A DNA stretch of 64,000 bases from Staphylococcus capitis subsp. capitis (GTDB lineage: Bacteria > Bacillota > Bacilli > Staphylococcales > Staphylococcaceae): the NCBI RefSeq assembly GCF_040739495.1, contig NZ_CP145263.1, positions 1,426,001 through 1,490,000 of the forward strand, written 5' to 3'. Below are positions 1-64,000 of the stretch, piece by piece. The position numbers were made by a program, and so were the translations under genes. Each line of letters opens with the position of its first letter. Position 1 is the stretch's first letter. Below the pieces are notes generated by a model. That model did no database searches, was not told the DNA's origin, and saw only the letters and a list, made by a program, of their open reading frames with translations.

Positions 1-2597
1 TCACCACTTTCTTTTTTAGCTTTAACTTTAACTAAATCGTGTGGTTTTACATCTTCAGAAATTTCAACTGAGATTTCTTCTTTACCATCTAAACCTAATG
101 ACTCTGCTGAATCACCCTGCTGGAATTGTAATGGTAATACACCCATCATTACTAAGTTAGAACGGTGGATACGTTCATAACTTTGAGCAATAACAGTTTT
201 AACTCCTAATAAGTTTGTTCCTTTTGCTGCCCAGTCACGTGATGATCCCATACCATAGTCATTACCAGCTAAAACAGCTAATCCTGTGCCATCTTCTTTA
301 TATTTCATAGCAGCATCATAGATTGGCATAATTTCTTCAGTTGGCCAATAAGTCGTGAAACCACCTTCAGTTCCTGGAGCTAATTGGTTTTTAATACGGA
401 TATTAGCAAATGTACCACGTACCATTACTTCATGGTTACCACGACGTGAACCATAAGAGTTAAAGTCACGGATTGGGACATTATGATCTAATAAGTATTT
501 ACCTGCTGGCGTATCTTTACCAATAGCACCTGCTGGAGAAATATGGTCAGTAGTTACTGAATCTCCAAATTTACCCATTACGCGTAAACCTTTAAGTGGT
601 TCAATTGTTCCAGGTTCTTTAGATAAACCTTGGAAGAATGTTGGGTTTTGGATATATGTTGAGTTTGGATCGAAGTCATATAAAGGTTCATCAGTAACGT
701 CGATTTCATTCCACATTTCATTGTTATTGTATACATTTTTATATTCTTCTAAGAATAGTTCTGGTGTAACAACACTATCAACAGTGTCTGAAACTTCTTT
801 AATTGAAGGCCAGATATCTTGAAGATATACATCTTCACCATCTTTACCTTTTCCAATTGGTTCATTTTGTAAATCGATATCCACAGTACCAGCTAATGCA
901 TAAGCAACAACTAATTGTGGTGAAGCTAGGTAGTTAGCTTTAACTAATGGATGAATACGACCTTCAAAGTTACGGTTACCAGATAAAACTGAAGTAACTA
1001 ATAAATCTTCGTCAGCAACCGCTTTTTCAATTTCAGGTAATAATGGACCAGAGTTACCGATACAAGTTGTACAACCGTAACCTACTAAGTTGAATCCTAA
1101 GTCATCTAAGTATTCTTGTAATCCAGAATCTCTTAAATAACCTGTAACAACTTTAGAACCTGGAGCTAATGAAGTTTTAACAAATTCAGGAACTTTAAGT
1201 CCTTTTTCAACTGCTTTCTTAGCAACTAAACCTGCACCTAACATAACGTAAGGGTTAGAAGTATTAGTACAAGATGTAATCGCAGCGATAGCAATGTCAC
1301 CAGTTTTCATAGTTGATGTAGAGCCGTCATTAAACTTAATTTCAGCTTTTTTATCAAATTCGCTCTTATCAAGACCATGGCCTTGGTTACCAGCTGGTGC
1401 TGTAACTGATTTTTCGAATTCATCTTTCATATCGCTTAAGAAAATTAAGTCTTGAGGACGTTTAGGACCAGATAATGAAGCTTCAACTGTAGATAAATCT
1501 AAGTCAATAACATCAGTATATTCTGGATCTTCTTTTTCAACGTCGAAGAACATATTATTTTGTTGTAAGTATTCTTTTACAAGCGCAATATGATCATCTT
1601 TACGTCCAGTTAATTTCATGTATTTAAGTGATTCTTCATCCACAGGGAAGAAACCACAAGTTGCACCATATTCTGGAGCCATATTCGCAATTGTAGCACG
1701 GTCAGCTAAAGGTAAGTGTTGAACACCTGGACCAAAGAATTCTACGAATTTACCAACAACACCTTTTTTACGTAATTCTTCAGTAACACGTAAAGCTAAG
1801 TCAGTTGCTGTAGAACCTTGAGGTAATGAGTTAGTTAAACGAACACCGATAACTTCTGGAATTGGGAAATAAGATGGTTGACCTAACATTCCAGCTTCAG
1901 CTTCAATACCACCAACACCCCAGCCTAATACACCAATACCGTTAATCATTGTAGTGTGAGAGTCAGTACCTACTAATGTATCTGGGAAAGCAGTTTGTTC
2001 ACCATCAACGTCACGCACATGGACAACATTTGCTAAATACTCTAAGTTAACTTGGTGTACGATACCAGTTGCTGGAGGTACAGCGTTATAGTTGTCAAAA
2101 GCTTTAGTAGCCCAGTTTAAGAATTGATAACGTTCATAGTTACGTTCGAATTCTAATTTCATATTTCGTTCTAATGCATCAGGATTCGCATAGCTATCTA
2201 CTTGAACTGAGTGGTCAATGACTAAATCAACTGGCACTTCAGGGTTGATTTTATTGATATCTCCACCAACATCATTCATTGCTTTACGTAATGATGCTAA
2301 GTCTACGACTGCAGGTACACCTGTGAAGTCTTGTAGAATTACTCGTGAAGGTTTGAATGGTACTTCACCTTCATTACCTTCTTTACCAAATTCACTTAAA
2401 GCTTTAATGTGATCATCAGTAATTACAAAATCATCTTCTTGTCGTAATACAGACTCTAGTAAAACACGAATTGAGTAAGGTAATTTAGAAATTTTAGTTA
2501 AACCTTGTTCTTCTAATGTCTTCAAATCATAGTAAGTGTATGATTGGCCATTTAATTGGAATTGTTTCTTTGCTTGTTCTTTAATATTAGAAGCCAT
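1..2597 (-). CDS. acnA: Aconitate hydratase, 3' end cut by window
   Basis: Aconitase isomerises citrate to isocitrate in the TCA cycle and needs a 4Fe-4S cluster in the cytosol. About 865 codons are present; the last part of the swivel domain lies outside the window. The three cluster ligands are visible: Cys443 in a TSCTNTSNP motif and Cys509/Cys512 in [10 protein letters not shown]. The ATG at 2597 follows a GGGGG ribosome site and begins MASNIKEQ, as in staphylococcal aconitases. No internal stop was seen. The gene is monocistronic at its 5' side, and the 277 bp in front hold CcpC/CcpE-type dyads, a cre-like site and a Fur-like box, suiting a gene tied to carbon and iron status. Identification is secure. 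Confidence 0.96.
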
Positions 2598-2652
2598 TTG
2601 TTATCCCCCTTGATATTTCTATATATTTATATGCCGTTAATTAAATTGTATT

Positions 2653-2658
2653 ATTATA
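2653..2658 (-). promoter_or_regulatory. Putative -10 box of acnA
   Basis: On the minus strand TATAAT lies 56 nt upstream of the acnA ATG. The place for a -35 at 16-18 bp spacing reads TACACA, GTACAC or GGTACA, a poor match. A weak -35 would fit a promoter that needs an activator, but the transcription start is not visible. Confidence 0.5.
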
Positions 2659-2685
2659 TGTTTATCAAAACAACTGTGTACCATT

Positions 2686-2699
2686 AGAAAACGCTTTAT
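2686..2699. promoter_or_regulatory. cre-like site (CcpA) upstream of acnA
   Basis: AGAAAACGCTTTAT matches the CcpA consensus TGWAARCGYTWNCW at 12 of 14 positions, including the AACGCTTT core. It lies just upstream of the putative -35 region, where CcpA could repress. Carbon catabolite repression of TCA genes by CcpA is established in staphylococci; binding here is inferred. Confidence 0.55.
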
Positions 2700-2727
2700 T
2701 TTCATTTCGCATTTTTAATCAGGTTTT

Positions 2728-2742
2728 ATAAGAAAAAGTTAT
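2728..2742. promoter_or_regulatory. CcpC/CcpE-type dyad, proximal
   Basis: ATAA-N7-TTAT occurs exactly here. This is the dyad bound by Bacillus CcpC at citB, and CcpE is the staphylococcal relative that controls aconitase. A second copy lies 32 bp away, about three helical turns. The motif is short and AT-rich, so pairing and spacing are what make it credible. Confidence 0.55.
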
Positions 2743-2759
2743 CATTAGCCAATGGTGCA

Positions 2760-2774
2760 ATAAGTAAATATTAT
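2760..2774. promoter_or_regulatory. CcpC/CcpE-type dyad, distal
   Basis: Second exact ATAA-N7-TTAT dyad, 32 bp from the first on the same helical face. Together with 2728-2742 it forms a tandem operator upstream of acnA, consistent with citrate-responsive control by a CcpE-type LysR regulator. Confidence 0.5.
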
Positions 2775-2778
2775 TAAT

Positions 2779-2793
2779 TGAGAATGGTTATCA
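2779..2793. promoter_or_regulatory. Fur-like box between opuD and acnA
   Basis: TGAGAATGGTTATCA matches the Fur 7-1-7 consensus TGATAATNATTATCA at all but two positions. It abuts the distal CcpE-type dyad. It lies about 180 bp upstream of the acnA start, so direct repression is uncertain; an unannotated divergent transcript is another possible target. Confidence 0.4.
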
Positions 2794-2813
2794 ATCCCAA
2801 TTAAATTTATTAA

Positions 2814-2856
2814 TAAAAAAACCTATAAGCATGAAAGTCAATTCACACTTATAGGC
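2814..2856 (-). terminator. Terminator of the BCCT transporter gene
   Basis: On the minus strand CCTATAAG and CTTATAGG form an 8-bp stem followed by a run of seven T. It sits 20 bp past the stop of the transporter gene. Confidence 0.85.
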
Positions 2857-2874
2857 TCAATAGTTAATTACGAA

Positions 2875-4515
2875 TTATTCTTCTATTTCTTTTTTTCTTC
2901 TAGATTCTCTTTTTTCAAGAATATCTGATTCATAATCTTCTTGTTGATATTTCACATAATCTTGTAAACGATGTTTATTTGGAGTTAACGTCAATCCTAA
3001 GAATTTACGTTCTTGGTTCGCATCTTTATAGAAACTAATCATCATCATTATAACAACAAATGAGAATGGGAAGGCACTAATGATTGCAGCACTTTGAATA
3101 GCGTTTAAGGCTTTAGAACCATCGCCGCCACCTGCTAATAATAGAACAAATGCAATAAGTGCTTGAGCAACACCCCATGTCACTTTAACCATGATACTAG
3201 GGTTAAGTGAACCAAATGTTGTTTGCATACCTAATACGAAAGTTGCTGAGTCCGCAGAAGTTATAAAGAATGATGCAATTAATAATAATGCAATAATTGA
3301 TAATACTATACCCATAGGTATATGATGGAATACCCCGAATAATTGCGTTTCAGGTGACATTTTGAATAATTCAGGATGTTTTTTACCTGTTTCAATACCA
3401 AGCACACCAAATACACTAAACCAAACGAAACTTACAAGTGCTGGTACAAGTAAAACACCTGAAATGAATTCACGAATTGAACGACCTTTTGAAACGCGGG
3501 CGATGAATACACCTACGAATGGGCTCCAACTTAACCACCAGCCCCAATAATATAATGTCCAAGTTGACATCCAATCTCGTTTTTGACCATTAAGAGCTGC
3601 TGTGTCAAGACTGTTAAATAAGAAGGTATTTAATAAACTACCAGTTGAACTAGTCATCATATTTAAAATTAATACTGTAGGTCCAATGATTAAAGTGATA
3701 ATCATTAAAATAGCACCTAAGCTGATGTTTAAGTTACTTAAATATTGAATACCTTTACTTAGACCTGACCATGCGCTTGCAATGAACAAGATTGTAACAA
3801 TTACGATAATAATCCCTTGAACTAATGTATTGTTAGGTACATTAAATAAGTAGTTTAAACCACCATTGATTTGTAAGGCTCCCATACCTAATGAAACTGC
3901 TACACCTACTAATGTAGCAAATACTGAAAGAACATCAATTAAAGTTCCTATTGGTCCCTCAACTTTATTACCTAAAATAGGTCTTAATGTTCTTGAAATT
4001 AAACCTGGCTCACCTTTACGGAATTGTGCATAAGCAAGCGCTAATGCTACTACACCATAAATAGCCCAAGCATGGAATCCCCAATGGAAGAATGTAGATC
4101 TCAGAGCTTCTGTATAAGCTGCAGTAGTTTTAGGATCTGCTGTAGGTGGAGCGGCAAAGTCAGCCATTGGCTCTGCTGCACCATAGAATACTAATCCAAT
4201 ACCCATACCTGCACTAAATAACATTGCAAACCAAGAAATAGTATTAAATTCTGGTTTGTCATTAGGTTTACCTAGTTTAAGTTTCCCAATTGGACTAAAA
4301 ATTAGGAAGATACAGAAGAAAACAATAATAGTAGTTAAAATTAAGTAATACCATCCAAGTTTATCAGTAATCCACATTTTAGCATTGTTGGTAATGTAGT
4401 CGAACTTTTCAGGCCAGATGGCACCAATGATTACTACAATCGCAACAATGATTGAACTATAGATAAACACCGATGAAAACTTCTTGTTTTTCTTCTCATG
4501 AGAAGAAGAATTCAT
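2875..4515 (-). CDS. opuD: BCCT-family glycine betaine/choline-type transporter
   Basis: Sodium-coupled secondary transporter for compatible solutes such as glycine betaine, in the cytoplasmic membrane. The 546-aa protein shows the BCCT pattern of 12 hydrophobic segments, the GMGIGLVFYGAAEP motif near residue 100, and the tryptophan-rich WGWWLSWSPFVGVFIARVSK stretch that lines the substrate site in BetP and OpuD. The C-terminus from about residue 510 is highly charged, as in osmosensing members. The ATG follows a GGGAG ribosome site. The gene stands alone with its own terminator and is divergent from mscL, which also deals with osmotic stress. Staphylococci carry several BCCT genes, so the exact substrate is not settled. 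Confidence 0.88.
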   Translation of the reverse strand: MNSSSHEKKNKKFSSVFIYSSIIVAIVVIIGAIWPEKFDYITNNAKMWITDKLGWYYLILTTIIVFFCIFLIFSPIGKLKLGKPNDKPEFNTISWFAMLFSAGMGIGLVFYGAAEPMADFAAPPTADPKTTAAYTEALRSTFFHWGFHAWAIYGVVALALAYAQFRKGEPGLISRTLRPILGNKVEGPIGTLIDVLSVFATLVGVAVSLGMGALQINGGLNYLFNVPNNTLVQGIIIVIVTILFIASAWSGLSKGIQYLSNLNISLGAILMIITLIIGPTVLILNMMTSSTGSLLNTFLFNSLDTAALNGQKRDWMSTWTLYYWGWWLSWSPFVGVFIARVSKGRSIREFISGVLLVPALVSFVWFSVFGVLGIETGKKHPELFKMSPETQLFGVFHHIPMGIVLSIIALLLIASFFITSADSATFVLGMQTTFGSLNPSIMVKVTWGVAQALIAFVLLLAGGGDGSKALNAIQSAAIISAFPFSFVVIMMMISFYKDANQERKFLGLTLTPNKHRLQDYVKYQQEDYESDILEKRESRRKKEIEE

Positions 4516-4664
4516 AATTAATTACTCCCTTCATCCGAATATTAAATTTTCAAAGTAGTAAAATTAAAAAATTCTTTTTTTATCTTAAAAAATTTAATTT
4601 TACTAATGCACCTCTTTAGGATAACAAACGTCTTTTTCATAATCAAATTTACTTAAATATAGTA

Positions 4665-4693
4665 TTTGCTAAAATATTTATATGTTGTATAAT
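4665..4693 (+). promoter_or_regulatory. Putative mscL promoter
   Basis: TATAAT at 4688-4693 lies 35 nt before the mscL ATG. The -35 region at 4665-4671 (TTTGCTA) is a weak match at 16-17 bp spacing. Confidence 0.5.
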
Positions 4694-4728
4694 TGATTTT
4701 ATATTTTAATTAGAAAGGAATTAAGTAT

Positions 4729-5085
4729 ATGTTAAAAGAATTTAAAGACTTTGCTCTTAAAGGAAATGTATTGGATTTAGCTGTTGCTGTAGTAATGGGT
4801 GCAGCTTTTAATAAAATCGTTACATCATTAGTTCAATTCATCATTATGCCATTGATTGGTAAAATTTTCGGTTCAGTTGATTTTGCTAAAGATTGGTCTT
4901 TCTGGGGAATAAAGTATGGTCTTTTCATACAATCAATAATTGATTTTATAATCGTTGCTTTTGCACTTTTCATCTTCGTAAAAATAGCTAACACTATTAT
5001 GAAAAAAGAAGAAGAAGAGGAAGAAGTCGAAGAAAACACTGTATTATTAACTGAAATTAGAGATTTACTTAGAGAGAAAAATTAA
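4729..5085 (+). CDS. mscL: Large-conductance mechanosensitive channel
   Basis: MscL opens a wide non-selective pore when membrane tension rises, releasing solutes after hypo-osmotic shock. The 118-aa protein has the family's N-terminal [20 protein letters not shown] amphipathic/TM1 signature (residues 5-24), a second membrane segment at roughly 65-85, and an acidic C-terminal bundle with a [11 protein letters not shown] stretch. Length is typical for Gram-positive MscL. AGAAAGGAA precedes the ATG at good spacing. It is one of the few plus-strand genes here, divergent from the osmolyte transporter and convergent with sbcC, from which a shared hairpin separates it. Confidence 0.96.
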
Positions 5086-5095
5086 TAAATTTATA

Positions 5096-5130
5096 AAACA
5101 GTCGCTATGAAATAATCATAGCGACTGTTT
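5096..5130. terminator. Bidirectional terminator between mscL and sbcC
   Basis: A perfect 15-bp stem (5096-5110 with 5116-5130) closes a 5-nt AATAA loop. The stem ends in AAA/TTT, so it can terminate mscL on plus and sbcC on minus. Confidence 0.9.
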
Positions 5131-5139
5131 ATTTATATA

Positions 5140-8100
5140 CTAATTTCTTTTAAATTTAGTCTCGCTTTGATACTGATTGGTTGTTACCTCTAAAATAAGT
5201 GGAATTCTTTGTTTTAATTCACTTACATGTGAAATAATCCCTACCATTCTACCGGAAGATTTCAAGTTAATTAACGTATCTAGCGCTGTTTCTAATGTTT
5301 CTTGATCTAGCGTACCGAACCCTTCATCAACAAACATTGATTCTAAATTAATTCCTCCAGATTCTTGTTGAACAATCTCACTTAAACCTAGCGCTAATGC
5401 AAGAGAAGCTTGGAATGTTTCTCCTCCAGAAAGAGAACTAATATGTCTAGACCTATTAGAATGAAAATCAAATACATCAATTTCAAGACCGCTGAAGCCT
5501 TGAGAAACAGCTTGTCTTCTTATCAATTGATACCTATTTCCACTCATAGTTAATAGACGTTGGTTTGCTTGGAAGATGATTTTTTCTAAATAATAAATGA
5601 GTACATAATTCTCTAGGGTTAGCTTGTGGCTGTTCTTACCAGAAAGAATTTCAGTTAGTAAAAATATTTCTTTTTGCTCTTTCAATTCTTCATTAAGTGT
5701 GTTAATTAAACTTTCAATTTTATCTATATTTTTTATATTAACTTCGTGCTTATAAGCTATTGTTGCAACTTCTGAATTAATTTGATCTAATTCTTGATTT
5801 TTTGTTCTTAATTGCGTTTCAATATCTTCTAAATTAGTTAAACCTCTGCCATCAACAAGTTTTTCTAATTGGCTAATCTCGATCTCATAGGTTTGATATT
5901 GTCTGTTATAGTCATTAATTTTTTCTTCAATATTACTTTTATCTTCACTTAAACTTATTGCTTCTTCAATTTCTTCATATGATTCGAACCCATTTCGGTA
6001 CATCTCATCTTTAATGTTATTAGTAAGCTGTTTGTCTTCTTCAACTCTAGCATCTAAATTCTGTTTATAATGCTTAAGGTTAGTTGACTCTATATTTACG
6101 TTGTTTTTCAGTTCAAGTAGTTGATCCTTTATAGTTTCTTTACGCTCTTTAAAAGATTGAATTTCTTGCTTTTTATTCTCGTAGTATTGTTTAAATGAAA
6201 CGCACGATTCAAACTTTGTAATTTTCTCGAAATCATTTAATTTAATATCTAACTGTTCAAGTTGCGCTTTTTTATTATTTATATCTAATTCAGATTTATG
6301 AAGATTTTGATTTAATTTTTTCTCTTCATCATAAATTGACTCTAAGAATTGGTTTTCTTTTTGTTGAAGACTTTTAGCATTTTCTATCTCTTGTAACTTC
6401 GATTTGAGTTCATCTATATTATGAATTTCTTGTTCTGTAAAATTTATTTCTTTTTTTCGATTAGTTAGTGCTTCATTTTTACTTTCTAACCTAATAATAT
6501 CCTCTTTGATAGAGTTTTTACTCTTATCAAGTTCGTCTAATTGTTTTTTATTTTCAGCAATTAGTTCAAAATTAATATGTTCGCCTAGTGAATGAATCTC
6601 ATTACCACAAACTGGACATGTATCTCCAATTGAAAGGGCCATTTGAATTTCTTTCACAAATGTTTCCTTATTGTTTAAATCAATGTTAGTTGCATCAACT
6701 CGGGAAATAATATTTTCTATATTGGCATATTTAATTTTTAGCTCTTGAATTTGCTTTTCATTTTTAGATTGTTCTTGTTGGATTTCTCGAACTTGTTCTT
6801 CCCTTTCTAAATACCTTTCAGTATCATCGATTAAATTTTTGAACTTATTTATCTCATCGACATATTGATCAATTATTTCATAATTTCTTGTTTTTCCTTT
6901 AGCCTGATTCAGTAGTTTTTCTTTTTTTTCTTTTGATTCAGAATACTTTTTTTCTAACTTATTTAATTCTTCTTGAATAATAGGCCTTTGCTCAAAAGCT
7001 TTAATGTAATCATCAAGATTATTATAAAAGTTATAAGTTTTCTCGAGATATTCGTTAATTTTGATAACTTCTTGTTCTTCTGATTCTAAAGATTTAAGAG
7101 TCTTTTCTACATTATTAATTTGAGTTTTATATTCTTCTTCCTTAGATTTTGATTTAGTGATTTCTCTCTCTAATTCCTCAATCTCTCTATTAACAACTTT
7201 TTGCCTTTTGAAATAATTAATCAAAACATTGGATTCTCTTATTTTCTTTAATTCAATCTTAAGATGATCAATACTATCTTGGTTTTGTTTAAGATTTTCG
7301 AATGATTTCTTTTTTGTTTCTAAAGAATTTATGTTTTGGTTCAATTCTTTATTAAAAGTATATTCGTCAGTTATTTTTTCTATTTCTTGGTTCAACTTAT
7401 CTTTTTGCTTTTTGTAACGAGTTAATATATTTTTACCATGCTTAATAAAATCTGGTAAATGCTCTAAAATTTTCTCTGTTTGCGAGCTCTCTATACCTTT
7501 TAAATTAAATAAATAATCATCTTTGAATGTATTAAGTTCATTCCATAAGTAATCTATTTCATTATATCTATTTTCTATTTGAAGTTTTTCTTCTTTAACA
7601 CTTTCTATTAAATACTTTTGTATTTCTTCAAATCTTTCACTATTAAATAGTGTTCTTAAAATAGATTGTTTTTCTTTACTATTTGATTGTAGAAACTTTT
7701 TGAATTCACCTTGAGGCAAAATAAATAATTGCCTAAATTGTTCAGCGTTAACACCCATAATTTTAGTTATAAATTGATTACCCGCGTTAACCCTACTTTC
7801 TCTTAGTTCGTAAACATCATTTTTCAACTCATAAATATCAAGTTTAGCTTGGGTTTTAGTTGTATTACCTTCTTTTATAAAAGGCGCTTCCCTATGAATT
7901 TTAAATGTTTGATTATTTAGTTTAAACTCATATGTCACACTCATAGGTTCTTTACCATTGGCAAAATGACTTCTTAAGTCACCCTCTTTTCTATTTTTAG
8001 TTGAAGCTTCTCCGAATAACGAATACACAATAGCATCAAAAATCATTGTCTTGCCTGACCCTGTTTTACCACTTATTAAAAAAAGTTCATTATTTTCAAT

Positions 8101-8169
8101 TTGACTAAAATTTATTGTCTCATTAAGAAAGGGTCCAAAATTATTTAACTTTAAGTTCAATGGTTTCAT
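5140..8169 (-). CDS. sbcC: Nuclease SbcCD, ATPase subunit C
   Basis: SbcC is the SMC-like ATPase of the SbcCD (Rad50-Mre11 type) nuclease, which cleaves DNA hairpins and protein-blocked ends. The 1009-aa protein has Walker A GKTGSGKT at residues 34-41, long charged coiled coils on both sides of a zinc hook CPVCG near residue 517, then the ABC signature LSGGETFQASLALALG, Walker B with FVDEGFGTLD, and the H-loop histidine in GIISHV. It starts 3 nt after the sbcD stop, behind an AGGAGG site, so the two are translated from one message. A LexA box upstream of sbcD indicates SOS control of the pair. Confidence 0.95.
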   Translation of the reverse strand: MKPLNLKLNNFGPFLNETINFSQIENNELFLISGKTGSGKTMIFDAIVYSLFGEASTKNRKEGDLRSHFANGKEPMSVTYEFKLNNQTFKIHREAPFIKEGNTTKTQAKLDIYELKNDVYELRESRVNAGNQFITKIMGVNAEQFRQLFILPQGEFKKFLQSNSKEKQSILRTLFNSERFEEIQKYLIESVKEEKLQIENRYNEIDYLWNELNTFKDDYLFNLKGIESSQTEKILEHLPDFIKHGKNILTRYKKQKDKLNQEIEKITDEYTFNKELNQNINSLETKKKSFENLKQNQDSIDHLKIELKKIRESNVLINYFKRQKVVNREIEELEREITKSKSKEEEYKTQINNVEKTLKSLESEEQEVIKINEYLEKTYNFYNNLDDYIKAFEQRPIIQEELNKLEKKYSESKEKKEKLLNQAKGKTRNYEIIDQYVDEINKFKNLIDDTERYLEREEQVREIQQEQSKNEKQIQELKIKYANIENIISRVDATNIDLNNKETFVKEIQMALSIGDTCPVCGNEIHSLGEHINFELIAENKKQLDELDKSKNSIKEDIIRLESKNEALTNRKKEINFTEQEIHNIDELKSKLQEIENAKSLQQKENQFLESIYDEEKKLNQNLHKSELDINNKKAQLEQLDIKLNDFEKITKFESCVSFKQYYENKKQEIQSFKERKETIKDQLLELKNNVNIESTNLKHYKQNLDARVEEDKQLTNNIKDEMYRNGFESYEEIEEAISLSEDKSNIEEKINDYNRQYQTYEIEISQLEKLVDGRGLTNLEDIETQLRTKNQELDQINSEVATIAYKHEVNIKNIDKIESLINTLNEELKEQKEIFLLTEILSGKNSHKLTLENYVLIYYLEKIIFQANQRLLTMSGNRYQLIRRQAVSQGFSGLEIDVFDFHSNRSRHISSLSGGETFQASLALALGLSEIVQQESGGINLESMFVDEGFGTLDQETLETALDTLINLKSSGRMVGIISHVSELKQRIPLILEVTTNQYQSETKFKRN

Positions 8170-8172
8170 TTA

Positions 8173-9297
8173 TTAGACCTCCTTTCGCATGATATTATTT
8201 AAAATTTCTGCTATTTTATTAGACTGATTTTCGCTGATAGACTCATTAGTCATCGACTCATAGAACGACTTAATTATAGATTGGTCATCTTGCTTCTTTA
8301 TCTCCACGTTATTAAATTCTTCAATACGTTCGAATGTATTGTTAGTTAATGCTAATGTATTAGGATAAATTTGTTTCAGTTTCATCATTGGATCATTAAT
8401 ATGAGACATATTAGTTAATTTAAAATGAAAATAATTATCCTTATTTTTCACAGCAACTCGTTCTTCAATAACATCATCATAGTCGCCTTCTATAACCTCT
8501 AATTCTCTAAGAGGTTCAATTGATATAAATGTATCTTCTACATTATTAACTTCATCGATATTAACTATGCGGTAACCTTTTGCTTGATTGACTTCAGAAA
8601 ATGAATACTGTAGTAGCGAACCACTATATTTAATATTTTTGTCATTTATACTGAAAGGATGATGTAAGTGCCCTAACATTACATAATCAAATTGATTAAA
8701 TGAGTGTTTCTCAACTGATTCTACAGTTCCTATAGTTAAAGGTCTCTCTGAATCGGATGTCTTTCCACCTTTAACTGTTAAATGACCAATTAAAATACTC
8801 ATCTTATTTTCATCAATGTTGTGAGACATATATTCTAAGCAGTGATTTAAAGCCTGTTGATGGGTTTTAATTTCCTTATCTTTAAAAAAGTTTTGTACTT
8901 CACTTATTGTCGCAAAAGGTAACGCAAAAAATTGTACCCCGTTAATTTCTATAGGTTTATGTATATCCTTGAGTTTGGTTCTTATGTATAAATGATTGTG
9001 TTCAAACCATGATGAGCCATAATTTAACCTTTCTTTTCCATCATGATTCCCACTGATCATAATGACAGGTATATGAAGTCTAATATTCAACTCTGCAATG
9101 GTGTTTTCAAGTAAACTCATCGTTTCCTTACTTGGATAAGAGGTGTCATATAAGTCACCTGCTATGACTATGACATCAGGTTGTTCTTCTTCCATATGAT
9201 TAATAAATTTAGTTAAAACATATTTTTGATCATCAAGTAATTGTTTACCATTTAAGATTCTACCGAGATGCCAATCAGCAGTGTGTATAATTTTCAT
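8173..9297 (-). CDS. sbcD: Nuclease SbcCD, subunit D
   Basis: SbcD is the Mn-dependent Mre11-type nuclease that works with SbcC on hairpins and double-strand ends. The 374-aa protein begins [13 protein letters not shown] and shows the phosphodiesterase motifs DWH (residues 8-10), GDLYD (47-51), GNHD (83-86) and GHLHHP. I chose the ATG at 9297 because AGGAGG lies 6 nt before it and the family starts there; an upstream reading of 11 more codons has no ribosome site. A near-perfect LexA box sits 17 bp upstream. It forms a two-gene operon with sbcC. Confidence 0.94.
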
Positions 9298-9313
9298 AAC
9301 CATCCTCCTAATA

Positions 9314-9327
9314 AGAACATTTGTTCG
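9314..9327. promoter_or_regulatory. LexA box upstream of sbcDC
   Basis: On the minus strand CGAACAAATGTTCT matches the Gram-positive LexA consensus CGAACAAATGTTCG at 13 of 14 positions. SOS induction of sbcDC is known in S. aureus. Confidence 0.85.
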
Positions 9328-9365
9328 CATTTAAATTTTACATTTCTTTTGATCTACTTTCAAGT

Positions 9366-9402
9366 AAAAAATGCCACTCATCAAATAATATGACAAGTGG
9401 CT
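9366..9402 (-). terminator. Terminator of the CcdC-like gene
   Basis: GCCACT (9373-9378) pairs with AGTGGC (9396-9401); on the minus strand the hairpin is followed by five T. It ends the gene at 9409 just before the sbcDC promoter region. Confidence 0.75.
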
Positions 9403-9408
9403 AAAACA

Positions 9409-9876
9409 CTATTTAACTAGTGATTTTTTTAACTTTTTATATTTATAGAACATTGCTAATCTCCAAGGCACAATCATACAAAACGCTAGTAAGAAAAACA
9501 TACCAGCTATTTCTCCTGGATTGATTTCATTGCTGATAAAGATTTTGATGATAGTTCTAATAACTAGTAACGAAATTAAAATTACTGGAAATGCTTTAGA
9601 ACGTTTCATGTAAATTTCGCTGCCTTTGACTTCAAATCTTGATGTAAAAATTAAGACAGTTGAGAAGAGTACGCCTAAAATTAGTGACTCTAACATTTCC
9701 ATACCAGTTAATCTAAAATATGGGATAATATACATTAAAGCCCCAGTTGCCATAAAAAACGGTGGTAATATGATTTTTTTCTCATTAACCGGGAACTTTT
9801 GAGCTTTCATTCTAATTACAATAACTACTGCGCCCATTAAAAAAGCAACGACAATAGAAAATACTAAATAAGCCAA
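9409..9876 (-). CDS. CcdC-like (DUF1453) membrane protein
   Basis: The 155-aa protein has about five hydrophobic segments (roughly residues 3-20, 38-54, 62-79, 94-112, 121-140) separated by short basic loops and ending in a lysine-rich tail. Length and pattern fit the CcdC/DUF1453 family, named from a Bacillus gene next to cytochrome c biogenesis genes; its biochemical role is not established, and no cytochrome c genes lie nearby. The start is TTG at 9876, 6 nt after AAGAAGGTG; no ATG fits as well. It lies between sbcDC and the small-peptide gene with its own terminator. The family call rests on recall of the pattern. Confidence 0.65.
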   Translation of the reverse strand: MAYLVFSIVVAFLMGAVVIVIRMKAQKFPVNEKKIILPPFFMATGALMYIIPYFRLTGMEMLESLILGVLFSTVLIFTSRFEVKGSEIYMKRSKAFPVILISLLVIRTIIKIFISNEINPGEIAGMFFLLAFCMIVPWRLAMFYKYKKLKKSLVK

Positions 9877-10030
9877 TTTGACACCTTCTTATGACATAAA
9901 CTTAATACTCTTAATTCATCATATGATAGTATATCACTATCCTTATATCAATGACTACTTTAAACTTACTAAAATTCAAAAGATTTAAAAGCTAGGTTTA
10001 TCAATAACTAATTTAAATTTCCATACAGTT

Positions 10031-10069
10031 AAAAAATGTCTTAGCAGATTAATCTTTCCACTAAGACAT
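10031..10069 (-). terminator. Terminator of the 31-aa peptide gene
   Basis: ATGTCTTAG pairs perfectly with CTAAGACAT over 9 bp and is followed on the minus strand by a T run. It lies 33 bp past the stop of the 31-codon ORF and serves no other gene. Confidence 0.85.
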
Positions 10070-10101
10070 GAGTTATTGAAGGTTTATTATAAATGACCAG
10101 T

Positions 10102-10197
10102 CTATAGTTTAATTAACAAATAAATTAAAATGATAGAGATGGTTAAGTCTACTACATTAAAACCCAATTTAAGTAATTCTTTATTACGACTTGTCAT
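10102..10197 (-). CDS. Small membrane peptide, 31 aa, unknown
   Basis: A 31-codon ORF runs from ATG 10197 to TAG 10102. A GGGGGCG ribosome site lies 7 nt before the ATG and a strong terminator lies 33 bp after the stop, so the unit looks expressed. The peptide starts with a basic stretch (MTSRNKELLK), then a hydrophobic helix of about 20 residues (LTISIILIYLLIKL at the end) interrupted by one Asp. This fits a single-pass or amphipathic membrane peptide; toxin-like, phenol-soluble-modulin-like and regulatory roles are all conceivable, and none can be shown. It is flanked by the CcdC-like gene and the YneF-like gene on the same strand. Confidence 0.65.
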   Translation of the reverse strand: MTSRNKELLKLGFNVVDLTISIILIYLLIKL

Positions 10198-10433
10198 TAT
10201 TTATCGCCCCCAATTAAATAGTAAACCAAGTTTATTGCTATGTACCTTAATAATTTTAACTTTTTTAATACACTTTTGTTTTTAAGTTACGATTTACAAT
10301 ATATTTTGATTAACCACTATAATAACTATCGTTGGATAATAACTAGTTCACAAATTTAATTTATTATCTCGATCAAATTCAATATTAAGCAAAGATTAAA
10401 TAAAATTCAGCATCATCCTTACTACTACAGGTG
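10198..10433. other. Non-coding gap before the small-peptide gene
   Basis: AT-rich stretch between the 31-aa gene and the YneF-like gene's terminator. It must hold the small gene's promoter, but no confident -35/-10 pair, operator or structured RNA was seen. Confidence 0.4.
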
Positions 10434-10475
10434 ACAAAAAAAGCATCACAGTGATTATTAATACACTGTGATGCT
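10434..10475 (-). terminator. Terminator of the YneF-like gene
   Basis: AGCATCACAGTG (10442-10453) pairs perfectly with CACTGTGATGCT (10464-10475); on the minus strand seven T follow. Confidence 0.92.
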
Positions 10476-10490
10476 CGAAATAATATTGCT

Positions 10491-10727
10491 TTATTTGCCT
10501 TTCATGTTTTGGTCCATATTTTTGTTCATCATTGTCATCATTTGATTGATTTTCTTTTGTGATGGTTTCTGACCCATTTGCATCATCATCATACGTAGCA
10601 TTTCTTCATTGATAGGTGGGTTTTTCTTGAGGTAATCCATCATATATTTTCTTGCTAAAAAGAAACCACCGATTAATCCTACGATAAGTGCTAAAATGAT
10701 TAAAATAATTGCTAACCAAGTTGCCAT
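10491..10727 (-). CDS. YneF/UPF0154 family small membrane protein
   Basis: A 78-aa protein with one N-terminal membrane helix (residues 2-25, [20 protein letters not shown]) and a cytosolic methionine- and lysine-rich tail containing [13 protein letters not shown]. This arrangement is the UPF0154/YneF family of Firmicutes, whose function is unknown. I chose the ATG beginning MATWLAI because family members start there and GTGGGTG precedes it; an in-frame extension of 15 codons is possible. It lies between tkt and the 31-aa gene with its own terminator. Confidence 0.82.
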
Positions 10728-10875
10728 TGTTTCACCCACTTTCTTTATCCTACTGAATTTTACTAAATTCACTTTGTTATTTCAAGAGGCACTTTATAGT
10801 GATAACTAATATCTACCATTAGCAATGATAACAAATTTTAGTTTTTCTAAACAAATTTACTATTAAAATTATATA

Positions 10876-10916
10876 AAAATAAAAGGCTACTAGCTAATAA
10901 ACTTGAACTAGTAACC
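10876..10916 (-). terminator. tkt terminator
   Basis: GGCTACTAG (10885-10893) pairs with CTAGTAACC (10908-10916) with one G-U; on the minus strand TTTTATTTTT follows. It lies 30 bp past the tkt stop. Confidence 0.8.
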
Positions 10917-10945
10917 CTTTTCAAATTACTAATTATTTAAAAATA

Positions 10946-12934
10946 TTAGAATGTACGAATTTGATTTAATATATTTTCTTTAGTGAATCCATATTTTTCA
11001 ACTACTAAATCACCAGGTGCACTTGCGCCAAAACCATCAATACCAATAACTTTACCTTCTGTTCCAACATATTTATGCCAACCTAAAGGTGATGCCATTT
11101 CAATAGCTACACGCTTAGTGATTGAGGCTGGTAATACAGATTCTTTATAATCATCTGATTGTTTATCAAATGCAAACCAGTTCGGCATTGATACGACTCT
11201 AACACCTTTTCCTTGTTTGTCTAAATCTTTGGCAGCTTCTACTGCTAAACTAACTTCTGAACCAGATGCCAATAATAAGTATTCAGGTTCTTTTTCTGTT
11301 TCAAATACTACATAAGCACCTTTACGGACCCCTGCTTCTATTGTTTCTTCAGCAACATCTAAAGTTGGTAAGTTTTGACGTGTTAAAACTAGAGAAGTTG
11401 GTGTTTGTTCTGATTCTAATGCTACTTCCCATGCTACACGTGTTTCATTACCGTCTGCTGGTCGGATAACATTCATATTAGGAATAGCACGTAAGCCTGC
11501 TAATTGTTCAATCGGTTCATGTGTAGGACCATCTTCACCAACAGCTATTGAATCATGTGTAAAAATAAATGTTGAGTTAAGACCCATGATAGCTGATAAG
11601 CGTAATGCAGGTTTTAAGTAGTCACTAAATACGAAGAATGTTGCTGCATAAGGGTGTAATCCACCATGAGCAGCCATACCGTTCACTGCTGCACCCATCG
11701 CAAATTCACGAACACCGAACCACACATTTTTACCTTCAGGTGTTTCTTTATCATAATCTTTAGCCTCTTTAACATTAGACTTATTAGAACCTGCTAAATC
11801 AGCAGAACCTCCGAAGAACGATGGCACTGTTTGACTAAGTTTTTGAATAATTTCTCCAGAATCTGCTCTTGATGCTCCTTTATGATCTAAATCATATTTA
11901 GGTAACTCTTTTTCATAGCCTTGAGGTAATTTACCACTAATAGCTAACTTAAATTCTTCTGCTAATTCAGGATATTCCTTACTATATTCTTCTAATTTGG
12001 CTTTCCAAGCATCTTCATTTTCGTTCGCACGTTTTAACATTGAAGTTTGGAAGATTTCGTAAACCTCGTCAGGTACATTGAATCGTTGTTCAGGATCAAG
12101 TCCATAAGCTTCAAAAGTAAGTTTTCTTTCATCTTCGCCTAATGGAGCTCCATGTACTCCATTTGAACCAGCTTTATTTGGAGAACCGAAACCGATAACT
12201 GTTTTAACTTCAATAATAGTTGGACCTTGTTGTGATTTAGCTTTATTAATAGCATTATCAATTTCTTCTAAATCATTGCCATCTTTAACTAAAATATAAT
12301 TCCAACCATATGCTTCAAATCTAGATTGTGTATCTTCTGAGAAAGACTTATTTAAATCTCCATCAAGTGAAATATCGTTAGAATCGTATAAAACGATTAA
12401 CTTATCTAATTGATTATGACCAGCAAATGATGCAGCTTCATGCGAAATCCCTTCCATTAAATCTCCATCTGAAGCTAAAACGTATGTGTAATGGTCAACC
12501 ATATTAAAATTATCTTTATTAAATTTACCAGCTAAGTGATCTTCAGCAAGTGCCATTCCCACTGACATTGCGAATCCTTGACCTAGTGGCCCAGTTGTTA
12601 CTTCTACTCCATCTGTATGTCTAAACTCTGGATGACCTGGAGTTTTAGAACCCCATTGTCTAAATTGTTTTAGTTCTTCTAATTCTAAACTACCTGATAC
12701 ATGTAATAAACTATATAGTAAGGCAGACCCATGTCCTGCTGAAAGAATAAATCTATCCTTATTAAAATAATCTTTAGATTGGGGGTTAAAATTAAGATGA
12801 CGTGTCCATAATGTATACGCCATAGGGGCAGCTCCCATTGGTAAACCAGGGTGTCCTGAATTTGCTTTCTCGATAGCATCAATACTAAGTGCACGTATTG
12901 TGTCGATAGCCAATTGGTCTTTTTCGTTAAACAT
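10946..12934 (-). CDS. tkt: Transketolase
   Basis: Thiamine-diphosphate enzyme moving two-carbon ketol units between sugar phosphates in the pentose phosphate pathway. The 662-aa length is standard. The N-terminal half carries the transketolase signature around residues 15-35 ([18 protein letters not shown]) and the ThDP/Mg motif SDGDLMEG near 154-161; the central pyrimidine domain has [20 protein letters not shown] near 465-480; the C-terminal domain reads to the end. The ATG lies 9 nt after GAAGGGAAG. The gene stands alone with a terminator, as in other staphylococci. Confidence 0.97.
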
Positions 12935-13063
12935 CGTTGTGTCTTCCCTTCTTCAAATAATATCTAAATATAATTATAACTTATTTTAATTTAAAATGAT
13001 AAAGAAAAATCTGATAAATTAGCTCCTAATAAATGTTCAAGAACTACCCTGAACGATCTTATT

Positions 13064-13303
13064 TCACTCTTTATTATTTTTATTAGATTGAATTTTTTTA
13101 ACCTTTTCAGGTGTAACATCATTTCCTTCAGGATCTATCACTTTAGTATTTTCAAGTTGTTGCTTGAACCCTTTTCTAAATGATTCTAAATATTGCTTTC
13201 TTAATTTAGATTGCTCCTTAGCTTCATCTTCTGTTAAACCTTTTTCTTTCTTTTTTTTAGCTAGTTCATTGATTCTATCTATATTTAAATCTTTCTTAGA
13301 CAT
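13064..13303 (-). CDS. DUF896/YnzC family protein
   Basis: A 79-aa basic helical protein with the core DRINELAKKKKEKGLTEDE followed by EQSKLRKQYLESFRKGFKQQLENTKVIDPEG, which is the DUF896 (YnzC, UPF0291) signature. The fold is a two-helix hairpin; in Bacillus, members sit in SOS-linked operons with lexA or yneA. Here it lies directly downstream of sosA on the same strand, keeping that link, though a terminator hairpin separates them. Two ATG codons are adjacent (13306, 13303) after AGGAG; I took the second from family length. Confidence 0.8.
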   Translation of the reverse strand: MSKKDLNIDRINELAKKKKEKGLTEDEAKEQSKLRKQYLESFRKGFKQQLENTKVIDPEGNDVTPEKVKKIQSNKNNKE

Positions 13304-13398
13304 CATCGTCACGCTCCTTGTTAATTTTAAAAACAAAATGTGTAAAACTTTAAAAATCTATATGATTCCCTACATTAAATTCTTGTGTAGAATATATC

Positions 13399-13432
13399 AA
13401 AAAAATGAGCATAACCAAATAGTTACGCTCAT
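13399..13432 (-). terminator. sosA terminator
   Basis: GAGCATAAC (13407-13415) pairs with GTTACGCTC (13422-13430) with one G-U; on the minus strand seven T follow. It separates sosA from the DUF896 gene. Confidence 0.8.
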
Positions 13433-13468
13433 CATCGATACTTACTCAACGTATATTTTTAAAACTTA

Positions 13469-13702
13469 CTAGTTAACTAAAGCGAACACTTTATTGTCAT
13501 TCTGTTCGCTATTTTGTTTGTCTTCAACTTTATAATTTGATTTATTATTATCCTGTTGATGAATTTCATGATCAGTCATTTCGTACGTTTGTTCTGAGTG
13601 CGCACTTTGATTTACACTTAAAAAGAATGTTAGGAACACCATGCAAGAGATGAGTACTACAGCTATATATAATAAAAACTTTTGTTTTGTCTTAATTAAC
13701 AT
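13469..13702 (-). CDS. sosA: SOS-induced cell division inhibitor SosA
   Basis: SosA is the staphylococcal membrane protein that blocks late cell division during DNA damage. The 77-aa length equals S. aureus SosA. It has a basic start (MLIKTKQK), one membrane helix (residues 9-30) and an extracellular polar tail rich in Gln, Asn and Asp. The gene is divergent from lexA and shares an intergenic region with three LexA boxes. The ATG at 13702 follows AGGAGTGAG; longer in-frame readings would run through the LexA boxes and are rejected. Recognition rests on position, length and topology more than on sequence detail. Confidence 0.88.
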   Translation of the reverse strand: MLIKTKQKFLLYIAVVLISCMVFLTFFLSVNQSAHSEQTYEMTDHEIHQQDNNKSNYKVEDKQNSEQNDNKVFALVN

Positions 13703-13715
13703 TAATCTCACTCCT

Positions 13716-13729
13716 AGAACGTTTGTTTG
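13716..13729. promoter_or_regulatory. LexA box 1, sosA side
   Basis: On the minus strand CAAACAAACGTTCT, 11 of 14 against CGAACAAATGTTCG. It overlaps the sosA leader, 14 bp before its start. Confidence 0.7.
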
Positions 13730-13744
13730 TATATTTAATTTATC

Positions 13745-13758
13745 AGAACTAATGTTCT
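13745..13758. promoter_or_regulatory. LexA box 2, central
   Basis: AGAACTAATGTTCT keeps both GAAC/GTTC half-sites with 11 of 14 matches to the consensus. It lies midway between sosA and lexA. Confidence 0.7.
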
Positions 13759-13773
13759 CTGTCAACATCAAAA

Positions 13774-13787
13774 CGAACAAACGTTTG
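13774..13787. promoter_or_regulatory. LexA box 3, lexA side
   Basis: CGAACAAACGTTTG lies over the -35 region of lexA and matches the consensus at 12 of 14 positions. LexA autoregulation is the expected outcome. Confidence 0.8.
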
Positions 13788-13813
13788 TTTTGAAAGAAGA
13801 TTAATGCTATAAT
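13785..13813 (+). promoter_or_regulatory. lexA promoter
   Basis: TTGTTT (13785-13790), 17 bp, TATAAT (13808-13813). The -35 overlaps LexA box 3. Confidence 0.7.
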
Positions 13814-13844
13814 ATACTTAAATAAAATTAGGGAGTGCCTATAT

Positions 13845-14465
13845 ATGAGAGAATTAACTAAACGACAAAGTGAGATTTATGATTACATTAAACACATCGT
13901 ACAAACCAAGGGTTATCCACCTAGTGTTAGAGAAATAGGTGAAGCTGTAGGCTTAGCATCAAGTTCAACAGTACACGGACATTTATCCAGATTAGAAGAA
14001 AAAGGTTATATTCGAAGAGACCCTACTAAACCTAGAGCCATTGAAATAGTTAGCGAACAACTAGAGGAAGTTAATGTTGAAGAAACTATTCATGTACCTG
14101 TTATAGGTAAAGTTACTGCCGGTGTTCCTATTACGGCAGTTGAGAACATCGAAGAGTATTTCCCGTTACCCGAACACTTAACTTCAACACACAATAGTGA
14201 TATTTTCATTCTAAATGTAGTAGGAGAAAGTATGATTGAAGCTGGTATTTTAGATGGCGATAAAGTAATTGTGAGAAGCCAAACGATAGCTGAAAATGGC
14301 GATATTATAGTAGCAATGACAGAAGACGAAGAAGCTACAGTTAAACGTTTCTATAAAGAGAAAAATCGTTATCGATTACAACCTGAAAATAGTACTATGG
14401 ATCCTATTTATTTAGATAACGTTATTGTTGTTGGTAAAGTCATAGGATTATACAGAGAAATGTAA
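13845..14465 (+). CDS. lexA: SOS repressor LexA
   Basis: Repressor of the SOS regulon; RecA-stimulated self-cleavage relieves repression after DNA damage. The 206-aa protein has a winged HTH at about residues 1-65 ([23 protein letters not shown]), the Ala92-Gly93 cleavage bond in TAGVP, and the catalytic dyad Ser129 (VVGESM) and Lys167 (ATVKRFY). AGGGAG precedes the ATG. It is divergent from sosA with three LexA boxes between. All catalytic features are intact, so the SOS circuit should work. Confidence 0.97.
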
Positions 14466-14521
14466 CTATCAATTTCTCTCTAATTAAGACCTCCTATAAA
14501 AAATCTCATATTGAATATATA

Positions 14522-14558
14522 AAAAGACAAGGTAGTTTTTCGTACTACCTTGTCTTTT
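14522..14558. terminator. lexA terminator, probably bidirectional
   Basis: GACAAGGTAGT (14526-14536) pairs perfectly with ACTACCTTGTC (14544-14554), flanked by A-run and TTTT. It can end lexA on plus and the minus-strand unit with the CAP gene. Confidence 0.9.
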
Positions 14559-14631
14559 GTTTAGAATCTTTGTTTAAAACGTCTTTTATTTTATCTAGTA
14601 TATCGGGTTGTTTCTCTTTATTCGTTTTCAT
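14545..14631 (-). CDS. Possible 28-aa charged peptide
   Basis: An ORF of 28 codons begins ATG 14631 and ends at a TAG inside the stem of the terminator. The peptide is almost entirely charged or polar (MKTNKEKQPDILDKIKDVLN then KDSKQKTR) and would form one amphipathic helix. AAGGA lies 11 nt before the ATG, rather far. It is downstream of, and co-directional with, the CAP-domain gene. It may be a real small gene or chance; I do not recognise it. Confidence 0.3.
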   Translation of the reverse strand: MKTNKEKQPDILDKIKDVLNKDSKQKTR

Positions 14632-14685
14632 GTTTATCTACATCCTTACGAACATTGTTTACCCTTATTCACTTAAGATAAACTT

Positions 14686-15702
14686 TTACTCTGTATAATT
14701 CTCAGTCCAAAATGGCTGTTTCTCTTTATTAAAGTCGACACCTACACCTAAATTTCGATAATGGGTATTAAGTATATTCTTTCTATGTCCTAATGAATTC
14801 ATTAACCCTTCATGAGCATAAATACTATTAACTTGGCCATAAGCAAGATTTTCTCCAGCTGCATTAAAATCAATATTATCACTTTTCAATCTATCGAAAG
14901 GAGAATGCCCTTTATTGTCAGTGTGATCGAAGAAGTTATTTTTAGACATATTTTTACTATGTTTTCTAGCAGTATTTGAAATTTTGCTTGAATAACTTAA
15001 TGTATTTAGACTATGTTGCTTTCTTTCCGAGTTAACTATATCAAAATTTTGTAATTCAAAGCTTTTTTCTAATTCTTTAGATGGTGCTCCATATTGTTGA
15101 CGTATGCGATTTTCCATATTCTCACTTACTTGTAATAACGCAGTCACTCCACTACTTTGATGTTTATCGTAAAAAACTGTTGTATAAATATGATCTTTAT
15201 GGAAAACATCGTATTCGTTGTTTGTTACCTCAAAACGATATCGCCTTTTATTAATATATTTTATCGGACTACCTAACCGATCTCTTACAGTTTCTTTAGG
15301 AGTAGCGTATTTAATTTTAGATTTTGAAGAAATTATATTTTGATTAGAATACATGGCATTAACGTGATTTTTTATATAACTAATCATAATAAAATGATCA
15401 TAATCTTCATTATAATATGTGTACCACTTAGTTCCATATTCATTAGAAGTAATACGTTTTTCTTTACCTAATTCACTTTCAACGGTTTTCTTAGACATAT
15501 TCATTTGGATATTATTTAGTGCAAACTCTTGTTTTCTAGGAACAGATAATGATTTATCATTACCATTTAAATCGTTATTAATCCAAGTATCAACTTGTTG
15601 TCGCACTTCCTTTTGAAAATGTACTAATGGCTGAGCTTCTTTAATGGGTGTGAAAATAACAATACATAATAAAACTACAACGAATAATAGAAATCTTTTA
15701 AT
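14686..15702 (-). CDS. CAP-domain secreted/anchored protein, ATT start
   Basis: The C-terminal part (about 120 residues) is a CAP/SCP domain with HSLNTLSYSSKISNTARKHS, FFDHTD, AGENLAYG and GHRKNIL motifs; the middle part fits a CAP-associated N-terminal domain. The function of bacterial CAP proteins is not established. The frame stays open upstream to give an export signal, KIKRFLLFVVVLLCIVIFTP, but no ATG, GTG or TTG precedes it. The only codon in place 6 nt after an AGGTG ribosome site is ATT (15700-15702). Either ATT is used, as in infC, or the start was lost. The next start (GTG 15606) would drop the signal sequence. Length with ATT is 338 aa. Confidence 0.75.
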   Translation of the reverse strand: MKRFLLFVVVLLCIVIFTPIKEAQPLVHFQKEVRQQVDTWINNDLNGNDKSLSVPRKQEFALNNIQMNMSKKTVESELGKEKRITSNEYGTKWYTYYNEDYDHFIMISYIKNHVNAMYSNQNIISSKSKIKYATPKETVRDRLGSPIKYINKRRYRFEVTNNEYDVFHKDHIYTTVFYDKHQSSGVTALLQVSENMENRIRQQYGAPSKELEKSFELQNFDIVNSERKQHSLNTLSYSSKISNTARKHSKNMSKNNFFDHTDNKGHSPFDRLKSDNIDFNAAGENLAYGQVNSIYAHEGLMNSLGHRKNILNTHYRNLGVGVDFNKEKQPFWTENYTE

Positions 15703-15724
15703 TTTTTACACCTACTATTTAAAC

Positions 15725-16702
15725 TTAGTCTCTATCACCATTGAAAATTGAGTTTCTCACGATAACATAGTCTACAGTTCTTAATGATTTTAAATCTTTA
15801 CCACCGGCATAAGATATAGAACTTTGTAAATCTTGTTGCATTTCAATTAAAGTATCTTTAAGTGAACCTTTATGTTCGACAAACATTTTTTTACCTTCAA
15901 CATTTTTATGTTCGCCTTTTTGGAATTCTGAAGCACTTCCAAAATATTCTTTATATTTCTTACCTTCAAGTTCAACTGTCTCTCCTGGTGACTCTTCGTG
16001 TGCAGCGAACAACGAGCCAATCATTACCATTGATGCACCAAAACGAATTGATTTAGCTATATCACCATGAGTTCTTAAACCACCATCAGCAATGATAGGT
16101 TTGCGAGCAGCTTTACTACAAATGTTTAGCGCAGCTAATTGCCAACCTCCAGTACCAAAGCCTGTTTTGATTTTAGTTATACAAACACGACCTGGACCAA
16201 TACCAACTTTTGTTGCATCAGCGCCAGCATTTTCAAGCTCTCTAACGCCTTCAGGTGTGCCAACATTACCAGCAATAACGAAACTTTGAGGTATGTGGTT
16301 TTTAATATGTTTAATCATATTGATAACTGAATCTGAATGACCGTGCGCAATATCAATCGTGATATATTCTGGAACTAAAGATTTCGAAGCGAGTTCTTCT
16401 ATGAATTTAAATTCATTTTCTTTTACTCCAACAGAGATAGAAGCGAATAGTCCATCATCTTGCATTTTTTTAATAAATGGAATTCTAGCTTCTTCATCAA
16501 AGCGATGCATAATATAAAAATAGTCATTTTGAGCGAACCATTGTGCAAGTTCTTCATTCATTACTGTCTGCATATTGGCCGGAACCACTGGTAATTTAAA
16601 TGTGCGTGGTCCGAACTTAATTGAAGTATCACATTCAGAGCGGCTATTAACAATACATTTATTTGGTATTAATTGTATATCTTCATAGTCAAAAATCTTC
16701 AT
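15725..16702 (-). CDS. guaC: GMP reductase
   Basis: Converts GMP to IMP with NADPH, releasing ammonia, and so links guanine to adenine nucleotide salvage in the cytosol. The 325-aa TIM-barrel protein has the catalytic Cys174 in [11 protein letters not shown], the nucleotide-binding [14 protein letters not shown] stretch and the C-terminal flap [12 protein letters not shown]. These fit the bacterial GuaC type more than IMP dehydrogenase, since no CBS domains are present. The ATG follows AAGGGGCAAAAG. A PurBox-like sequence lies in the 160 bp upstream. Confidence 0.95.
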
Positions 16703-16752
16703 TTTATGTCTTTTGCCCCTTACAATTAAAAATTTTAATTGGATAATACTTT

Positions 16753-16765
16753 AAAACCGAATAAT
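16753..16765. promoter_or_regulatory. PurBox-like half site upstream of guaC
   Basis: AAAACCGAATAAT matches the PurR box AWWWCCGAACWWT at 12 of 13 positions. A weaker inverted partner (minus strand TAACTGAATAAT) lies about 18 bp away near 16784-16796, as expected for PurR pairs. PurR control of guaC is known in Bacillus. Confidence 0.45.
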
Positions 16766-16864
16766 CATATTAAATTTGCACATATTATTCAGTTATTCTT
16801 TATCCTTACTAACTGTACATTGTTTTTTTACTAATGTAAATGGACAAAAGACATAAATTCTTTT

Positions 16865-17134
16865 TTACCAGCTTGATTTTTTTACGCCAGGGATTTGACC
16901 TTTATGTGCATGTTCTCTAAAAGCAATTCGAGACATTTCAAATTTGCGTAAAACACCTCTTGGACGCCCTGTCACTTTACATCTTCTAGTTAATCTTGTA
17001 GGTGATGAATCTCTAGGAAGTTTCCTAAGCGCTTCATAATCACCTTTGGCTTTTAGTTCTTTACGTAATTCATAATATTTATTTACAAGTTCTTCCCTTT
17101 TTTGTTCTTTAACTACTTTAGATTTTTTTGCCAT
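16865..17134 (-). CDS. rpsN2: Ribosomal protein S14, zinc-independent paralogue
   Basis: Small-subunit protein S14. The 89-aa form has the conserved C-terminal core [20 protein letters not shown] and ends [11 protein letters not shown], but lacks the CxxC pairs of the shorter zinc-binding S14. This is the stand-in type made when zinc is scarce, letting cells spare or release zinc from ribosomes. A near-perfect Zur palindrome lies right upstream, supporting zinc-responsive expression. Start ATG follows AGAGG. Confidence 0.93.
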
Positions 17135-17155
17135 TTAATTTAACCTCTTTTCTAT

Positions 17156-17174
17156 AATCGTAATTATTACGATT
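17156..17174. promoter_or_regulatory. Zur box upstream of rpsN2
   Basis: AATCGTAATTATTACGATT is a perfect 9-1-9 palindrome identical to the core of the Gram-positive Zur consensus (TCGTAATNATTACGA). A second half-site, ATTACGATTTA, follows at 17190-17200. It lies 22 bp from the rpsN2 start. Confidence 0.9.
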
Positions 17175-17249
17175 TATAGAATAACATATATTACGATTTA
17201 TACAAGGAAAAGTTCTGAAGTTAATAAAACTTTATTTATAATTTTTCAA

Positions 17250-17290
17250 TAAAAAAGCCTCTCCTATTTAAATAATAGGAGAGACAAAAA
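17250..17290. terminator. Terminator after rpmG
   Basis: CTCTCCTATT (17259-17268) pairs with AATAGGAGAG (17274-17283), flanked by A-runs on both sides, so it works in either direction. It isolates rpmG from the Zur-controlled rpsN2. Confidence 0.85.
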
Positions 17291-17322
17291 ATTTCAAATT
17301 GTCGTATTTGAAAGATAAGAAA

Positions 17323-17472
17323 TTATTTAGTTTCACGATGTAACGTATATTTATTTAATCTAGGACAATATTTTTTCATTTCAATACGTTCTGGATTATT
17401 ACGTTTATTTTTAGTTGTAATATAGTTACGATCGCCACATTCTGTGCAAGCTAAAGTAATATTTACGCGCAC
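17323..17472 (-). CDS. rpmG: Ribosomal protein L33
   Basis: Large-subunit protein L33, 49 aa, too short for routine ORF lists. It begins [20 protein letters not shown], keeps the first zinc pair Cys9-x2-Cys12 and Cys36, but the fourth position reads leucine ([10 protein letters not shown]) where zinc-binding L33 has cysteine. The start is GTG at 17472 behind AAAGGGTG. Staphylococci have several L33 copies, and the copy at this locus is known to sit beside rpsN2. Whether it binds zinc is unclear from the residues. Confidence 0.92.
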
Positions 17473-17566
17473 GTTAAACACCCTTTCTAATGTTGTTAGG
17501 AATTCTTACGATTTAAGATTTTATCATAATTTATGTCAACGTGCAATCTTATCTTTTCCAAATATA

Positions 17567-19081
17567 TTATTTGAAGTTTTCGTAAGTTTCATCTTCTTCA
17601 GTTTCTAAATCGATTTGATTAATATCAATACCTAAAGCTTTAGCTACACCTTTACCATAATCAGGATCTGCTTTATAACAATGACGAATATGACGTACTT
17701 TAACGTCTTCAGTTACCCCGTCCATTGCATTAGCTGTGTTAGTAAAGATACGTTCTTTTGCATCATCTGATTGTAGTCTGAATAACTTGCCTGGTTGTTC
17801 GAAATAATTGTCATCGTCTTGACGGAAATTATATTCATATCCATCGCCATCTACAGGGAATGATGGTTTTTTGAACTCAGGTTGAGAATCATATACGCCT
17901 TGGTTATTTGGATAATAGTGAGGTCCGCCACCTTGGTTGTTATCTAAGAAACGCATTTGACCATCACGACTGAATGGGCATAAGTTTTCAACTCCAACTC
18001 CTTTAGGTTGGTTGACAGGAATTTGCCAATGATTGACACCTAAACGATATCTCTGAGCGTCTCCATAAGAGAATAGTCGTCCTTGTAACATTTTATCTGG
18101 AGAAAAATCTAATCCCGGTACTATATTTGTTGGCGCAAAAGCAGCCTGTTCTACATCTAAGAAATAGTTTTCAGGATTGCGATTTAATTCAAATTCTCCA
18201 ACTTCAATTAAAGGATAATCATCTTTGTACCATACTTTAGTTAAGTCAAATGGATTGTGTGGATGGTTTTTAGCTTGTTCTTCTGTCATCACTTGGATAT
18301 ACATTTTCCATTTAGGATAATCGCCTTGTTCAATGGCATTAAATAGATCTCGTTGAGATGAATCTCTATCTCCACCTACAATTTCAGCGGCTTCTTCATC
18401 AGTATAATTTTCAATGCCTTGTTGTGTTCTAAAGTGGTATTTCACCCATACACGTTCTCCCGCATCATTATACATTGAATAAGTATGTGAGCCGAAACCA
18501 TGCATGTTACGGAAACCTTTAGGCATACCACGGTCTGACATTAGAATAGTTACTTGATGTAAAGATTCTGGAACACCAGTCCAAAAATCCCAGTTATTTT
18601 GAGGACTTCTCATGTTTGTACGTGGATCTCTCTTAACAGCACGATTTAAACTAATGAATAATTTAGGATCTCTAAAGAAGAACACTGGAGTATTATTCCC
18701 AACCAAATCCCAGTTACCATCCTCAGTATAGAATTTTAATGCGAATCCACGAATATCTCTTTCTAAGTCAGCAGCTCCACGTTCACCTGAAACTGTTGAA
18801 AAACGCGCAAACATTTCTGTTTGTTTGCCAACTTCAGAGAAGATTTTAGCATTTGTATATTGAGTAATGTCATTTGTTACAGTAAAAGTACCGAAAGCTC
18901 CAGAACCCTTTGCGTGCATACGTCTCTCAGGAATAACTTCTCTATCAAAATGTGACATTTGTTCTAAGTAATAAACATCTTGCATCAATAATGGACCACG
19001 TGGCCCTGCTGTCATACTATTTTCTCTATCTGATACTGGTGCACCAAATAGTCCAGTTAATCTACCATCTTGTTTAGACAT
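17567..19081 (-). CDS. katA: Catalase
   Basis: Haem catalase that splits hydrogen peroxide into water and oxygen. The 504-aa small-subunit type shows the active-site His56 in [13 protein letters not shown], the catalytic Asn in [12 protein letters not shown] near residue 129, and the proximal haem tyrosine in [14 protein letters not shown] near residue 338. The ATG follows GAGGGGGAGC. A PerR box overlaps the promoter. The gene is monocistronic, divergent from the LysP-like permease. Catalase activity is typical of staphylococci. Confidence 0.97.
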
Positions 19082-19108
19082 GACTAGCTCCCCCTCATAT
19101 TTTCTTAT

Positions 19109-19123
19109 TTGTAATAATTATAA
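19109..19123. promoter_or_regulatory. PerR box and -10 of katA
   Basis: On the minus strand TTATAATTATTACAA matches the PerR consensus TTATAATTATTATAA at 14 of 15 positions. The katA -10 TATAAT (19117-19122) lies inside it, so bound PerR would block polymerase. PerR control of katA is established in S. aureus. Confidence 0.85.
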
Positions 19124-19187
19124 TGTAATATATATTTTAAATAAACCCGTTTTGAATAGCAACTAAACGCATTTCCTATTTAAAATA

Positions 19188-19202
19188 AAATTTCAGAAAA
19201 TT
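19188..19202. promoter_or_regulatory. CodY box between katA and the permease gene
   Basis: AAATTTCAGAAAATT matches the CodY consensus AATTTTCWGAAAATT at 14 of 15 positions. It lies about 100 bp before the permease start and is more likely to serve that gene, given CodY control of amino-acid uptake. Confidence 0.7.
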
Positions 19203-19299
19203 TTTAAACATTTTCGCTTTAAAGTGCTAAAAAGTTATTGAATACTCAACTCAAAAAGATTAAAATGGTGGATATATTTAAATAGATGGGAGACACCAT

Positions 19300-20748
19300 A
19301 TGGAAGATAACAATATGAAACGTGGACTCAATTCGAGACACATATCCATGATTGCAATTGGTGGCGCTATCGGAACGGGATTATTTGTTGCAACTGGTAG
19401 TGTAATTTCGCAAGCAGGTCCCGGTGGCGCTATATTAGCTTATATACTAATAGGGATTATGCTTTACTTTTTAATGTCATCTATTGGAGAATTGGCAACT
19501 TTTTACCCAGTATCAGGATCATTTAGTTCTTACTCAACGCGCTTTGTTGATCCATCTCTAGGTTTCACGATGGGATGGCTATATTGGGGAATGTGGTCAC
19601 TCGTTACAAGTGTAGACGTTATTGTAGCATCGAATGTCCTCCAATTCTGGGACGTATTTAAAGTACTTAGTCCTCTAGTTTGGAGTTTAATATTTTTAAC
19701 TTTTATTTTCTTAATTAATATCTTTTCAGTCAAAGCTTTTGGAGAAACGGAATTTTGGTTATCACTTATCAAAGTAATAACAATAATTGTTTTTATCATC
19801 TTTGGCGTATTAATGATATTTGGTATATTAGGTGGCCATTCTTATGGTTTTGAAAATTATACTAAAGGTCAAGCACCATTTGTGGGTGGTATATCAGGAA
19901 TACTAAGCGTATTACTAGTAGCTGGTTTCTCTGTAGGTGGAACTGAAGTCGTCGCAGTTACCGCAGGCGAATCAAATAATCCTCAGAAATCGATGCCTAA
20001 AGCTATCAAACAAGTATTTTGGAGAATTCTTTTATTCTATGTATTATCTATCGCTGTGATAGCAGCTATTATACCTTATACAGATCCTTTATTATTAAAT
20101 GAGCATGAATCTGTTTCCCAAAGTCCGTTTACTATCGTATTTGATAGAATTGGAATCGCATTTGCTGCATCTGTCATTAATGCGGTTATCTTAACTTCAT
20201 TATTATCAGCAGCAAATTCAGGAATCTATACTACGAGTAGAATGCTATTTTCTCTAAGCGCCGATGGCCAAGCTCCTAAATTTTTCGGCAAATTAAATCA
20301 ACAAACGAAATTACCTATTCGTGCGTTAGTCACAACATACATTCTTATAATACTTGTTATAGTATATGCAAATTTCAATGCAAATGCTGTGTTTAATCTA
20401 TTAAACATAATTGGTTCAATGGTTATTGTAGTGTGGGGATCAAGTATTTGGTCTCAAATTAGATTGCGTCGCGCCATTAAACGTCAAGGTAAAAATCCTG
20501 ATGAATTACTACCTTATAAAGCACCGTTTTATCCAATAGGAGCAGTTATAGTAATTATTACATTATTTTTTTTACTATTAGGTAATTCTTACGGTAGTAT
20601 TATTACTGGAGATTTTTTAAGTGTTTTAAGAAACTTTGCACCTATTATTATTCTTGCAATTATTTATTTCGTGCATAAATTACTTAAACGCACGCATTTT
20701 GTAAAATTAGAAGAAATGGATTTAACTTCTCACAATTATAAAAATTAA
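19300..20748 (+). CDS. LysP-like amino acid permease (APC family)
   Basis: Proton-coupled amino-acid uptake protein with about 12 membrane helices, 482 aa. The N-terminus MKRGLNSRHISMIAIGGAIGTGLF and the block PGGAILAYILIGIMLYFLMSSIGELATFYPVSGSF resemble enterobacterial LysP closely, suggesting lysine or another basic amino acid; staphylococci have several such paralogues, so the substrate is uncertain. GGGAG precedes the ATG at 19300; an ATG 5 codons later is also possible. A CodY box upstream fits derepression during amino-acid starvation. No lysine riboswitch was seen in the 218-bp leader. Confidence 0.82.
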   Translation: MEDNNMKRGLNSRHISMIAIGGAIGTGLFVATGSVISQAGPGGAILAYILIGIMLYFLMSSIGELATFYPVSGSFSSYSTRFVDPSLGFTMGWLYWGMWSLVTSVDVIVASNVLQFWDVFKVLSPLVWSLIFLTFIFLINIFSVKAFGETEFWLSLIKVITIIVFIIFGVLMIFGILGGHSYGFENYTKGQAPFVGGISGILSVLLVAGFSVGGTEVVAVTAGESNNPQKSMPKAIKQVFWRILLFYVLSIAVIAAIIPYTDPLLLNEHESVSQSPFTIVFDRIGIAFAASVINAVILTSLLSAANSGIYTTSRMLFSLSADGQAPKFFGKLNQQTKLPIRALVTTYILIILVIVYANFNANAVFNLLNIIGSMVIVVWGSSIWSQIRLRRAIKRQGKNPDELLPYKAPFYPIGAVIVIITLFFLLLGNSYGSIITGDFLSVLRNFAPIIILAIIYFVHKLLKRTHFVKLEEMDLTSHNYKN

Positions 20749-20756
20749 TTTTATAA

Positions 20757-20790
20757 GCGATAGTTCTTTATAAGAATTGTCGCCTTTTTA
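20757..20790 (+). terminator. Permease gene terminator
   Basis: GCGATAGTTCTT pairs with AGAATTGTCGC (with a G-U) around a short loop and is followed by TTTTT, 9 bp past the permease stop. Confidence 0.85.
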
Positions 20791-20920
20791 TCTTATTTCT
20801 TTCATTAATCGATTGAATTCTTTTTAGAAAATAAACTTCTTTCATAGCAACTTTGAATATTTTATGTTTAAAAGTAATCATGTATAATATAAGTAATAAA
20901 AAGGTTTAGAGGTGGATAAC

Positions 20921-21235
20921 ATGGTTGGACAAACTAACTTATTCGATGATGTTATAAAACAAGATGAACGTTTTGTCATTGTGGTTCAAGCCCTTGAAGA
21001 AAAAAATGGTAATTTACTAAAACACACGTTAAGGGAATACCCTAGTTTAAAACATGATCAAATGAATGATTTATTTACACATCTCAAAGATGTATTTTTG
21101 GAAGAACCCTTTGAAGACAATCAATCAGCTTTTACTATTACAGTATATACAAACCTTGATTACGCTGCTGACCAAGTTTATGCACACGTCAAACGTTACA
21201 AAGGTAAACATGATTGGACACACACTGCCAAATAA
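20921..21235 (+). CDS. Conserved hypothetical protein, 104 aa
   Basis: Soluble acidic protein, 104 aa, with no membrane segment, signal or known motif that I recognise. It begins MVGQTNLFDDVIKQDERFVI and ends in a basic KRYKGKHDWTHTAK tail. The ATG at 20921 lies 5 nt after GAGGTGG; an in-frame GTG three codons earlier overlaps the ribosome site and is rejected. It is a single-gene unit with promoter-like sequence upstream (TATAATATAAG near 20883) and its own terminator. A gene at this place is usual in staphylococci, but the function is unknown. Confidence 0.7.
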   Translation: MVGQTNLFDDVIKQDERFVIVVQALEEKNGNLLKHTLREYPSLKHDQMNDLFTHLKDVFLEEPFEDNQSAFTITVYTNLDYAADQVYAHVKRYKGKHDWTHTAK

Positions 21236-21273
21236 AATAAGTCAAATATCAAATTATGATAATACAAAAATAT

Positions 21274-21309
21274 GGACTGGCAAGATTAACACCTCTTACC
21301 AGTCCTTTT
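21274..21309 (+). terminator. Terminator of the 104-aa gene
   Basis: GGACTGG (21274-21280) pairs with CCAGTCC (21299-21305), extended by AAGA/TCTT, followed by TTTT. Confidence 0.85.
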
Positions 21310-21352
21310 AATTATGTTTAAAGCTATATTTTTAGCAATTTTTTATTGTTAA

Positions 21353-22156
21353 TCAAATCAATTTCTTCAACATATGAGGAATACCTTCTGAGTCATTATC
21401 CAAGGTAACTTCATCGGCACTCTCTTTAAGTTCTTCACTAGCATTACCCATCGCAACGGAATAGCCAGCAACCTCAAACATAGATTGATCATTTAAACTA
21501 TCTCCAAACACCACTACTTCTTCTAGATTAATATTCTCTTTTTTGCATAGTGCTTTAATAGCATTTCCTTTGGAGACATCTTTAGCCATAAACTCTAAGA
21601 AAAATGGTTTACTAGTCGTTACATCTATATCCTTATTGAAAAAACCATTTAAATCTATACGTGCTTCAGTAATGTTACCTACATAATCTACGCCCATCAC
21701 TTTAGGAACATCACGAGAAATATAAGATTTAATATCTTTAACTCTTTTCATAGGTAGCCCTGTCAATTCAGATTCAATATTCATATATTCGTGATCGCTA
21801 TCATGGATAATATAACCGTTATCATACGTTAAAACTAGAAAGCCTCGTTCTCTACAATAATCTACAATTAAATCAAAATTATCTTTCGAAACTGTTTTAC
21901 TTACTTCAACTTCTTCATTAGACATTTTGATTGTTTTACCACCATTGTAGCTAATAATAAAACTCTCATTATGATTTAACTGCAATTCTCTAGCTACTGG
22001 AATCATCCCTTCCGTAGGTCTACCAGATGCTAAAACTACGCTATATCCTTTATCTTGAATATCAATCAAATATGATTTAGTTTCGGGTGACACTTCATTG
22101 TCGCTATTCATTAGAGTATCATCCATATCCAAAACTACCATTTTAAATTTACTCAT
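21353..22156 (-). CDS. Cof-type HAD phosphatase
   Basis: HAD-superfamily hydrolase of the Cof/YkrA type, 267 aa, expected to dephosphorylate sugar phosphates or related metabolites. Motif I is DMDDTL (about residues 10-15), motif II the S of LASGRP, motif III Lys near SKGNAIKALC, motif IV GDSLNDQSMFEVAG. The ATG beginning MSKFKMVVLDMDD was chosen over a TTG 11 codons upstream because GGAAGGAG lies between them. It follows thrB on the same strand and is likely co-transcribed with the threonine genes, yet it remains intact. The substrate is unknown. Confidence 0.88.
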   Translation of the reverse strand: MSKFKMVVLDMDDTLMNSDNEVSPETKSYLIDIQDKGYSVVLASGRPTEGMIPVARELQLNHNESFIISYNGGKTIKMSNEEVEVSKTVSKDNFDLIVDYCRERGFLVLTYDNGYIIHDSDHEYMNIESELTGLPMKRVKDIKSYISRDVPKVMGVDYVGNITEARIDLNGFFNKDIDVTTSKPFFLEFMAKDVSKGNAIKALCKKENINLEEVVVFGDSLNDQSMFEVAGYSVAMGNASEELKESADEVTLDNDSEGIPHMLKKLI

Positions 22157-22219
22157 ATAGCAAAAGAACTCCTTCCGTGACTTAATCAAAAATCATTCTT
22201 ATCCATATTTTACAATAAT

Positions 22220-23140
22220 TTAGGACTTTAGGTACACAACTTCTTCTATAACGCCGCTCTCATTAATTGTAGCAAGTTCAGAGGTACAATGAGTTATTTG
22301 ATCTCTTAGTACTCTAACTAATTCACCACTACGTTCTCTACGGCTTAAAGTTAAAATTGTAGGACCTGCACCGCTGATGACAGTTGCATATGCTTCGTGT
22401 TGTCGCGATAGTTGACGAACTTCTTCAAACTCTGGAATAAGATGCTGTCTAAATGGTTCATGAAACCCATCTTGTTCCATCATTTTACCTGCTAACTCAT
22501 ATTTATGTTGAATTAAAGCACATATCATAGTATTACTAATCGCACTATTTTGTACTGCTTTTCTGTAGGAAAAGGTTTCAGGCAAGGCATTTCTAGAGTC
22601 TTCAGTACGTAATTCGTAAGGCGGGATTGTTAAAATAATATCAACCTTAGGTACATCAATACGCGTAACATCTGTTACTTTAGTGTCCGGATTATAATAT
22701 CCAGAGATGAGTCCGCCATAGATTGTTGGAGCAACATTGTCAGGATGACCTTCAATTTCAGTAGCTAATTGTAATAACTCGTATTGCGATAATTGAATAT
22801 TACCAAAATAGTTTGCGATATATAAAGCGTCCACTAGCGCTGAAGCAGAGGAACCTAGTCCTCTAGCTAGTGGGATATCACTTCTCATTTCGATTTGTAA
22901 ACAAGGTAATGTTACATCATATTTTAATGCAACCTCTTGAGCAACTTTATAGATATAATTACTTTCATCTTTGGGTAATGTTTCTAATTCAGGACTTTAA
23001 TATAAGAATTCCCAATCATGTCCATCTATTTTTTTAATAGACATGTATAAATATTTATCTAGTGCCATTCCTATTGAATCAAAACCTACGCCTAAATTAG
23101 CAGTTGATGCCGGAATTTTAAGTTTCAAAACTTCTTCCAT
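22220..23140 (-). pseudogene. thrB: Homoserine kinase, broken by a nonsense codon
   Basis: Homoserine kinase phosphorylates homoserine before the last step to threonine. From ATG 23140 the reading runs 47 codons ([20 protein letters not shown]...) to TAA at 22997-22999. The same frame continues at once with [17 protein letters not shown] and the GHMP ATP loop [17 protein letters not shown] to a natural end at 22220, giving a full-length frame of about 306 codons. A single base change (a Tyr codon to TAA, judging from staphylococcal homologues) explains it. The restart at ATG 22888 would lack the N-terminal substrate region. Activity is very unlikely without suppression. Confidence 0.9.
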
Positions 23141-24202
23141 ATCAAATTGCCCTTTAATGTATTTGATTATACTGTCCTTGTCATTTGGTAACGGTTGAAT
23201 TGGGTTATCTAGTAAGGAGATTGCTGTATCTGGGTCTTTTAATCCATTACCAGTTAAAATAGCCACTACTTTTTTACCTTTAGGAAGTTTTCCTGCTCTG
23301 TGAAGTTTAATTAAACCTGCGATGGATGCGTTACTTGCTGGCTCACTAAATACACCTTCATTTGTAGTCATTAACTGATAAGCTTCAAGAATTTCGTCAT
23401 CTGTTACACTATCAATTAATCCATTAGATTCTTCTAACGCTTTAACTGCTTTCTGCCAACTTGCTGGATTACCTATACGGATAGCTGTCGCAACTGTTTC
23501 TGGATTTTTAATAACTTTATTTTGAACAATTGGAGCTGCGCCTGCTGCTTGGAAGCCGAATAATTGAGGTAATTGGCTACCTTTTTTCTCATTAAATTCT
23601 TTAAAACCTTTCCAATAAGCAGTAATATTCCCAGCATTACCAACAGGAATTGCTAATACGTCTGGAGCTTGTTCTAACTGTTCAACAATTTCAAACGCCC
23701 CAGTTTTCTGCCCTTCAATTCTAAAAGGATTCACTGAGTTTACTAATTCAATATCACTATTTTCTTCCGCTATTTCTTTTACAATTTCTAGTGCTTCATC
23801 AAAGTTCCCTTCAATTGAAACAATTTCTGCGCCATACATGACAGCTTGCGATAATTTTCCAAGTGCAATCTTACCTTCAGGAATAACTACAATTGCTTTC
23901 AAACCTGCTCGTGCAGCATAAGCTGCTGCTGAAGCCGATGTGTTTCCTGTAGATGCACATATCACTATCTTTTTGCCTTGTTCCTTAGCTTTAGTGACCG
24001 CCATAACCATGCCACGATCTTTAAATGATCCTGTAGGATTGGCACCTTCATATTTAACATACAACTCTATTTCAAGCTTTTCAGATAACTTTTTACAATA
24101 AATAAGTGGCGTACTGCCCTCGTTAAGGGTAATCTGAGGTGTTTCTTCGTTAACTGGTAAATACTCATTAAATTCTTGTACTAATCCTTGCCATCTTTTC
24201 AT
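22997..24202 (-). CDS. thrC: Threonine synthase, stop lost and fused to ThrB start
   Basis: Threonine synthase converts O-phosphohomoserine to threonine using PLP. The core is intact: the PLP lysine in [13 protein letters not shown], the phosphate-binding [13 protein letters not shown], and a full-length body of about 350 residues beginning [16 protein letters not shown]. The usual stop near IKYIKG is missing: the text reads GGGCAATTTGATATGG, where one more G would give GGG GCA ATT TGA. Translation therefore runs in frame into thrB and adds its first 47 residues, ending at the thrB nonsense codon (401 aa). The tail might be tolerated, but with hom and thrB broken the enzyme has no substrate from this locus. 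Confidence 0.85.
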
Positions 24203-24207
24203 ATTTA

Positions 24208-25481
24208 TTAAACTCCTTCTACAGGATAAATCTTTTCAACTTCATATCCTGATTTATTTAGAACATTCTCTGGAGATTGATCCAATCCTGTAATAATCAC
24301 TGCAACCGTATTATCGTCTCTTTCAACAATTTGAAGAGATTTATGTAACGGCAACTGCGCTTTAATGTCATTCTCGATTTTTTCAACAGTTAATTGATTA
24401 TTTTGTAAAACAACGTAGTAATTTAACTTTTCTTGGATTACTACTGGTTCTTCCCCATCCATCATCTCTCTTGTTTCATCGGTTTTTAATTCAAAATGAG
24501 GTGGCAACGTGTGAAGGTTCGATTCAAAGAATAAAGCAACATTGAGTAAATCACTTACTACAGCACTTCCCGTAGCTAAACTACCGGCACCTTTACCATA
24601 AAACATTGTGTCACCTACAGCATCGCCTACAACATAAATGGCGTTATATTCATTTTCAACAGCTGCAAGTTGATGCGTCTTATGAATAAGTGTTGGTTCA
24701 ACTGAAGCGTGAACATGACCATTTTCATAAGTACCTTTACCAATTAGCTTTATTTTAAAGCCTAATTGATCAGCAGCATTAATATCTGATAATGTAGTTC
24801 CACTAATACCAGTTAACTTCACATCATTAAGTTTAATCACTTGGTTAAATGATAGATAAGATGTAATAACAACTTTACGAGCAGCATCGACACCTTCTAC
24901 ATCATCTGTAGGGTCTGCTTCAGCAAACCCTAATCTTTGAGCTTCATCTAAAGCGTCTTCGAAATTTGTTTGCTCGCGTGTCATTTTAGAAAGAATAAAA
25001 TTAGAAGTTCCGTTCAAAATCCCCATAAATTTTGAAATATTATTAGCGTTCAAACCATTATTAATTGCATTAACAATTGGAATACCACCTGCAACACTTG
25101 CTTCAAATTTTAAGGCTACACCATTGCTCTCTGCTAAATCCTCCAACAGTTTTAAATGAACTGCTAATAAATCTTTGTTAGCAGTTATCACGTTTTTTTT
25201 TATGCAGTTCTTAACCAATCGACAGTAGGTTCTATACCACCCATAACTTCAACTACAATATCAATTGATTCGTCCCCTAATATCTCATCAATATCTTCAG
25301 TTAAATGATATTGGCTAATATTTAATGGACGTTTTTTTGATTTATCACGTACTAAAATATGCTTAATGACAATATCTTTATTGATGGTATCTTTAATTTG
25401 TTGCCTATTCTCCTCAATAATTTTTACAACACCTGATCCGACAGTTCCCAAACCAAGTAATGCAATATTCAATTCTTTCAT
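24208..25481 (-). pseudogene. hom: Homoserine dehydrogenase, frameshifted
   Basis: Homoserine dehydrogenase makes homoserine for threonine and methionine. The first 93 codons (MKELNIALLGLGTVGSGVV, a NAD(P) Rossmann motif) end at TAA 25200-25202 after DWLRTA. The remainder is in another frame, starting at KKNVITANKDLL and running through the catalytic domain and a C-terminal ACT domain to 24208. The break falls in a run of nine A (25193-25201). Total length is 2 mod 3, about 7 nt shorter than a typical 426-codon gene, so part of a short A-rich segment was probably lost. AGGAGG precedes the ATG. Confidence 0.92.
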
Positions 25482-25525
25482 GTATCATACCTCCTATTGT
25501 GCTTTTGATAAAAACAATTGTACAT

Positions 25526-25554
25526 TTGAAAAATACTAAATAATGGTTTAGTAT
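25526..25554 (+). promoter_or_regulatory. lysC promoter with overlapping palindrome
   Basis: TTGAAA (25526-25531), 17 bp, TAGTAT (25549-25554). The spacer and -10 form an inverted repeat, ATACTAAA-N6-TTTAGTAT (25533-25554), a candidate operator of unknown regulator. Confidence 0.5.
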
Positions 25555-25618
25555 AAAATCATTCTTAATTTTTGTAAAGTTCTTAATATTGAAAATATAA
25601 ATCTATAGTACCATGCTT

Positions 25619-25652
25619 AATCAGAAAACTGAATAGAATTTTCTGATTTTTT
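25619..25652 (+). terminator. Intrinsic terminator/attenuator ahead of lysC
   Basis: AATCAGAAAA (25619-25628) pairs perfectly with TTTTCTGATT (25639-25648) and is followed by TTTT, ending 17 nt before the lysC ATG. No gene upstream on this strand needs a terminator, so attenuation of lysC is plausible. The right arm also resembles a CodY box (12 of 15). No T-box motif or threonine-rich leader peptide was found. Confidence 0.55.
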
Positions 25653-25669
25653 AGAAAGGTTGATAGCTC

Positions 25670-27046
25670 ATGAAAGTTGCTAAATTCGGAGGTAGTTCTG
25701 TCTCCAATGCTAAACAAATTAAAAAAGTATTAGATATTGTAAATGAGGACCCTGAGCGCAAGATAATTATCGTTTCTGCCCCAGGAAAAAGAAGTAAAGA
25801 TGATACTAAAACAACTGATTTACTCATTCGTTTATATGAAAAAGTACTAAATGGTTTAGATTATCAAAGTAAGAAGAAAGAAATTATACAACGTTACGCT
25901 GATATTGTAAGAGAGTTAGTGATGGATAAAGAGATATTAACTACCATTGATGAAACGTTAGAACGATACATTAGTCAACTTTATGACAAACCTGCTCGTT
26001 TATATGATGCTTTATTATCTTGCGGAGAGGATTTTAATGCGCAATTAATTGCTTCATACAATAATAGTCAAGGTATTCCTACACGATACGTTTCTCCTAA
26101 AGAAGCTGGACTCACAGTGACAGATTTGCCACAACAAGCTCAAATTATAGATTCTTCATATGAGGATATTTATAAATTACGTGATTATAATGAAAAGCTT
26201 ATTATTCCCGGCTTCTTTGGAATTTCAAAAAATGATTATATTGTAACCTTCCCACGAGGTGGTTCAGATATTACTGGCGCTATTATCGCTAGAGGTGTAA
26301 AAGCATCACTTTATGAAAATTTCACTGATGTGTCAGGTATTTTCAAAGCAAACCCAACAATAATAGATAAGCCAGAGCTAATTGAAGAAATTACTTATAG
26401 AGAAATGCGGGAACTGTCATATGCTGGATTTGGAGTTTTTCATGATGAAGCTCTACAACCTTTATATAAAGATCGAATTCCTGTTGTAATAAAAAATACA
26501 AATCGTCCTAGCGATAAAGGTACTTATATTCGTCACGATAGAGAAATTAATTCAGAAAATGTAATTAGCGGTATAAGTTGCGACAAAGGCTTTACAGTTA
26601 TTAATATTAAGAAGTATTTGATGAATAGGTAGGTTGGATTTACATTAAAAATTCTAGCAGTATTAGAGGAGTTTAATATCTCATTCGATCATATGCCATC
26701 TGGTATTGATAATATCAGTATTATTATGCGTACTAATCAGATTAAAGGTAAGGAAAGTCAAGTTTTAAATGAAATAAGAAAACGGTGTGAGGTAGATGAA
26801 CTAAGCGTTGACCATGACTTATCTATATTAATGATTGTTGGAGAAGGAATGAATCAGGTAGTTGGTACAGCAAGTAAAATCACTCATGCACTTTCAGAGT
26901 CTAATATTAACTTGAAAATGATTAACCAAGGGGCTTCTGAAATATCAATGATGTTTGGTATACGAGTTGAAAATGCAGAGAAGGCTGTCCTTTCAACTTA
27001 TGAATTTTGTTACCATGGTATTTGTCTAAAAAATTTATGTTCATAA
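25670..27046 (+). pseudogene. lysC: Aspartate kinase of the threonine locus, nonsense codon
   Basis: Aspartokinase phosphorylates aspartate, the first step toward threonine, methionine and lysine. The frame from ATG 25670 holds the kinase domain (KFGGSS at 5-10, FPRGGSDITGA, DVSGIF) for 320 codons, then TAG at 26630-26632 replaces what should be a sense codon (GAG fits). The same frame continues with VGFTLKILAVLEEFNISFDHMPSGI and the ACT regulatory domains to 27046, giving the full 458-460 codon length. The truncated product keeps the catalytic domain but loses ACT control and probably stability. Staphylococci have a second aspartokinase in the dap operon, so lysine supply may survive. Confidence 0.9.
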
Positions 27047-27048
27047 AA

Positions 27049-27115
27049 CAAAAAGATTTCTACAATACATATACTACTTTAGTCTATTTTCAGTGTATGT
27101 CGTAGAAATCTTTTT
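27049..27115. terminator. Bidirectional terminator between lysC and the 197-aa gene
   Basis: AAAAGATTTCTAC (27051-27063) pairs with GTAGAAATCTTTT (27102-27114); A- and T-runs at the ends let it act on both convergent genes. It overlaps the last bases of the minus-strand gene. Confidence 0.8.
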
Positions 27116-27707
27116 ATGATATTTTCCTATTATTTATAACCGCTTCTTCAATGCGTTTCTTACCTACTACCAATTTTAAAATATAGAATTGATAATAACT
27201 GAGAGAATCAATCACAGCTTTATAATTTGAAAATTGATGATAATTTTGATCATCCATCAAATCATACATTAATACAATTTCAGGTTTGATATAATCTACA
27301 TTCCAGCTTAATGAATGAAAATAAATATTACTCTTCGGCAAGCGAATCTTACTATCTAATCTAAATATCCACTCATCATTTACTACATCATAAACAAAAA
27401 TATTGAGAACCATATTTCCATCTTTAAACACTTCGACATGGGCAACTTCAGGTAATGAAAGTTTTTTACTCTGTGGAACTATATTTGCTTTACTATAATA
27501 TTCTATAGTGAAATCTTTAGGTATAACTTTAAGGATTTCAATTAATTTTTTACGTTCAACGCAAATATCCACTTTGTTAGGTAACTTAAACTCATCATTT
27601 AAAAACAATTGCATCGCAACTTCGCCATGAAATTTAAATATATGAGTTGATGTATCCATTAATATCTTCACTATTTGATCTACAGGTTTTTGTGCTTCAA
27701 TTTTCAT
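27114..27707 (-). CDS. Hypothetical protein, possibly nucleotidyltransferase-fold
   Basis: A soluble 197-aa protein. The N-terminal part reads FKFHGEVAMQLFLNDEFK then PNKVDICVERKKLIEIL, loosely like the GG-x-A and D-x-D region of minimal nucleotidyltransferases (LinA or AbiEii type), and the tail IKPEIVLMYDLMDD...NYKAVIDSL resembles their C-terminal helices. However, the second catalytic acid is not evident, so this is only a fold guess and it may be inactive. AGAGGTG precedes the ATG. A perfect cre site sits just upstream, pointing to sugar control. Confidence 0.45.
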   Translation of the reverse strand: MKIEAQKPVDQIVKILMDTSTHIFKFHGEVAMQLFLNDEFKLPNKVDICVERKKLIEILKVIPKDFTIEYYSKANIVPQSKKLSLPEVAHVEVFKDGNMVLNIFVYDVVNDEWIFRLDSKIRLPKSNIYFHSLSWNVDYIKPEIVLMYDLMDDQNYHQFSNYKAVIDSLSYYQFYILKLVVGKKRIEEAVINNRKIS

Positions 27708-27722
27708 TCGTACACCTCTTTA

Positions 27723-27736
27723 AGCAAGCGCTTTCA
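27723..27736. promoter_or_regulatory. Perfect cre site ahead of the 197-aa gene
   Basis: On the minus strand TGAAAGCGCTTGCT matches TGWAARCGYTWNCW at all 14 positions. It lies 16 bp before the start codon, between promoter and ribosome site, where CcpA would block polymerase. Confidence 0.8.
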
Positions 27737-28040
27737 TAAATTTAATTATACATACGAAAATTACAATTATCAAACGTATATTTGTGAACATTTAGTAAAT
27801 TAAAATTAAAATTTTTATAAAGAATAGGCTTTGTATAAATATTAAATGTCAAAAAGAGTTATAATACGGTTTTTTGTATATCAATTAAAAATTTAAATTT
27901 CTTAAAGTTTTGTAAACATTAAATATAGCGCGAGTACGTTTAAGCATTATTTACACTCATAATCATTGAACTCGAAATTTAAGACGTATATAATTTGTTT
28001 TGAAATTAGAATTAAAATTTTAAGATTTGGGTGAATATTT
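27737..28040. other. Divergent intergenic region
   Basis: AT-rich 300 bp between the 197-aa gene (minus) and the NERD-like gene (plus). Apart from the adjacent cre site I see no clear operator, hairpin or small ORF. Confidence 0.4.
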
Positions 28041-28898
28041 ATGTCTGTAACGGTCATTTTATCTGTAATTATAATTATTTTGATTATAGCCATTGTCTTA
28101 AATCAAAGATATATGAAAGATAGAGTTGAGACTGAAGAGTACGCTAGAAACCAATTAATCGCTAAAAATTCAACTTTGAGCGAAGAAAATTTAGCTCTAA
28201 AGAATCAAATGTTAAGTTCTAATAACGATGTAGGACATCATGCATTTAAAAATGCTAAGCGTGAGTTACAAAAGATTTTGGACCGCTTTAAAGAAAACGG
28301 TCGTTTAAAAACATATTCAATTGTTTCTACAAATAATTTAGCTGTAAAGCATCCATTATTTGAATATGCACGATCATTTGATTTTATAATTGTTACTGAC
28401 GTAGGGCTTATCAATGTCGACGTTAAAAATTGGAACCAAAAAACTTTCTATCATTTCGACGTTCCTGACAAGCATTTTGAAGAGAGAAATCAACCTTATG
28501 AAACCGATCAGATTGTAGGTCACTATGTAAGTAGTAGATACCATAGCCAATTCAATACGACATGTACAGGTGTCTATACATTTACAGAAATCTTACAAGA
28601 TAATCGTGTGATTTACGAATTTTATGACCAAGATCCATACCAACAAGCTGCAAACAATGCTAAAGCATTTAAAGATCAAATAGAATCTGTTTATCAATTT
28701 AAGATTCAAAGTATCGGTGTTGTTTACTTCAGCGACGGTAGCGTCAATATTATCGAAGGTTCAGATGAAAGTGATAAATATGTAGATACGGTATCTACTC
28801 AATCTTCTCTTGAAAAGGTTATAGAAGATGCTGTACAACTTTCTAAGCACCCTCTCAACAATGTACAAGTACAAAAGATATCTGATAGTTTTAAATAA
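28041..28898 (+). CDS. Membrane-anchored NERD-like domain protein
   Basis: A 285-aa protein with an N-terminal membrane helix (residues 3-21), a short coiled coil (about 30-60), then a domain with FDFIIVTDVGLINVDVKNWNQKTFYHF. The pattern D...(D/E)xK with a following aromatic resembles the nuclease-related NERD domain, a PD-(D/E)xK relative; D-V-K would be the core. Function is not established for this family in staphylococci. The start ATG is preceded by TTTGGGTG. It is followed by the dispersed repeat. Whether it cuts nucleic acid is unknown. Confidence 0.6.
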   Translation: MSVTVILSVIIIILIIAIVLNQRYMKDRVETEEYARNQLIAKNSTLSEENLALKNQMLSSNNDVGHHAFKNAKRELQKILDRFKENGRLKTYSIVSTNNLAVKHPLFEYARSFDFIIVTDVGLINVDVKNWNQKTFYHFDVPDKHFEERNQPYETDQIVGHYVSSRYHSQFNTTCTGVYTFTEILQDNRVIYEFYDQDPYQQAANNAKAFKDQIESVYQFKIQSIGVVYFSDGSVNIIEGSDESDKYVDTVSTQSSLEKVIEDAVQLSKHPLNNVQVQKISDSFK

Positions 28899-28913
28899 CA
28901 TATGGAAGCTTAA

Positions 28914-29096
28914 AAAGAGAGTGGGACAGAAATATAATTTGTCAAAATTATTTTCGTTGTCCCACCCCAACTTGCATTGTTTGTAGAATTTCTTCCAAAA
29001 GAAATTCTCTATGTTGGGGCCCCGCGGCAAGGATGACTAGGATTGAAAGAAGCTTGATACAAGCGCACTTTCAATTCAGACATCTACTGCCAATAT
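28914..29096. repeat. Dispersed staphylococcal palindromic intergenic repeat
   Basis: The segment carries nested hairpins: GTGGGACAG with TTGTCCCAC (28921-28976), AGAATTTCT with AGAAATTCT (around 28985-29010), and CCCCAAC with GTTGGGG, followed by CCCCGCGG and then a stretch with an AAGCTTGATACAAGCGC-like hairpin. I recognise this from many intergenic sites in Staphylococcus genomes, where its role (terminator, RNA stability or mobile miniature) is unsettled. Confidence 0.75.
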
Positions 29097-29145
29097 GTTA
29101 AGTGAGGTTGAGACAACGAATTATGTCGCAGCCTCCTTTAATATA

Positions 29146-29682
29146 TTAACTCCATAAGTTCACTTTATTCTGTTTCGCCTCTTCTTGGGCTTTTATAAGA
29201 ATATTTCTATATTTACCATTTGGAGAATAGTATTTCTCTCTGGCTAATCCTTTTTCAACTAATTCTCTGTTAAACATCCTATTTTTACTTAGCCAAACAT
29301 AAGCCAAAGTTCGGCCATATCTATCATTTTTTTCTTTATCGTATTCTAAATAAACATACTTATGTGTTAACTCTTTCTTACTATAGTTTGATGCTTCTTT
29401 ACCATAGGGTTGAACAGGCGTATTTGGTTTAACCGTTTCTGGTGTATCCATACCAATCATTCTAACTTTAATACGCTCGCCATCTTTCTTAGCAAGAAAA
29501 GTATCCCCATCTACTACACGTTCAACATAAACTTTATCTTTTCCTTTTAAATCTGCGCTTAGATTTTTTTCATTTGATTGTTTACCGCCAAATGGACCTT
29601 CGTGGTTAATAAATTGAAAAAGTATGACTATTATTGCAATTAATGCCACAACAATTAGCGATAATCCTTTTTTTGATTTCAT
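29146..29682 (-). CDS. nuc2: Thermonuclease, membrane-anchored (Nuc2 type)
   Basis: Ca-dependent staphylococcal nuclease that degrades DNA and RNA. The 178-aa protein has an uncleaved-looking N-terminal membrane anchor (residues 8-27), then the OB-fold with RVVDGDTFLAKKDGERIKVRMIGMDTPE and DKEKNDRYGRTLAYVW. The catalytic Arg of VRMIG, the Glu of DTPE and the Arg of YGRT are present. The anchor and short linker match Nuc2 (also called NucI), which stays on the cell surface, rather than secreted Nuc. Start ATG beginning MKSKKG follows AAGGTGA. Confidence 0.9.
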   Translation of the reverse strand: MKSKKGLSLIVVALIAIIVILFQFINHEGPFGGKQSNEKNLSADLKGKDKVYVERVVDGDTFLAKKDGERIKVRMIGMDTPETVKPNTPVQPYGKEASNYSKKELTHKYVYLEYDKEKNDRYGRTLAYVWLSKNRMFNRELVEKGLAREKYYSPNGKYRNILIKAQEEAKQNKVNLWS

Positions 29683-29841
29683 AGCTGTCACCTTACTTCA
29701 CGTTATATTCTGATTTATGTTAATTAAAATTTAGTTTGGAGTCAATATGAAATTTAAACTGATTCATCATAAGCTTCTATTTATAGTTATTTTTCAAAAT
29801 GTAAGCTCATGCTATAATATGTAATGTTAGGAGTGAAATAG

Positions 29842-30030
29842 ATGGATTCATCTAATGAAAGCAAGATATCTTTAATCGCAATTATTGTAGCAATAATCAT
29901 AGGCGTAGTATTACAAATAGTATTTAAATTACCTATCATAGTAAGTGTAGTAGTAGCCATATTACTCGGAATTTTAGTTGGTTTCATTGTATATATTATT
30001 CAATCCACGCTAAATAAAAAGAAAAAGTGA
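29842..30030 (+). CDS. Small two-helix membrane protein, 62 aa
   Basis: A 62-aa protein made of a polar N-terminus (MDSSNESK), two closely spaced hydrophobic helices (about residues 9-28 and 31-53) and a lysine tail (LNKKKK). AGGAGTG precedes the ATG at ideal spacing and a TATAAT lies just upstream (29815-29820), so expression is likely. No known family is recognised. The gene lies divergent from nuc2. Confidence 0.7.
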   Translation: MDSSNESKISLIAIIVAIIIGVVLQIVFKLPIIVSVVVAILLGILVGFIVYIIQSTLNKKKK

Positions 30031-30167
30031 AAATCTACTATGTTAAAGAAACCTTAATATTCAATATATAATATTTAAATAATTTCTCTTAATTCCTTAA
30101 ATTAAATAAAGAGAAGTGTTATTAAATCAATTAAATAAACCAATTTATGATAATAAGGTACTATATG

Positions 30168-30195
30168 AGCCATACGCAATGCGTATGGCTTTTTT
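30168..30195 (+). terminator. Strong intrinsic terminator
   Basis: AGCCATACGC (30168-30177) pairs perfectly with GCGTATGGCT (30181-30190) around an AAT loop, followed by six T. It lies 138 bp past the 62-aa gene and most likely ends its transcript. Confidence 0.9.
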
Positions 30196-30563
30196 ATACA
30201 CAAAGACTAATACATAAAGTAAACGTAGCTGAAATGATATAAGAAAATTAGATTGATTAGTAAAAAACTAGTCATTCAAAAACACATTAAGTAGTTCTCA
30301 TTAAATAAATATATTTCCACTGTCTAGAAATCAAACTTAAGTTATTTTTTAAATCAGGAGTAAAAGTAATCTATAGTGGTATAGTTACAGAAACAGTATA
30401 CTGTCTATTTTTACAACTCATCTATTCAACTTTATTTTATAGAAGGACAAATTTTATAAATGTATCTCAGACATAAAAGTTGTAAGTAGATAAAGTCTAA
30501 ATTTATCAATAATTATATTGATAATAGCATATTTACAACACTTAATATGGGAGGTACAAAACG
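30196..30563. other. Gene-free stretch before the 61-aa gene
   Basis: AT-rich, 368 bp, with no ORF of note. It must contain the promoter of the 61-aa gene, but no convincing hexamer pair, operator or structured RNA was seen. Confidence 0.4.
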
Positions 30564-30749
30564 ATGGAAATTTTAGATTGTATTATCGACACAAATTCAG
30601 TCACATATGAGGTAAAGACATCTAAAGGGAAAGTGTTTCAACACACATTGAGTATTGAAACACCCACATATAAAGTTATAGAAATTTTAGCATTATTATC
30701 TGATTATGTAGATAAAACTGATCGTCCAAAATTAATAATTAAAAAGTAA
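30564..30749 (+). CDS. Hypothetical protein, 61 aa
   Basis: A small soluble protein beginning MEILDCIIDTNSVTYEVKTS, mixed beta then alpha in character, ending KLIIKK. GGGAGG lies 9 nt before the ATG, a strong ribosome site. It is convergent with the response-regulator gene, 16 bp apart, with no clear terminator between. No family is recognised. Confidence 0.65.
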   Translation: MEILDCIIDTNSVTYEVKTSKGKVFQHTLSIETPTYKVIEILALLSDYVDKTDRPKLIIKK

Positions 30750-30765
30750 GATATTTTATCAAAAT

Positions 30766-31368
30766 TTATATCCACCCTTTATCAATTCCTTTTTTCCATG
30801 CATCAAAGCGATTTTCAGAGCACATTTTATCAATAATCGTACTTGTGTAATTACGCACTGTCCCATTAGACAAATAAAGTTTTTCAGCAATTTCTTTACT
30901 ACTCAACCCATTGCCTATCTCTCTTAATACAACTTGTTCTTTATGCGTTAATGGATTTGACTCAGTAAATAAAGTAGTCATCAATGATGTACTATATTCT
31001 TTTTCACCCTTCATCACTTTATAAATCGTATTCACTAAATCTTCTACAGAACGTTCTTTCAACACATAGGCATCTACATCATTGGCAACAGCCTTTTCGA
31101 AATAGCCAGGTCGCTTGAATGTCGTAACAATGATAACCCGTGTATTTAATCCTTTAGCTCGAATTTGAGCCAAAATTTCCAACCCAGTCATACCAGGAAT
31201 CTCAATATCTAAGATTGCCACATCAGGCTGTTTATTTTCGATCAATTGAAGTGCTTCTTCACCATTTTCGATATCGTTTAAAACTTTCATATCCTCATGC
31301 ATTTCAATAAGTTGTACCATTGCTTGTCTTAACATTAATTGGTCTTCAGCTATCACCAGTGATATCAC
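30766..31368 (-). CDS. Response regulator, NarL/YvfU type
   Basis: A 200-aa two-component regulator. The receiver domain has the phosphorylated Asp54 in VAILDIEIPGM and the Lys of VLKERS; the C-terminal LuxR-type HTH reads [40 protein letters not shown]. Its start overlaps the stop of the kinase gene by 4 nt. With the kinase and ABC genes it matches the Bacillus yvfRSTU arrangement, in which the system controls its own exporter. The signal is unknown. Confidence 0.88.
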   Translation of the reverse strand: MISLVIAEDQLMLRQAMVQLIEMHEDMKVLNDIENGEEALQLIENKQPDVAILDIEIPGMTGLEILAQIRAKGLNTRVIIVTTFKRPGYFEKAVANDVDAYVLKERSVEDLVNTIYKVMKGEKEYSTSLMTTLFTESNPLTHKEQVVLREIGNGLSSKEIAEKLYLSNGTVRNYTSTIIDKMCSENRFDAWKKGIDKGWI

Positions 31369-32465
31369 ATTAATTCACTCCTAGGAATTTGAACTGTTAT
31401 TGTAGTACCTTCATTTGATTGAACTTTAACTTCCCCATTTAAATAAGCGGTACGTTCTTTAATACTTTTAAGCGCGCTTGCCTCGTCATCATTAATCCCT
31501 ACCCCGTTATCACTCACAATCAATGTCATTTCATGATGCTTCTCTATAATTTCCCCTACAACTTCTGTGGCATTGGCATGTTTAATTACATTATTAATCG
31601 CTTCTCTTAATATCATCGATAATATGGATTGTTTGGCCGGATTTAATGACCTTGCAGCACTTTTATTTTTGAAAATAAAATTTAAATTCGCATCGTGAAG
31701 AATAGATGCTACAGATGAAACTTCCTCTTCAAATGATTGCACCTTCAAGTCGTCTATAATCGTGCGTACTTTATTAAGTGTCTCTCTTGATAAATCATTA
31801 ATGGCTCGCATTTCATTTCTAGCTGCTTCTTTGTCGGTATCGAGGAGTTTTGTTGCAAGTTCTGATTTCAACGTTAGACTTGCAAACACATGGCCTAGAG
31901 TATCATGGAGATCTTGACCAATGCGATTGCGTTCTTGTTCTGCTATAAGGACATTAATATATTTGTTCTTCTCTTCAAGTTCTTTACGTACCTTACGATC
32001 TTTGCGCACTTGAAAATTACCAAACGCAATCATCAATATGACAATATAATATATTATCATCGTATACACATATTCATGATGGGTGATATAGGTGAACAAA
32101 GCACATAGTATCATTGTAGTAACAAAACTTATAAATTCTTTTGATTTCACTCCCACATCGAAAATGAAGGGTAATGCAAATGCACTATAAAAAAAGAACA
32201 TACTTAATAATGGTTCATAAGCATAAACAAAATACATAATGCAGAGATAATGGATAAGCAAAAAGATATATAAATGATTTTTGTTCAACTTAGTGTGAAG
32301 TAGAACTAAAATTAAATATGAGATTGTAAAGATAGCTAAAACAATAATATATACCAACATATTATAATGATGTTCATTATAAAATAATCCAAATATCGGA
32401 AATATTAAATATACAAGTGAAGAAATTTCACCCATCCTTACTCCAAAACCACGTTTAGATCTCAT
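31365..32465 (-). CDS. Sensor histidine kinase, DesK/YvfT type
   Basis: A 366-aa membrane kinase with about five hydrophobic segments in residues 15-150 and no large extracellular loop. The HisKA_3 domain holds His187 in ERNRIGQDLHDTLGHVFASL; the ATPase domain has REAINNVIKHANATEV and VSDNGVGI. The ATG follows the permease stop directly (TAAATG). Kinases of this form sense membrane state or compounds within the membrane. It is co-transcribed with the exporter and regulator. Confidence 0.88.
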   Translation of the reverse strand: MRSKRGFGVRMGEISSLVYLIFPIFGLFYNEHHYNMLVYIIVLAIFTISYLILVLLHTKLNKNHLYIFLLIHYLCIMYFVYAYEPLLSMFFFYSAFALPFIFDVGVKSKEFISFVTTMILCALFTYITHHEYVYTMIIYYIVILMIAFGNFQVRKDRKVRKELEEKNKYINVLIAEQERNRIGQDLHDTLGHVFASLTLKSELATKLLDTDKEAARNEMRAINDLSRETLNKVRTIIDDLKVQSFEEEVSSVASILHDANLNFIFKNKSAARSLNPAKQSILSMILREAINNVIKHANATEVVGEIIEKHHEMTLIVSDNGVGINDDEASALKSIKERTAYLNGEVKVQSNEGTTITVQIPRSELM

Positions 32466-33200
32466 TTAAGACACATCTTTCTTGTTATTAATAATTAAAG
32501 CTATACTAAGGAAAATTATACTATATACTAGTAAAAAACCAAGTGACTCATAATTGATACCTTTATCTTTACCAAAGTCTAACGAGATTTGCTTTAAATG
32601 ATAGGTAGGCATTTTTTTAGAAATAGTCTGAAGCCAATCTGGAAATGTCTGAACTGGGAACCATAAACCACCTATAATTGCCATTGTCATGTTAAGTAAA
32701 TTTGCTACACTACTCGCCTTTTGCACATCATTAAATTGTGCAATAATCAATCCTAAAGTTAAAAATAAACTTGCTCCTACCCATAAAACAATTCCAGATA
32801 GTAACCAATCTGATAAATTCATGCTTACATCTTTATAAAAATGTGCTGCTGTGAAAATAATTATAATCGCTACTAAAAATTGGCACATAGTTTTTAAAAC
32901 TTTGACGAGATAGTATTGTGACGGTTTCAAAGGTGTAGACATTAAATGTTTATACCAACCATTGTTTCTCTCCTCAATCATGTCTAGTGGAAATGACAAC
33001 ATACAAAAGTTTAATAAACTAAATACTGTCATACTGTACATATATTCCTTATAAAACGGTTCTTTAGCTTCTTCAGGTAAATCTAATAAAGAAGTAAATA
33101 ATAGATAAAATCCTAAAGGAAGAAATATAGACATAAATAAATAGAGTTTTTTTCTAAACATTACTTTAATTTCAGTTTTAAAAAATGTGGCTACCATCAT
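32466..33200 (-). CDS. ABC-2 type exporter permease
   Basis: A 244-aa membrane protein with six hydrophobic segments and a basic N-terminus, of the ABC-2 permease class. The loop reads FPLDMIEERNNGWYKHLMSTPLKPSQYYLVK, a stretch characteristic of the YvfS/NatB-like group. It overlaps the ATPase stop (ATGA) and abuts the kinase start. Substrate is unknown; drugs, peptides or lipids are all possible. Confidence 0.83.
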   Translation of the reverse strand: MMVATFFKTEIKVMFRKKLYLFMSIFLPLGFYLLFTSLLDLPEEAKEPFYKEYMYSMTVFSLLNFCMLSFPLDMIEERNNGWYKHLMSTPLKPSQYYLVKVLKTMCQFLVAIIIIFTAAHFYKDVSMNLSDWLLSGIVLWVGASLFLTLGLIIAQFNDVQKASSVANLLNMTMAIIGGLWFPVQTFPDWLQTISKKMPTYHLKQISLDFGKDKGINYESLGFLLVYSIIFLSIALIINNKKDVS

Positions 33201-34072
33201 TGTGTCACCCTTTCTTGGTCGCTATTATTGGAAAACATAATATCTAATAATGAAGTTTTATGAATTTCAATTTGATTCAAATCAATACGGTATTCAATTA
33301 ATTTTTGTATAACTGAAGCAACTTGATTCGTTCTAATTTCATAACTATTTTTATAGTTGGTAATCTCAAACTCACTCTTTAAATCTTCAATAATATGTTT
33401 ACAATTTGACGGTAAAACTACTACTGAATAGCTCTGTTGATTTTTAATGAGTTGAGGAGAATCACTCAATTGAATTCGACCTTTATCTAGAAGAACGACT
33501 TGATCAGCCATTCTCTCGACTTCTTCTATGTAATGAGAAGTGTATAGAATCGTGACATTTTGTGATTTAAGATCTTGAATTATTTTCCAGAAATGCTCTC
33601 TTGTCTCAATATCCATAGCAGTTGTTGGCTCATCTAAAATTAAAAATTCAGGCTGACCAACGAGTGTTAATGCAAAATCAAGAATACGTTTTTGTCCACC
33701 AGATAACTGGCTTGCCATCTGATTCATCTGCGTTTCACTAAATTGAGTAATAGCTAAAAAACGTGTGGTTGAAATCGAATTTGAATAAAAAGATTGGTGA
33801 AGTTTGAATAATTCCTTTACTTTGAAGAATTTAGGAAAATTTGTTTTTTGAAATAAAATTGCCATTTTATGATGATTAATCATTTTAGACTTATCAATAA
33901 TCTCTCCCTTATCACCTTGTAAATTGCCAATTATTATATCTATAAGAGTTGATTTTCCTGCACCATTTTTACCAATTAAAGCCGTACATAAATGTTCCTT
34001 AATTTCTAAATTAATGTCATCTAGTACCCTGTTCTTCTTAAATGACTTAGATAAATTTTTAATCTTAATCAT
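33197..34072 (-). CDS. ABC exporter ATP-binding protein
   Basis: A 291-aa ATPase with Walker A GKNGAGKST near residues 36-44, the signature SGGQKRILDFALTL, Walker B LILDEPT and the H-loop TSHY. The first 215 residues are the ATPase; the rest is the variable tail seen in ABC-2 partners. I chose ATG 34072 (MIKIKNLSKSF) over a GTG three codons upstream that overlaps the AAAAGG site. It is the first gene of the four-gene operon. Confidence 0.86.
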   Translation of the reverse strand: MIKIKNLSKSFKKNRVLDDINLEIKEHLCTALIGKNGAGKSTLIDIIIGNLQGDKGEIIDKSKMINHHKMAILFQKTNFPKFFKVKELFKLHQSFYSNSISTTRFLAITQFSETQMNQMASQLSGGQKRILDFALTLVGQPEFLILDEPTTAMDIETREHFWKIIQDLKSQNVTILYTSHYIEEVERMADQVVLLDKGRIQLSDSPQLIKNQQSYSVVVLPSNCKHIIEDLKSEFEITNYKNSYEIRTNQVASVIQKLIEYRIDLNQIEIHKTSLLDIMFSNNSDQERVTQ

Positions 34073-34205
34073 AATGTTCACGCCTTTTCTTTAAGATATA
34101 TACAATTTATCAATTACTAGGTATATAATTTAGTTCATTTTGTCATTATTAGTACGTGACATTTGTCATTTAATTTAATAGTTTACATAATATTGTTATT
34201 AGCAA

Positions 34206-34236
34206 CAAAAAATCCTCGCTCTTACGAACGAGGATT
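34206..34236 (-). terminator. cls terminator
   Basis: AATCCTCG pairs with CGAGGATT around TTCGTAAGAG; on the minus strand a T run follows. It lies 17 bp past the cls stop. Confidence 0.9.
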
Positions 34237-34252
34237 GTACTAAACTATCATT

Positions 34253-35725
34253 TTATAAAATTGGTGAAATTAACTTGGCTAAATCTTCTTTAAATTTAAT
34301 TGATAGTGGACGTTGTTCATATTTTTCTTTAGTAAGAAGTTTTGATTTTTTCACGTCTTCTTCAAAAGCATGACGTAATTGTTGTGCAATTTCTTTGTCG
34401 TATACAAAGGCATTAATTTCAAAATTTAACTCGAAACTTCTAAAGTCCATGTTTGCACTACCTACAGATGAAACTTCATCATCTATCATCAGTATTTTAG
34501 AATGTATAAATCCATTCTGATACGTATAGATATTTACACCACTATCTAACAAGTCAGCTGCATTTGAAAAAGTAGCCCAATATACAAACGGATGATCGGG
34601 TTTACATGGAATCATCAAATTAACTTCTACCCCACTGTTTGCTGCCATTTTTAACGCATTAATGTACGATTGATCTGGTATAAAGTAAGGACTTTGAAGA
34701 TAAATTGATTTTCTTGCACTCATTATCATTTTTGTATAACCATATTCTATTTGGTGAAGATCGAACGCTGGTCCACTCGAAGCAATTTGTAATGCTTTAT
34801 TTCCTTTTTCTCCTGTCTTTTTAGGGAAATATTTTTGATCATATTCAAACTGTGGTCGATGTGCTTGTGAGTTCCAGTCTAGAATAAATCTTATTTGCAA
34901 TGCATCAATACTGTCACCTTGCACACGCAAATGTGTGTCTCTCCAATAGCCTAATTTACCTAAGCCTAAATAATCGTCACCTATATTAAAACCACCTACA
35001 TAGCCAACTTGACCATCTATGATAATAATTTTTCTATGATTTCGGTTGTTCATTCTGAAATTTACAATAGGTAGTTTAGATGCAAAAAAGGCTTCAACCT
35101 CTCCACCTAAAGACTTAAATTTTTTAAATTTAGCCATATTCACTTTTTTCGAACCTACATCATCATATAATAGTTTAACTTCTAAGCCTTCTTTAAGTTT
35201 AGTTTCTAACGCATCGATAATACGATTTCCAAGACCGTCTAATTCAAATGTATAATACTCAAGGTGAATATAATCTTTAGCATTATAAATATCTTCGATC
35301 ACTTTATCAAAGAGTTTATGACCATCAGTAAATAATTCGATGTTATTATTTTCAGTTAGAAAAGCATCTTGTTTCATTAATAACATTCGGATTAAATCAT
35401 GATGTTTTGTAACTTGGTCGTTTGGAGAATTAAAATTTAATTTTTCAAAGCTATTCGCTTGTGCTTTAACTAAGTCTTGGAAAGCATCTAACTCTTTTCC
35501 GTTATTTTTCTCTAGTTTTTTCTTAGAAACAGTACGACCTAGGAATAAGTAAAGGATGAACCCTACTATTGGTAATAAGAAAAGTACAAATAACCATGCC
35601 CACGTGGAACTTGCACTTCGTCTGTCCTTTTCCAAGAATATGATAATAAAAGCAAGTATCAAGTTAACGATAAACCCTAGAACTAATAAAATCGCTAAAA
35701 TAGTACCAAAATATCCTAAATTCAT
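34253..35725 (-). CDS. cls: Cardiolipin synthase
   Basis: Joins two phosphatidylglycerol molecules into cardiolipin at the membrane. The 490-aa protein has two N-terminal membrane helices (about residues 5-30 and 40-60) and two phospholipase-D HKD motifs, HRKIIIIDGQVGYVGG near residue 230 and HSKILMIDDEVSSVGSAN near 405. Staphylococci have two cls genes; the position between the two-component operon and threonine aldolase fits cls1. The start ATG follows AGGAGT. A single gene with its own terminator. Confidence 0.94.
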   Translation of the reverse strand: MNLGYFGTILAILLVLGFIVNLILAFIIIFLEKDRRSASSTWAWLFVLFLLPIVGFILYLFLGRTVSKKKLEKNNGKELDAFQDLVKAQANSFEKLNFNSPNDQVTKHHDLIRMLLMKQDAFLTENNNIELFTDGHKLFDKVIEDIYNAKDYIHLEYYTFELDGLGNRIIDALETKLKEGLEVKLLYDDVGSKKVNMAKFKKFKSLGGEVEAFFASKLPIVNFRMNNRNHRKIIIIDGQVGYVGGFNIGDDYLGLGKLGYWRDTHLRVQGDSIDALQIRFILDWNSQAHRPQFEYDQKYFPKKTGEKGNKALQIASSGPAFDLHQIEYGYTKMIMSARKSIYLQSPYFIPDQSYINALKMAANSGVEVNLMIPCKPDHPFVYWATFSNAADLLDSGVNIYTYQNGFIHSKILMIDDEVSSVGSANMDFRSFELNFEINAFVYDKEIAQQLRHAFEEDVKKSKLLTKEKYEQRPLSIKFKEDLAKLISPIL

Positions 35726-35785
35726 GAATGTTAACTCCTATATGTATTTCCACCTAAATCATCTCAAGTGGATATTTCTCTTATA

Positions 35786-35983
35786 TTATTCTTTAGTAAC
35801 TAAAGTTACTATTGCATTATAATCTTCTTCGATATTTGGAAACTTTCGTTCCTCAATCTGTTTAATAGTGATATTTAATAAGCTATATGCACTACCCTCA
35901 TCTGACTTTAGAAAATCATTTACGCTTTTTTCCAATCTTTCAATAGAATCTTCTGTAAATGTTTTAAATTTTATTTGTTGCAT
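35786..35983 (-). CDS. Cse60-like small protein
   Basis: A 65-aa protein beginning MQQIKFKTFTEDSIERLEKSVNDFL, with a C-terminal beta stretch. The pattern of a short strand, a helix, then LNITIKQIEE...IEEDYNAIVTLV fits the Cse60/DUF2758 family, known from a Bacillus sporulation gene but present in non-sporing cocci with unknown role. The ATG at 35983 follows AAGGGGAA; a start 3 codons earlier is possible. It lies upstream of cls on the same strand. Confidence 0.65.
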   Translation of the reverse strand: MQQIKFKTFTEDSIERLEKSVNDFLKSDEGSAYSLLNITIKQIEERKFPNIEEDYNAIVTLVTKE

Positions 35984-36300
35984 AAGGCACATTCCCCTTT
36001 CTTTATGTTGATTAAATGATAGAACTTTTCATATAAAAATTCAATTATTACAGAAACAATTTGTTTAATTACCACTTATTTAAATAGGTTGCTCGGAATA
36101 TATTTTAATTTTAGTTATGATGATGTATAATAACAACATTCGATTGAATATTCAGAATTATCTATCTTTTGATTTATTTATTAGTTTATATTTTCTTGTT
36201 AACTATCCCTAATACTAAGAATTTATTTTCTAATAAAGGTGAATCATCAAGATGCGTAGAATGATATTGAAGATTGGATTTAACTTAGGAGGGAAAGTTA
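35984..36300. other. Intergenic region upstream of threonine aldolase
   Basis: About 317 bp. A TATAAT at 36126-36131 could be a -10, giving a 5' leader near 165 nt. A 20-codon ORF with its own AAAGGTGA site lies at 36252-36314. No riboswitch or terminator-like hairpin was seen. Confidence 0.4.
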
Positions 36301-36314
36301 ATGATTTCATTTGA
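36252..36314 (+). other. Short upstream ORF overlapping the threonine aldolase start
   Basis: ATG 36252 after AAAGGTGA opens 20 codons (MRRMILKIGFNLGGKVNDFI) ending in TGA inside the aldolase gene. Overlap by 14 nt in a different frame would allow translational coupling. It could be chance. Confidence 0.3.
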
Positions 36315-37326
36315 AAATGATTATTTAGAAGGCGCGCATGAGAAAGTACTCAAACGACTTATTGATACAAATATGGTTCAAGCTGCTGGTTACGGCTTTG
36401 ATGAATTCTCAGCACAAGCGGCTGATAAAATAAGGGAGACTATCAAGTGTCCTGAGGCAACGGTAAGATTTCTGGTTGGTGGTACTCAAACAAACCAAGT
36501 GGTTATAAATTCTATGTTGAAAAGTTATGAAGGTGTGATATCAGCAGATACGGGACATGTGGCAGTTCATGAAGGTGGCGCCATTGAATTTAGTGGTCAT
36601 AAAGTTTTAGCCATACCATCCAGTGAAGGTAAAATATCAGCCGAGGGTGTCGAAGCTTACTTAGAAACTTTTTATAGTGACTTTAAAAGAGAACATATGG
36701 TATTTCCAGGGATGGTTTATATTTCGCATCCCACAGAATATGGAACGTTATATACGAAAGAGGAATTAAAAAGCTTAGCCAAAGTTTGTCGTAAACATGA
36801 GATACCATTATTTATGGATGGCGCTAGACTCGGTTACGGGTTAATGAGTGACAATACCGATGTCACTATTGAAGATATAGCTAAGTACTGTGATGTCTTC
36901 TACATTGGTGGTACTAAAATAGGTGCACTGTGTGGTGAGGCAATCGTATTTACTAAGAACAATGAGCCGATAAACTTTACGACAATTATTAAACACCACG
37001 GCGCTTTACTAGCTAAAGGTCGATTAACTGGCATCCAATTTTTAGAGTTATTTACAGATGAGTTATACTTTAAAATTAGTAAACATGCGATTAATATGGC
37101 TAAGAAAGTTAAAAATGGATTTTTAGAAAAAGGATACCAAGTCTATTATGATTCACCCACTAACCAACAATTCTTTGTACTTAGTAACGATAAAATAAAA
37201 GAATTAGAGAAGAAGGTTAAATTCGCAGTGTGGGAAAAATATGATGATAATCACCGTGTCGTCAGATTTGCGACAAGTTGGGCGACTACAGAAGAAAATG
37301 TAGAACAGTTGTTGAAGCTAATTTAA
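36301..37326 (+). CDS. Low-specificity L-threonine aldolase
   Basis: PLP enzyme cleaving L-threonine (and allo-threonine) to glycine and acetaldehyde. The 341-aa fold-type I protein shows VGGTQTNQ near residue 60, the PLP-pairing FMDGARLGYG with Asp173, and the Schiff-base Lys206 in YIGGTKIGA. AGGAGGG precedes the ATG. The gene is the nearest intact threonine-metabolising gene to the broken biosynthesis locus. It stands alone, with a phage remnant after it on the other strand. Confidence 0.88.
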   Translation: MISFENDYLEGAHEKVLKRLIDTNMVQAAGYGFDEFSAQAADKIRETIKCPEATVRFLVGGTQTNQVVINSMLKSYEGVISADTGHVAVHEGGAIEFSGHKVLAIPSSEGKISAEGVEAYLETFYSDFKREHMVFPGMVYISHPTEYGTLYTKEELKSLAKVCRKHEIPLFMDGARLGYGLMSDNTDVTIEDIAKYCDVFYIGGTKIGALCGEAIVFTKNNEPINFTTIIKHHGALLAKGRLTGIQFLELFTDELYFKISKHAINMAKKVKNGFLEKGYQVYYDSPTNQQFFVLSNDKIKELEKKVKFAVWEKYDDNHRVVRFATSWATTEENVEQLLKLI

Positions 37327-37411
37327 TATTTTTAATTTTAAGAGATTTCGTCTATTCTTAATTTTACTTTGAAAATAAAAGGTAAATTGGCTAAACGATG
37401 TATGAATACGG

Positions 37412-37835
37412 CGAAATCTTCTTTATTGATGATTCAACATTTTTTTGTTTTTTCAGCGTTAAAGTTGACTAATACATTACCAATTTGATCATTAAAATTT
37501 TGCACACCAAATTCATTAAGCATTGAACGAGTCTCATTTTTCATTTGAGATAAAGCCTTTTCTGCTTTAAGTTCTTCATTCTCTTTCAAAAGCTTTTCGA
37601 TCTCATATTGACTCTTTTGATCTTTATTCATTTTGGCCAGTTTCTCAGCTTCTTGAATTGCATACTTAATACGTTCATCAGATTTTCTTTTTTCTCTAGC
37701 TAAACGATCCTTAATCATTTGAGATACTTCTTCTTGAGAGAATGTTTTCTCTTTTTGTTGCGTTTGTTCATGAGTTGTTTCTAAATTGTCATTGTGCTTC
37801 GTTTCTTCAGTTATATTACTTTGATTGTTCTCCAT
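37412..37835 (-). pseudogene. Phage scaffold protein, C-terminus lost
   Basis: Remnant of a capsid scaffold (DUF4355 type): Glu/Lys/Gln-rich, with the core EKTFSQEEVSQMIKDRLARE, a coiled coil and a conserved FGVQNFNDQIGNVLVNFN stretch. AGGAGG precedes ATG 37835. The reading breaks in a run of seven A (37440-37446): it stops at TGA 37434, but one more base would continue KNVESSIKK, the expected start of the last helix, before the phage sequence gives out near 37410. It follows the head-protein and immunity remnants in the usual phage order. Confidence 0.8.
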
Positions 37836-37914
37836 GAGATATACCTCCGTTTATAGTCTGTCGACTGCGTATTCCATACTTGCTTTTATAACGTCATCAG
37901 TACGTTTTGGATAT

Positions 37915-37945
37915 AAAAAATAACCTTCCGCGGAAGGTTAAAAAA
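37915..37945. terminator. Perfect palindromic terminator
   Basis: TAACCTTCCGCGGAAGGTTA (37921-37940) is a perfect 20-bp palindrome with A-run on the left and A-rich tract on the right, between the immunity and scaffold remnants. Confidence 0.75.
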
Positions 37946-37951
37946 GCGTAT

Positions 37952-37998
37952 AAAAATAGCACCACTTTCTATTTATAAGGGTAGAAAGGATGCTATTT
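37952..37998 (-). terminator. Terminator of the immunity remnant
   Basis: AAATAGCA (37954-37961) pairs with TGCTATTT (37991-37998), extended by CTTTCTA/TAGAAAG, with TTTTTA following on the minus strand. It overlaps the ancestral stop of the immunity gene. Confidence 0.7.
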
Positions 37999-38257
37999 TA
38001 ATACCAAGCAACTAAATATTCACTTGGAAATTCATTTTTGCTTATAAAATATCTAATAGCTTGAAATGCTTTGTTCCTATATATCATATAATCTTTTAAT
38101 ATTTCATCTTTAGATAATACAAAATCAATAACCTCTGAATTTTTTTATTTAAAGTTACTATTCCTTTCCCCTTTTTTAAATCATCTTGTGGCAAATATTC
38201 ATAACTAATTATTCGCTCATCTTCTTCTATTTTATTTAGTGTTAATATTGGTCTCAC
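37998..38257 (-). pseudogene. Presumed immunity protein, frameshifted
   Basis: From GTG 38257 the frame reads MRPILTLNKIEEDERIISYE to LNKK, where a seven-A run (38140-38146) breaks it. In the next frame it continues NSEVIDFVLSKDEILKDYMI and ends LVAWY at TAA 37998. The 260-bp length is 2 mod 3, so a one-base loss restores an 86-aa protein. It starts 2 nt after the ancestral stop of the toxin-bearing head protein, the position where polymorphic-toxin immunity genes lie. I do not recognise the family; the immunity role is inferred from position. Confidence 0.6.
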
Positions 38258-38258
38258 C

Positions 38259-38934
38259 TTATTTACTAATAAAACTTGCATAATCATACTTTTTCTAAAC
38301 ATAATTATGTGCTTTTATATATGAATAATTATACTTATTCATTAAATAGTGTTCAATAACTTCATGACGTAATAATATAAAATCTTGCTCTTTTATATTT
38401 TTTCCTTCTCTTAAACGTTGCCAACTTAAAGCTATATTAAAGTCGGGGAAAAATTTATCTCTTTTATTTCCTAATTTATAGATGTTTTCAAATAAATGTT
38501 CATAAACTCTTTCTATTAATTTTTGATTATATCCAGTATTATTTGATATTACTTCAATTTCTCTTTTTTATTTCTATTTAATACTGACTTATAATATTTC
38601 ATTGCATGCTTATCTCTTTTTGAATGATAAGGATCATTGATGTCGTTTAATGCTCCTGCCTTACGTACTAAACTCTGTTTATCTTCTATCTGATACTTAC
38701 CTTTACGCTCAGTAAAGAATTTATCCCGCCAGTTTCCCATTTGTGGCACTGTAGTACTTCTACACCAAGGGTGCATAGGGGGTGCATTAATGCCAGGTGT
38801 CATATCTTTTATTTTAAATACTTTGCCGTTAAAGAGTGACAAATTTTAGATGTTTTCTTGTCTATTTTAGCCACATATTTATATTCGCCATCTTCACCTA
38901 ATTCTTTTAGATAAGTAAGCTTCTGTGATTCAGC
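38259..38934 (-). pseudogene. Phage minor head protein with toxin-like C-terminus
   Basis: Only the C-terminal 230 codons remain. Part one (38934-38830) reads KIDKKTSKICHSL, part two PGINAPPMHPWCRSTTVPQMGNW, together the end of a gp7/F-type head morphogenesis domain. Then comes HAMKYYKSVLNR followed by IEVISNNTGYNQKLIERVYE, FFPDFNIALSWQRL and LLRHEVIEHYLM, a domain I associate with toxin-like tails of phage head proteins. Lesions: one missing base near 38829-38833, one in the A6 run at 38564-38569, and TAG at 38295-38297; the ancestral stop is TAA 38259. The 5' part is deleted at 38935, beside the glnA terminator. Confidence 0.75.
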
Positions 38935-38943
38935 CTAAAACAT

Positions 38944-38976
38944 AAAAAAGAGCTGAGACAGTTTCGTCTCAGCTCT
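38944..38976 (-). terminator. glnA terminator
   Basis: AGAGCTGAGAC and GTCTCAGCTCT form a perfect 11-bp stem followed on the minus strand by TTTTTT. The phage remnant begins right after it. Confidence 0.93.
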
Positions 38977-39012
38977 GACCCCTATTGTGGTTCCCCTGTT
39001 TTGTTTAGCGCT

Positions 39013-40353
39013 TTAGTATTGTTTTATGTACTGTTCGCGTTCCCATTCAGAAACTTGAGTACGGTAATAATCCCATTCAATAGATTTAGAGTTAATAAAT
39101 TGATTGTAAATGTGATCTCCTAAAGCGTTTTTAATTGAAGAATTTTCACGCATTGATTTTAACGCAGTATACAATGTTGATGGTAAGTCTTGGATGCCAA
39201 CTGCTTCTCGTTCTTCACGATTCATTTCGTAGATATTTTGATTTACTGGTTCAGGTACTTCTAGTTTGTTTTTGATTCCGTCTAACCCTGCTTCAAGGAT
39301 TGCTGCTAGAGCCATGTAAGGGTTAGCTGCAGGGTCAACTGAACGTACTTCAATACGCGTTGATAATCCTCTTGAAGAAGGCACACGTACTAATGGAGAA
39401 CGGTTTTTACCACTCCAAGCGATATAACATGGTGCTTCGTAACCTGGTACTAAACGTTTATAAGAGTTTACTAGAGGGTTACATACTGCAGTGAATCCAC
39501 GTGCATTTTTAAGAACACCTGCTGTAAATTGATAAGCTGTTTCTGTTAATTGCATTTCGCCATTTGGATCATAGAAAGCATTTTCTTTGCCTTTAAATAA
39601 TGAAACGTTAAAGTGCATTCCGCTTCCGTTAACACCAAATAATGGTTTAGGCATGAATGTCGCATGTAAATTATGTTTACGAGCAATAGTTTTTACAACA
39701 AGTTTGAATGTTTGAATATTATCACAAGCTGTTACAGCGTCTGCATATTTAAAGTCAATTTCATGTTGACCAGGTGCAACTTCATGGTGACTTGCTTCAA
39801 TATCAAAGCCCATATCCTCTAATTCTAATACGATATCACGACGACAATTTTCACCTAAGTCTGTAGGTGCTAAGTCGAAGTAACCACCATCATCATTGAG
39901 TTCTAATGTTGGTTCACCTTTTTCATCTAATTTGAATAAGAAGAATTCTGGTTCGGGCCCTAAGTTGAAGTCTGTGAAGCCCATATCTTCCATTTCTTTT
40001 AAAACTCGTTTTAAGTTCGCACGTGGGTCGCCTTCGAATGGAGTACCATCTGTTTTAAATACATCACAGATTAAACGCGCAACTTTACCTTGTCCAGCTG
40101 TCCATGGGAATATTACCCAAGTATCTAAATCTGGATGTAAGTACATATCAGATTCTTCAATGCGTACGAATCCTTCGATTGAAGAACCATCAAACATCAT
40201 TTCATTATCTAAAACTTTTTCTAATTGGCTAACTGGAACCTCTACGTTTTTAATTGTTCCTAAAATATCAGTGAATTGTAATCTTAAATATCTAACATTT
40301 TCCTCTTCAGCAAACTTACGAATATCATCTTTTGTAAAACTACGTTTTGGCAT
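39013..40353 (-). CDS. glnA: Glutamine synthetase, type I
   Basis: Makes glutamine from glutamate, ammonia and ATP; the dodecamer also signals nitrogen state through GlnR. The 446-aa protein has the beta-grasp start with [10 protein letters not shown], the ATP region [17 protein letters not shown] and the glutamate loop [23 protein letters not shown] chose ATG 40353 (MPKRSFTK), 9 nt after GGAGG; a longer in-frame reading of 16 codons crosses the intergenic region and is rejected. It is co-transcribed with glnR, 19 bp upstream. Confidence 0.97.
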
Positions 40354-40372
40354 GGTTTGAATCCTCCAAATT

Positions 40373-40741
40373 TTATTTAATAAATCTTGATAAGTCACCA
40401 CGATTTATTGGCAATGTTTCGCTACGCGGTTTCTGCGTTGCATCTACAATCATTCTTTTTCTAGTCTCTTGTTCGTCTGTCGATAAGTGATCTTGGTCAT
40501 CAAAAATGATTTGTTTGATACCTTTGATATTAAAACCTTTTTCAATTAAAGATTTAATTTCTAAAAGTCGATCCAAATCATTCATTGAAAATAACCTTTT
40601 GTTACCTTCAGTTCTTTCAGGTGTAATGAGTTCATGTGTCTCATAGTACCTAATTTGTCTTGGACTTAGTTCAGTTAATTTACTCACTACACTCATAGAG
40701 AATACGGCCATGTTACGTCTGATTGAATCGTTAGACTGCAC
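40373..40741 (-). CDS. glnR: MerR-type repressor GlnR
   Basis: Represses glnRA and other nitrogen genes when glutamine is abundant, with feedback-inhibited glutamine synthetase as co-sensor. The 122-aa protein has a MerR HTH ([22 protein letters not shown]) and ends in the short basic-hydrophobic [11 protein letters not shown] tail that GlnA contacts. The start is GTG at 40741 after GGAGAGG. A GlnR box lies 68 bp upstream, so autoregulation is expected. Confidence 0.95.
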
Positions 40742-40808
40742 TTGAACCTCTCCTCTACTTTTGAACTTGTCATTAATTTAGCATAGTTTTATCGATATTA
40801 CAAAAGTA

Positions 40809-40825
40809 TGTAAGGTTTTCTAACA
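40809..40825. promoter_or_regulatory. GlnR box upstream of glnRA
   Basis: TGTAA-N7-TAACA is an exact match to TGTNA-N7-TNACA. Confidence 0.85.
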
Positions 40826-40830
40826 CAATA

Positions 40831-40848
40831 TGTTAAAAGCCTGTCACA
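40831..40848. promoter_or_regulatory. Second GlnR-like box with 8-nt spacer
   Basis: TGTTA-N8-TCACA keeps both half-sites but the spacer is one base longer than the consensus. It lies 22 bp from the first box, as in other tandem GlnR operators. Confidence 0.5.
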
Positions 40849-40962
40849 TCAATATTTCGACCAATAAAATTAACGCTAAATATCTAATTAATTTCAAGCA
40901 ACAACTTATATTTTCTAAAATAATTTTATAATTTTCTGACAAAAAGTTCAAATAAATACAAA

Positions 40963-40996
40963 AACTCTCTAAACCTTTGACTATTTAGAGAGTTTA
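40963..40996. terminator. Terminator of the PLP lyase gene
   Basis: AAACTCTCTAAA (40963-40974) pairs with TTTAGAGAGTTT (40985-40996), 9 bp past the stop of the gene at 41005, with T-run on the minus strand. Confidence 0.88.
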
Positions 40997-41004
40997 ATAA
41001 TTAT

Positions 41005-42243
41005 TTAAATTAAGTTTTGTTTACGTAATTGAGTAACTGCTCGTGTTACAGCTAATTTAACATGTTCATAAGTAAGTCCACCTTGCACATATGCCTCATA
41101 TGGTGGTCTAATAGGACCGTCCGCTGATAATTCGATAGAAGAGCCTTGTACAAAGGTACCAGCAGCCATAATAACATCATCTTCATATCCAGGCATATAA
41201 CTCGGTTCTGGACTAAAATGTGCATTAATAGGAGAAGCATGTTGTATACTTTGGCAGAAAGATATCATTTGTTCTTTCGTCTCAAATTGTACAGTTTGAA
41301 TCAAATCTGTACGCTTCACATTATATTTAGGTGTCGTTTTCATGTTTAGCTTTTCAAGAAGGAGACTAGTAAACAATGCACCTTTCAAACTTTGACTTAC
41401 TACATGAGGAGCTAAAAAGAACCCTTGATACATTTCTTGTAAAGAATTCAAAGATGCTCCCGCTTCTTTACCGATACCTGGTGCAGTTAGGCGATAACCA
41501 CATCTTTCAATTAAGTCTTTACGTCCTGCAATATACCCACCTATCTTAGCTAGGCCACCACCAGGATTCTTAATAAGTGAGCCTGCAATTATGTCAGCCC
41601 CTACTTCAATAGGTTCTTTATCTTCTACAAATTCTCCGTAGCAATTATCTACAAATATAATGACATTCGGATGCTGTTTTCTAATTGTCTCAATCGCCTC
41701 TTCAATTTCATTTACCGGAATTGATGGGCGTTGATCATAACCTTTTGAACGTTGAATAGCGACGACTTTCGTTTTCTCATTTATAGCAGTTAGTACAGAT
41801 GAAATATCAATTTTACCATTATTTAATTTAACCTCGTTGTAATGCACACCATGTTCTTTCAAACTTTCTATACCATTTCCATTCACACCTATCACTTCTA
41901 GTAAAGTGTCATATGGACTGCCAGTGATATATAATAACTCATCACCATATTTCAAAGTACTTTGTAGTGCTAGCGTAATTGCATGGGTACCTGAAATGAT
42001 TTGTGGTCTAACAAGTGCATCCTCAGCTTTAAATGTGTGAGCGTAGATTTCCTCTAAATGATCTCTGCCGAAATCATCGTATCCATATCCAGTAGATCCT
42101 TGCAAATCACTCTCAGTAGCTTTGACATGGTGAAATGCGTTTAACACTTTTTCCTGATTGTTGAACGCAGTTTGCTCAATATCTCTGAAGAACGGTGCTA
42201 AAGTCGTTTCAACTTCTTCAATTAATTTAGTCATTTCTTCCAT
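41005..42243 (-). CDS. PLP-dependent lyase, aluminium-resistance/YnbB family
   Basis: A 412-aa fold-type I PLP enzyme of the family annotated as methionine gamma-lyase-like or aluminium resistance protein (Bacillus YnbB). The PLP region reads VIFVDNCYGEFVEDKEP with the Asp, and the lysine is in NPGGGLAKIGGYIAGRKD. The real reaction is unproven. The ATG follows AAGGAAG. It lies 17 bp after hflX, the same order as Bacillus ynbA-ynbB, so the two likely share a transcript. Confidence 0.85.
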   Translation of the reverse strand: MEEMTKLIEEVETTLAPFFRDIEQTAFNNQEKVLNAFHHVKATESDLQGSTGYGYDDFGRDHLEEIYAHTFKAEDALVRPQIISGTHAITLALQSTLKYGDELLYITGSPYDTLLEVIGVNGNGIESLKEHGVHYNEVKLNNGKIDISSVLTAINEKTKVVAIQRSKGYDQRPSIPVNEIEEAIETIRKQHPNVIIFVDNCYGEFVEDKEPIEVGADIIAGSLIKNPGGGLAKIGGYIAGRKDLIERCGYRLTAPGIGKEAGASLNSLQEMYQGFFLAPHVVSQSLKGALFTSLLLEKLNMKTTPKYNVKRTDLIQTVQFETKEQMISFCQSIQHASPINAHFSPEPSYMPGYEDDVIMAAGTFVQGSSIELSADGPIRPPYEAYVQGGLTYEHVKLAVTRAVTQLRKQNLI

Positions 42244-42260
42244 GATTGTTTCTTCCTTCT

Positions 42261-43496
42261 TTATTTTTTATAACCTTTAACACTATAAGTCTCACTTTCT
42301 TCATTAAAATGAAGTTCTTCGACTAACGTGTTTTGCTTTAAAAAGTACAATCGATTAGCATTTACACTATCAACTGTTTCTTCGTAATAGTTTAAATGAC
42401 GTTTAATCTCATCAATCATTAAGTTTTTTACTTTATCTTTATCATTTTCATCACGACTAGAAACAAATACATATGGCGATTTAGCAACTGGAGACGCTTG
42501 TGCTTCTGTGCATAAATCTTTTTTATTGAAAATTACAGCCTGAGGTATTTGATCCATATTTAAATCATTAATGATTTGATTAACTGTATCGTATTGCGTA
42601 CGGTGTTCAGGATGACTTGCATCTACAACATGTAATAATAAGTTTGCATCTTTAGCTTCTTCAAGCGTAGATTTAAATGCAGCAACAAGTGTTGTAGGTA
42701 ACTTCTGAATGAAACCTACTGTATCTGAAATAATGAGATTAAACCCTTCATTTATTTGTATTTGACGTGTTTTAGGATCTAATGTTGCAAAGAGTAAATT
42801 CTTTTCATAAGTTTCTTCATTTGCCAAAACATTAAACCATGAAGATTTCCCAGCATTCGTATAACCTACTAAGGCCACTTGGAAAACTTGATTTTGTTCT
42901 CGTTTATTTCTATATCTTTCACGATGTTCAACTACCGATTGTAATTGATGTTTAATTTCATTCATACGAGTTCTTATATGGCGTCGATCCATTTCAAGTT
43001 TTGTTTCACCTGGACCTCTTGTTCCAATGCCACCACCTAAACGTGAAAGACTCTTCCCATGACCTTGTAATCGTGGTAAAAGGTAATCAAGTTGTGCAAG
43101 TTCAACTTGTAATTTACCTTCTCTACTTCTCGCTCTTAAAGCAAATATTTCTAATATCAATTGGGTTCTATCGATGATTTTTATGCCCAAATTATCATTT
43201 AATGTTTTAGATTGTGCGGTCGTTAGCTCATCATTTGTAACGACAACATCTATATCGTGAAATTCGATGAAAGCTTTAATTTCTTCTATTTTACCTTTAC
43301 CGACATAATATTTATGATCAAATTGTTCTCTATTTTGAGTAATTTGTCCTTTAACATTTAAACGGCAAGTTTGAGATAGAGCTTCTAATTCTTCCATAGT
43401 AGAATCAAAATTAAATTGATTATCCGTTTGAGCATGTACACCGATTAAAACAGCAGTCTCTAATTTTTTTTTAGTCTTATGTGGTTGCTGAGCCAT
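42261..43496 (-). CDS. hflX: Ribosome-associated GTPase HflX
   Basis: GTPase that splits stalled or hibernating 70S ribosomes under stress. The 411-aa protein has the N-terminal HflX domain and a glycine-rich linker (LSRLGGGIGTRGPGETKLE), then the G domain with G1 GYTNAGKSS, G3 DTVGF and G4 NKKD. I chose ATG 43496 (MAQQPHKTKK), 9 nt after AAGGAG; three in-frame codons upstream overlap less well. Upstream of the PLP lyase in one unit, divergent from gpx. Confidence 0.93.
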   Translation of the reverse strand: MAQQPHKTKKKLETAVLIGVHAQTDNQFNFDSTMEELEALSQTCRLNVKGQITQNREQFDHKYYVGKGKIEEIKAFIEFHDIDVVVTNDELTTAQSKTLNDNLGIKIIDRTQLILEIFALRARSREGKLQVELAQLDYLLPRLQGHGKSLSRLGGGIGTRGPGETKLEMDRRHIRTRMNEIKHQLQSVVEHRERYRNKREQNQVFQVALVGYTNAGKSSWFNVLANEETYEKNLLFATLDPKTRQIQINEGFNLIISDTVGFIQKLPTTLVAAFKSTLEEAKDANLLLHVVDASHPEHRTQYDTVNQIINDLNMDQIPQAVIFNKKDLCTEAQASPVAKSPYVFVSSRDENDKDKVKNLMIDEIKRHLNYYEETVDSVNANRLYFLKQNTLVEELHFNEESETYSVKGYKK

Positions 43497-43607
43497 GATA
43501 TACATCTCCTTTTAAAAAGTTACTCAAAACATTCTATCATAGAGTATAAACAAAGACTATACAGTTAAATTATGTTAAATTTGAGGTATATCGAAAGGGT
43601 GATAAAT

Positions 43608-44084
43608 ATGGAAACAATTTATGATTTCGTAGTACAAAAAAATAACGGTGAAAATTATAAATTAGAACAGTATAAAGGCGATGTAATGCTTATTGTAAAC
43701 ACTGCTAGTGAATGTGGTTTCACTCCACAATTTGAAGGATTACAAAAGTTATATGATAATTATAAAGATAAAGGATTTATCGTCTTAGGTTTCCCTTGTA
43801 ATCAATTCGGCGGACAGGAACCCGGTTCAGGAGAAGAAGCAGCTCAAAATTGTAAAATTAATTATGGTGTTACTTTCCCGATTCATGAGAAAGTAGACGT
43901 TAAAGGCGATAATCAACATCCATTATTCCGTTATTTAACTGATGCTGCAAAGGGTATGTTAAATGAAAAAATCAAATGGAATTTCACTAAATTCTTAGTT
44001 GACCGTCAAGGTAATGTCGTTAAACGTTTTTCTCCTCAGAAAAAACCAGACCAAATCGCAAGTGAAATTGAAAAATTATTATAA
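43608..44084 (+). CDS. bsaA: Glutathione peroxidase-family thiol peroxidase
   Basis: Reduces peroxides with a cysteine active site; staphylococci lack glutathione, so thioredoxin or bacillithiol is the likely donor. The 158-aa protein has Cys36 in [12 protein letters not shown], the catalytic Gln in QFGGQEPG and Trp in [11 protein letters not shown]. The ATG beginning METIYDF follows AAAGGGTG; a reading 12 codons longer lacks a ribosome site. Monocistronic with a very strong terminator. Confidence 0.93.
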
Positions 44085-44133
44085 ATAAATATTAATTGAG
44101 TGAGAGTAATAAAAACTATAATCACAATGAAAA

Positions 44134-44206
44134 ATGCTTCATGTAATGTGTAAAAATTGAAATTAATACTAACTTCAATCACCACATTACATGAAGCATA
44201 TTTTTT
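44134..44206 (+). terminator. Long hairpin terminator after bsaA
   Basis: ATGCTTCATGTAATGTG (44134-44150) pairs perfectly with CACATTACATGAAGCAT (44183-44199), followed by ATTTTTT. A 17-bp stem with a 32-nt loop is larger than needed for termination. Confidence 0.8.
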
Positions 44207-44356
44207 ATTACAAACATTCCCTTGATTTGTTCTAAAGTGCTTATGTTTTAAAACATTATCTTCAATACTTAAATGTATTTCATTGATTAGCAAAACCAGT
44301 GATTAGTTTTTACTCTTCAACAAAATGGCGTTATTAATGCACTTTGATTACAACTT

Positions 44357-44596
44357 CTATTCTTCACTTTTTTCTTCAGATGATTCTTCTGTTTCAGTAT
44401 CAACTGTAAAAGTGCTGATCGCATGTTTGTAAATCAGATGTTGTTTGCCTTGAGAATTTAAACTTACAACGTATTTGTCAAAGTCTTCAATAACACCTTT
44501 CATTTGAAAGCCGTTTAAAAAGAATACAGTGACCTCAGTTTTGTCTGCTTTAAAGTTCTCTAGTGCTTGATCTTGGATGTTTTCGTTTGCAATCAT
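44357..44596 (-). CDS. hfq: RNA chaperone Hfq
   Basis: Hexameric Sm-like RNA-binding protein; its role in staphylococci is modest and debated. The 79-aa protein has the Sm1 core VTVFFLNGFQMKGVIEDFDKYVVSL and the Sm2 region KQHLIYKHAISTF (proximal-face KH motif), then an acidic tail. Its start lies inside the 3' end of miaA, a 47-nt overlap in another frame, behind AGGAG, so translation is probably coupled. Confidence 0.95.
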   Translation of the reverse strand: MIANENIQDQALENFKADKTEVTVFFLNGFQMKGVIEDFDKYVVSLNSQGKQHLIYKHAISTFTVDTETEESSEEKSEE

Positions 44597-45548
44597 GTTT
44601 AGAACTCCTTTTATTTATTTGGGTTGTAATCTCATCTAACATCATCTGAAGTGACATTTTTTCTTTATCTAACCAAAGAACGTCCATTTTATTTTTAAAC
44701 CAAGTTAACTGTCGTTTCGCGTACTGACGTGAATGCTGCTTAAGTTTTTCTATAGCGTCCTCCATCTGTAAATGACCTTTTACTACAGGAACGAGTTCTT
44801 TATATCCAATTGCTTGCATACTTTGACTTGATTCAAAACCTTGTTCTACGAGGTCTTGCACTTCTTTAAATAATCCGTGACCCAACATAATATCGACACG
44901 TTTATTTATTTTAAAATATAATGTTTCGCGCGACATTTCAATCCCTAATAATAATTTATCATAATTTTCAGTAAATTGTTGCACTTTCTTGCGAGAACTT
45001 AAAAGTTTTTTTGTTTTTAAATAGTATTCTATCGCTCGAAGTACTCTTTTTCGATTATTTGGATGAATATCTTCTGCAGAATCACTATCAAACGAAGCTA
45101 AATACTGATGCAAGTCTTCATTATTATACTGTTCTAATTCTTCAAGTTGCGCTCGAACTCGTTTCATTTGTTCTTCTGAAATTGTTTCATCTTCAAACGC
45201 ATAATTATAGAGTAATGATTGTATGTAAAGACCCGTTCCACCAGCTATAATAGGTAATTTACCTCTATTTGTAATATCTTCAATACATACCTCTGCACGT
45301 TTTTTAAATTCAAATGCCGAAAACGATTCGTCAGGTTCTAAAATGTCTATCATATGATGTGTGATGCCGTCCATCTCATCTCGTGTTACTTTAGCTGTGC
45401 CAATATCCATATTTTTGTATACTTGCATTGAATCACCACTAATGATTTCTCCATTAAACTTTTTGGCGACTTCAATACTTAATTCAGTTTTACCTGATGC
45501 AGTTGGCCCAACAATAACAACAAGAAATGGCTTTGGTTGATTCGTCAT
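44550..45548 (-). CDS. miaA: tRNA dimethylallyltransferase
   Basis: Adds the isopentenyl group to A37 of tRNAs reading UNN codons; MiaB, also in this window, then methylthiolates it. The 332-aa protein has the P-loop GPTASGKTELS (near residues 12-20), the SGDSMQVYKNMDIGTAK block and a C-terminal LTWFKNKMDVLWL region. The C-terminus overlaps hfq. The ATG follows the stop of the lysophospholipase gene by 4 nt, so the three form an operon. Confidence 0.95.
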   Translation of the reverse strand: MTNQPKPFLVVIVGPTASGKTELSIEVAKKFNGEIISGDSMQVYKNMDIGTAKVTRDEMDGITHHMIDILEPDESFSAFEFKKRAEVCIEDITNRGKLPIIAGGTGLYIQSLLYNYAFEDETISEEQMKRVRAQLEELEQYNNEDLHQYLASFDSDSAEDIHPNNRKRVLRAIEYYLKTKKLLSSRKKVQQFTENYDKLLLGIEMSRETLYFKINKRVDIMLGHGLFKEVQDLVEQGFESSQSMQAIGYKELVPVVKGHLQMEDAIEKLKQHSRQYAKRQLTWFKNKMDVLWLDKEKMSLQMMLDEITTQINKRSSKHDCKRKHPRSSTREL

Positions 45549-45552
45549 TTAG

Positions 45553-46488
45553 TTATTCACTCACTTTATTTTTCTTTAAAATTTGCTTCTCTATCCACTC
45601 AAACATATGTTGCCATGTCGTTTGATAATCATCTTCGAATAAAATTTCATGTCTTTTATTTTTATATAGCTGAACAGTAATGTGTTTAATACCTGATTTT
45701 TTATATAATTTTCCTAATTGTTTAATTCCTTTCCCATAATCACCAAATGGATCTTCTTTTCCTGAAATTAATAAAATAGGCAATTGTTTATTGAGCTTAT
45801 CTAGACATTTAGGTTCTATTGTTAGCATCATAAATTTTACAGTTTGATAAATCAACTGGTTAGATACTTTAAATCCACAATATTCATCTTTAACAAACTT
45901 CTCTACCTCATCGCGTCTTGTAGATATCCAATCACTCTCAGTCAAAGGATTATCTATTCGTTTGTTGAATGATTTGTTAACTAATTTATTTACCCAATTC
46001 ACTCGACGGCGTTTCCCTAATATCATCGTAACCAGTTTTAATGCAAATGTCGCCGGAACACCCTTCCATTTAGGGAACATACCAGTCCCAGTTAATATGA
46101 GGCCATTAGCGAATTCTGGGTATCTCATTACGAATAACCTTGCAATAATAGAGCCCATAGAATGTCCTAGTACAACATAGGGAACATTGAGTTCAGCGCC
46201 ATATAAAGTTTCCACTATCTCATATGCATCATCAACGATTTGAGACATACTTTCAAAGTGACCACGTTCAACTTCATCAATATCTTTACCATGACCACGA
46301 TGATTATGTCGTAGCACATCATAACCTTGAATATTTAACGCATTTACTAGCTCATCATAGCGGTCCATATGTTCAGCCATACCATGAAAAAGATGGACAA
46401 TACCAATAGTATTTTTCTTCGCTTTATCAACTTTAACTTCTATCATTGTTCCATCTTCAACAGTAATTTTAAATTGACTTTGACTCAC
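45553..46488 (-). CDS. Alpha/beta hydrolase, lysophospholipase-like
   Basis: A 311-aa serine hydrolase of the monoacylglycerol lipase/lysophospholipase group: oxyanion region VHLFHGMAEHMDRY, nucleophile Ser in LGHSMGSIIARL, the Asp in SGKEDPFGDY and the His in NKRHEILFE. No signal peptide, so cytosolic or membrane-peripheral. I chose GTG 46488 (VSQSQF), 6 nt after GGGGGCA; a TTG five codons upstream overlaps the ribosome site. First gene of the unit with miaA and hfq. Confidence 0.85.
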   Translation of the reverse strand: MSQSQFKITVEDGTMIEVKVDKAKKNTIGIVHLFHGMAEHMDRYDELVNALNIQGYDVLRHNHRGHGKDIDEVERGHFESMSQIVDDAYEIVETLYGAELNVPYVVLGHSMGSIIARLFVMRYPEFANGLILTGTGMFPKWKGVPATFALKLVTMILGKRRRVNWVNKLVNKSFNKRIDNPLTESDWISTRRDEVEKFVKDEYCGFKVSNQLIYQTVKFMMLTIEPKCLDKLNKQLPILLISGKEDPFGDYGKGIKQLGKLYKKSGIKHITVQLYKNKRHEILFEDDYQTTWQHMFEWIEKQILKKNKVSE

Positions 46489-46651
46489 AACATATGCCCC
46501 CAATCTTTCTAACTTTTAACTTACGTCCAGTTCAATATGCGCTTTTGAACCATTTTATAAATAATATACCGTGTGACATTCATGTAATCAAATCGTTTGC
46601 ATAATATCATTACTTATTTATTTTTGGAAAATGATAGCACAAATCGCAAAT

Positions 46652-46700
46652 AAAAAACTACCCATGAATGAAAGCAAGCGCCAACATTCACAAGTAGTTT
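46652..46700 (-). terminator. glpD terminator
   Basis: AAACTAC (46655-46661) pairs with GTAGTTT (46694-46700), continued by CATTCA/TGAATG; T-run follows on the minus strand. Confidence 0.8.
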
Positions 46701-46737
46701 AATAGATATTCATTCAATTCATTTTAATTCAACATGA

Positions 46738-48411
46738 TTATTCTTTAACTGCTGGTTGATTGTTTCCAGTACGTGCTTGATCAATTGCTTCTTCCACTTC
46801 TTTAGTGTAAGCCTCTTTTTGAGCATCTGAATAGTTAAGCATGTCAGCCATAACATCAATAACAGCATCTTTATAATCTAAAACATCTTGAATATTGAAG
46901 TATAGTTTACCTGAACGACGTACTAAGAAGTCAGTTGGTTTATAAACCATTTCTTGTTGGATACCGTAAACTAATTCTACATAAATTTCTAACGGTAAGT
47001 TATTATCTTGTTGTTGAGCAGTTTGAGCAATATTAAATAATTGATCTACGTTAGAACCGTATTTGCTAGCTAATCTACGTGCAACATCTTCTTCAATACC
47101 AAATCCTTTGGCTGCGTCAACTTTTTGATCAACAAAGTGTTGATAGTTTTTACTACCGCCTACGTCACCACCAGAGATTTTAAGATATTTAGTTGCACAT
47201 GGTTCAAATTTAAGTCCATGTTCTTGTTTTAAACGTTTAGCTAATAAGTCAACAATATCTAGTGCCATATGACGATAACCTGTTAACTTACCACCTGCAA
47301 TTGTAAGTAGGCCTGATTCGCCTTCCCAAACTTCATCTTTACGAGAAATTTCAGATGGATCTTTACCTTCTTCTAAAATTAATGGACGAACACCTGCCCA
47401 AGTTGATTCGATATCTTCATCTTTAACATTTACACTTGGGAACATGTAATTAATTGCATCAATAAGATAATCTCTATCTTCTTGTGTAGTTAATGGTGTA
47501 GCTTTTTCATTATCATAGAAAGTATCAGTTGTACCAACATATGCTTTTCCTTCACGTGGAATAGCGAAAATCATACGACCATCTTTCTCAGTATCGAAAT
47601 AAACTGCTTGGCCTAATGGGAACTTAGATTGGTCGATAACAACGTGAACACCTTTAGTTAAACGTAGTTGTTTATTATTACGTGCGTAGTCACCACTTCT
47701 CACTTCATCAACCCATGGGCCTGAAGCGTTAATTACTTTTTTAGCTTTGATACCATATGTTTCTCCGTCAATCATATCTAATACTTCGATACCATTCACT
47801 TTTTTATTTGAATCATAAGTGAAGTGTTCTGAACGCGTATAGTTAATGATTTCAGCACCTTTTTCAGCTGCTTTTTTCATAACTTCAATAGTTAAACGCG
47901 CGTCGTCAGTACGATATTCAACGTAATAACCGCCACCTTTTAGGCCTTCTTGTTTAACTAATGGTTCTTTATTTAATGTATCTTTTCTAGATAACATTTT
48001 TTTACGTTCAGATTTTTTAACACCAGCTAATCTATCATACATTGTTAAACCGATAGCTGTTGAGAATTTACCAAATGTACCACCTTTATGCATTGGTAAA
48101 AGCATCCATTCAGGTGTAGTTACATGTGGACCATTTTCATAAACAATTGCACGTTCTTTACCTGTTTCAGCAACAACGCCAACTTGTAATTGTTTTAAAT
48201 ATCTTAAACCACCATGAACAAGTTTAGTAGATCTAGAACTTGTACCTTGTGCAAAGTCTTGCATTTCAACTAATGCTACTTTCATACCGCGGTTACTAGC
48301 GTCAAGAGCAATACCTGCACCTGTAATACCACCACCGACGATAACAACGTCATATTCATTTTCTCTTAAATTTTTCTTGATATGATCTCTTTTCAATGTA
48401 GATAATGCCAT
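46738..48411 (-). CDS. glpD: Aerobic glycerol-3-phosphate dehydrogenase
   Basis: FAD enzyme oxidising glycerol-3-phosphate to dihydroxyacetone phosphate, passing electrons to the quinone pool. The 557-aa protein opens with the dinucleotide motif [17 protein letters not shown] and has the family block [15 protein letters not shown]-terminal DAO_C domain is complete. The ATG lies behind AGGAGG. A GlpP-type attenuator lies 30-90 bp upstream, so expression needs glycerol-3-phosphate. Monocistronic with terminator. Confidence 0.96.
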
Positions 48412-48436
48412 TATCTAACGCCTCCTAGAAATAAAT

Positions 48437-48499
48437 AAAAAACGAGACACCTATCCCACAAGAACATTTAATTGTTTTGTACGAACAGATCTCTCGTTT
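48437..48499 (-). promoter_or_regulatory. GlpP-type attenuator in the glpD leader
   Basis: On the minus strand AAACGAGA pairs with TCTCGTTT across a 44-nt loop and is followed by six T, 25 bp before the glpD start. In Bacillus the same leader is read through when GlpP binds glycerol-3-phosphate. Confidence 0.8.
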
Positions 48500-48586
48500 C
48501 TCGATTTTCTTATTAACTTAACTAAAGTATACCACATTTAAGAAAATCAAATCCATTTAAAGCTCATCTTTTCTTAAAATTTTGTC

Positions 48587-50110
<1,524 letters not shown>

Positions 50111-50234
50111 TTAATAATAAGCTTTATAAAGTTGGTATTTTAAATCTATTTATAAAGTATCAACCATTATATCTATACACATAATCGAGAAATTTTAATC
50201 CCGATAATTATAATTATCTAATATATCATAGCAA

Positions 50235-51053
50235 TTAGTAAATTGATTCAATGTCGTCTTTTTTTGAAGATTTATTTAAAATCAACCCTAATACTAGAGT
50301 GATTACGACTACTAAAATTCCAACAGCACAACTTACATTGAATGTTTGTTTATAAAATACTTCGTAAATGACAGCACCTAGCATACCACCAGCAATAGGA
50401 CCTAATACTGGCACTATAGCATATGACCAGTTAGATTTACTCTTTCCTGCAATTGGTAAAATTGCATGTGCAATACGTGGGCCTAAGTCACGAGCTGGGT
50501 TAATTGCATAACCAGTAGGACCGCCTAAACTTAAACCAATAGCTACAATTAAAGCTCCCACAATCAGTGGGTTTAATCCGTCAGCAATTTTATTTACACC
50601 AATGAATAGAATACCTAATGTTAATGCCATAGTACCGATAATCTCACTTAAAAAGTTAGCGAAATAATTTTTGATTCCAGGTGCTGTAGAGAACACGCCT
50701 AATTTAACGTCATGTTCTTCAGTAACTTTCCAATGTGGAAGATACATTAACCAAACGAGTGCACCACCAACGATACCGCCTAACATTTGGCAAATGATAT
50801 ATCCTGGTACTTGAGCCCAACTAAATCCACCATCCATGGCAAGAGCTATACTTACAGCTGGGTTTAAATGCGCGCCTGAGAATTTACCAACAGCATAAGC
50901 ACCCATTGATACGGCAAGACCCCAACCTGCTGCGATAACAATCCAGTCAGCGTTGTTGCCTGCACTTCTCTTCAAGTTGACGTTTGCACACACGCCACCC
51001 CCGAAAAGAATTAGGATCGCAGTTCCTAAAAATTCTGCTAAATAAGCATTCAT
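50235..51053 (-). CDS. glpF: Glycerol facilitator
   Basis: Aquaglyceroporin channel letting glycerol in for GlpK. The 272-aa protein has six membrane helices and the two NPA boxes, SGAHLNPAVSIALA near residue 65 and GYAINPARDLGPR near 183, with the Asp/Arg pair that marks glycerol channels. The ATG beginning MNAYLAEFLG, 7 nt after GGGAGG, was chosen over a TTG five codons earlier. Leader carries a GlpP-type attenuator and a promoter with an overlapping cre site. Confidence 0.95.
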   Translation of the reverse strand: MNAYLAEFLGTAILILFGGGVCANVNLKRSAGNNADWIVIAAGWGLAVSMGAYAVGKFSGAHLNPAVSIALAMDGGFSWAQVPGYIICQMLGGIVGGALVWLMYLPHWKVTEEHDVKLGVFSTAPGIKNYFANFLSEIIGTMALTLGILFIGVNKIADGLNPLIVGALIVAIGLSLGGPTGYAINPARDLGPRIAHAILPIAGKSKSNWSYAIVPVLGPIAGGMLGAVIYEVFYKQTFNVSCAVGILVVVITLVLGLILNKSSKKDDIESIY

Positions 51054-51066
51054 ATAAATTCCTCCC

Positions 51067-51128
51067 AAAAAACAGAGAGACCCCTACCATAGCGATATTA
51101 AGCTTGTAGAAATCTCCCAGTCTCTGTT
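51067..51128 (-). promoter_or_regulatory. GlpP-type attenuator in the glpF leader
   Basis: On the minus strand AACAGAGA pairs with TCTCTGTT and is followed by six T just before the glpF ribosome site. The layout mirrors the glpD leader. Confidence 0.85.
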
Positions 51129-51155
51129 CTATTATTAACTTTTAAACTTGATATA

Positions 51156-51185
51156 ATTTTACTATTGGGTTGTAAGCGTTGTCAA
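51156..51185 (-). promoter_or_regulatory. glpF promoter
   Basis: On the minus strand TTGACA (51180-51185), 18 bp, TAAAAT (51156-51161). The -35 is the perfect consensus. Confidence 0.7.
51171..51184. promoter_or_regulatory. cre site over the glpF promoter
   Basis: TGTAAGCGTTGTCA matches the cre consensus at 13 of 14 positions and covers the -35 and spacer, so CcpA would repress glycerol uptake when glucose is present. Confidence 0.75.
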
Positions 51186-51300
51186 TAACTTTGTAAAATA
51201 ATTGTCATAATTAGTATTTAGATTTATAAAAATAATGAGCAAATGTTATTGATATCCAAAATACTTTTTAATTATTTTAGTGTTATTGTTATTTTTTTAT

Positions 51301-51348
51301 AAAAAAGTGAGTTGCTTAAAGAATAAAAATTCTCCTCAAACAACTCAC
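51301..51348 (-). terminator. glpP terminator
   Basis: GTGAGTTG (51307-51314) pairs with CAACTCAC (51341-51348); on the minus strand TTTTTT follows. Confidence 0.85.
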
Positions 51349-51364
51349 AATTTATAATGATTTA

Positions 51365-51898
51365 CTACCAAAGCTTTTGATAGCTTGTAGTGACATATTT
51401 AGCTCCACTTGAGATAGCTTCTTGAATTTCCTCTTCATCATTGATTAATCCGCCCGCAATGACAGATGTTGAAGTTTCTTTTTGAATTTGATTCACTGCT
51501 TTACTCGCTATACCAGGTAAAACTTCGACAAAATCTGGTTCAACTTTTTTAATTAACTCTATACTTCTCGTAAGTGCTTGGCTATCAATAATAAACACTC
51601 TGAATATCGTTAAAGTATTTAATGATTTGGCTTTTCTAATAACTTTTGTTTTGGTGGAAACAATACCTTTAGGTTGATATTGTTGAATAATATATTCACA
51701 AGCAAATTCATCATGGCTCAACCCTTTAATTAAGTCGATATGAATATAACACTCTATATTATTTTGCTTTAGTAACCCCATTATACTCTTTAGATGACCA
51801 ATATGCATATCTAATAATACACAAGCTTTATAGTTCGTCTTCGTTAATCTTTCAAGATCTCTCATGTTTCTAATAGCTGGTAAAATATTTTCTTTCAA
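51365..51898 (-). CDS. glpP: Glycerol uptake operon antiterminator
   Basis: GlpP binds glycerol-3-phosphate and then the leader RNAs of glpFK and glpD, preventing termination. The 177-aa TIM-barrel protein has the family blocks KACVLLDMHIGHLKSI, IHIDLIKGLSHDEFACEY and PDFVEVLPGIASKAVNQI. The start is TTG at 51898 after GAGGAG, 13 bp after the mutL stop, so glpP appears to be read from the mutSL transcript. Both targets, with matching hairpins, are in this window. Confidence 0.9.
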   Translation of the reverse strand: MKENILPAIRNMRDLERLTKTNYKACVLLDMHIGHLKSIMGLLKQNNIECYIHIDLIKGLSHDEFACEYIIQQYQPKGIVSTKTKVIRKAKSLNTLTIFRVFIIDSQALTRSIELIKKVEPDFVEVLPGIASKAVNQIQKETSTSVIAGGLINDEEEIQEAISSGAKYVTTSYQKLW

Positions 51899-51911
51899 GA
51901 TAACAGCTCCT

Positions 51912-53879
51912 CTACATCACTCGTTTAAATAGTTTCTCTAGTTCATAGTTTGAAAAATTAATTATAATTGGTCTACCGTGCGGACACGTAAACGGATCTT
52001 CTGCTTCTCTTAGTTGATCAATTAAATCTGACATTTCATTATTTTTTAAATAATGATTGGCTTTAATTGATTTCTTACAAGACATCATAATCGCTGCGTC
52101 TTCTCTAATCTTCTTCACATCTACCTTTTTATTGTCTAAAACTAACTCAATCATATCTTTAATGATTTCCTGTGCTTCAGCTTTAGGAAACCATACTGGA
52201 TAGCTATTTACAATATAATCATGACCACCAAAATGCTCTAAGTGAACGCCCACTTTATCCAATTCATCTTGATATTGATCAATAATCATTTGCTCATCTT
52301 TTGAGAAATGGAATGTTAAAGGTATAAGTAAATTTTGAACTTCATTAGATACTTCTCCAATTTTATCTCTGAAATATTCATACTTTATTCTCTCTTGGGC
52401 TGCATGTTGGTCTATCATAAACATACCATTTTCATTTTGCGCAATAATATACGTTCCATGTACTTGGCCCACAACTTCCATGTATGGTACGCGACGTTTA
52501 GGATTTTGACTCACTGTACCTTTGATATCTCCCTCGTTGTTAGAGGTTGATTCAGAATTGGAGAGATCATCATCTTCCATATCATTAAGTATGTCTTTTT
52601 GAATTTGAGAGTAATTATCTTCTCCGGAACGTTGTATATTATGAGAGGCATTTTCTTGCTCTTCATCTTGGTTAGACAAACTAATATTTGTATTTTGATA
52701 ATTATTAATTCCTTCTCTAATTTCTGAATCATTAGTATTGTTAAAATGATCTTTAGATGAAAAGTGTTCTGATGGGTCCCCATTTTGTGCTACTTCAGAA
52801 TTCCTTTTTTCAAAATCCATTTTTTGTTGTTCAAATGATTCAAGAACTTTATTCTTTCTTGGTGTACGGTCTAAATCATTTTGCGGAATCAGAATTCTAT
52901 CTTTAAATGCCTCTCTAATTTTTTCAACTATTAAATCATATAACTGTTCCTCTTTTGATAAACGAACTTCTAACTTAGTTGGATGTACATTAACATCAAC
53001 TAGGATAGGATCCATTTCAATGTTAATGTAGCAAATTGGATATCTACCGATAGTTAATAAGGTATGATACCCTTCCAAAATAGCCTTGTTAAGAATAAAG
53101 TTCTTAATGTATCTACCATTAATAAAAATTGAAATATAGTGTCTGTTACTTCTTGAATGTTCAGGCTTTGCAAAGAAACCTTCAAGGTGATAGTCACTCG
53201 TATCTCCTGAAACATGTACTAAATCTTTAGCAACTCTCATTCCATATATTTCTGCCATCACTTCATTAGTACGCCCTGAGCCATTTGTACTAATTAATGT
53301 TTTGCCATCAGACACTAAAGAGATTCTAATATCCGGGTGACTCATCGCCATTCGGTTAACAATATCAGTTATTTTGCCCAATTCTGTATAAAGACTTTTA
53401 ATATATTTTAAGCGCGCTGGAGTATTGTAAAACAAAGATTCAACTAATATATCTGTACCTTTTTTAGCTTTTGCTGGTTTACGATTTATTATTTCACCGT
53501 TTTCAGCATAGACTTCGAAACCATTTTCATTATCTGTACATGTCTTTAATGTCACTTTAGAAACTGATGAAATACTGGCTAACGCCTCTCCACGGAATCC
53601 TAGTGTTCTGATATGGAATAAGTCATCATCAACATCTAATTTGCTCGTTGCATGTCTATGGAAGACTAGACTCAAATCATCTTGCTCAATACCTGAGCCA
53701 TTATCAACAACTCTGATTGAAGCAATACCTGATTGTTCCACTTCGATATTTATCTCAGTAGAATTTGCATCAATCGCGTTCTCTAATAATTCTTTAACTA
53801 CAGAACTAGGTCTTTCAACAACTTCTCCAGCTGCAATTTTGTTAGCTAATGAGGTTTGTAATTCTTTTATTTTTCCCAT
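51912..53879 (-). CDS. mutL: DNA mismatch repair protein MutL
   Basis: Endonuclease and matchmaker of mismatch repair. The 655-aa protein has the GHKL ATPase ([39 protein letters not shown]), a long Ser/Asn/Glu-rich linker (about residues 345-455), and the C-terminal nuclease domain with [12 protein letters not shown], the metal-site [16 protein letters not shown] helix and CPHGRP. It starts 16 bp after mutS. Both appear intact. Confidence 0.95.
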
Positions 53880-53894
53880 TTCTTACACCTACCT

Positions 53895-56504
53895 CTATCT
53901 TAATTGATTCTGTAACTCACTTAATTTCACAAGTGCTTCTATAGGCGTCATGTTGGATAAGTTTAAATTCTTAATTTCTAATTCTATTTCACTTTGTTCA
54001 TCACTATTTTCAAATAAATCAAATGCAGCTTGTTCAAATGAATCGTTAATTTTTGTACTTTTCTCATCTTTGTTATGTTCATTATTTGCATTTTCATCAT
54101 CTGTATGATGATTTGGTAACTCATTAGGCATAATTTGATTAGAAGGTTTTTGTTCAAATTCATCTAATATTATTTGAGCTCGACTTATTACTTCTACCGG
54201 TAAATCAGCTAACTTAGCTACTTGAATACCATAACTATCATCAACGGCTCCATCTTTGACTTTATGTAGGAAGATAAGTTCTCCTTGATATTCATTAGCA
54301 GCCACATGTACATTTTTTAAACATGGCAACATTTGATCTAATGAAGTTAATTCATGATAATGCGTTGAAAATAATGTTTTAGCATGAGAAGTTTGTGCCA
54401 CGTATTCTATCATTGCTTGTGCTAGAGCAAGCCCATCATAAGTTGAGGTCCCTCTACCAATTTCATCAAAAATAATTAAACTATTTTCTGTAGCATAGGT
54501 TAATGCTTTTTGTGCTTCCAACATTTCTACCATGAATGTACTTTTACCTGAAACTAAGTCATCCGCTGCACCGATTCTAGTGAAAATTTGATCAAATATA
54601 GGTAGTATAGCAGAATCACAAGGTACATATGCGCCCATTTGAGCCATGATACTAATAATGGCTACTTGTCTCATGTAAGTTGATTTACCAGACATATTTG
54701 GCCCTGTAATGAGATAAATAAATGTATCATTGTTTAAACTACAATCATTTGGCACATAATCATTATGATCCATAACTCTCTCAACTACGGGATGTCTAGA
54801 ATTTTCCAGATGTAAAGTTTTATCATCACTGAAAGATGGTCTTACATAATTATATTTTTGGGCAATTTCAGCAAAACTTTGAAGACAATCTAATTCAGAA
54901 ATAATTTTAGCTTGTTTTTGTAACCTTTCAGTGTAAGTTTTGATATGCTCACGTAATTTAACAAATAATTGATATTCTAATTCAATCGCCTTATCTTCGG
55001 CACCTAAAATGATATCCTCTTTTTCTTTCAGCTCGTCAGTTATAAAACGCTCTGCATTGGATAATGTTTGTTTGCGATTGTACCCATAGTCACTAGGTTC
55101 AAACCCTTGCAAATTAGCACGTGTTATTTCAATAAAGTAACCAAAAACTTTATTAAAACTTATTTTAAGAGACTTGATACCTGTGCGCTCACGTTCTTTA
55201 GCCTGTAATTCTGCTAGCCAAGTTTTACCATTTTTAGAAGCTTCTAAGTACTCATCTAGTTGTTCATTGAAACCTGTCTTAAATAATCCGCCATCTTTAA
55301 CTGAAATCGGGGGTTCTTCTACTAAACTTTCTTCTAATAATTCTAAAAGATCATCTAATGGCTCAAGCTCATTGAATTGAGTAGTAGTTTGAGCATCTAA
55401 TTCGTTAAGTAATTCTTTGATATGTGGAATTTCTGATATAGAATGTTTTAGCTGAATTAAATCTCTTGCATTCACATTACCGTAACTAACTCTACCTACC
55501 AATCTTTCTATATCATAAACTTGATTTAAATAATTACGTAATGTATCTCTTTCGATAAAACGATTAATAAATTCTTCTACTATATTTAATCGATCATTAA
55601 TTTGATCTTTACTAATTAAAGGTCTATCTACCCATTGCTTTAATCTTCTAGCGCCCATTGGTGTTTTAGTTTCATCCATTAACCATAGTAAAGTACCTTT
55701 TTTGGATTTGAGTCTAATACTTTCTGTTAGTTCAAGATTACGTTTGGCATAGAAGTCCATCTTCATGAAATCAACAGCAGCATATTGTACAACTTCTTCT
55801 ATATGAGATAGATCTCTTTTTTGGGTATGATGAATATAATCTAATAATAATTGTGCAGATTTATGCATGAGATGATGAGTAAGCTTATTTGTATCATATT
55901 GTTCATCTGATATACACTCACGTACCGTAATTGTTTCTGTAGTCATGCTAATTTGGCGTTTTAGCTCATCAGATAATTCTTCATTAACGACAATTTCATT
56001 TGGATTTATCGTCGTAATTTCATTTAACAATGTCGCTTCATCTTGAAAATGAGTAGACTTAAATTCACCAGTAGAAACATCACAATAACTAAGTGCTAAT
56101 TCCTCACCCTTTACAAAGCTAAGGATGTAGTTATTTTGTTTCTCGTCAACTCCGCCTTGTTCCATAACTGTACCGGGAGTAACAATTCTTACAACTTCTC
56201 TTTTAACCATGCCTTTAGTTTGTTTAGGGTCTTCCATTTGTTCACAAATCGCTACTTTATACCCATTATTAATTAAGGTTTCAATATAACTATCTGCCGA
56301 ATGATATGGTACGCCACACATAGGAATTGGATTTTCTTTTTTAGCATCTCTTTTAGTTAAGGTAATTTCAAGAACTCTTGATGCTTCTTTAGCATCTTCA
56401 AAGAACATTTCATAGAAATCGCCGAGTCTAAAAAATAACAAACAATCATCATATTCTGATTTTATTTTTAAATATTGTTGCATCATTGGTGTTACATTCG
56501 CCAT
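53895..56504 (-). CDS. mutS: DNA mismatch repair protein MutS
   Basis: Recognises mismatches and small loops. The 869-aa protein has the mismatch-reading [15 protein letters not shown] motif with its Phe and Glu near residue 30, the clamp domains, the Walker [14 protein letters not shown] near 610, [12 protein letters not shown]alker B and a C-terminal extension with a beta-clamp-like tail. I chose ATG 56504 ([14 protein letters not shown]) because homologues begin here; a GTG four codons upstream is closer to AAGGG but leaves only 2 nt spacing. Confidence 0.94.
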
Positions 56505-56622
56505 TTCTATTTTCACAACCCTTATTTATAAATATTTTTTTATTAATATAATTTTTTACGTACAGTTTTAACTCATACATTTTAACATATAAATATGTAA
56601 CTCGCTTAATCAAAAAGTGTAT

Positions 56623-56697
56623 AAAAAAGTACGCTCTAATATGAGAAATAAACAGAGTCCCCCCTATTTAATTAATCCCTCAATAATAAAGCGTACA
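56623..56697 (-). terminator. Terminator of the ThiW-like gene
   Basis: GTACGCT (56629-56635) pairs with AGCGTAC (56690-56696) across a long loop; on the minus strand six T follow. It ends the miaB-ricA-thiW unit. Confidence 0.6.
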
Positions 56698-56707
56698 TTA
56701 AAGTTAA

Positions 56708-57202
56708 TTATTTCTTATTAAATTTATCTAATAATCCGCGTCTTTTTAAAACAATAAGTATGATATAGCTAATTAGAGATCCAATTACACTTGAAACCAT
56801 AAATGCTATCATTAATGGTTTCACAAAGAAGTTTTCCATCCCCATAACCCATGCTAACGGTATACACATTAAACTTCCTATCACACCTGTTCCTAAAACC
56901 TCTCCAACAGATGCCATAAAAATATGTTTTCTATACATGTAGAATAGACTAGATAAGAGAACTCCTATCATACTACCTGGGAAAGCAAAAGGTCTACCTG
57001 TTCCAAAACTAATTCTTAAAATTGAAGAAATAAGTGCTTGAGCTAATCCATACCAAGGGCCTACAAACACAGCACATAAAACATTAGTAAAATGTTGAAC
57101 AGGCGCTGCTTTTATAGGTCCTAAAGGTATTACAATAAGACTACTTAATACAACGTTGATTGCAATTAAAAATGCGGTTATAGTCAAATTCCTTATTTTC
57201 AT
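56708..57202 (-). CDS. ThiW-like ECF transporter S component
   Basis: Substrate-binding membrane subunit of an ECF transporter, 164 aa with five or six helices. The blocks PLGPIKAAPVQHFTNVLCAV and RISFGTGRPFAFPGSMIGV are the marks of the ThiW family, linked to thiazole or thiamine-precursor uptake. The EcfAAT energising module would be shared and lies outside the window. It starts 23 bp after ricA without a riboswitch in between, so it is read from the upstream promoter. The substrate is inferred. Confidence 0.75.
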   Translation of the reverse strand: MKIRNLTITAFLIAINVVLSSLIVIPLGPIKAAPVQHFTNVLCAVFVGPWYGLAQALISSILRISFGTGRPFAFPGSMIGVLLSSLFYMYRKHIFMASVGEVLGTGVIGSLMCIPLAWVMGMENFFVKPLMIAFMVSSVIGSLISYIILIVLKRRGLLDKFNKK

Positions 57203-57225
57203 AGCATTTACTCCTCAATTAGCTT

Positions 57226-57591
57226 TTATTCCTTATGTTCTCGTTCGTTATGTTCATTAAGTCTATCTTCCATTGTTTTAATCATCATTTGTAATAATTC
57301 ATTAGCATCATATTGTGCAGAACGAAATTCTTCAACTATAGGTAAGTTATTAATTTCATTTTCAATATGATGAATTTGATTTTCAGATTGTCGAAAGGCA
57401 GTATCTTTTCCATAATTTTGAAAGTTAACAGATTGTTTTTGTTGTTTTTTTAGACTTTTCATCTTACTTTCAATAGTTTTATTATTATGGATTTGTTGTT
57501 CAATCGATTGGTAATCTTTGACAACTTCTAAGTTATTAATGCGCCGCGCTAGTACATCTGCATGTTTTAATATATCCTCTTTTGAATACAT
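57226..57591 (-). CDS. ricA: RicA/YmcA family protein
   Basis: In Bacillus, RicA (YmcA) forms an iron-sulfur complex with RicF and RicT that promotes mRNA maturation by RNase Y. The 121-aa helical protein has the YlbF/YmcA domain pattern, beginning MYSKEDILKHADVLARRINN, with EFRSAQYDANELLQMMIKTM near the end. It follows miaB by 3 nt, the usual Firmicutes neighbourhood (miaB-ymcA-mutS). Whether staphylococcal RicA acts as in Bacillus is unknown. Confidence 0.85.
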   Translation of the reverse strand: MYSKEDILKHADVLARRINNLEVVKDYQSIEQQIHNNKTIESKMKSLKKQQKQSVNFQNYGKDTAFRQSENQIHHIENEINNLPIVEEFRSAQYDANELLQMMIKTMEDRLNEHNEREHKE

Positions 57592-57594
57592 TTT

Positions 57595-59139
57595 CTATTG
57601 AACCACCATTGTCTTTTGATGTTCTTGTACAAATGTTCCATTTAATGAATATTGCTTAGCTTCATCGATTTTAACATCAACAAGCTTACCAATCATTTCT
57701 TTAGGAGCTTTAAAGTTTACTAGTTTATTTTTTTCTGTGTAACCAGCTAGCACTGTGTCGTCCTTTTTACTAGCTCCTTCACATAATACGGTAACTATTT
57801 CACCTTCATACTGACTCATAGCTTTTTGAGAGTATTCACCTACTTTTTTATTTAATCTTTGTAGTCGTTCTTTTTTCACTTCAGTAGGCACATTATCTTT
57901 CATTTTAGCAGCTGGTGTTCCATCTCTTTGAGAGTATAAATAAGTATAGGCATGTTCAAATTCTACTTCGTCATATAAAGATAGTGTTTCTTCAAATTGT
58001 TCTTCAGTTTCATTTGGATATCCTACAATGATATCTGTTGTTAACGCTATATTAGGAATTGCAGTTTTTATTCTATTTACTAGATCAAGATAGCTTTCAC
58101 GAGTATATTTACGACCCATAATTTTTAAAACAGCATTGTTACCTGATTGAACTGGAAGATGGATATGAGGAACTATATTACCGCCATTGGCTATGACTTC
58201 AATCATGCGATCAGTAAAGTCCCAAGGATGGCTTGTTGTAAATCTTACTCTCGGTATATCGATTTTAGATATATCTTCTAGTAAATCACCAAGTCCATAA
58301 TCTAAATCTTCTATATCCTTACCATAAGAATTTACATTTTGACCTAATAAAGTAATTTCTTGATAACCTTCTCTTGCTAATTCTCTTACTTCATTGATAA
58401 TATCTTCTGGTCGACGGCTACGTTCCTTCCCTCTAGTAAAAGGTACGATACAATATGTACAGAATTTGTCACATCCATACATAATATTAACCCAAGCTTT
58501 AATACTACCTTCTCTTACCTTAGGGAGATTTTCAATAACATCTCCTTCTTTGGACCATACCTCTACTACCATTGCTTTAGATAAGTATGCTTCTTCTAAA
58601 ATTTCAGGTAAGTGATGAATATTATGTGTACCAAATATCATATCTACATTTTGATATGATTTAAGAATTTTATTTACAACTGATTCTTCTTGAGACATAC
58701 ATCCACAGACTCCGATTAGGCAATCAGGACGTTCTTTTTTCAGATGTTTTAAATTTCCTATTTCACTAAATACTTTATTTTCCGCATTTTCTCGAATAGC
58801 ACAAGTATTAATTAAAATCACATCCGCTTGATTAATATCTGTTGTCGCACTATAACCTAAAGCTTTTAATATCCCCGCCATTACTTCAGTATCATGTGCG
58901 TTCATTTGACAACCATACGTTTTAATTAAGAAAGTACGACCGTTACCCATATCTTTATATTTTTCATCTATATGGAAATCTCTATTATATTGAACTTCTT
59001 GTTTCCCACGTTTTTTTGCTTCTTTTAAACTTGGTGGTTGATACACTTGTTCAAAGTATTTGCTATAGTCTTTTTCAGCTTTACGATCACGCTCAGCTAA
59101 AATGTTTATCGTACCAGCTTTTCTTTGTTCTTCATTCAC
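57595..59139 (-). CDS. miaB: tRNA-2-methylthio-N6-dimethylallyladenosine synthase
   Basis: Radical SAM methylthiotransferase acting on i6A37 made by MiaA. The 514-aa protein has an N-terminal UPF0004 domain with cluster cysteines ([24 protein letters not shown]), the radical SAM motif [15 protein letters not shown] with its three cysteines, and a C-terminal TRAM domain. The ATG follows AAAGGAT. First gene of the unit miaB-ricA-thiW-like. Confidence 0.96.
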
Positions 59140-59243
59140 TTTGAAAAATCCTTTCTATAAGCCCATAATCATTACTATATTATATTAAATTTAAAGTTAA
59201 AGTGCAAAAAGACGTTTTGATTTATTTTTCAAAAATGACATAA

Positions 59244-59283
59244 AATAAGAGACAAATCAAACTTAATAAGTTTAATTCGTCTC
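59244..59283 (-). terminator. Terminator of the thiamine-binding protein gene
   Basis: A 16-bp stem (59249-59264 with 59268-59283) with two mismatches closes a TAA loop, followed by TTATTTTA on the minus strand. Confidence 0.75.
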
Positions 59284-59332
59284 CAACATATCTTGTGAAA
59301 ACTTAACATTAGTTTATTATAAAATGCTTAGT

Positions 59333-59629
59333 TTATTCTTCATCATATTTACCAGTTAATGTCTCAATCTGAATACCCTCTGGTACATGATAAAATTTAA
59401 CTTGGCTAATAATACTTGGACATTCTAATTCAACCATTCTCTCGTTAAGTTTTTGAATTAGAATGAGGCATTCACTCATTTCTCCTTGGACCGTTGTCTC
59501 CAATGGCCCTACTCTATAATGCATCCCAGATTCATCAATAATTTTAATTGCCTCATCAACATAAGGAATAACATCTTCATTCTTCGGAGTTCTAGGAATT
59601 ATTTGTACACTCATTAAAGTATCTTGCAC
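59333..59629 (-). CDS. MTH1187-family thiamine-binding protein
   Basis: A 98-aa ferredoxin-like protein of the MTH1187/YkoF family (UPF0045): MSVQIIPRTPK, then YRVGPLETTVQGEMSECLILIQKL and a final strand. Members bind thiamine or related metabolites and may buffer them. The start is GTG 59629 after AAAAGGAG; the ATG five codons later lacks a close ribosome site. Together with the ThiW-like gene nearby it hints at thiamine handling in this region. Confidence 0.75.
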   Translation of the reverse strand: MQDTLMSVQIIPRTPKNEDVIPYVDEAIKIIDESGMHYRVGPLETTVQGEMSECLILIQKLNERMVELECPSIISQVKFYHVPEGIQIETLTGKYDEE

Positions 59630-59704
59630 TACTATAACACTCCTTTTATCTATACAGTCATATACTCATATTTTAACATTCATAAAGTAAGTATACGCTA
59701 AAGG

Positions 59705-60322
59705 TTAAACTTGTTGTAGTGCTCTAATTGTTGCATCTGCAAAGTCGTACATTAAGTCGCCCCAATTATCACGGTCTTCACGACTTTTACGAGAACTCTT
59801 ATTATTCACAAATAATTCTTTTCTAAGACTTGAAGTTAACTCAATTTGAACGCCAGCATTATTTTTAGTTAAATTAATAATATTTTCATCTTGCTTTCCT
59901 GCCATGGTATTAGGTGCTTCTTGTACCTTTATACCTACATCTGACAATGTATCACTTAAGATTTCTATAAGTTCGTGATCATTACCTCCAAGATAAGCTA
60001 CGCTATCTTCACCTTTACAACCATGTAATGCTATCGCTCTTTCACTTTTTTCAACAATTTTTATAGCTTCTGGATCATCATAATTTGTAGATGTTACATG
60101 CAATTCATTATTACCTTTACTACGAAGTCCCTTGAAAGAAAAATAATTATAGTTTCCCTTATCAGCAATAACTTGTGCTAACTCAGTGGTAGCTGGTTCA
60201 ATCCCCCCACCATGAATCGCTAGGATTGATATATGACTATCTTTATCATTCGTTTCAATTTCCCAATCCTCATTTTCCACAGTAACATTTTCTAATTCTT
60301 GCATTGATTTAAATCTATCCAT
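59705..60322 (-). CDS. Poly-gamma-glutamate hydrolase-like protein
   Basis: A 205-aa zinc-peptidase-like protein of the phage PghP / DUF867 family. The metal motif HGGGIEPATTEL (His and Glu) lies near residues 37-48, a further His in IALHGCKG near 102, and the acidic NAGVQIELT near 160. PghP from Bacillus phages degrades poly-gamma-glutamate capsules; the chromosomal relatives' substrate is unproven. No signal peptide, so it would act inside or after lysis. ATG 60322 follows GGAGG. No other phage gene adjoins it. Confidence 0.75.
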   Translation of the reverse strand: MDRFKSMQELENVTVENEDWEIETNDKDSHISILAIHGGGIEPATTELAQVIADKGNYNYFSFKGLRSKGNNELHVTSTNYDDPEAIKIVEKSERAIALHGCKGEDSVAYLGGNDHELIEILSDTLSDVGIKVQEAPNTMAGKQDENIINLTKNNAGVQIELTSSLRKELFVNNKSSRKSREDRDNWGDLMYDFADATIRALQQV

Positions 60323-60435
60323 AACTACCTCCAAATAAGATTATTTATTCTGCCTATTCCCAAAATAAATAATTTAAAAAGTCATTTACGCAATTTAAAT
60401 ATTTTTAATCAAGAATTAAAATACTGATACCATTA

Positions 60436-60469
60436 CAAAAAACTGGGCACCTAAGAAAGGCACTCAGTT
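60436..60469 (-). terminator. Terminator of the oxidoreductase operon
   Basis: ACTGGGCACCT (60442-60452) pairs with AGGCACTCAGT (60458-60468) with one mismatch; six T follow on the minus strand. Confidence 0.85.
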
Positions 60470-60478
60470 AATATTAAT

Positions 60479-61345
60479 TTATATAAATTGAGCTGTTAGA
60501 TCATTGAATGTATCTTCTGAAATGTGAATATCTTTTTTAGCTAGAGCTTCATCTTCAAGCTCATCAATATGAGATTCGTATGATGGAGTTTCTGTATCTT
60601 GATAAACAATTCCTTTAACTAGCGATTCATGTTCTAAAACTGTTCTCATAGCCAACTGTTTATCTGAATTATCATAATCTTCTATATCATCAATGCTAGT
60701 TAAATGCTCTTTAAACCAATCATAAGTGTTAACTTTATTGTATGTTACACAAGGTGAAAATACATTAACAAATGAAAATCCATCGTGATTAATGGCATCT
60801 TCAATCATTTTAGTTAATGCTTTAATATCACTTGAAAACCCTTGTGCTACAAATGTAGCACCTGATGAAAGTGCTAATTCTAACGGGGCTACATTTTTCT
60901 CAATATTACCTTTAGGTGTTGATTTAGTCACAAACCCAACTGCTGAAGATGGTGATGTTTGCCCTTTAGTTAAACCATATATTTGATTATCCATAACAAT
61001 GTAAGTCATATTCATGTTTCTTCTTAACGCATGAATCGTATGACCCATACCAATTGCATAACCGTCTCCGTCACCACCTGAAGCAATGACAGTTAAATCT
61101 TTATTTGCCATTTTAACACCCTGAGCTAAAGGTAAGGCACGTCCATGAATAGCATGAACACCATAAGAATTGATATATCCTGATAATCTACCAGAACATC
61201 CAATACCTGTAATAATAGCAACTTCTTCAGGTTCCAAACCTACATTGGCTGCAGCTTTTTGTATAGCTGCTTGTACTGAGAAATCTCCACAACCTGGGCA
61301 CCAATTTGGCTTAACATTATTTCTAAAATCTTTGAATGTAGCCAA
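60479..61345 (-). CDS. 2-oxoacid:ferredoxin oxidoreductase, beta subunit
   Basis: Thiamine-diphosphate subunit of a 2-oxoacid:ferredoxin oxidoreductase, probably for 2-oxoglutarate. The 288-aa protein begins with PNWCPGCGDFSVQAAI, and has the ThDP/Mg motif GGDGDGYAIG near 90-100 and DNQIYGLTKGQTSPSS. The start is TTG 61345, directly after the alpha-subunit stop, behind AAGGAG. This oxygen-tolerant two-subunit enzyme is standard in staphylococci. Confidence 0.92.
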   Translation of the reverse strand: MATFKDFRNNVKPNWCPGCGDFSVQAAIQKAAANVGLEPEEVAIITGIGCSGRLSGYINSYGVHAIHGRALPLAQGVKMANKDLTVIASGGDGDGYAIGMGHTIHALRRNMNMTYIVMDNQIYGLTKGQTSPSSAVGFVTKSTPKGNIEKNVAPLELALSSGATFVAQGFSSDIKALTKMIEDAINHDGFSFVNVFSPCVTYNKVNTYDWFKEHLTSIDDIEDYDNSDKQLAMRTVLEHESLVKGIVYQDTETPSYESHIDELEDEALAKKDIHISEDTFNDLTAQFI

Positions 61346-63106
61346 TTAAACCAACTCCTTAATTTCCTTGACTATCTCTAATCCTTTATCTTCAATTTCA
61401 TGAGGTAAGAATGGCGTACCATCATATTTAGTTTGGTTCACTAATTTTTCTTCTACTTTTGTGTTCATTTTTAAAATATTAGATAACTGTCCTTGATAAT
61501 TGTGTTCAGCTACAACAACTTTAGAGGCTCTATCAATAGCTTGTTGAATCGTATCCTTAGGAAACGGATGTAACTGACGAATTTGTAAAGTATTAACTTT
61601 AACACCTTGTGATTCTAAACGTTCAGCACCTTCGTTAATAGCACCTTTCGTAGAAATAAAACCTATATAAAGTATATCTGCCGCTTCATGTTTTTCATTA
61701 GATTCAACAGGTTTTTCTATAACTAGATTTTCTGTTTTACGCATACGTTTTTCCATTTGAGCTTGCCTATTAGAAGCAGCTTCACTAGGTTTACCTTCTT
61801 CATTGTGTTCAACACCTGTAATGTGATGAATACCACCCTTTACTCCTGGAATAGGACGAGGCGAAATACCATTACCTGTTAAAGCATATCTTCTAAAGTA
61901 GCCTTTATCATCTTCTTCACGTTCTATATCAGATTGAAGTAATTCACCACGCTTAATTTCAATCTTACTATAATCTAATGACTTAACGGTTTGTTTACCT
62001 AAAGAAAGCTGTAAATCACTTAAGATAATAACAGGACATTGATATTCTTCTGCTAAATTGAATGCCTCTACAGTGAGATAAAATGCATCCTCAGCATCAT
62101 TTGGGGCAACGACAATTTTTGGAATATCACCATGTGTACCATATATCATTTGCATTAAATCTGATTGTTCTTGTTTAGTAGGTAAACCTGTTGAAGGACC
62201 GCCACGTTGAGTGTTGATGATTACAAACGGTGTTTCAGTCATTCCTGATAAACCAATTGATTCCATCATTAGAGATAAACCAGGACCTGCGCTAGCTGTA
62301 AATCCTCTTACGCCAGCATAGTTAGAACCTATTGCCATTGTAGCTGCAGCAATTTCATCTTCTGTTTGAACAACAGTGCCACCGACTTTAGGTAGATTAG
62401 CAATCATATACTCCATAATTTCAGATGCTGGAGTAATAGGATAAGCAGCCATAAATTTCGAACCCGCTGATATAGCACCTAATCCTATTGCATCATTACC
62501 TATCATATATAATTGAGGGTCTTCATTTATCGCTTCTAATTCAAAGTCTCCTTGAATAGTACTTAAGTGTTCTTGCATTAAACGATAACCTTCGTTAAGC
62601 GCTTCTATATTCATATCAACTACTTTTTCTCCCTTTTTAGAGAACATATTAGTAATTAATTCTTCAAAAGTAGTCGTATCTAAATTCATAAGCGCTGAAG
62701 TAGCCCCAATAGCGACCATGTTTTTCATAAGTGCTGTTCCAAGCTCTTTTGCAGTACTAGTAAATGGTAAATCTATAAGTTGTGCCTTACAGTCTTCTGG
62801 TTTATTGGGTTTAGCCTTAGAATCAGCAATTATAATACTATCCTCTCTCATTTCATGATGATTCAACTCAATCGTTTCTTGATCAAATGCAATTAAAATA
62901 TCTAAATCATCACTAATGGCATGAACTGGCGTAGTTGATACTCTTATTTTATTATTAGTGTGACCGCCTTTAATTCGACTTGAAAAGTGTCTGTAACCAT
63001 ATAAAAAGTATCCCTTTCTATTCATTGCTGTAGCGAAAATTTCTCCAGTAGATTCGATACCTTCACCTTGTTGTCCGCCCACTTTCCATGATAGTTGTGA
63101 TTTCAT
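61346..63106 (-). CDS. 2-oxoacid:ferredoxin oxidoreductase, alpha subunit
   Basis: The 586-aa subunit fuses the gamma-type domain (residues 1-190, VGGQQGEGIESTGEIFA) with the alpha domain (AAYPITPASEIMEYM; GPGLSLMMESIGLSGMTE). It forms an alpha/beta pair with the next gene and lacks a ferredoxin-type 4Fe-4S domain of its own. I chose ATG 63106 (MKSQLSWKVGG), 7 nt after AGGAGG, over a longer reading of 31 codons that crosses the upstream hairpin. Confidence 0.92.
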   Translation of the reverse strand: MKSQLSWKVGGQQGEGIESTGEIFATAMNRKGYFLYGYRHFSSRIKGGHTNNKIRVSTTPVHAISDDLDILIAFDQETIELNHHEMREDSIIIADSKAKPNKPEDCKAQLIDLPFTSTAKELGTALMKNMVAIGATSALMNLDTTTFEELITNMFSKKGEKVVDMNIEALNEGYRLMQEHLSTIQGDFELEAINEDPQLYMIGNDAIGLGAISAGSKFMAAYPITPASEIMEYMIANLPKVGGTVVQTEDEIAAATMAIGSNYAGVRGFTASAGPGLSLMMESIGLSGMTETPFVIINTQRGGPSTGLPTKQEQSDLMQMIYGTHGDIPKIVVAPNDAEDAFYLTVEAFNLAEEYQCPVIILSDLQLSLGKQTVKSLDYSKIEIKRGELLQSDIEREEDDKGYFRRYALTGNGISPRPIPGVKGGIHHITGVEHNEEGKPSEAASNRQAQMEKRMRKTENLVIEKPVESNEKHEAADILYIGFISTKGAINEGAERLESQGVKVNTLQIRQLHPFPKDTIQQAIDRASKVVVAEHNYQGQLSNILKMNTKVEEKLVNQTKYDGTPFLPHEIEDKGLEIVKEIKELV

Positions 63107-63149
63107 ATCACATGCCTCCTGTGGATATAATTCATATTTTATATTAACA

Positions 63150-63183
63150 AAAGAAACCACCGTTTTACTATGTAAACAGTGGT
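63150..63183 (-). terminator. ymdB terminator
   Basis: ACCACCGTTTTAC (63156-63168) pairs with GTAAACAGTGGT (63172-63183) with small mismatches around ATA; TTTCTTTTG follows on the minus strand. Confidence 0.6.
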
Positions 63184-63240
63184 ACAAAATTAAATTCATA
63201 CTAATGGACGATAACCTTTAAATACTATTGAGACAGGGGT

Positions 63241-64000
63241 TTATCCCTGAAAAGGATTGTCATCATTTATTAATATTCTTTCAATTTGTGTAGTTTTACC
63301 TTCTTTATCTAAATCAATAATAACGCCTGATAAAACACTGCGTCCTTCATCAGGTACTACATGTCTTTGAGGTAAACTTGTTATAAATCTATTAATCACT
63401 TCTTCGCGATTAATCCCTAAAATACCATCATAATACCCTGTCATACCAACATCAGTGATATAGCCAGTTCCATTTGGTAAGACGCGACTATCAGAAGTCT
63501 GTATGTGAGTATGCGTTCCAACTACTGCACTCACTCTTCCATCTAAATACCAACCCATAGCATTTTTTTCAGAAGTTGTTTCAGCATGAAAGTCAACAAA
63601 TATATATGGTGTCACTTTTCTTGCTTCTTCTATCAATTGATCTGCCTTTTTAAATGGGTCATCAATATCTTGCATAAATGAACGTCCTTGCAAGTTAATA
63701 ATAGCTAATTTTTTTTCATTAATTTGAATATAACGCATTCCAACTCCTGGCGCTTCTTCTGGAAAATTAGCCGGACGAACCATGCGATTAGCATCATCAA
63801 TAAAGTCATAAATTTCTCTTTGACCATAAGTATGATTACCCATAGTCATGAAGTCTACGCCTTCTCTTAATAATTGTTTATAAATCTTTTCTGTTAACCC
63901 TTTGCCATGTGCTGCATTTTCAGCATTTACAATAGAGACTGTAGGGCGATAGCTTTGTTTGATTTTAGGTAAATATGTAGAAATTGCTTTTCTACCGATT
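63241..64000 (-). CDS. ymdB: YmdB phosphodiesterase, 5' end cut by window
   Basis: Metallophosphoesterase (TIGR00282/YmdB) that hydrolyses cyclic nucleotides and affects global expression and biofilm choice in Bacillus. The visible 252 codons include IGRKAISTYLPKIK, VNAENAAHGKG, MGNHTYGQ, FVDFHAETTSEK, GTHTHIQT and DVGMTGYYDG, the metal-site Asn and His residues. Only the first 10-14 residues (expected MRILFIGDIVG) lie outside. No stop occurs up to base 64000. It is separated from the oxidoreductase operon by a hairpin. Confidence 0.94.
   Translation of the reverse strand, partial: IGRKAISTYLPKIKQSYRPTVSIVNAENAAHGKGLTEKIYKQLLREGVDFMTMGNHTYGQREIYDFIDDANRMVRPANFPEEAPGVGMRYIQINEKKLAIINLQGRSFMQDIDDPFKKADQLIEEARKVTPYIFVDFHAETTSEKNAMGWYLDGRVSAVVGTHTHIQTSDSRVLPNGTGYITDVGMTGYYDGILGINREEVINRFITSLPQRHVVPDEGRSVLSGVIIDLDKEGKTTQIERILINDDNPFQG

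Follow-up and report, generated by a model that had tools for sequence, protein, structure and literature searches.

Staphylococcus capitis is a common human-skin commensal. A second human-skin staphylococcus of the same clade, S. saccharolyticus, has been described as undergoing genome-wide reductive evolution (PMC6423177, PMC7953294), with inactivation affecting about 21% of its coding sequences, and its amino-acid biosynthesis genes are reported to include pseudogenes that arose by nonsense and frameshift mutation (PMC6423177, PMC8066136, PMC7953294). Lesions of the same kinds are found in the S. capitis window studied here (the whole 64,000-nucleotide stretch of DNA that was analysed), in the thr locus formed by lysC and hom-thrC-thrB. 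However, the decay of S. saccharolyticus 13T0028 is genome-wide and its thr locus is open, whereas the decay in S. capitis is focal and lies in the thr locus. The thr locus of S. caprae has the same gene order as that of the window and 83% nucleotide identity to it over the locus, but all four of its genes are open. S. hominis NCTC 11320 likewise carries the same four genes and an internal thrB stop (codon 95 of 306); this stop is at a different site from that of the window and thrB alone is broken, whereas lysC, hom and thrC are open. Judged from the sequences, the S. hominis thrB stop is independent of the one in S. capitis. A search of the open-licence literature on S. capitis, on S. hominis and on threonine auxotrophy in skin staphylococci found no report of these lesions; the phenotype may already be recorded in an early study of the amino-acid requirements of skin staphylococci (Emmett and Kloos 1975).

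We consider it quite likely that the S. capitis locus is at an early stage of loss, with its genes being inactivated one by one while the threonine branch is unneeded. The threonine branch would no longer be required, presumably since skin provides threonine, and inactivating mutations would then accumulate gene by gene in lysC and hom-thrC-thrB. The locus is a case of ordinary gene loss rather than a new kind of system, and its novelty is modest. The strain is very probably DSM 20326: over 20,000 of its 21,426 bases, contig C1 aligns to a plasmid of that strain with a single gap, and contig C4 aligns to another with one mismatch in 9,275 bases. Since one of these two plasmids is almost as similar to that of a second strain, H17, the strain assignment is likely rather than certain. 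The plasmid matches also led to the rejection of S. saccharolyticus, which had been considered first in view of its known genome decay.

Lesions in lysC, hom, thrC and thrB

The original prediction placed a separate lesion in each of the four genes, and all four were found in the sequence where it had placed them. The thr-locus aspartokinase gene lysC (25670..27046, + strand) aligns to S. caprae LysC with 92% identity across all 458 codons, interrupted at codon 321 by a single in-frame TAG (26630-26632). The TAG ends a 320-aa N-terminal ORF (25670..26632, + strand) that holds the whole AA_kinase domain (residues 2-276; PF00696 positions 3-234 of 234), and a separate downstream ORF of 117 aa (26693..27046, + strand) holds the ACT regulatory domains (Pfam PF22468, PF13840 and PF01842). 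Both pieces match the NCBIfam aspartate kinase model NF006540, and the kinase and ACT parts lie in two ORFs rather than in a single open frame. A full-length LysC recorded as S. capitis (P0242) is 95% identical to that of the window, but unbroken, and a further database protein, P0241, ends at the same codon as the window gene and differs from it at one other residue.

In hom (24208-25481, - strand), a frame change within a nine-A tract (25193..25201, - strand, read as T on the + strand) leads to a stop at codon 94 of 426. Only one other A/T run in the window reaches a length of nine or more. As a result, the NAD-binding and catalytic parts of homoserine dehydrogenase lie in two frames, i.e., a 93-aa N-terminal piece (25200..25481, - strand; NF004976 positions 2-94) and a 336-aa C-terminal piece (24208..25218, - strand; NF004976 positions 98-396) with a complete PF00742 domain (1-173 of 173). 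A full-length Hom recorded as S. capitis (P0142) is 96% identical to that of the window, but unbroken. Database proteins differ in the number of residues that the tract encodes, and of the 21 that are at least 98% identical to the window, 20 are open (P0140 and P0141 among them), so that the break looks polymorphic within the species. The remaining protein, P0139, is identical to the window at all but one residue and starts directly downstream of the tract, as expected of a broken frame; it probably carries the hom lesion too. As the frame is open at the tract in most of the matching database proteins, the hom break looks the least settled of the four lesions, and it could be an uncommon variant or an assembly error.

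The lesion of thrC (23150-24202, - strand) had been described as a lost stop, which is not supported as worded, since the stop codon itself is unmutated and was lost by a one-base frame shift. The G run at the end of thrC (23150..23152, - strand) has three residues here versus four in the three aligned relatives (S. caprae, genome G022 and S. saccharolyticus), and its shortening by one base places thrC in frame with thrB in a single 401-codon ORF (22997..24202, - strand) comprising a complete threonine synthase followed by the first 47 thrB codons. The predicted ThrC is thus complete with an added tail, scoring 350 bits against the threonine synthase model TIGR00260 (cut-off 167) and retaining the whole PALP domain (PF00291, 1-295 of 295). 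A full-length ThrC recorded as S. capitis (P0002) is 98% identical to it. The homoserine kinase gene thrB (22220..23140, - strand) aligns to S. caprae ThrB across 306 codons at 89% identity and is interrupted at codon 48 by a single TAA (22997-22999). No open frame spans the homoserine kinase profile TIGR00191; the longest ORF (22220..22888, - strand; 222 aa) is without about the first 84 residues and covers positions 86-299 of 304. The database protein P0001 has the same thrC-thrB fusion and the same thrB end as the window, with two other differences.

The lysC end shared with P0241, and the fusion and thrB end shared with P0001, indicate that these lesions occur beyond this assembly, while the support for hom is mixed. 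Their recurrence in independent alleles argues against the explanation that some or all of the four lesions are assembly or sequencing errors. In favour of such errors, two of the four are homopolymer frame shifts, nearly all of the near-identical database proteins have an open hom, and one indel separates the assembly from a plasmid record of S. capitis DSM 20326. However, the plasmid indel is outside any long homopolymer, lysC and thrB were changed by substitution, a broken hom in another allele would account for P0139, and 49 of the 50 other matched window ORFs are unflagged. We therefore regard error as improbable for the set, and at most likely for hom.

Focus of the decay in the genome and among staphylococci

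A screen of the window against S. caprae, restricted to ORFs of at least 80 aa and matches of at least 60% identity, flagged 4 of 54 matched ORFs as broken: three genes of the thr locus (lysC, hom and thrB) and, outside it, a remnant at 38672-38934. Since the coding part of thrC is whole, it was not scored as broken, so that three of the four locus genes are flagged versus one of the 50 other window ORFs (Fisher p = 0.0006). Several lesions in one pathway thus stand above the background, as in pathway pseudogenisation, and the expectation of clean flanks is borne out. Four other 20-kb stretches of the genome, one of which gave no matches, had 2 of 44 ORFs flagged, giving in this sample of the genome 6 flagged ORFs among 98 matches, three of them in the thr locus. 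Within 18000-32000, a search for an RNA leader at the locus gave no match at gathering threshold except the S35 sRNA.

These counts bear on whether the thr-locus decay is part of a genome-wide reductive evolution as published, in the accessible parts of the reports, for S. saccharolyticus (PMC6423177, PMC7953294), a reading that draws on the shared clade. In the syntenic region of S. saccharolyticus 13T0028, 14 of 59 ORFs are flagged, yet the thr locus is open, and the S. capitis sample is well below the roughly 20% of inactivated genes that mark genome-wide reduction. In addition, S. capitis TE8 is listed with 41 pseudogenes in the part of its report that was available (PMC5585272). Given the low flagged fraction outside the thr locus in this sample, we reject genome-wide decay as the principal cause, and the thr-locus decay is very unlikely to be part of such a process. 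Thus, the heavily decayed S. saccharolyticus retains a thr locus that the otherwise largely intact S. capitis genome is losing.

A comparison with 83 other Staphylococcus genomes (80 for hom) shows the combination of lesions to be unique to the window, none of the others having more than one of the four genes broken. Individually, lysC is broken in 4 of 83, thrB in 1 of 83, thrC in 0 of 83 and hom in 0 of 80. The split lysC genes of G018, G040, G052 and G061 (S. pragensis) are real in those assemblies. Stops had also been indicated in 11 other genomes for lysC and in 9 for thrB. Of these, only the thrB stop of an S. hominis genome (G075) lies well inside the gene, the remainder being terminal or not seen on realignment of the fetched loci, which disregards the outer 4-6% of each gene.

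A broader proposal, which we offer as speculation and think rather unlikely, is that human-skin staphylococci are still losing threonine synthesis, and doing so convergently, S. capitis and S. hominis having lost homoserine kinase independently, with threonine coming from the host or from neighbours that retain the locus; the S. capitis hom A tract would then be a reversible strain-level homoserine/methionine switch on top of the thrB loss.

Age of the lesions and predicted nutritional consequences

The ω values of the four genes are 0.031-0.069, compared with a median of 0.040 and a 90th percentile of 0.086 in 48 others, although these are rough because dS relative to S. caprae approaches or exceeds 1. 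Replacements found only in the window versus only in the sister number 10 versus 7 for lysC, 7 versus 5 for hom and 4 versus 1 for thrC (pooled 21 versus 13, p = 0.23), with no significant excess on the window lineage. This lack of a measurable rise in protein change suggests that the lesions look young, as had been expected. Relaxed selection, which had also been proposed, is inferred here from the clustering of lesions in the locus; it is not visible in the substitution rates, which are unremarkable.

The lesions are unequal in effect, and only those of hom and thrB are clearly fatal. ThrC and the kinase domain of LysC may still work. It has to be considered, then, whether the genes are altered yet working, with a LysC that is free of feedback without ACT, a tailed ThrC, slippage rescue of hom on its A tract and a restart of ThrB. 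The whole LysC kinase and ThrC PALP domains and the long, length-variable hom tract would suit such a reading, but the truncated 222-aa thrB ORF and the lack of any other thrB copy over cut-off in the genome make it improbable for the pathway, ThrB being the step hardest to explain away.

A profile search of the genome for second copies, suggested with the original prediction, returned one hom, one thrB and one thrC over cut-off and no extras. A further four matches to thrB and four to thrC fell below the cut-off and are not included as copies. With ThrB cut at codon 48, we infer that the strain would be unable to make threonine; given the nearly clean rest of the window and the single copies, threonine auxotrophy of the strain is well predicted, as originally proposed, and it must probably import threonine. 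In contrast, the lysine branch looks untouched, because the LysC AA_kinase domain is full, a second aspartokinase in the genome is open, and so are its adjoining ORFs, read as asd, dapA, dapB and dapD; lysine synthesis should still be possible. Together, these features suggest how a pathway may start failing, in that branch steps are lost and the shared first step survives via a second enzyme.

For S. capitis, described in the accessible part of one report as a hospital pathogen of newborns (PMC5157051), the testable prediction is threonine auxotrophy, lysine prototrophy and a conditional need for methionine. The methionine dependence suggested earlier is not supported as worded, since homoserine and methionine synthesis would be lost only if the frame is indeed broken at the hom tract. 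A metX match in the genome is open and scores below the family cut-off, as do the nine control genomes that matched.

Four unequal lesions in the homoserine/threonine locus

The genome spans 2.48 Mb in four contigs, with the window at 1,426,001–1,490,000 of the chromosome contig; thrB, thrC and hom lie on the minus strand and lysC is divergent on the plus strand, in the same gene order as in S. caprae. The original prediction that this locus is decaying by separate lesions stands: lysC has a TAG, hom a frameshift, thrC a frame shift and thrB a TAA. However, these are not four equal hits, i.e., the LysC kinase domain is whole and the ThrC PALP domain complete, whereas ThrB is cut early.

The stop that thrC was said to have lost is indeed out of frame, but the coding part of the gene is whole, and the cause is a G run at its end that, in alignment, has one base fewer than its counterparts in S. 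caprae, a related Staphylococcus (G022) and S. saccharolyticus. As a result, thrC and thrB are joined in one 401-codon ORF, and the thrC open frame has 412 codons here vs. 355–377 in 83 other Staphylococcus genomes. In thrB, a single TAA stands at codon 48, and the downstream ORF lacks about 84 residues. Since ThrB is cut early and a profile search of the genome found no other thrB over the cut-off, the threonine pathway is expected to stop at ThrB, regardless of whether the other genes are functional.

A single TAG at codon 321 of 458 ends lysC, which gives a 92% alignment to S. caprae over the whole gene. The 320-residue product retains the entire AA-kinase domain without the ACT domains; at 26630–27046, the stop parts the intact kinase domain from the ACT domains, which restart as a separate 117-residue ORF. 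The gene in this state is a natural experiment on whether an aspartokinase cut off from its ACT domains is deregulated or dead. Elsewhere in the genome, another aspartokinase gene has an open frame (C3:1,379,089–1,380,273), adjoined by open ORFs of 239–329 residues (lengths from this genome alone), which we read from their translations as asd, dapA, dapB and dapD.

Shared alleles and the variable hom tract

Two database proteins carry the same lesions: P0241 ends LysC at the same codon with one residue different, and P0001 shares the thrC–thrB fusion and thrB end of the window and differs from it at two other positions. Both are independent alleles, of the lysC and the thrC–thrB lesions, respectively. 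The strain is very probably DSM 20326, as 20,000 bases of one small contig match a plasmid of S. capitis subsp. capitis DSM 20326 with a single gap, and 9,275 bases of another match a DSM 20326 plasmid with a single mismatch; this is short of proof because strain H17 has nearly the same 9-kb plasmid.

In hom, two frames meet at a nine-A tract, one of two A/T runs of at least nine in the 64-kb window, with a stop at codon 94; a profile search of the genome found no second hom. Among 21 database Hom proteins of at least 98% identity (P0121–P0141), the tract is open in 20 (118 contigs, as tabulated), which are 421 to 426 residues long in total and have two fixed motifs set 4 to 7 residues apart. 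The remaining one, P0139, has 327 residues, differs from the window at one, and its first codon directly follows the tract, which fits a broken hom frame in an independent allele, although the gene may simply have been cut off; its cluster holds 76 sequences, and the reading rests on P0139 itself. This site in hom is thus mutable and apparently polymorphic, and the shift in this assembly may be real or a slip. The methionine dependence originally suggested therefore becomes conditional: homoserine and methionine synthesis would be lost only where the hom frameshift is genuine. Lesion frequencies are not derivable from the protein database, since a disrupted gene is predicted there as a short protein or not at all, and clusters conceal members.

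Rarity and focal character of the decay

Across Staphylococcus, protein searches found an open hom in all 80 other genomes tested, and thrC is flagged as disrupted in none of 83. The 23 flagged loci were retrieved and rescored for all four genes; lysC was flagged in 15 of 83 genomes, with four truly split, and thrB in 9 of 83, with one truly broken. No other genome combined two broken genes of the locus (83 examined; hom in 80). The broken thrB belongs to G075, whose locus is exactly contained in that of S. hominis NCTC 11320 (L008), with one internal stop at codon 95 of 306 (L008:10017–10967) and lysC, hom and thrC open; this site differs from that in the window, so a second species of human skin has lost thrB independently. 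In L114, L115, L116 and L117 (from G018, G052, S. pragensis G061 and G040, respectively), a frame change divides lysC, with the other genes of the locus open, as if this aspartokinase were dispensable.

In a screen against S. caprae (reference ORFs of at least 80 residues; matches below 60% identity excluded), 4 of 54 matched window ORFs were flagged: lysC, hom, thrB and, as the only broken ORF outside the locus, a remnant, at 38672–38934, of a gene encoding phage-Mu-F-like and Ntox50 (bacterial toxin) domains in S. caprae. The flanks are thus clean, as predicted, and the lesions clustered (3/4 locus genes vs. 1/50 other ORFs, p = 0.0006). Against G022, 7 of 51 were flagged, namely the same four, one short ORF and two that we read as reference ORFs running longer at their starts. 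Four other 20-kb stretches gave 2 of 44, one stretch yielding zero matches, probably because the reference there is not syntenic.

Genome decay is published for S. saccharolyticus (PMC7953294, PMC6423177 and PMC8066136), and strain 13T0028 is reported in PMC8066136 as a predicted auxotroph for most amino acids. The present pattern is a different one, because in the same region of 13T0028 (G059, L050–L053) 14 of 59 S. caprae orthologues are disrupted and no thr gene is among them; its lysC–hom–thrC–thrB locus is open despite the predicted auxotrophies, whereas that of the window is broken.

Age of the lesions and selection

The dN/dS values to S. caprae of the four genes (0.031–0.069) lie among those of 48 other genes, which have a median of 0.040 and a 90th percentile of 0.086; all are rough, as dS is near or above one. 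In a three-way comparison of the window and full-length S. capitis proteins with S. caprae as outgroup, window-only vs. sister-only changes were 10 v 7 for lysC, 7 v 5 for hom and 4 v 1 for thrC (pooled 21 v 13, p = 0.23). The lesions look young, as predicted. Relaxed selection agrees with their clustering, but relaxation is not visible in these rates. The simplest account would be that the need for threonine synthesis was lost on skin, with stepwise inactivation in which the lysC and thrC–thrB changes are common to other alleles and hom is still variable. A published report of these lesions in S. capitis was not found in the open literature; older nutritional work (Emmett and Kloos) lay outside its scope.

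Near the locus, 28903–29124 matches the staphylococcal sRNA S35 (RF02894, 113.7 bits), adjoining a gene at 28041–28898 with a weak NERD-domain match.
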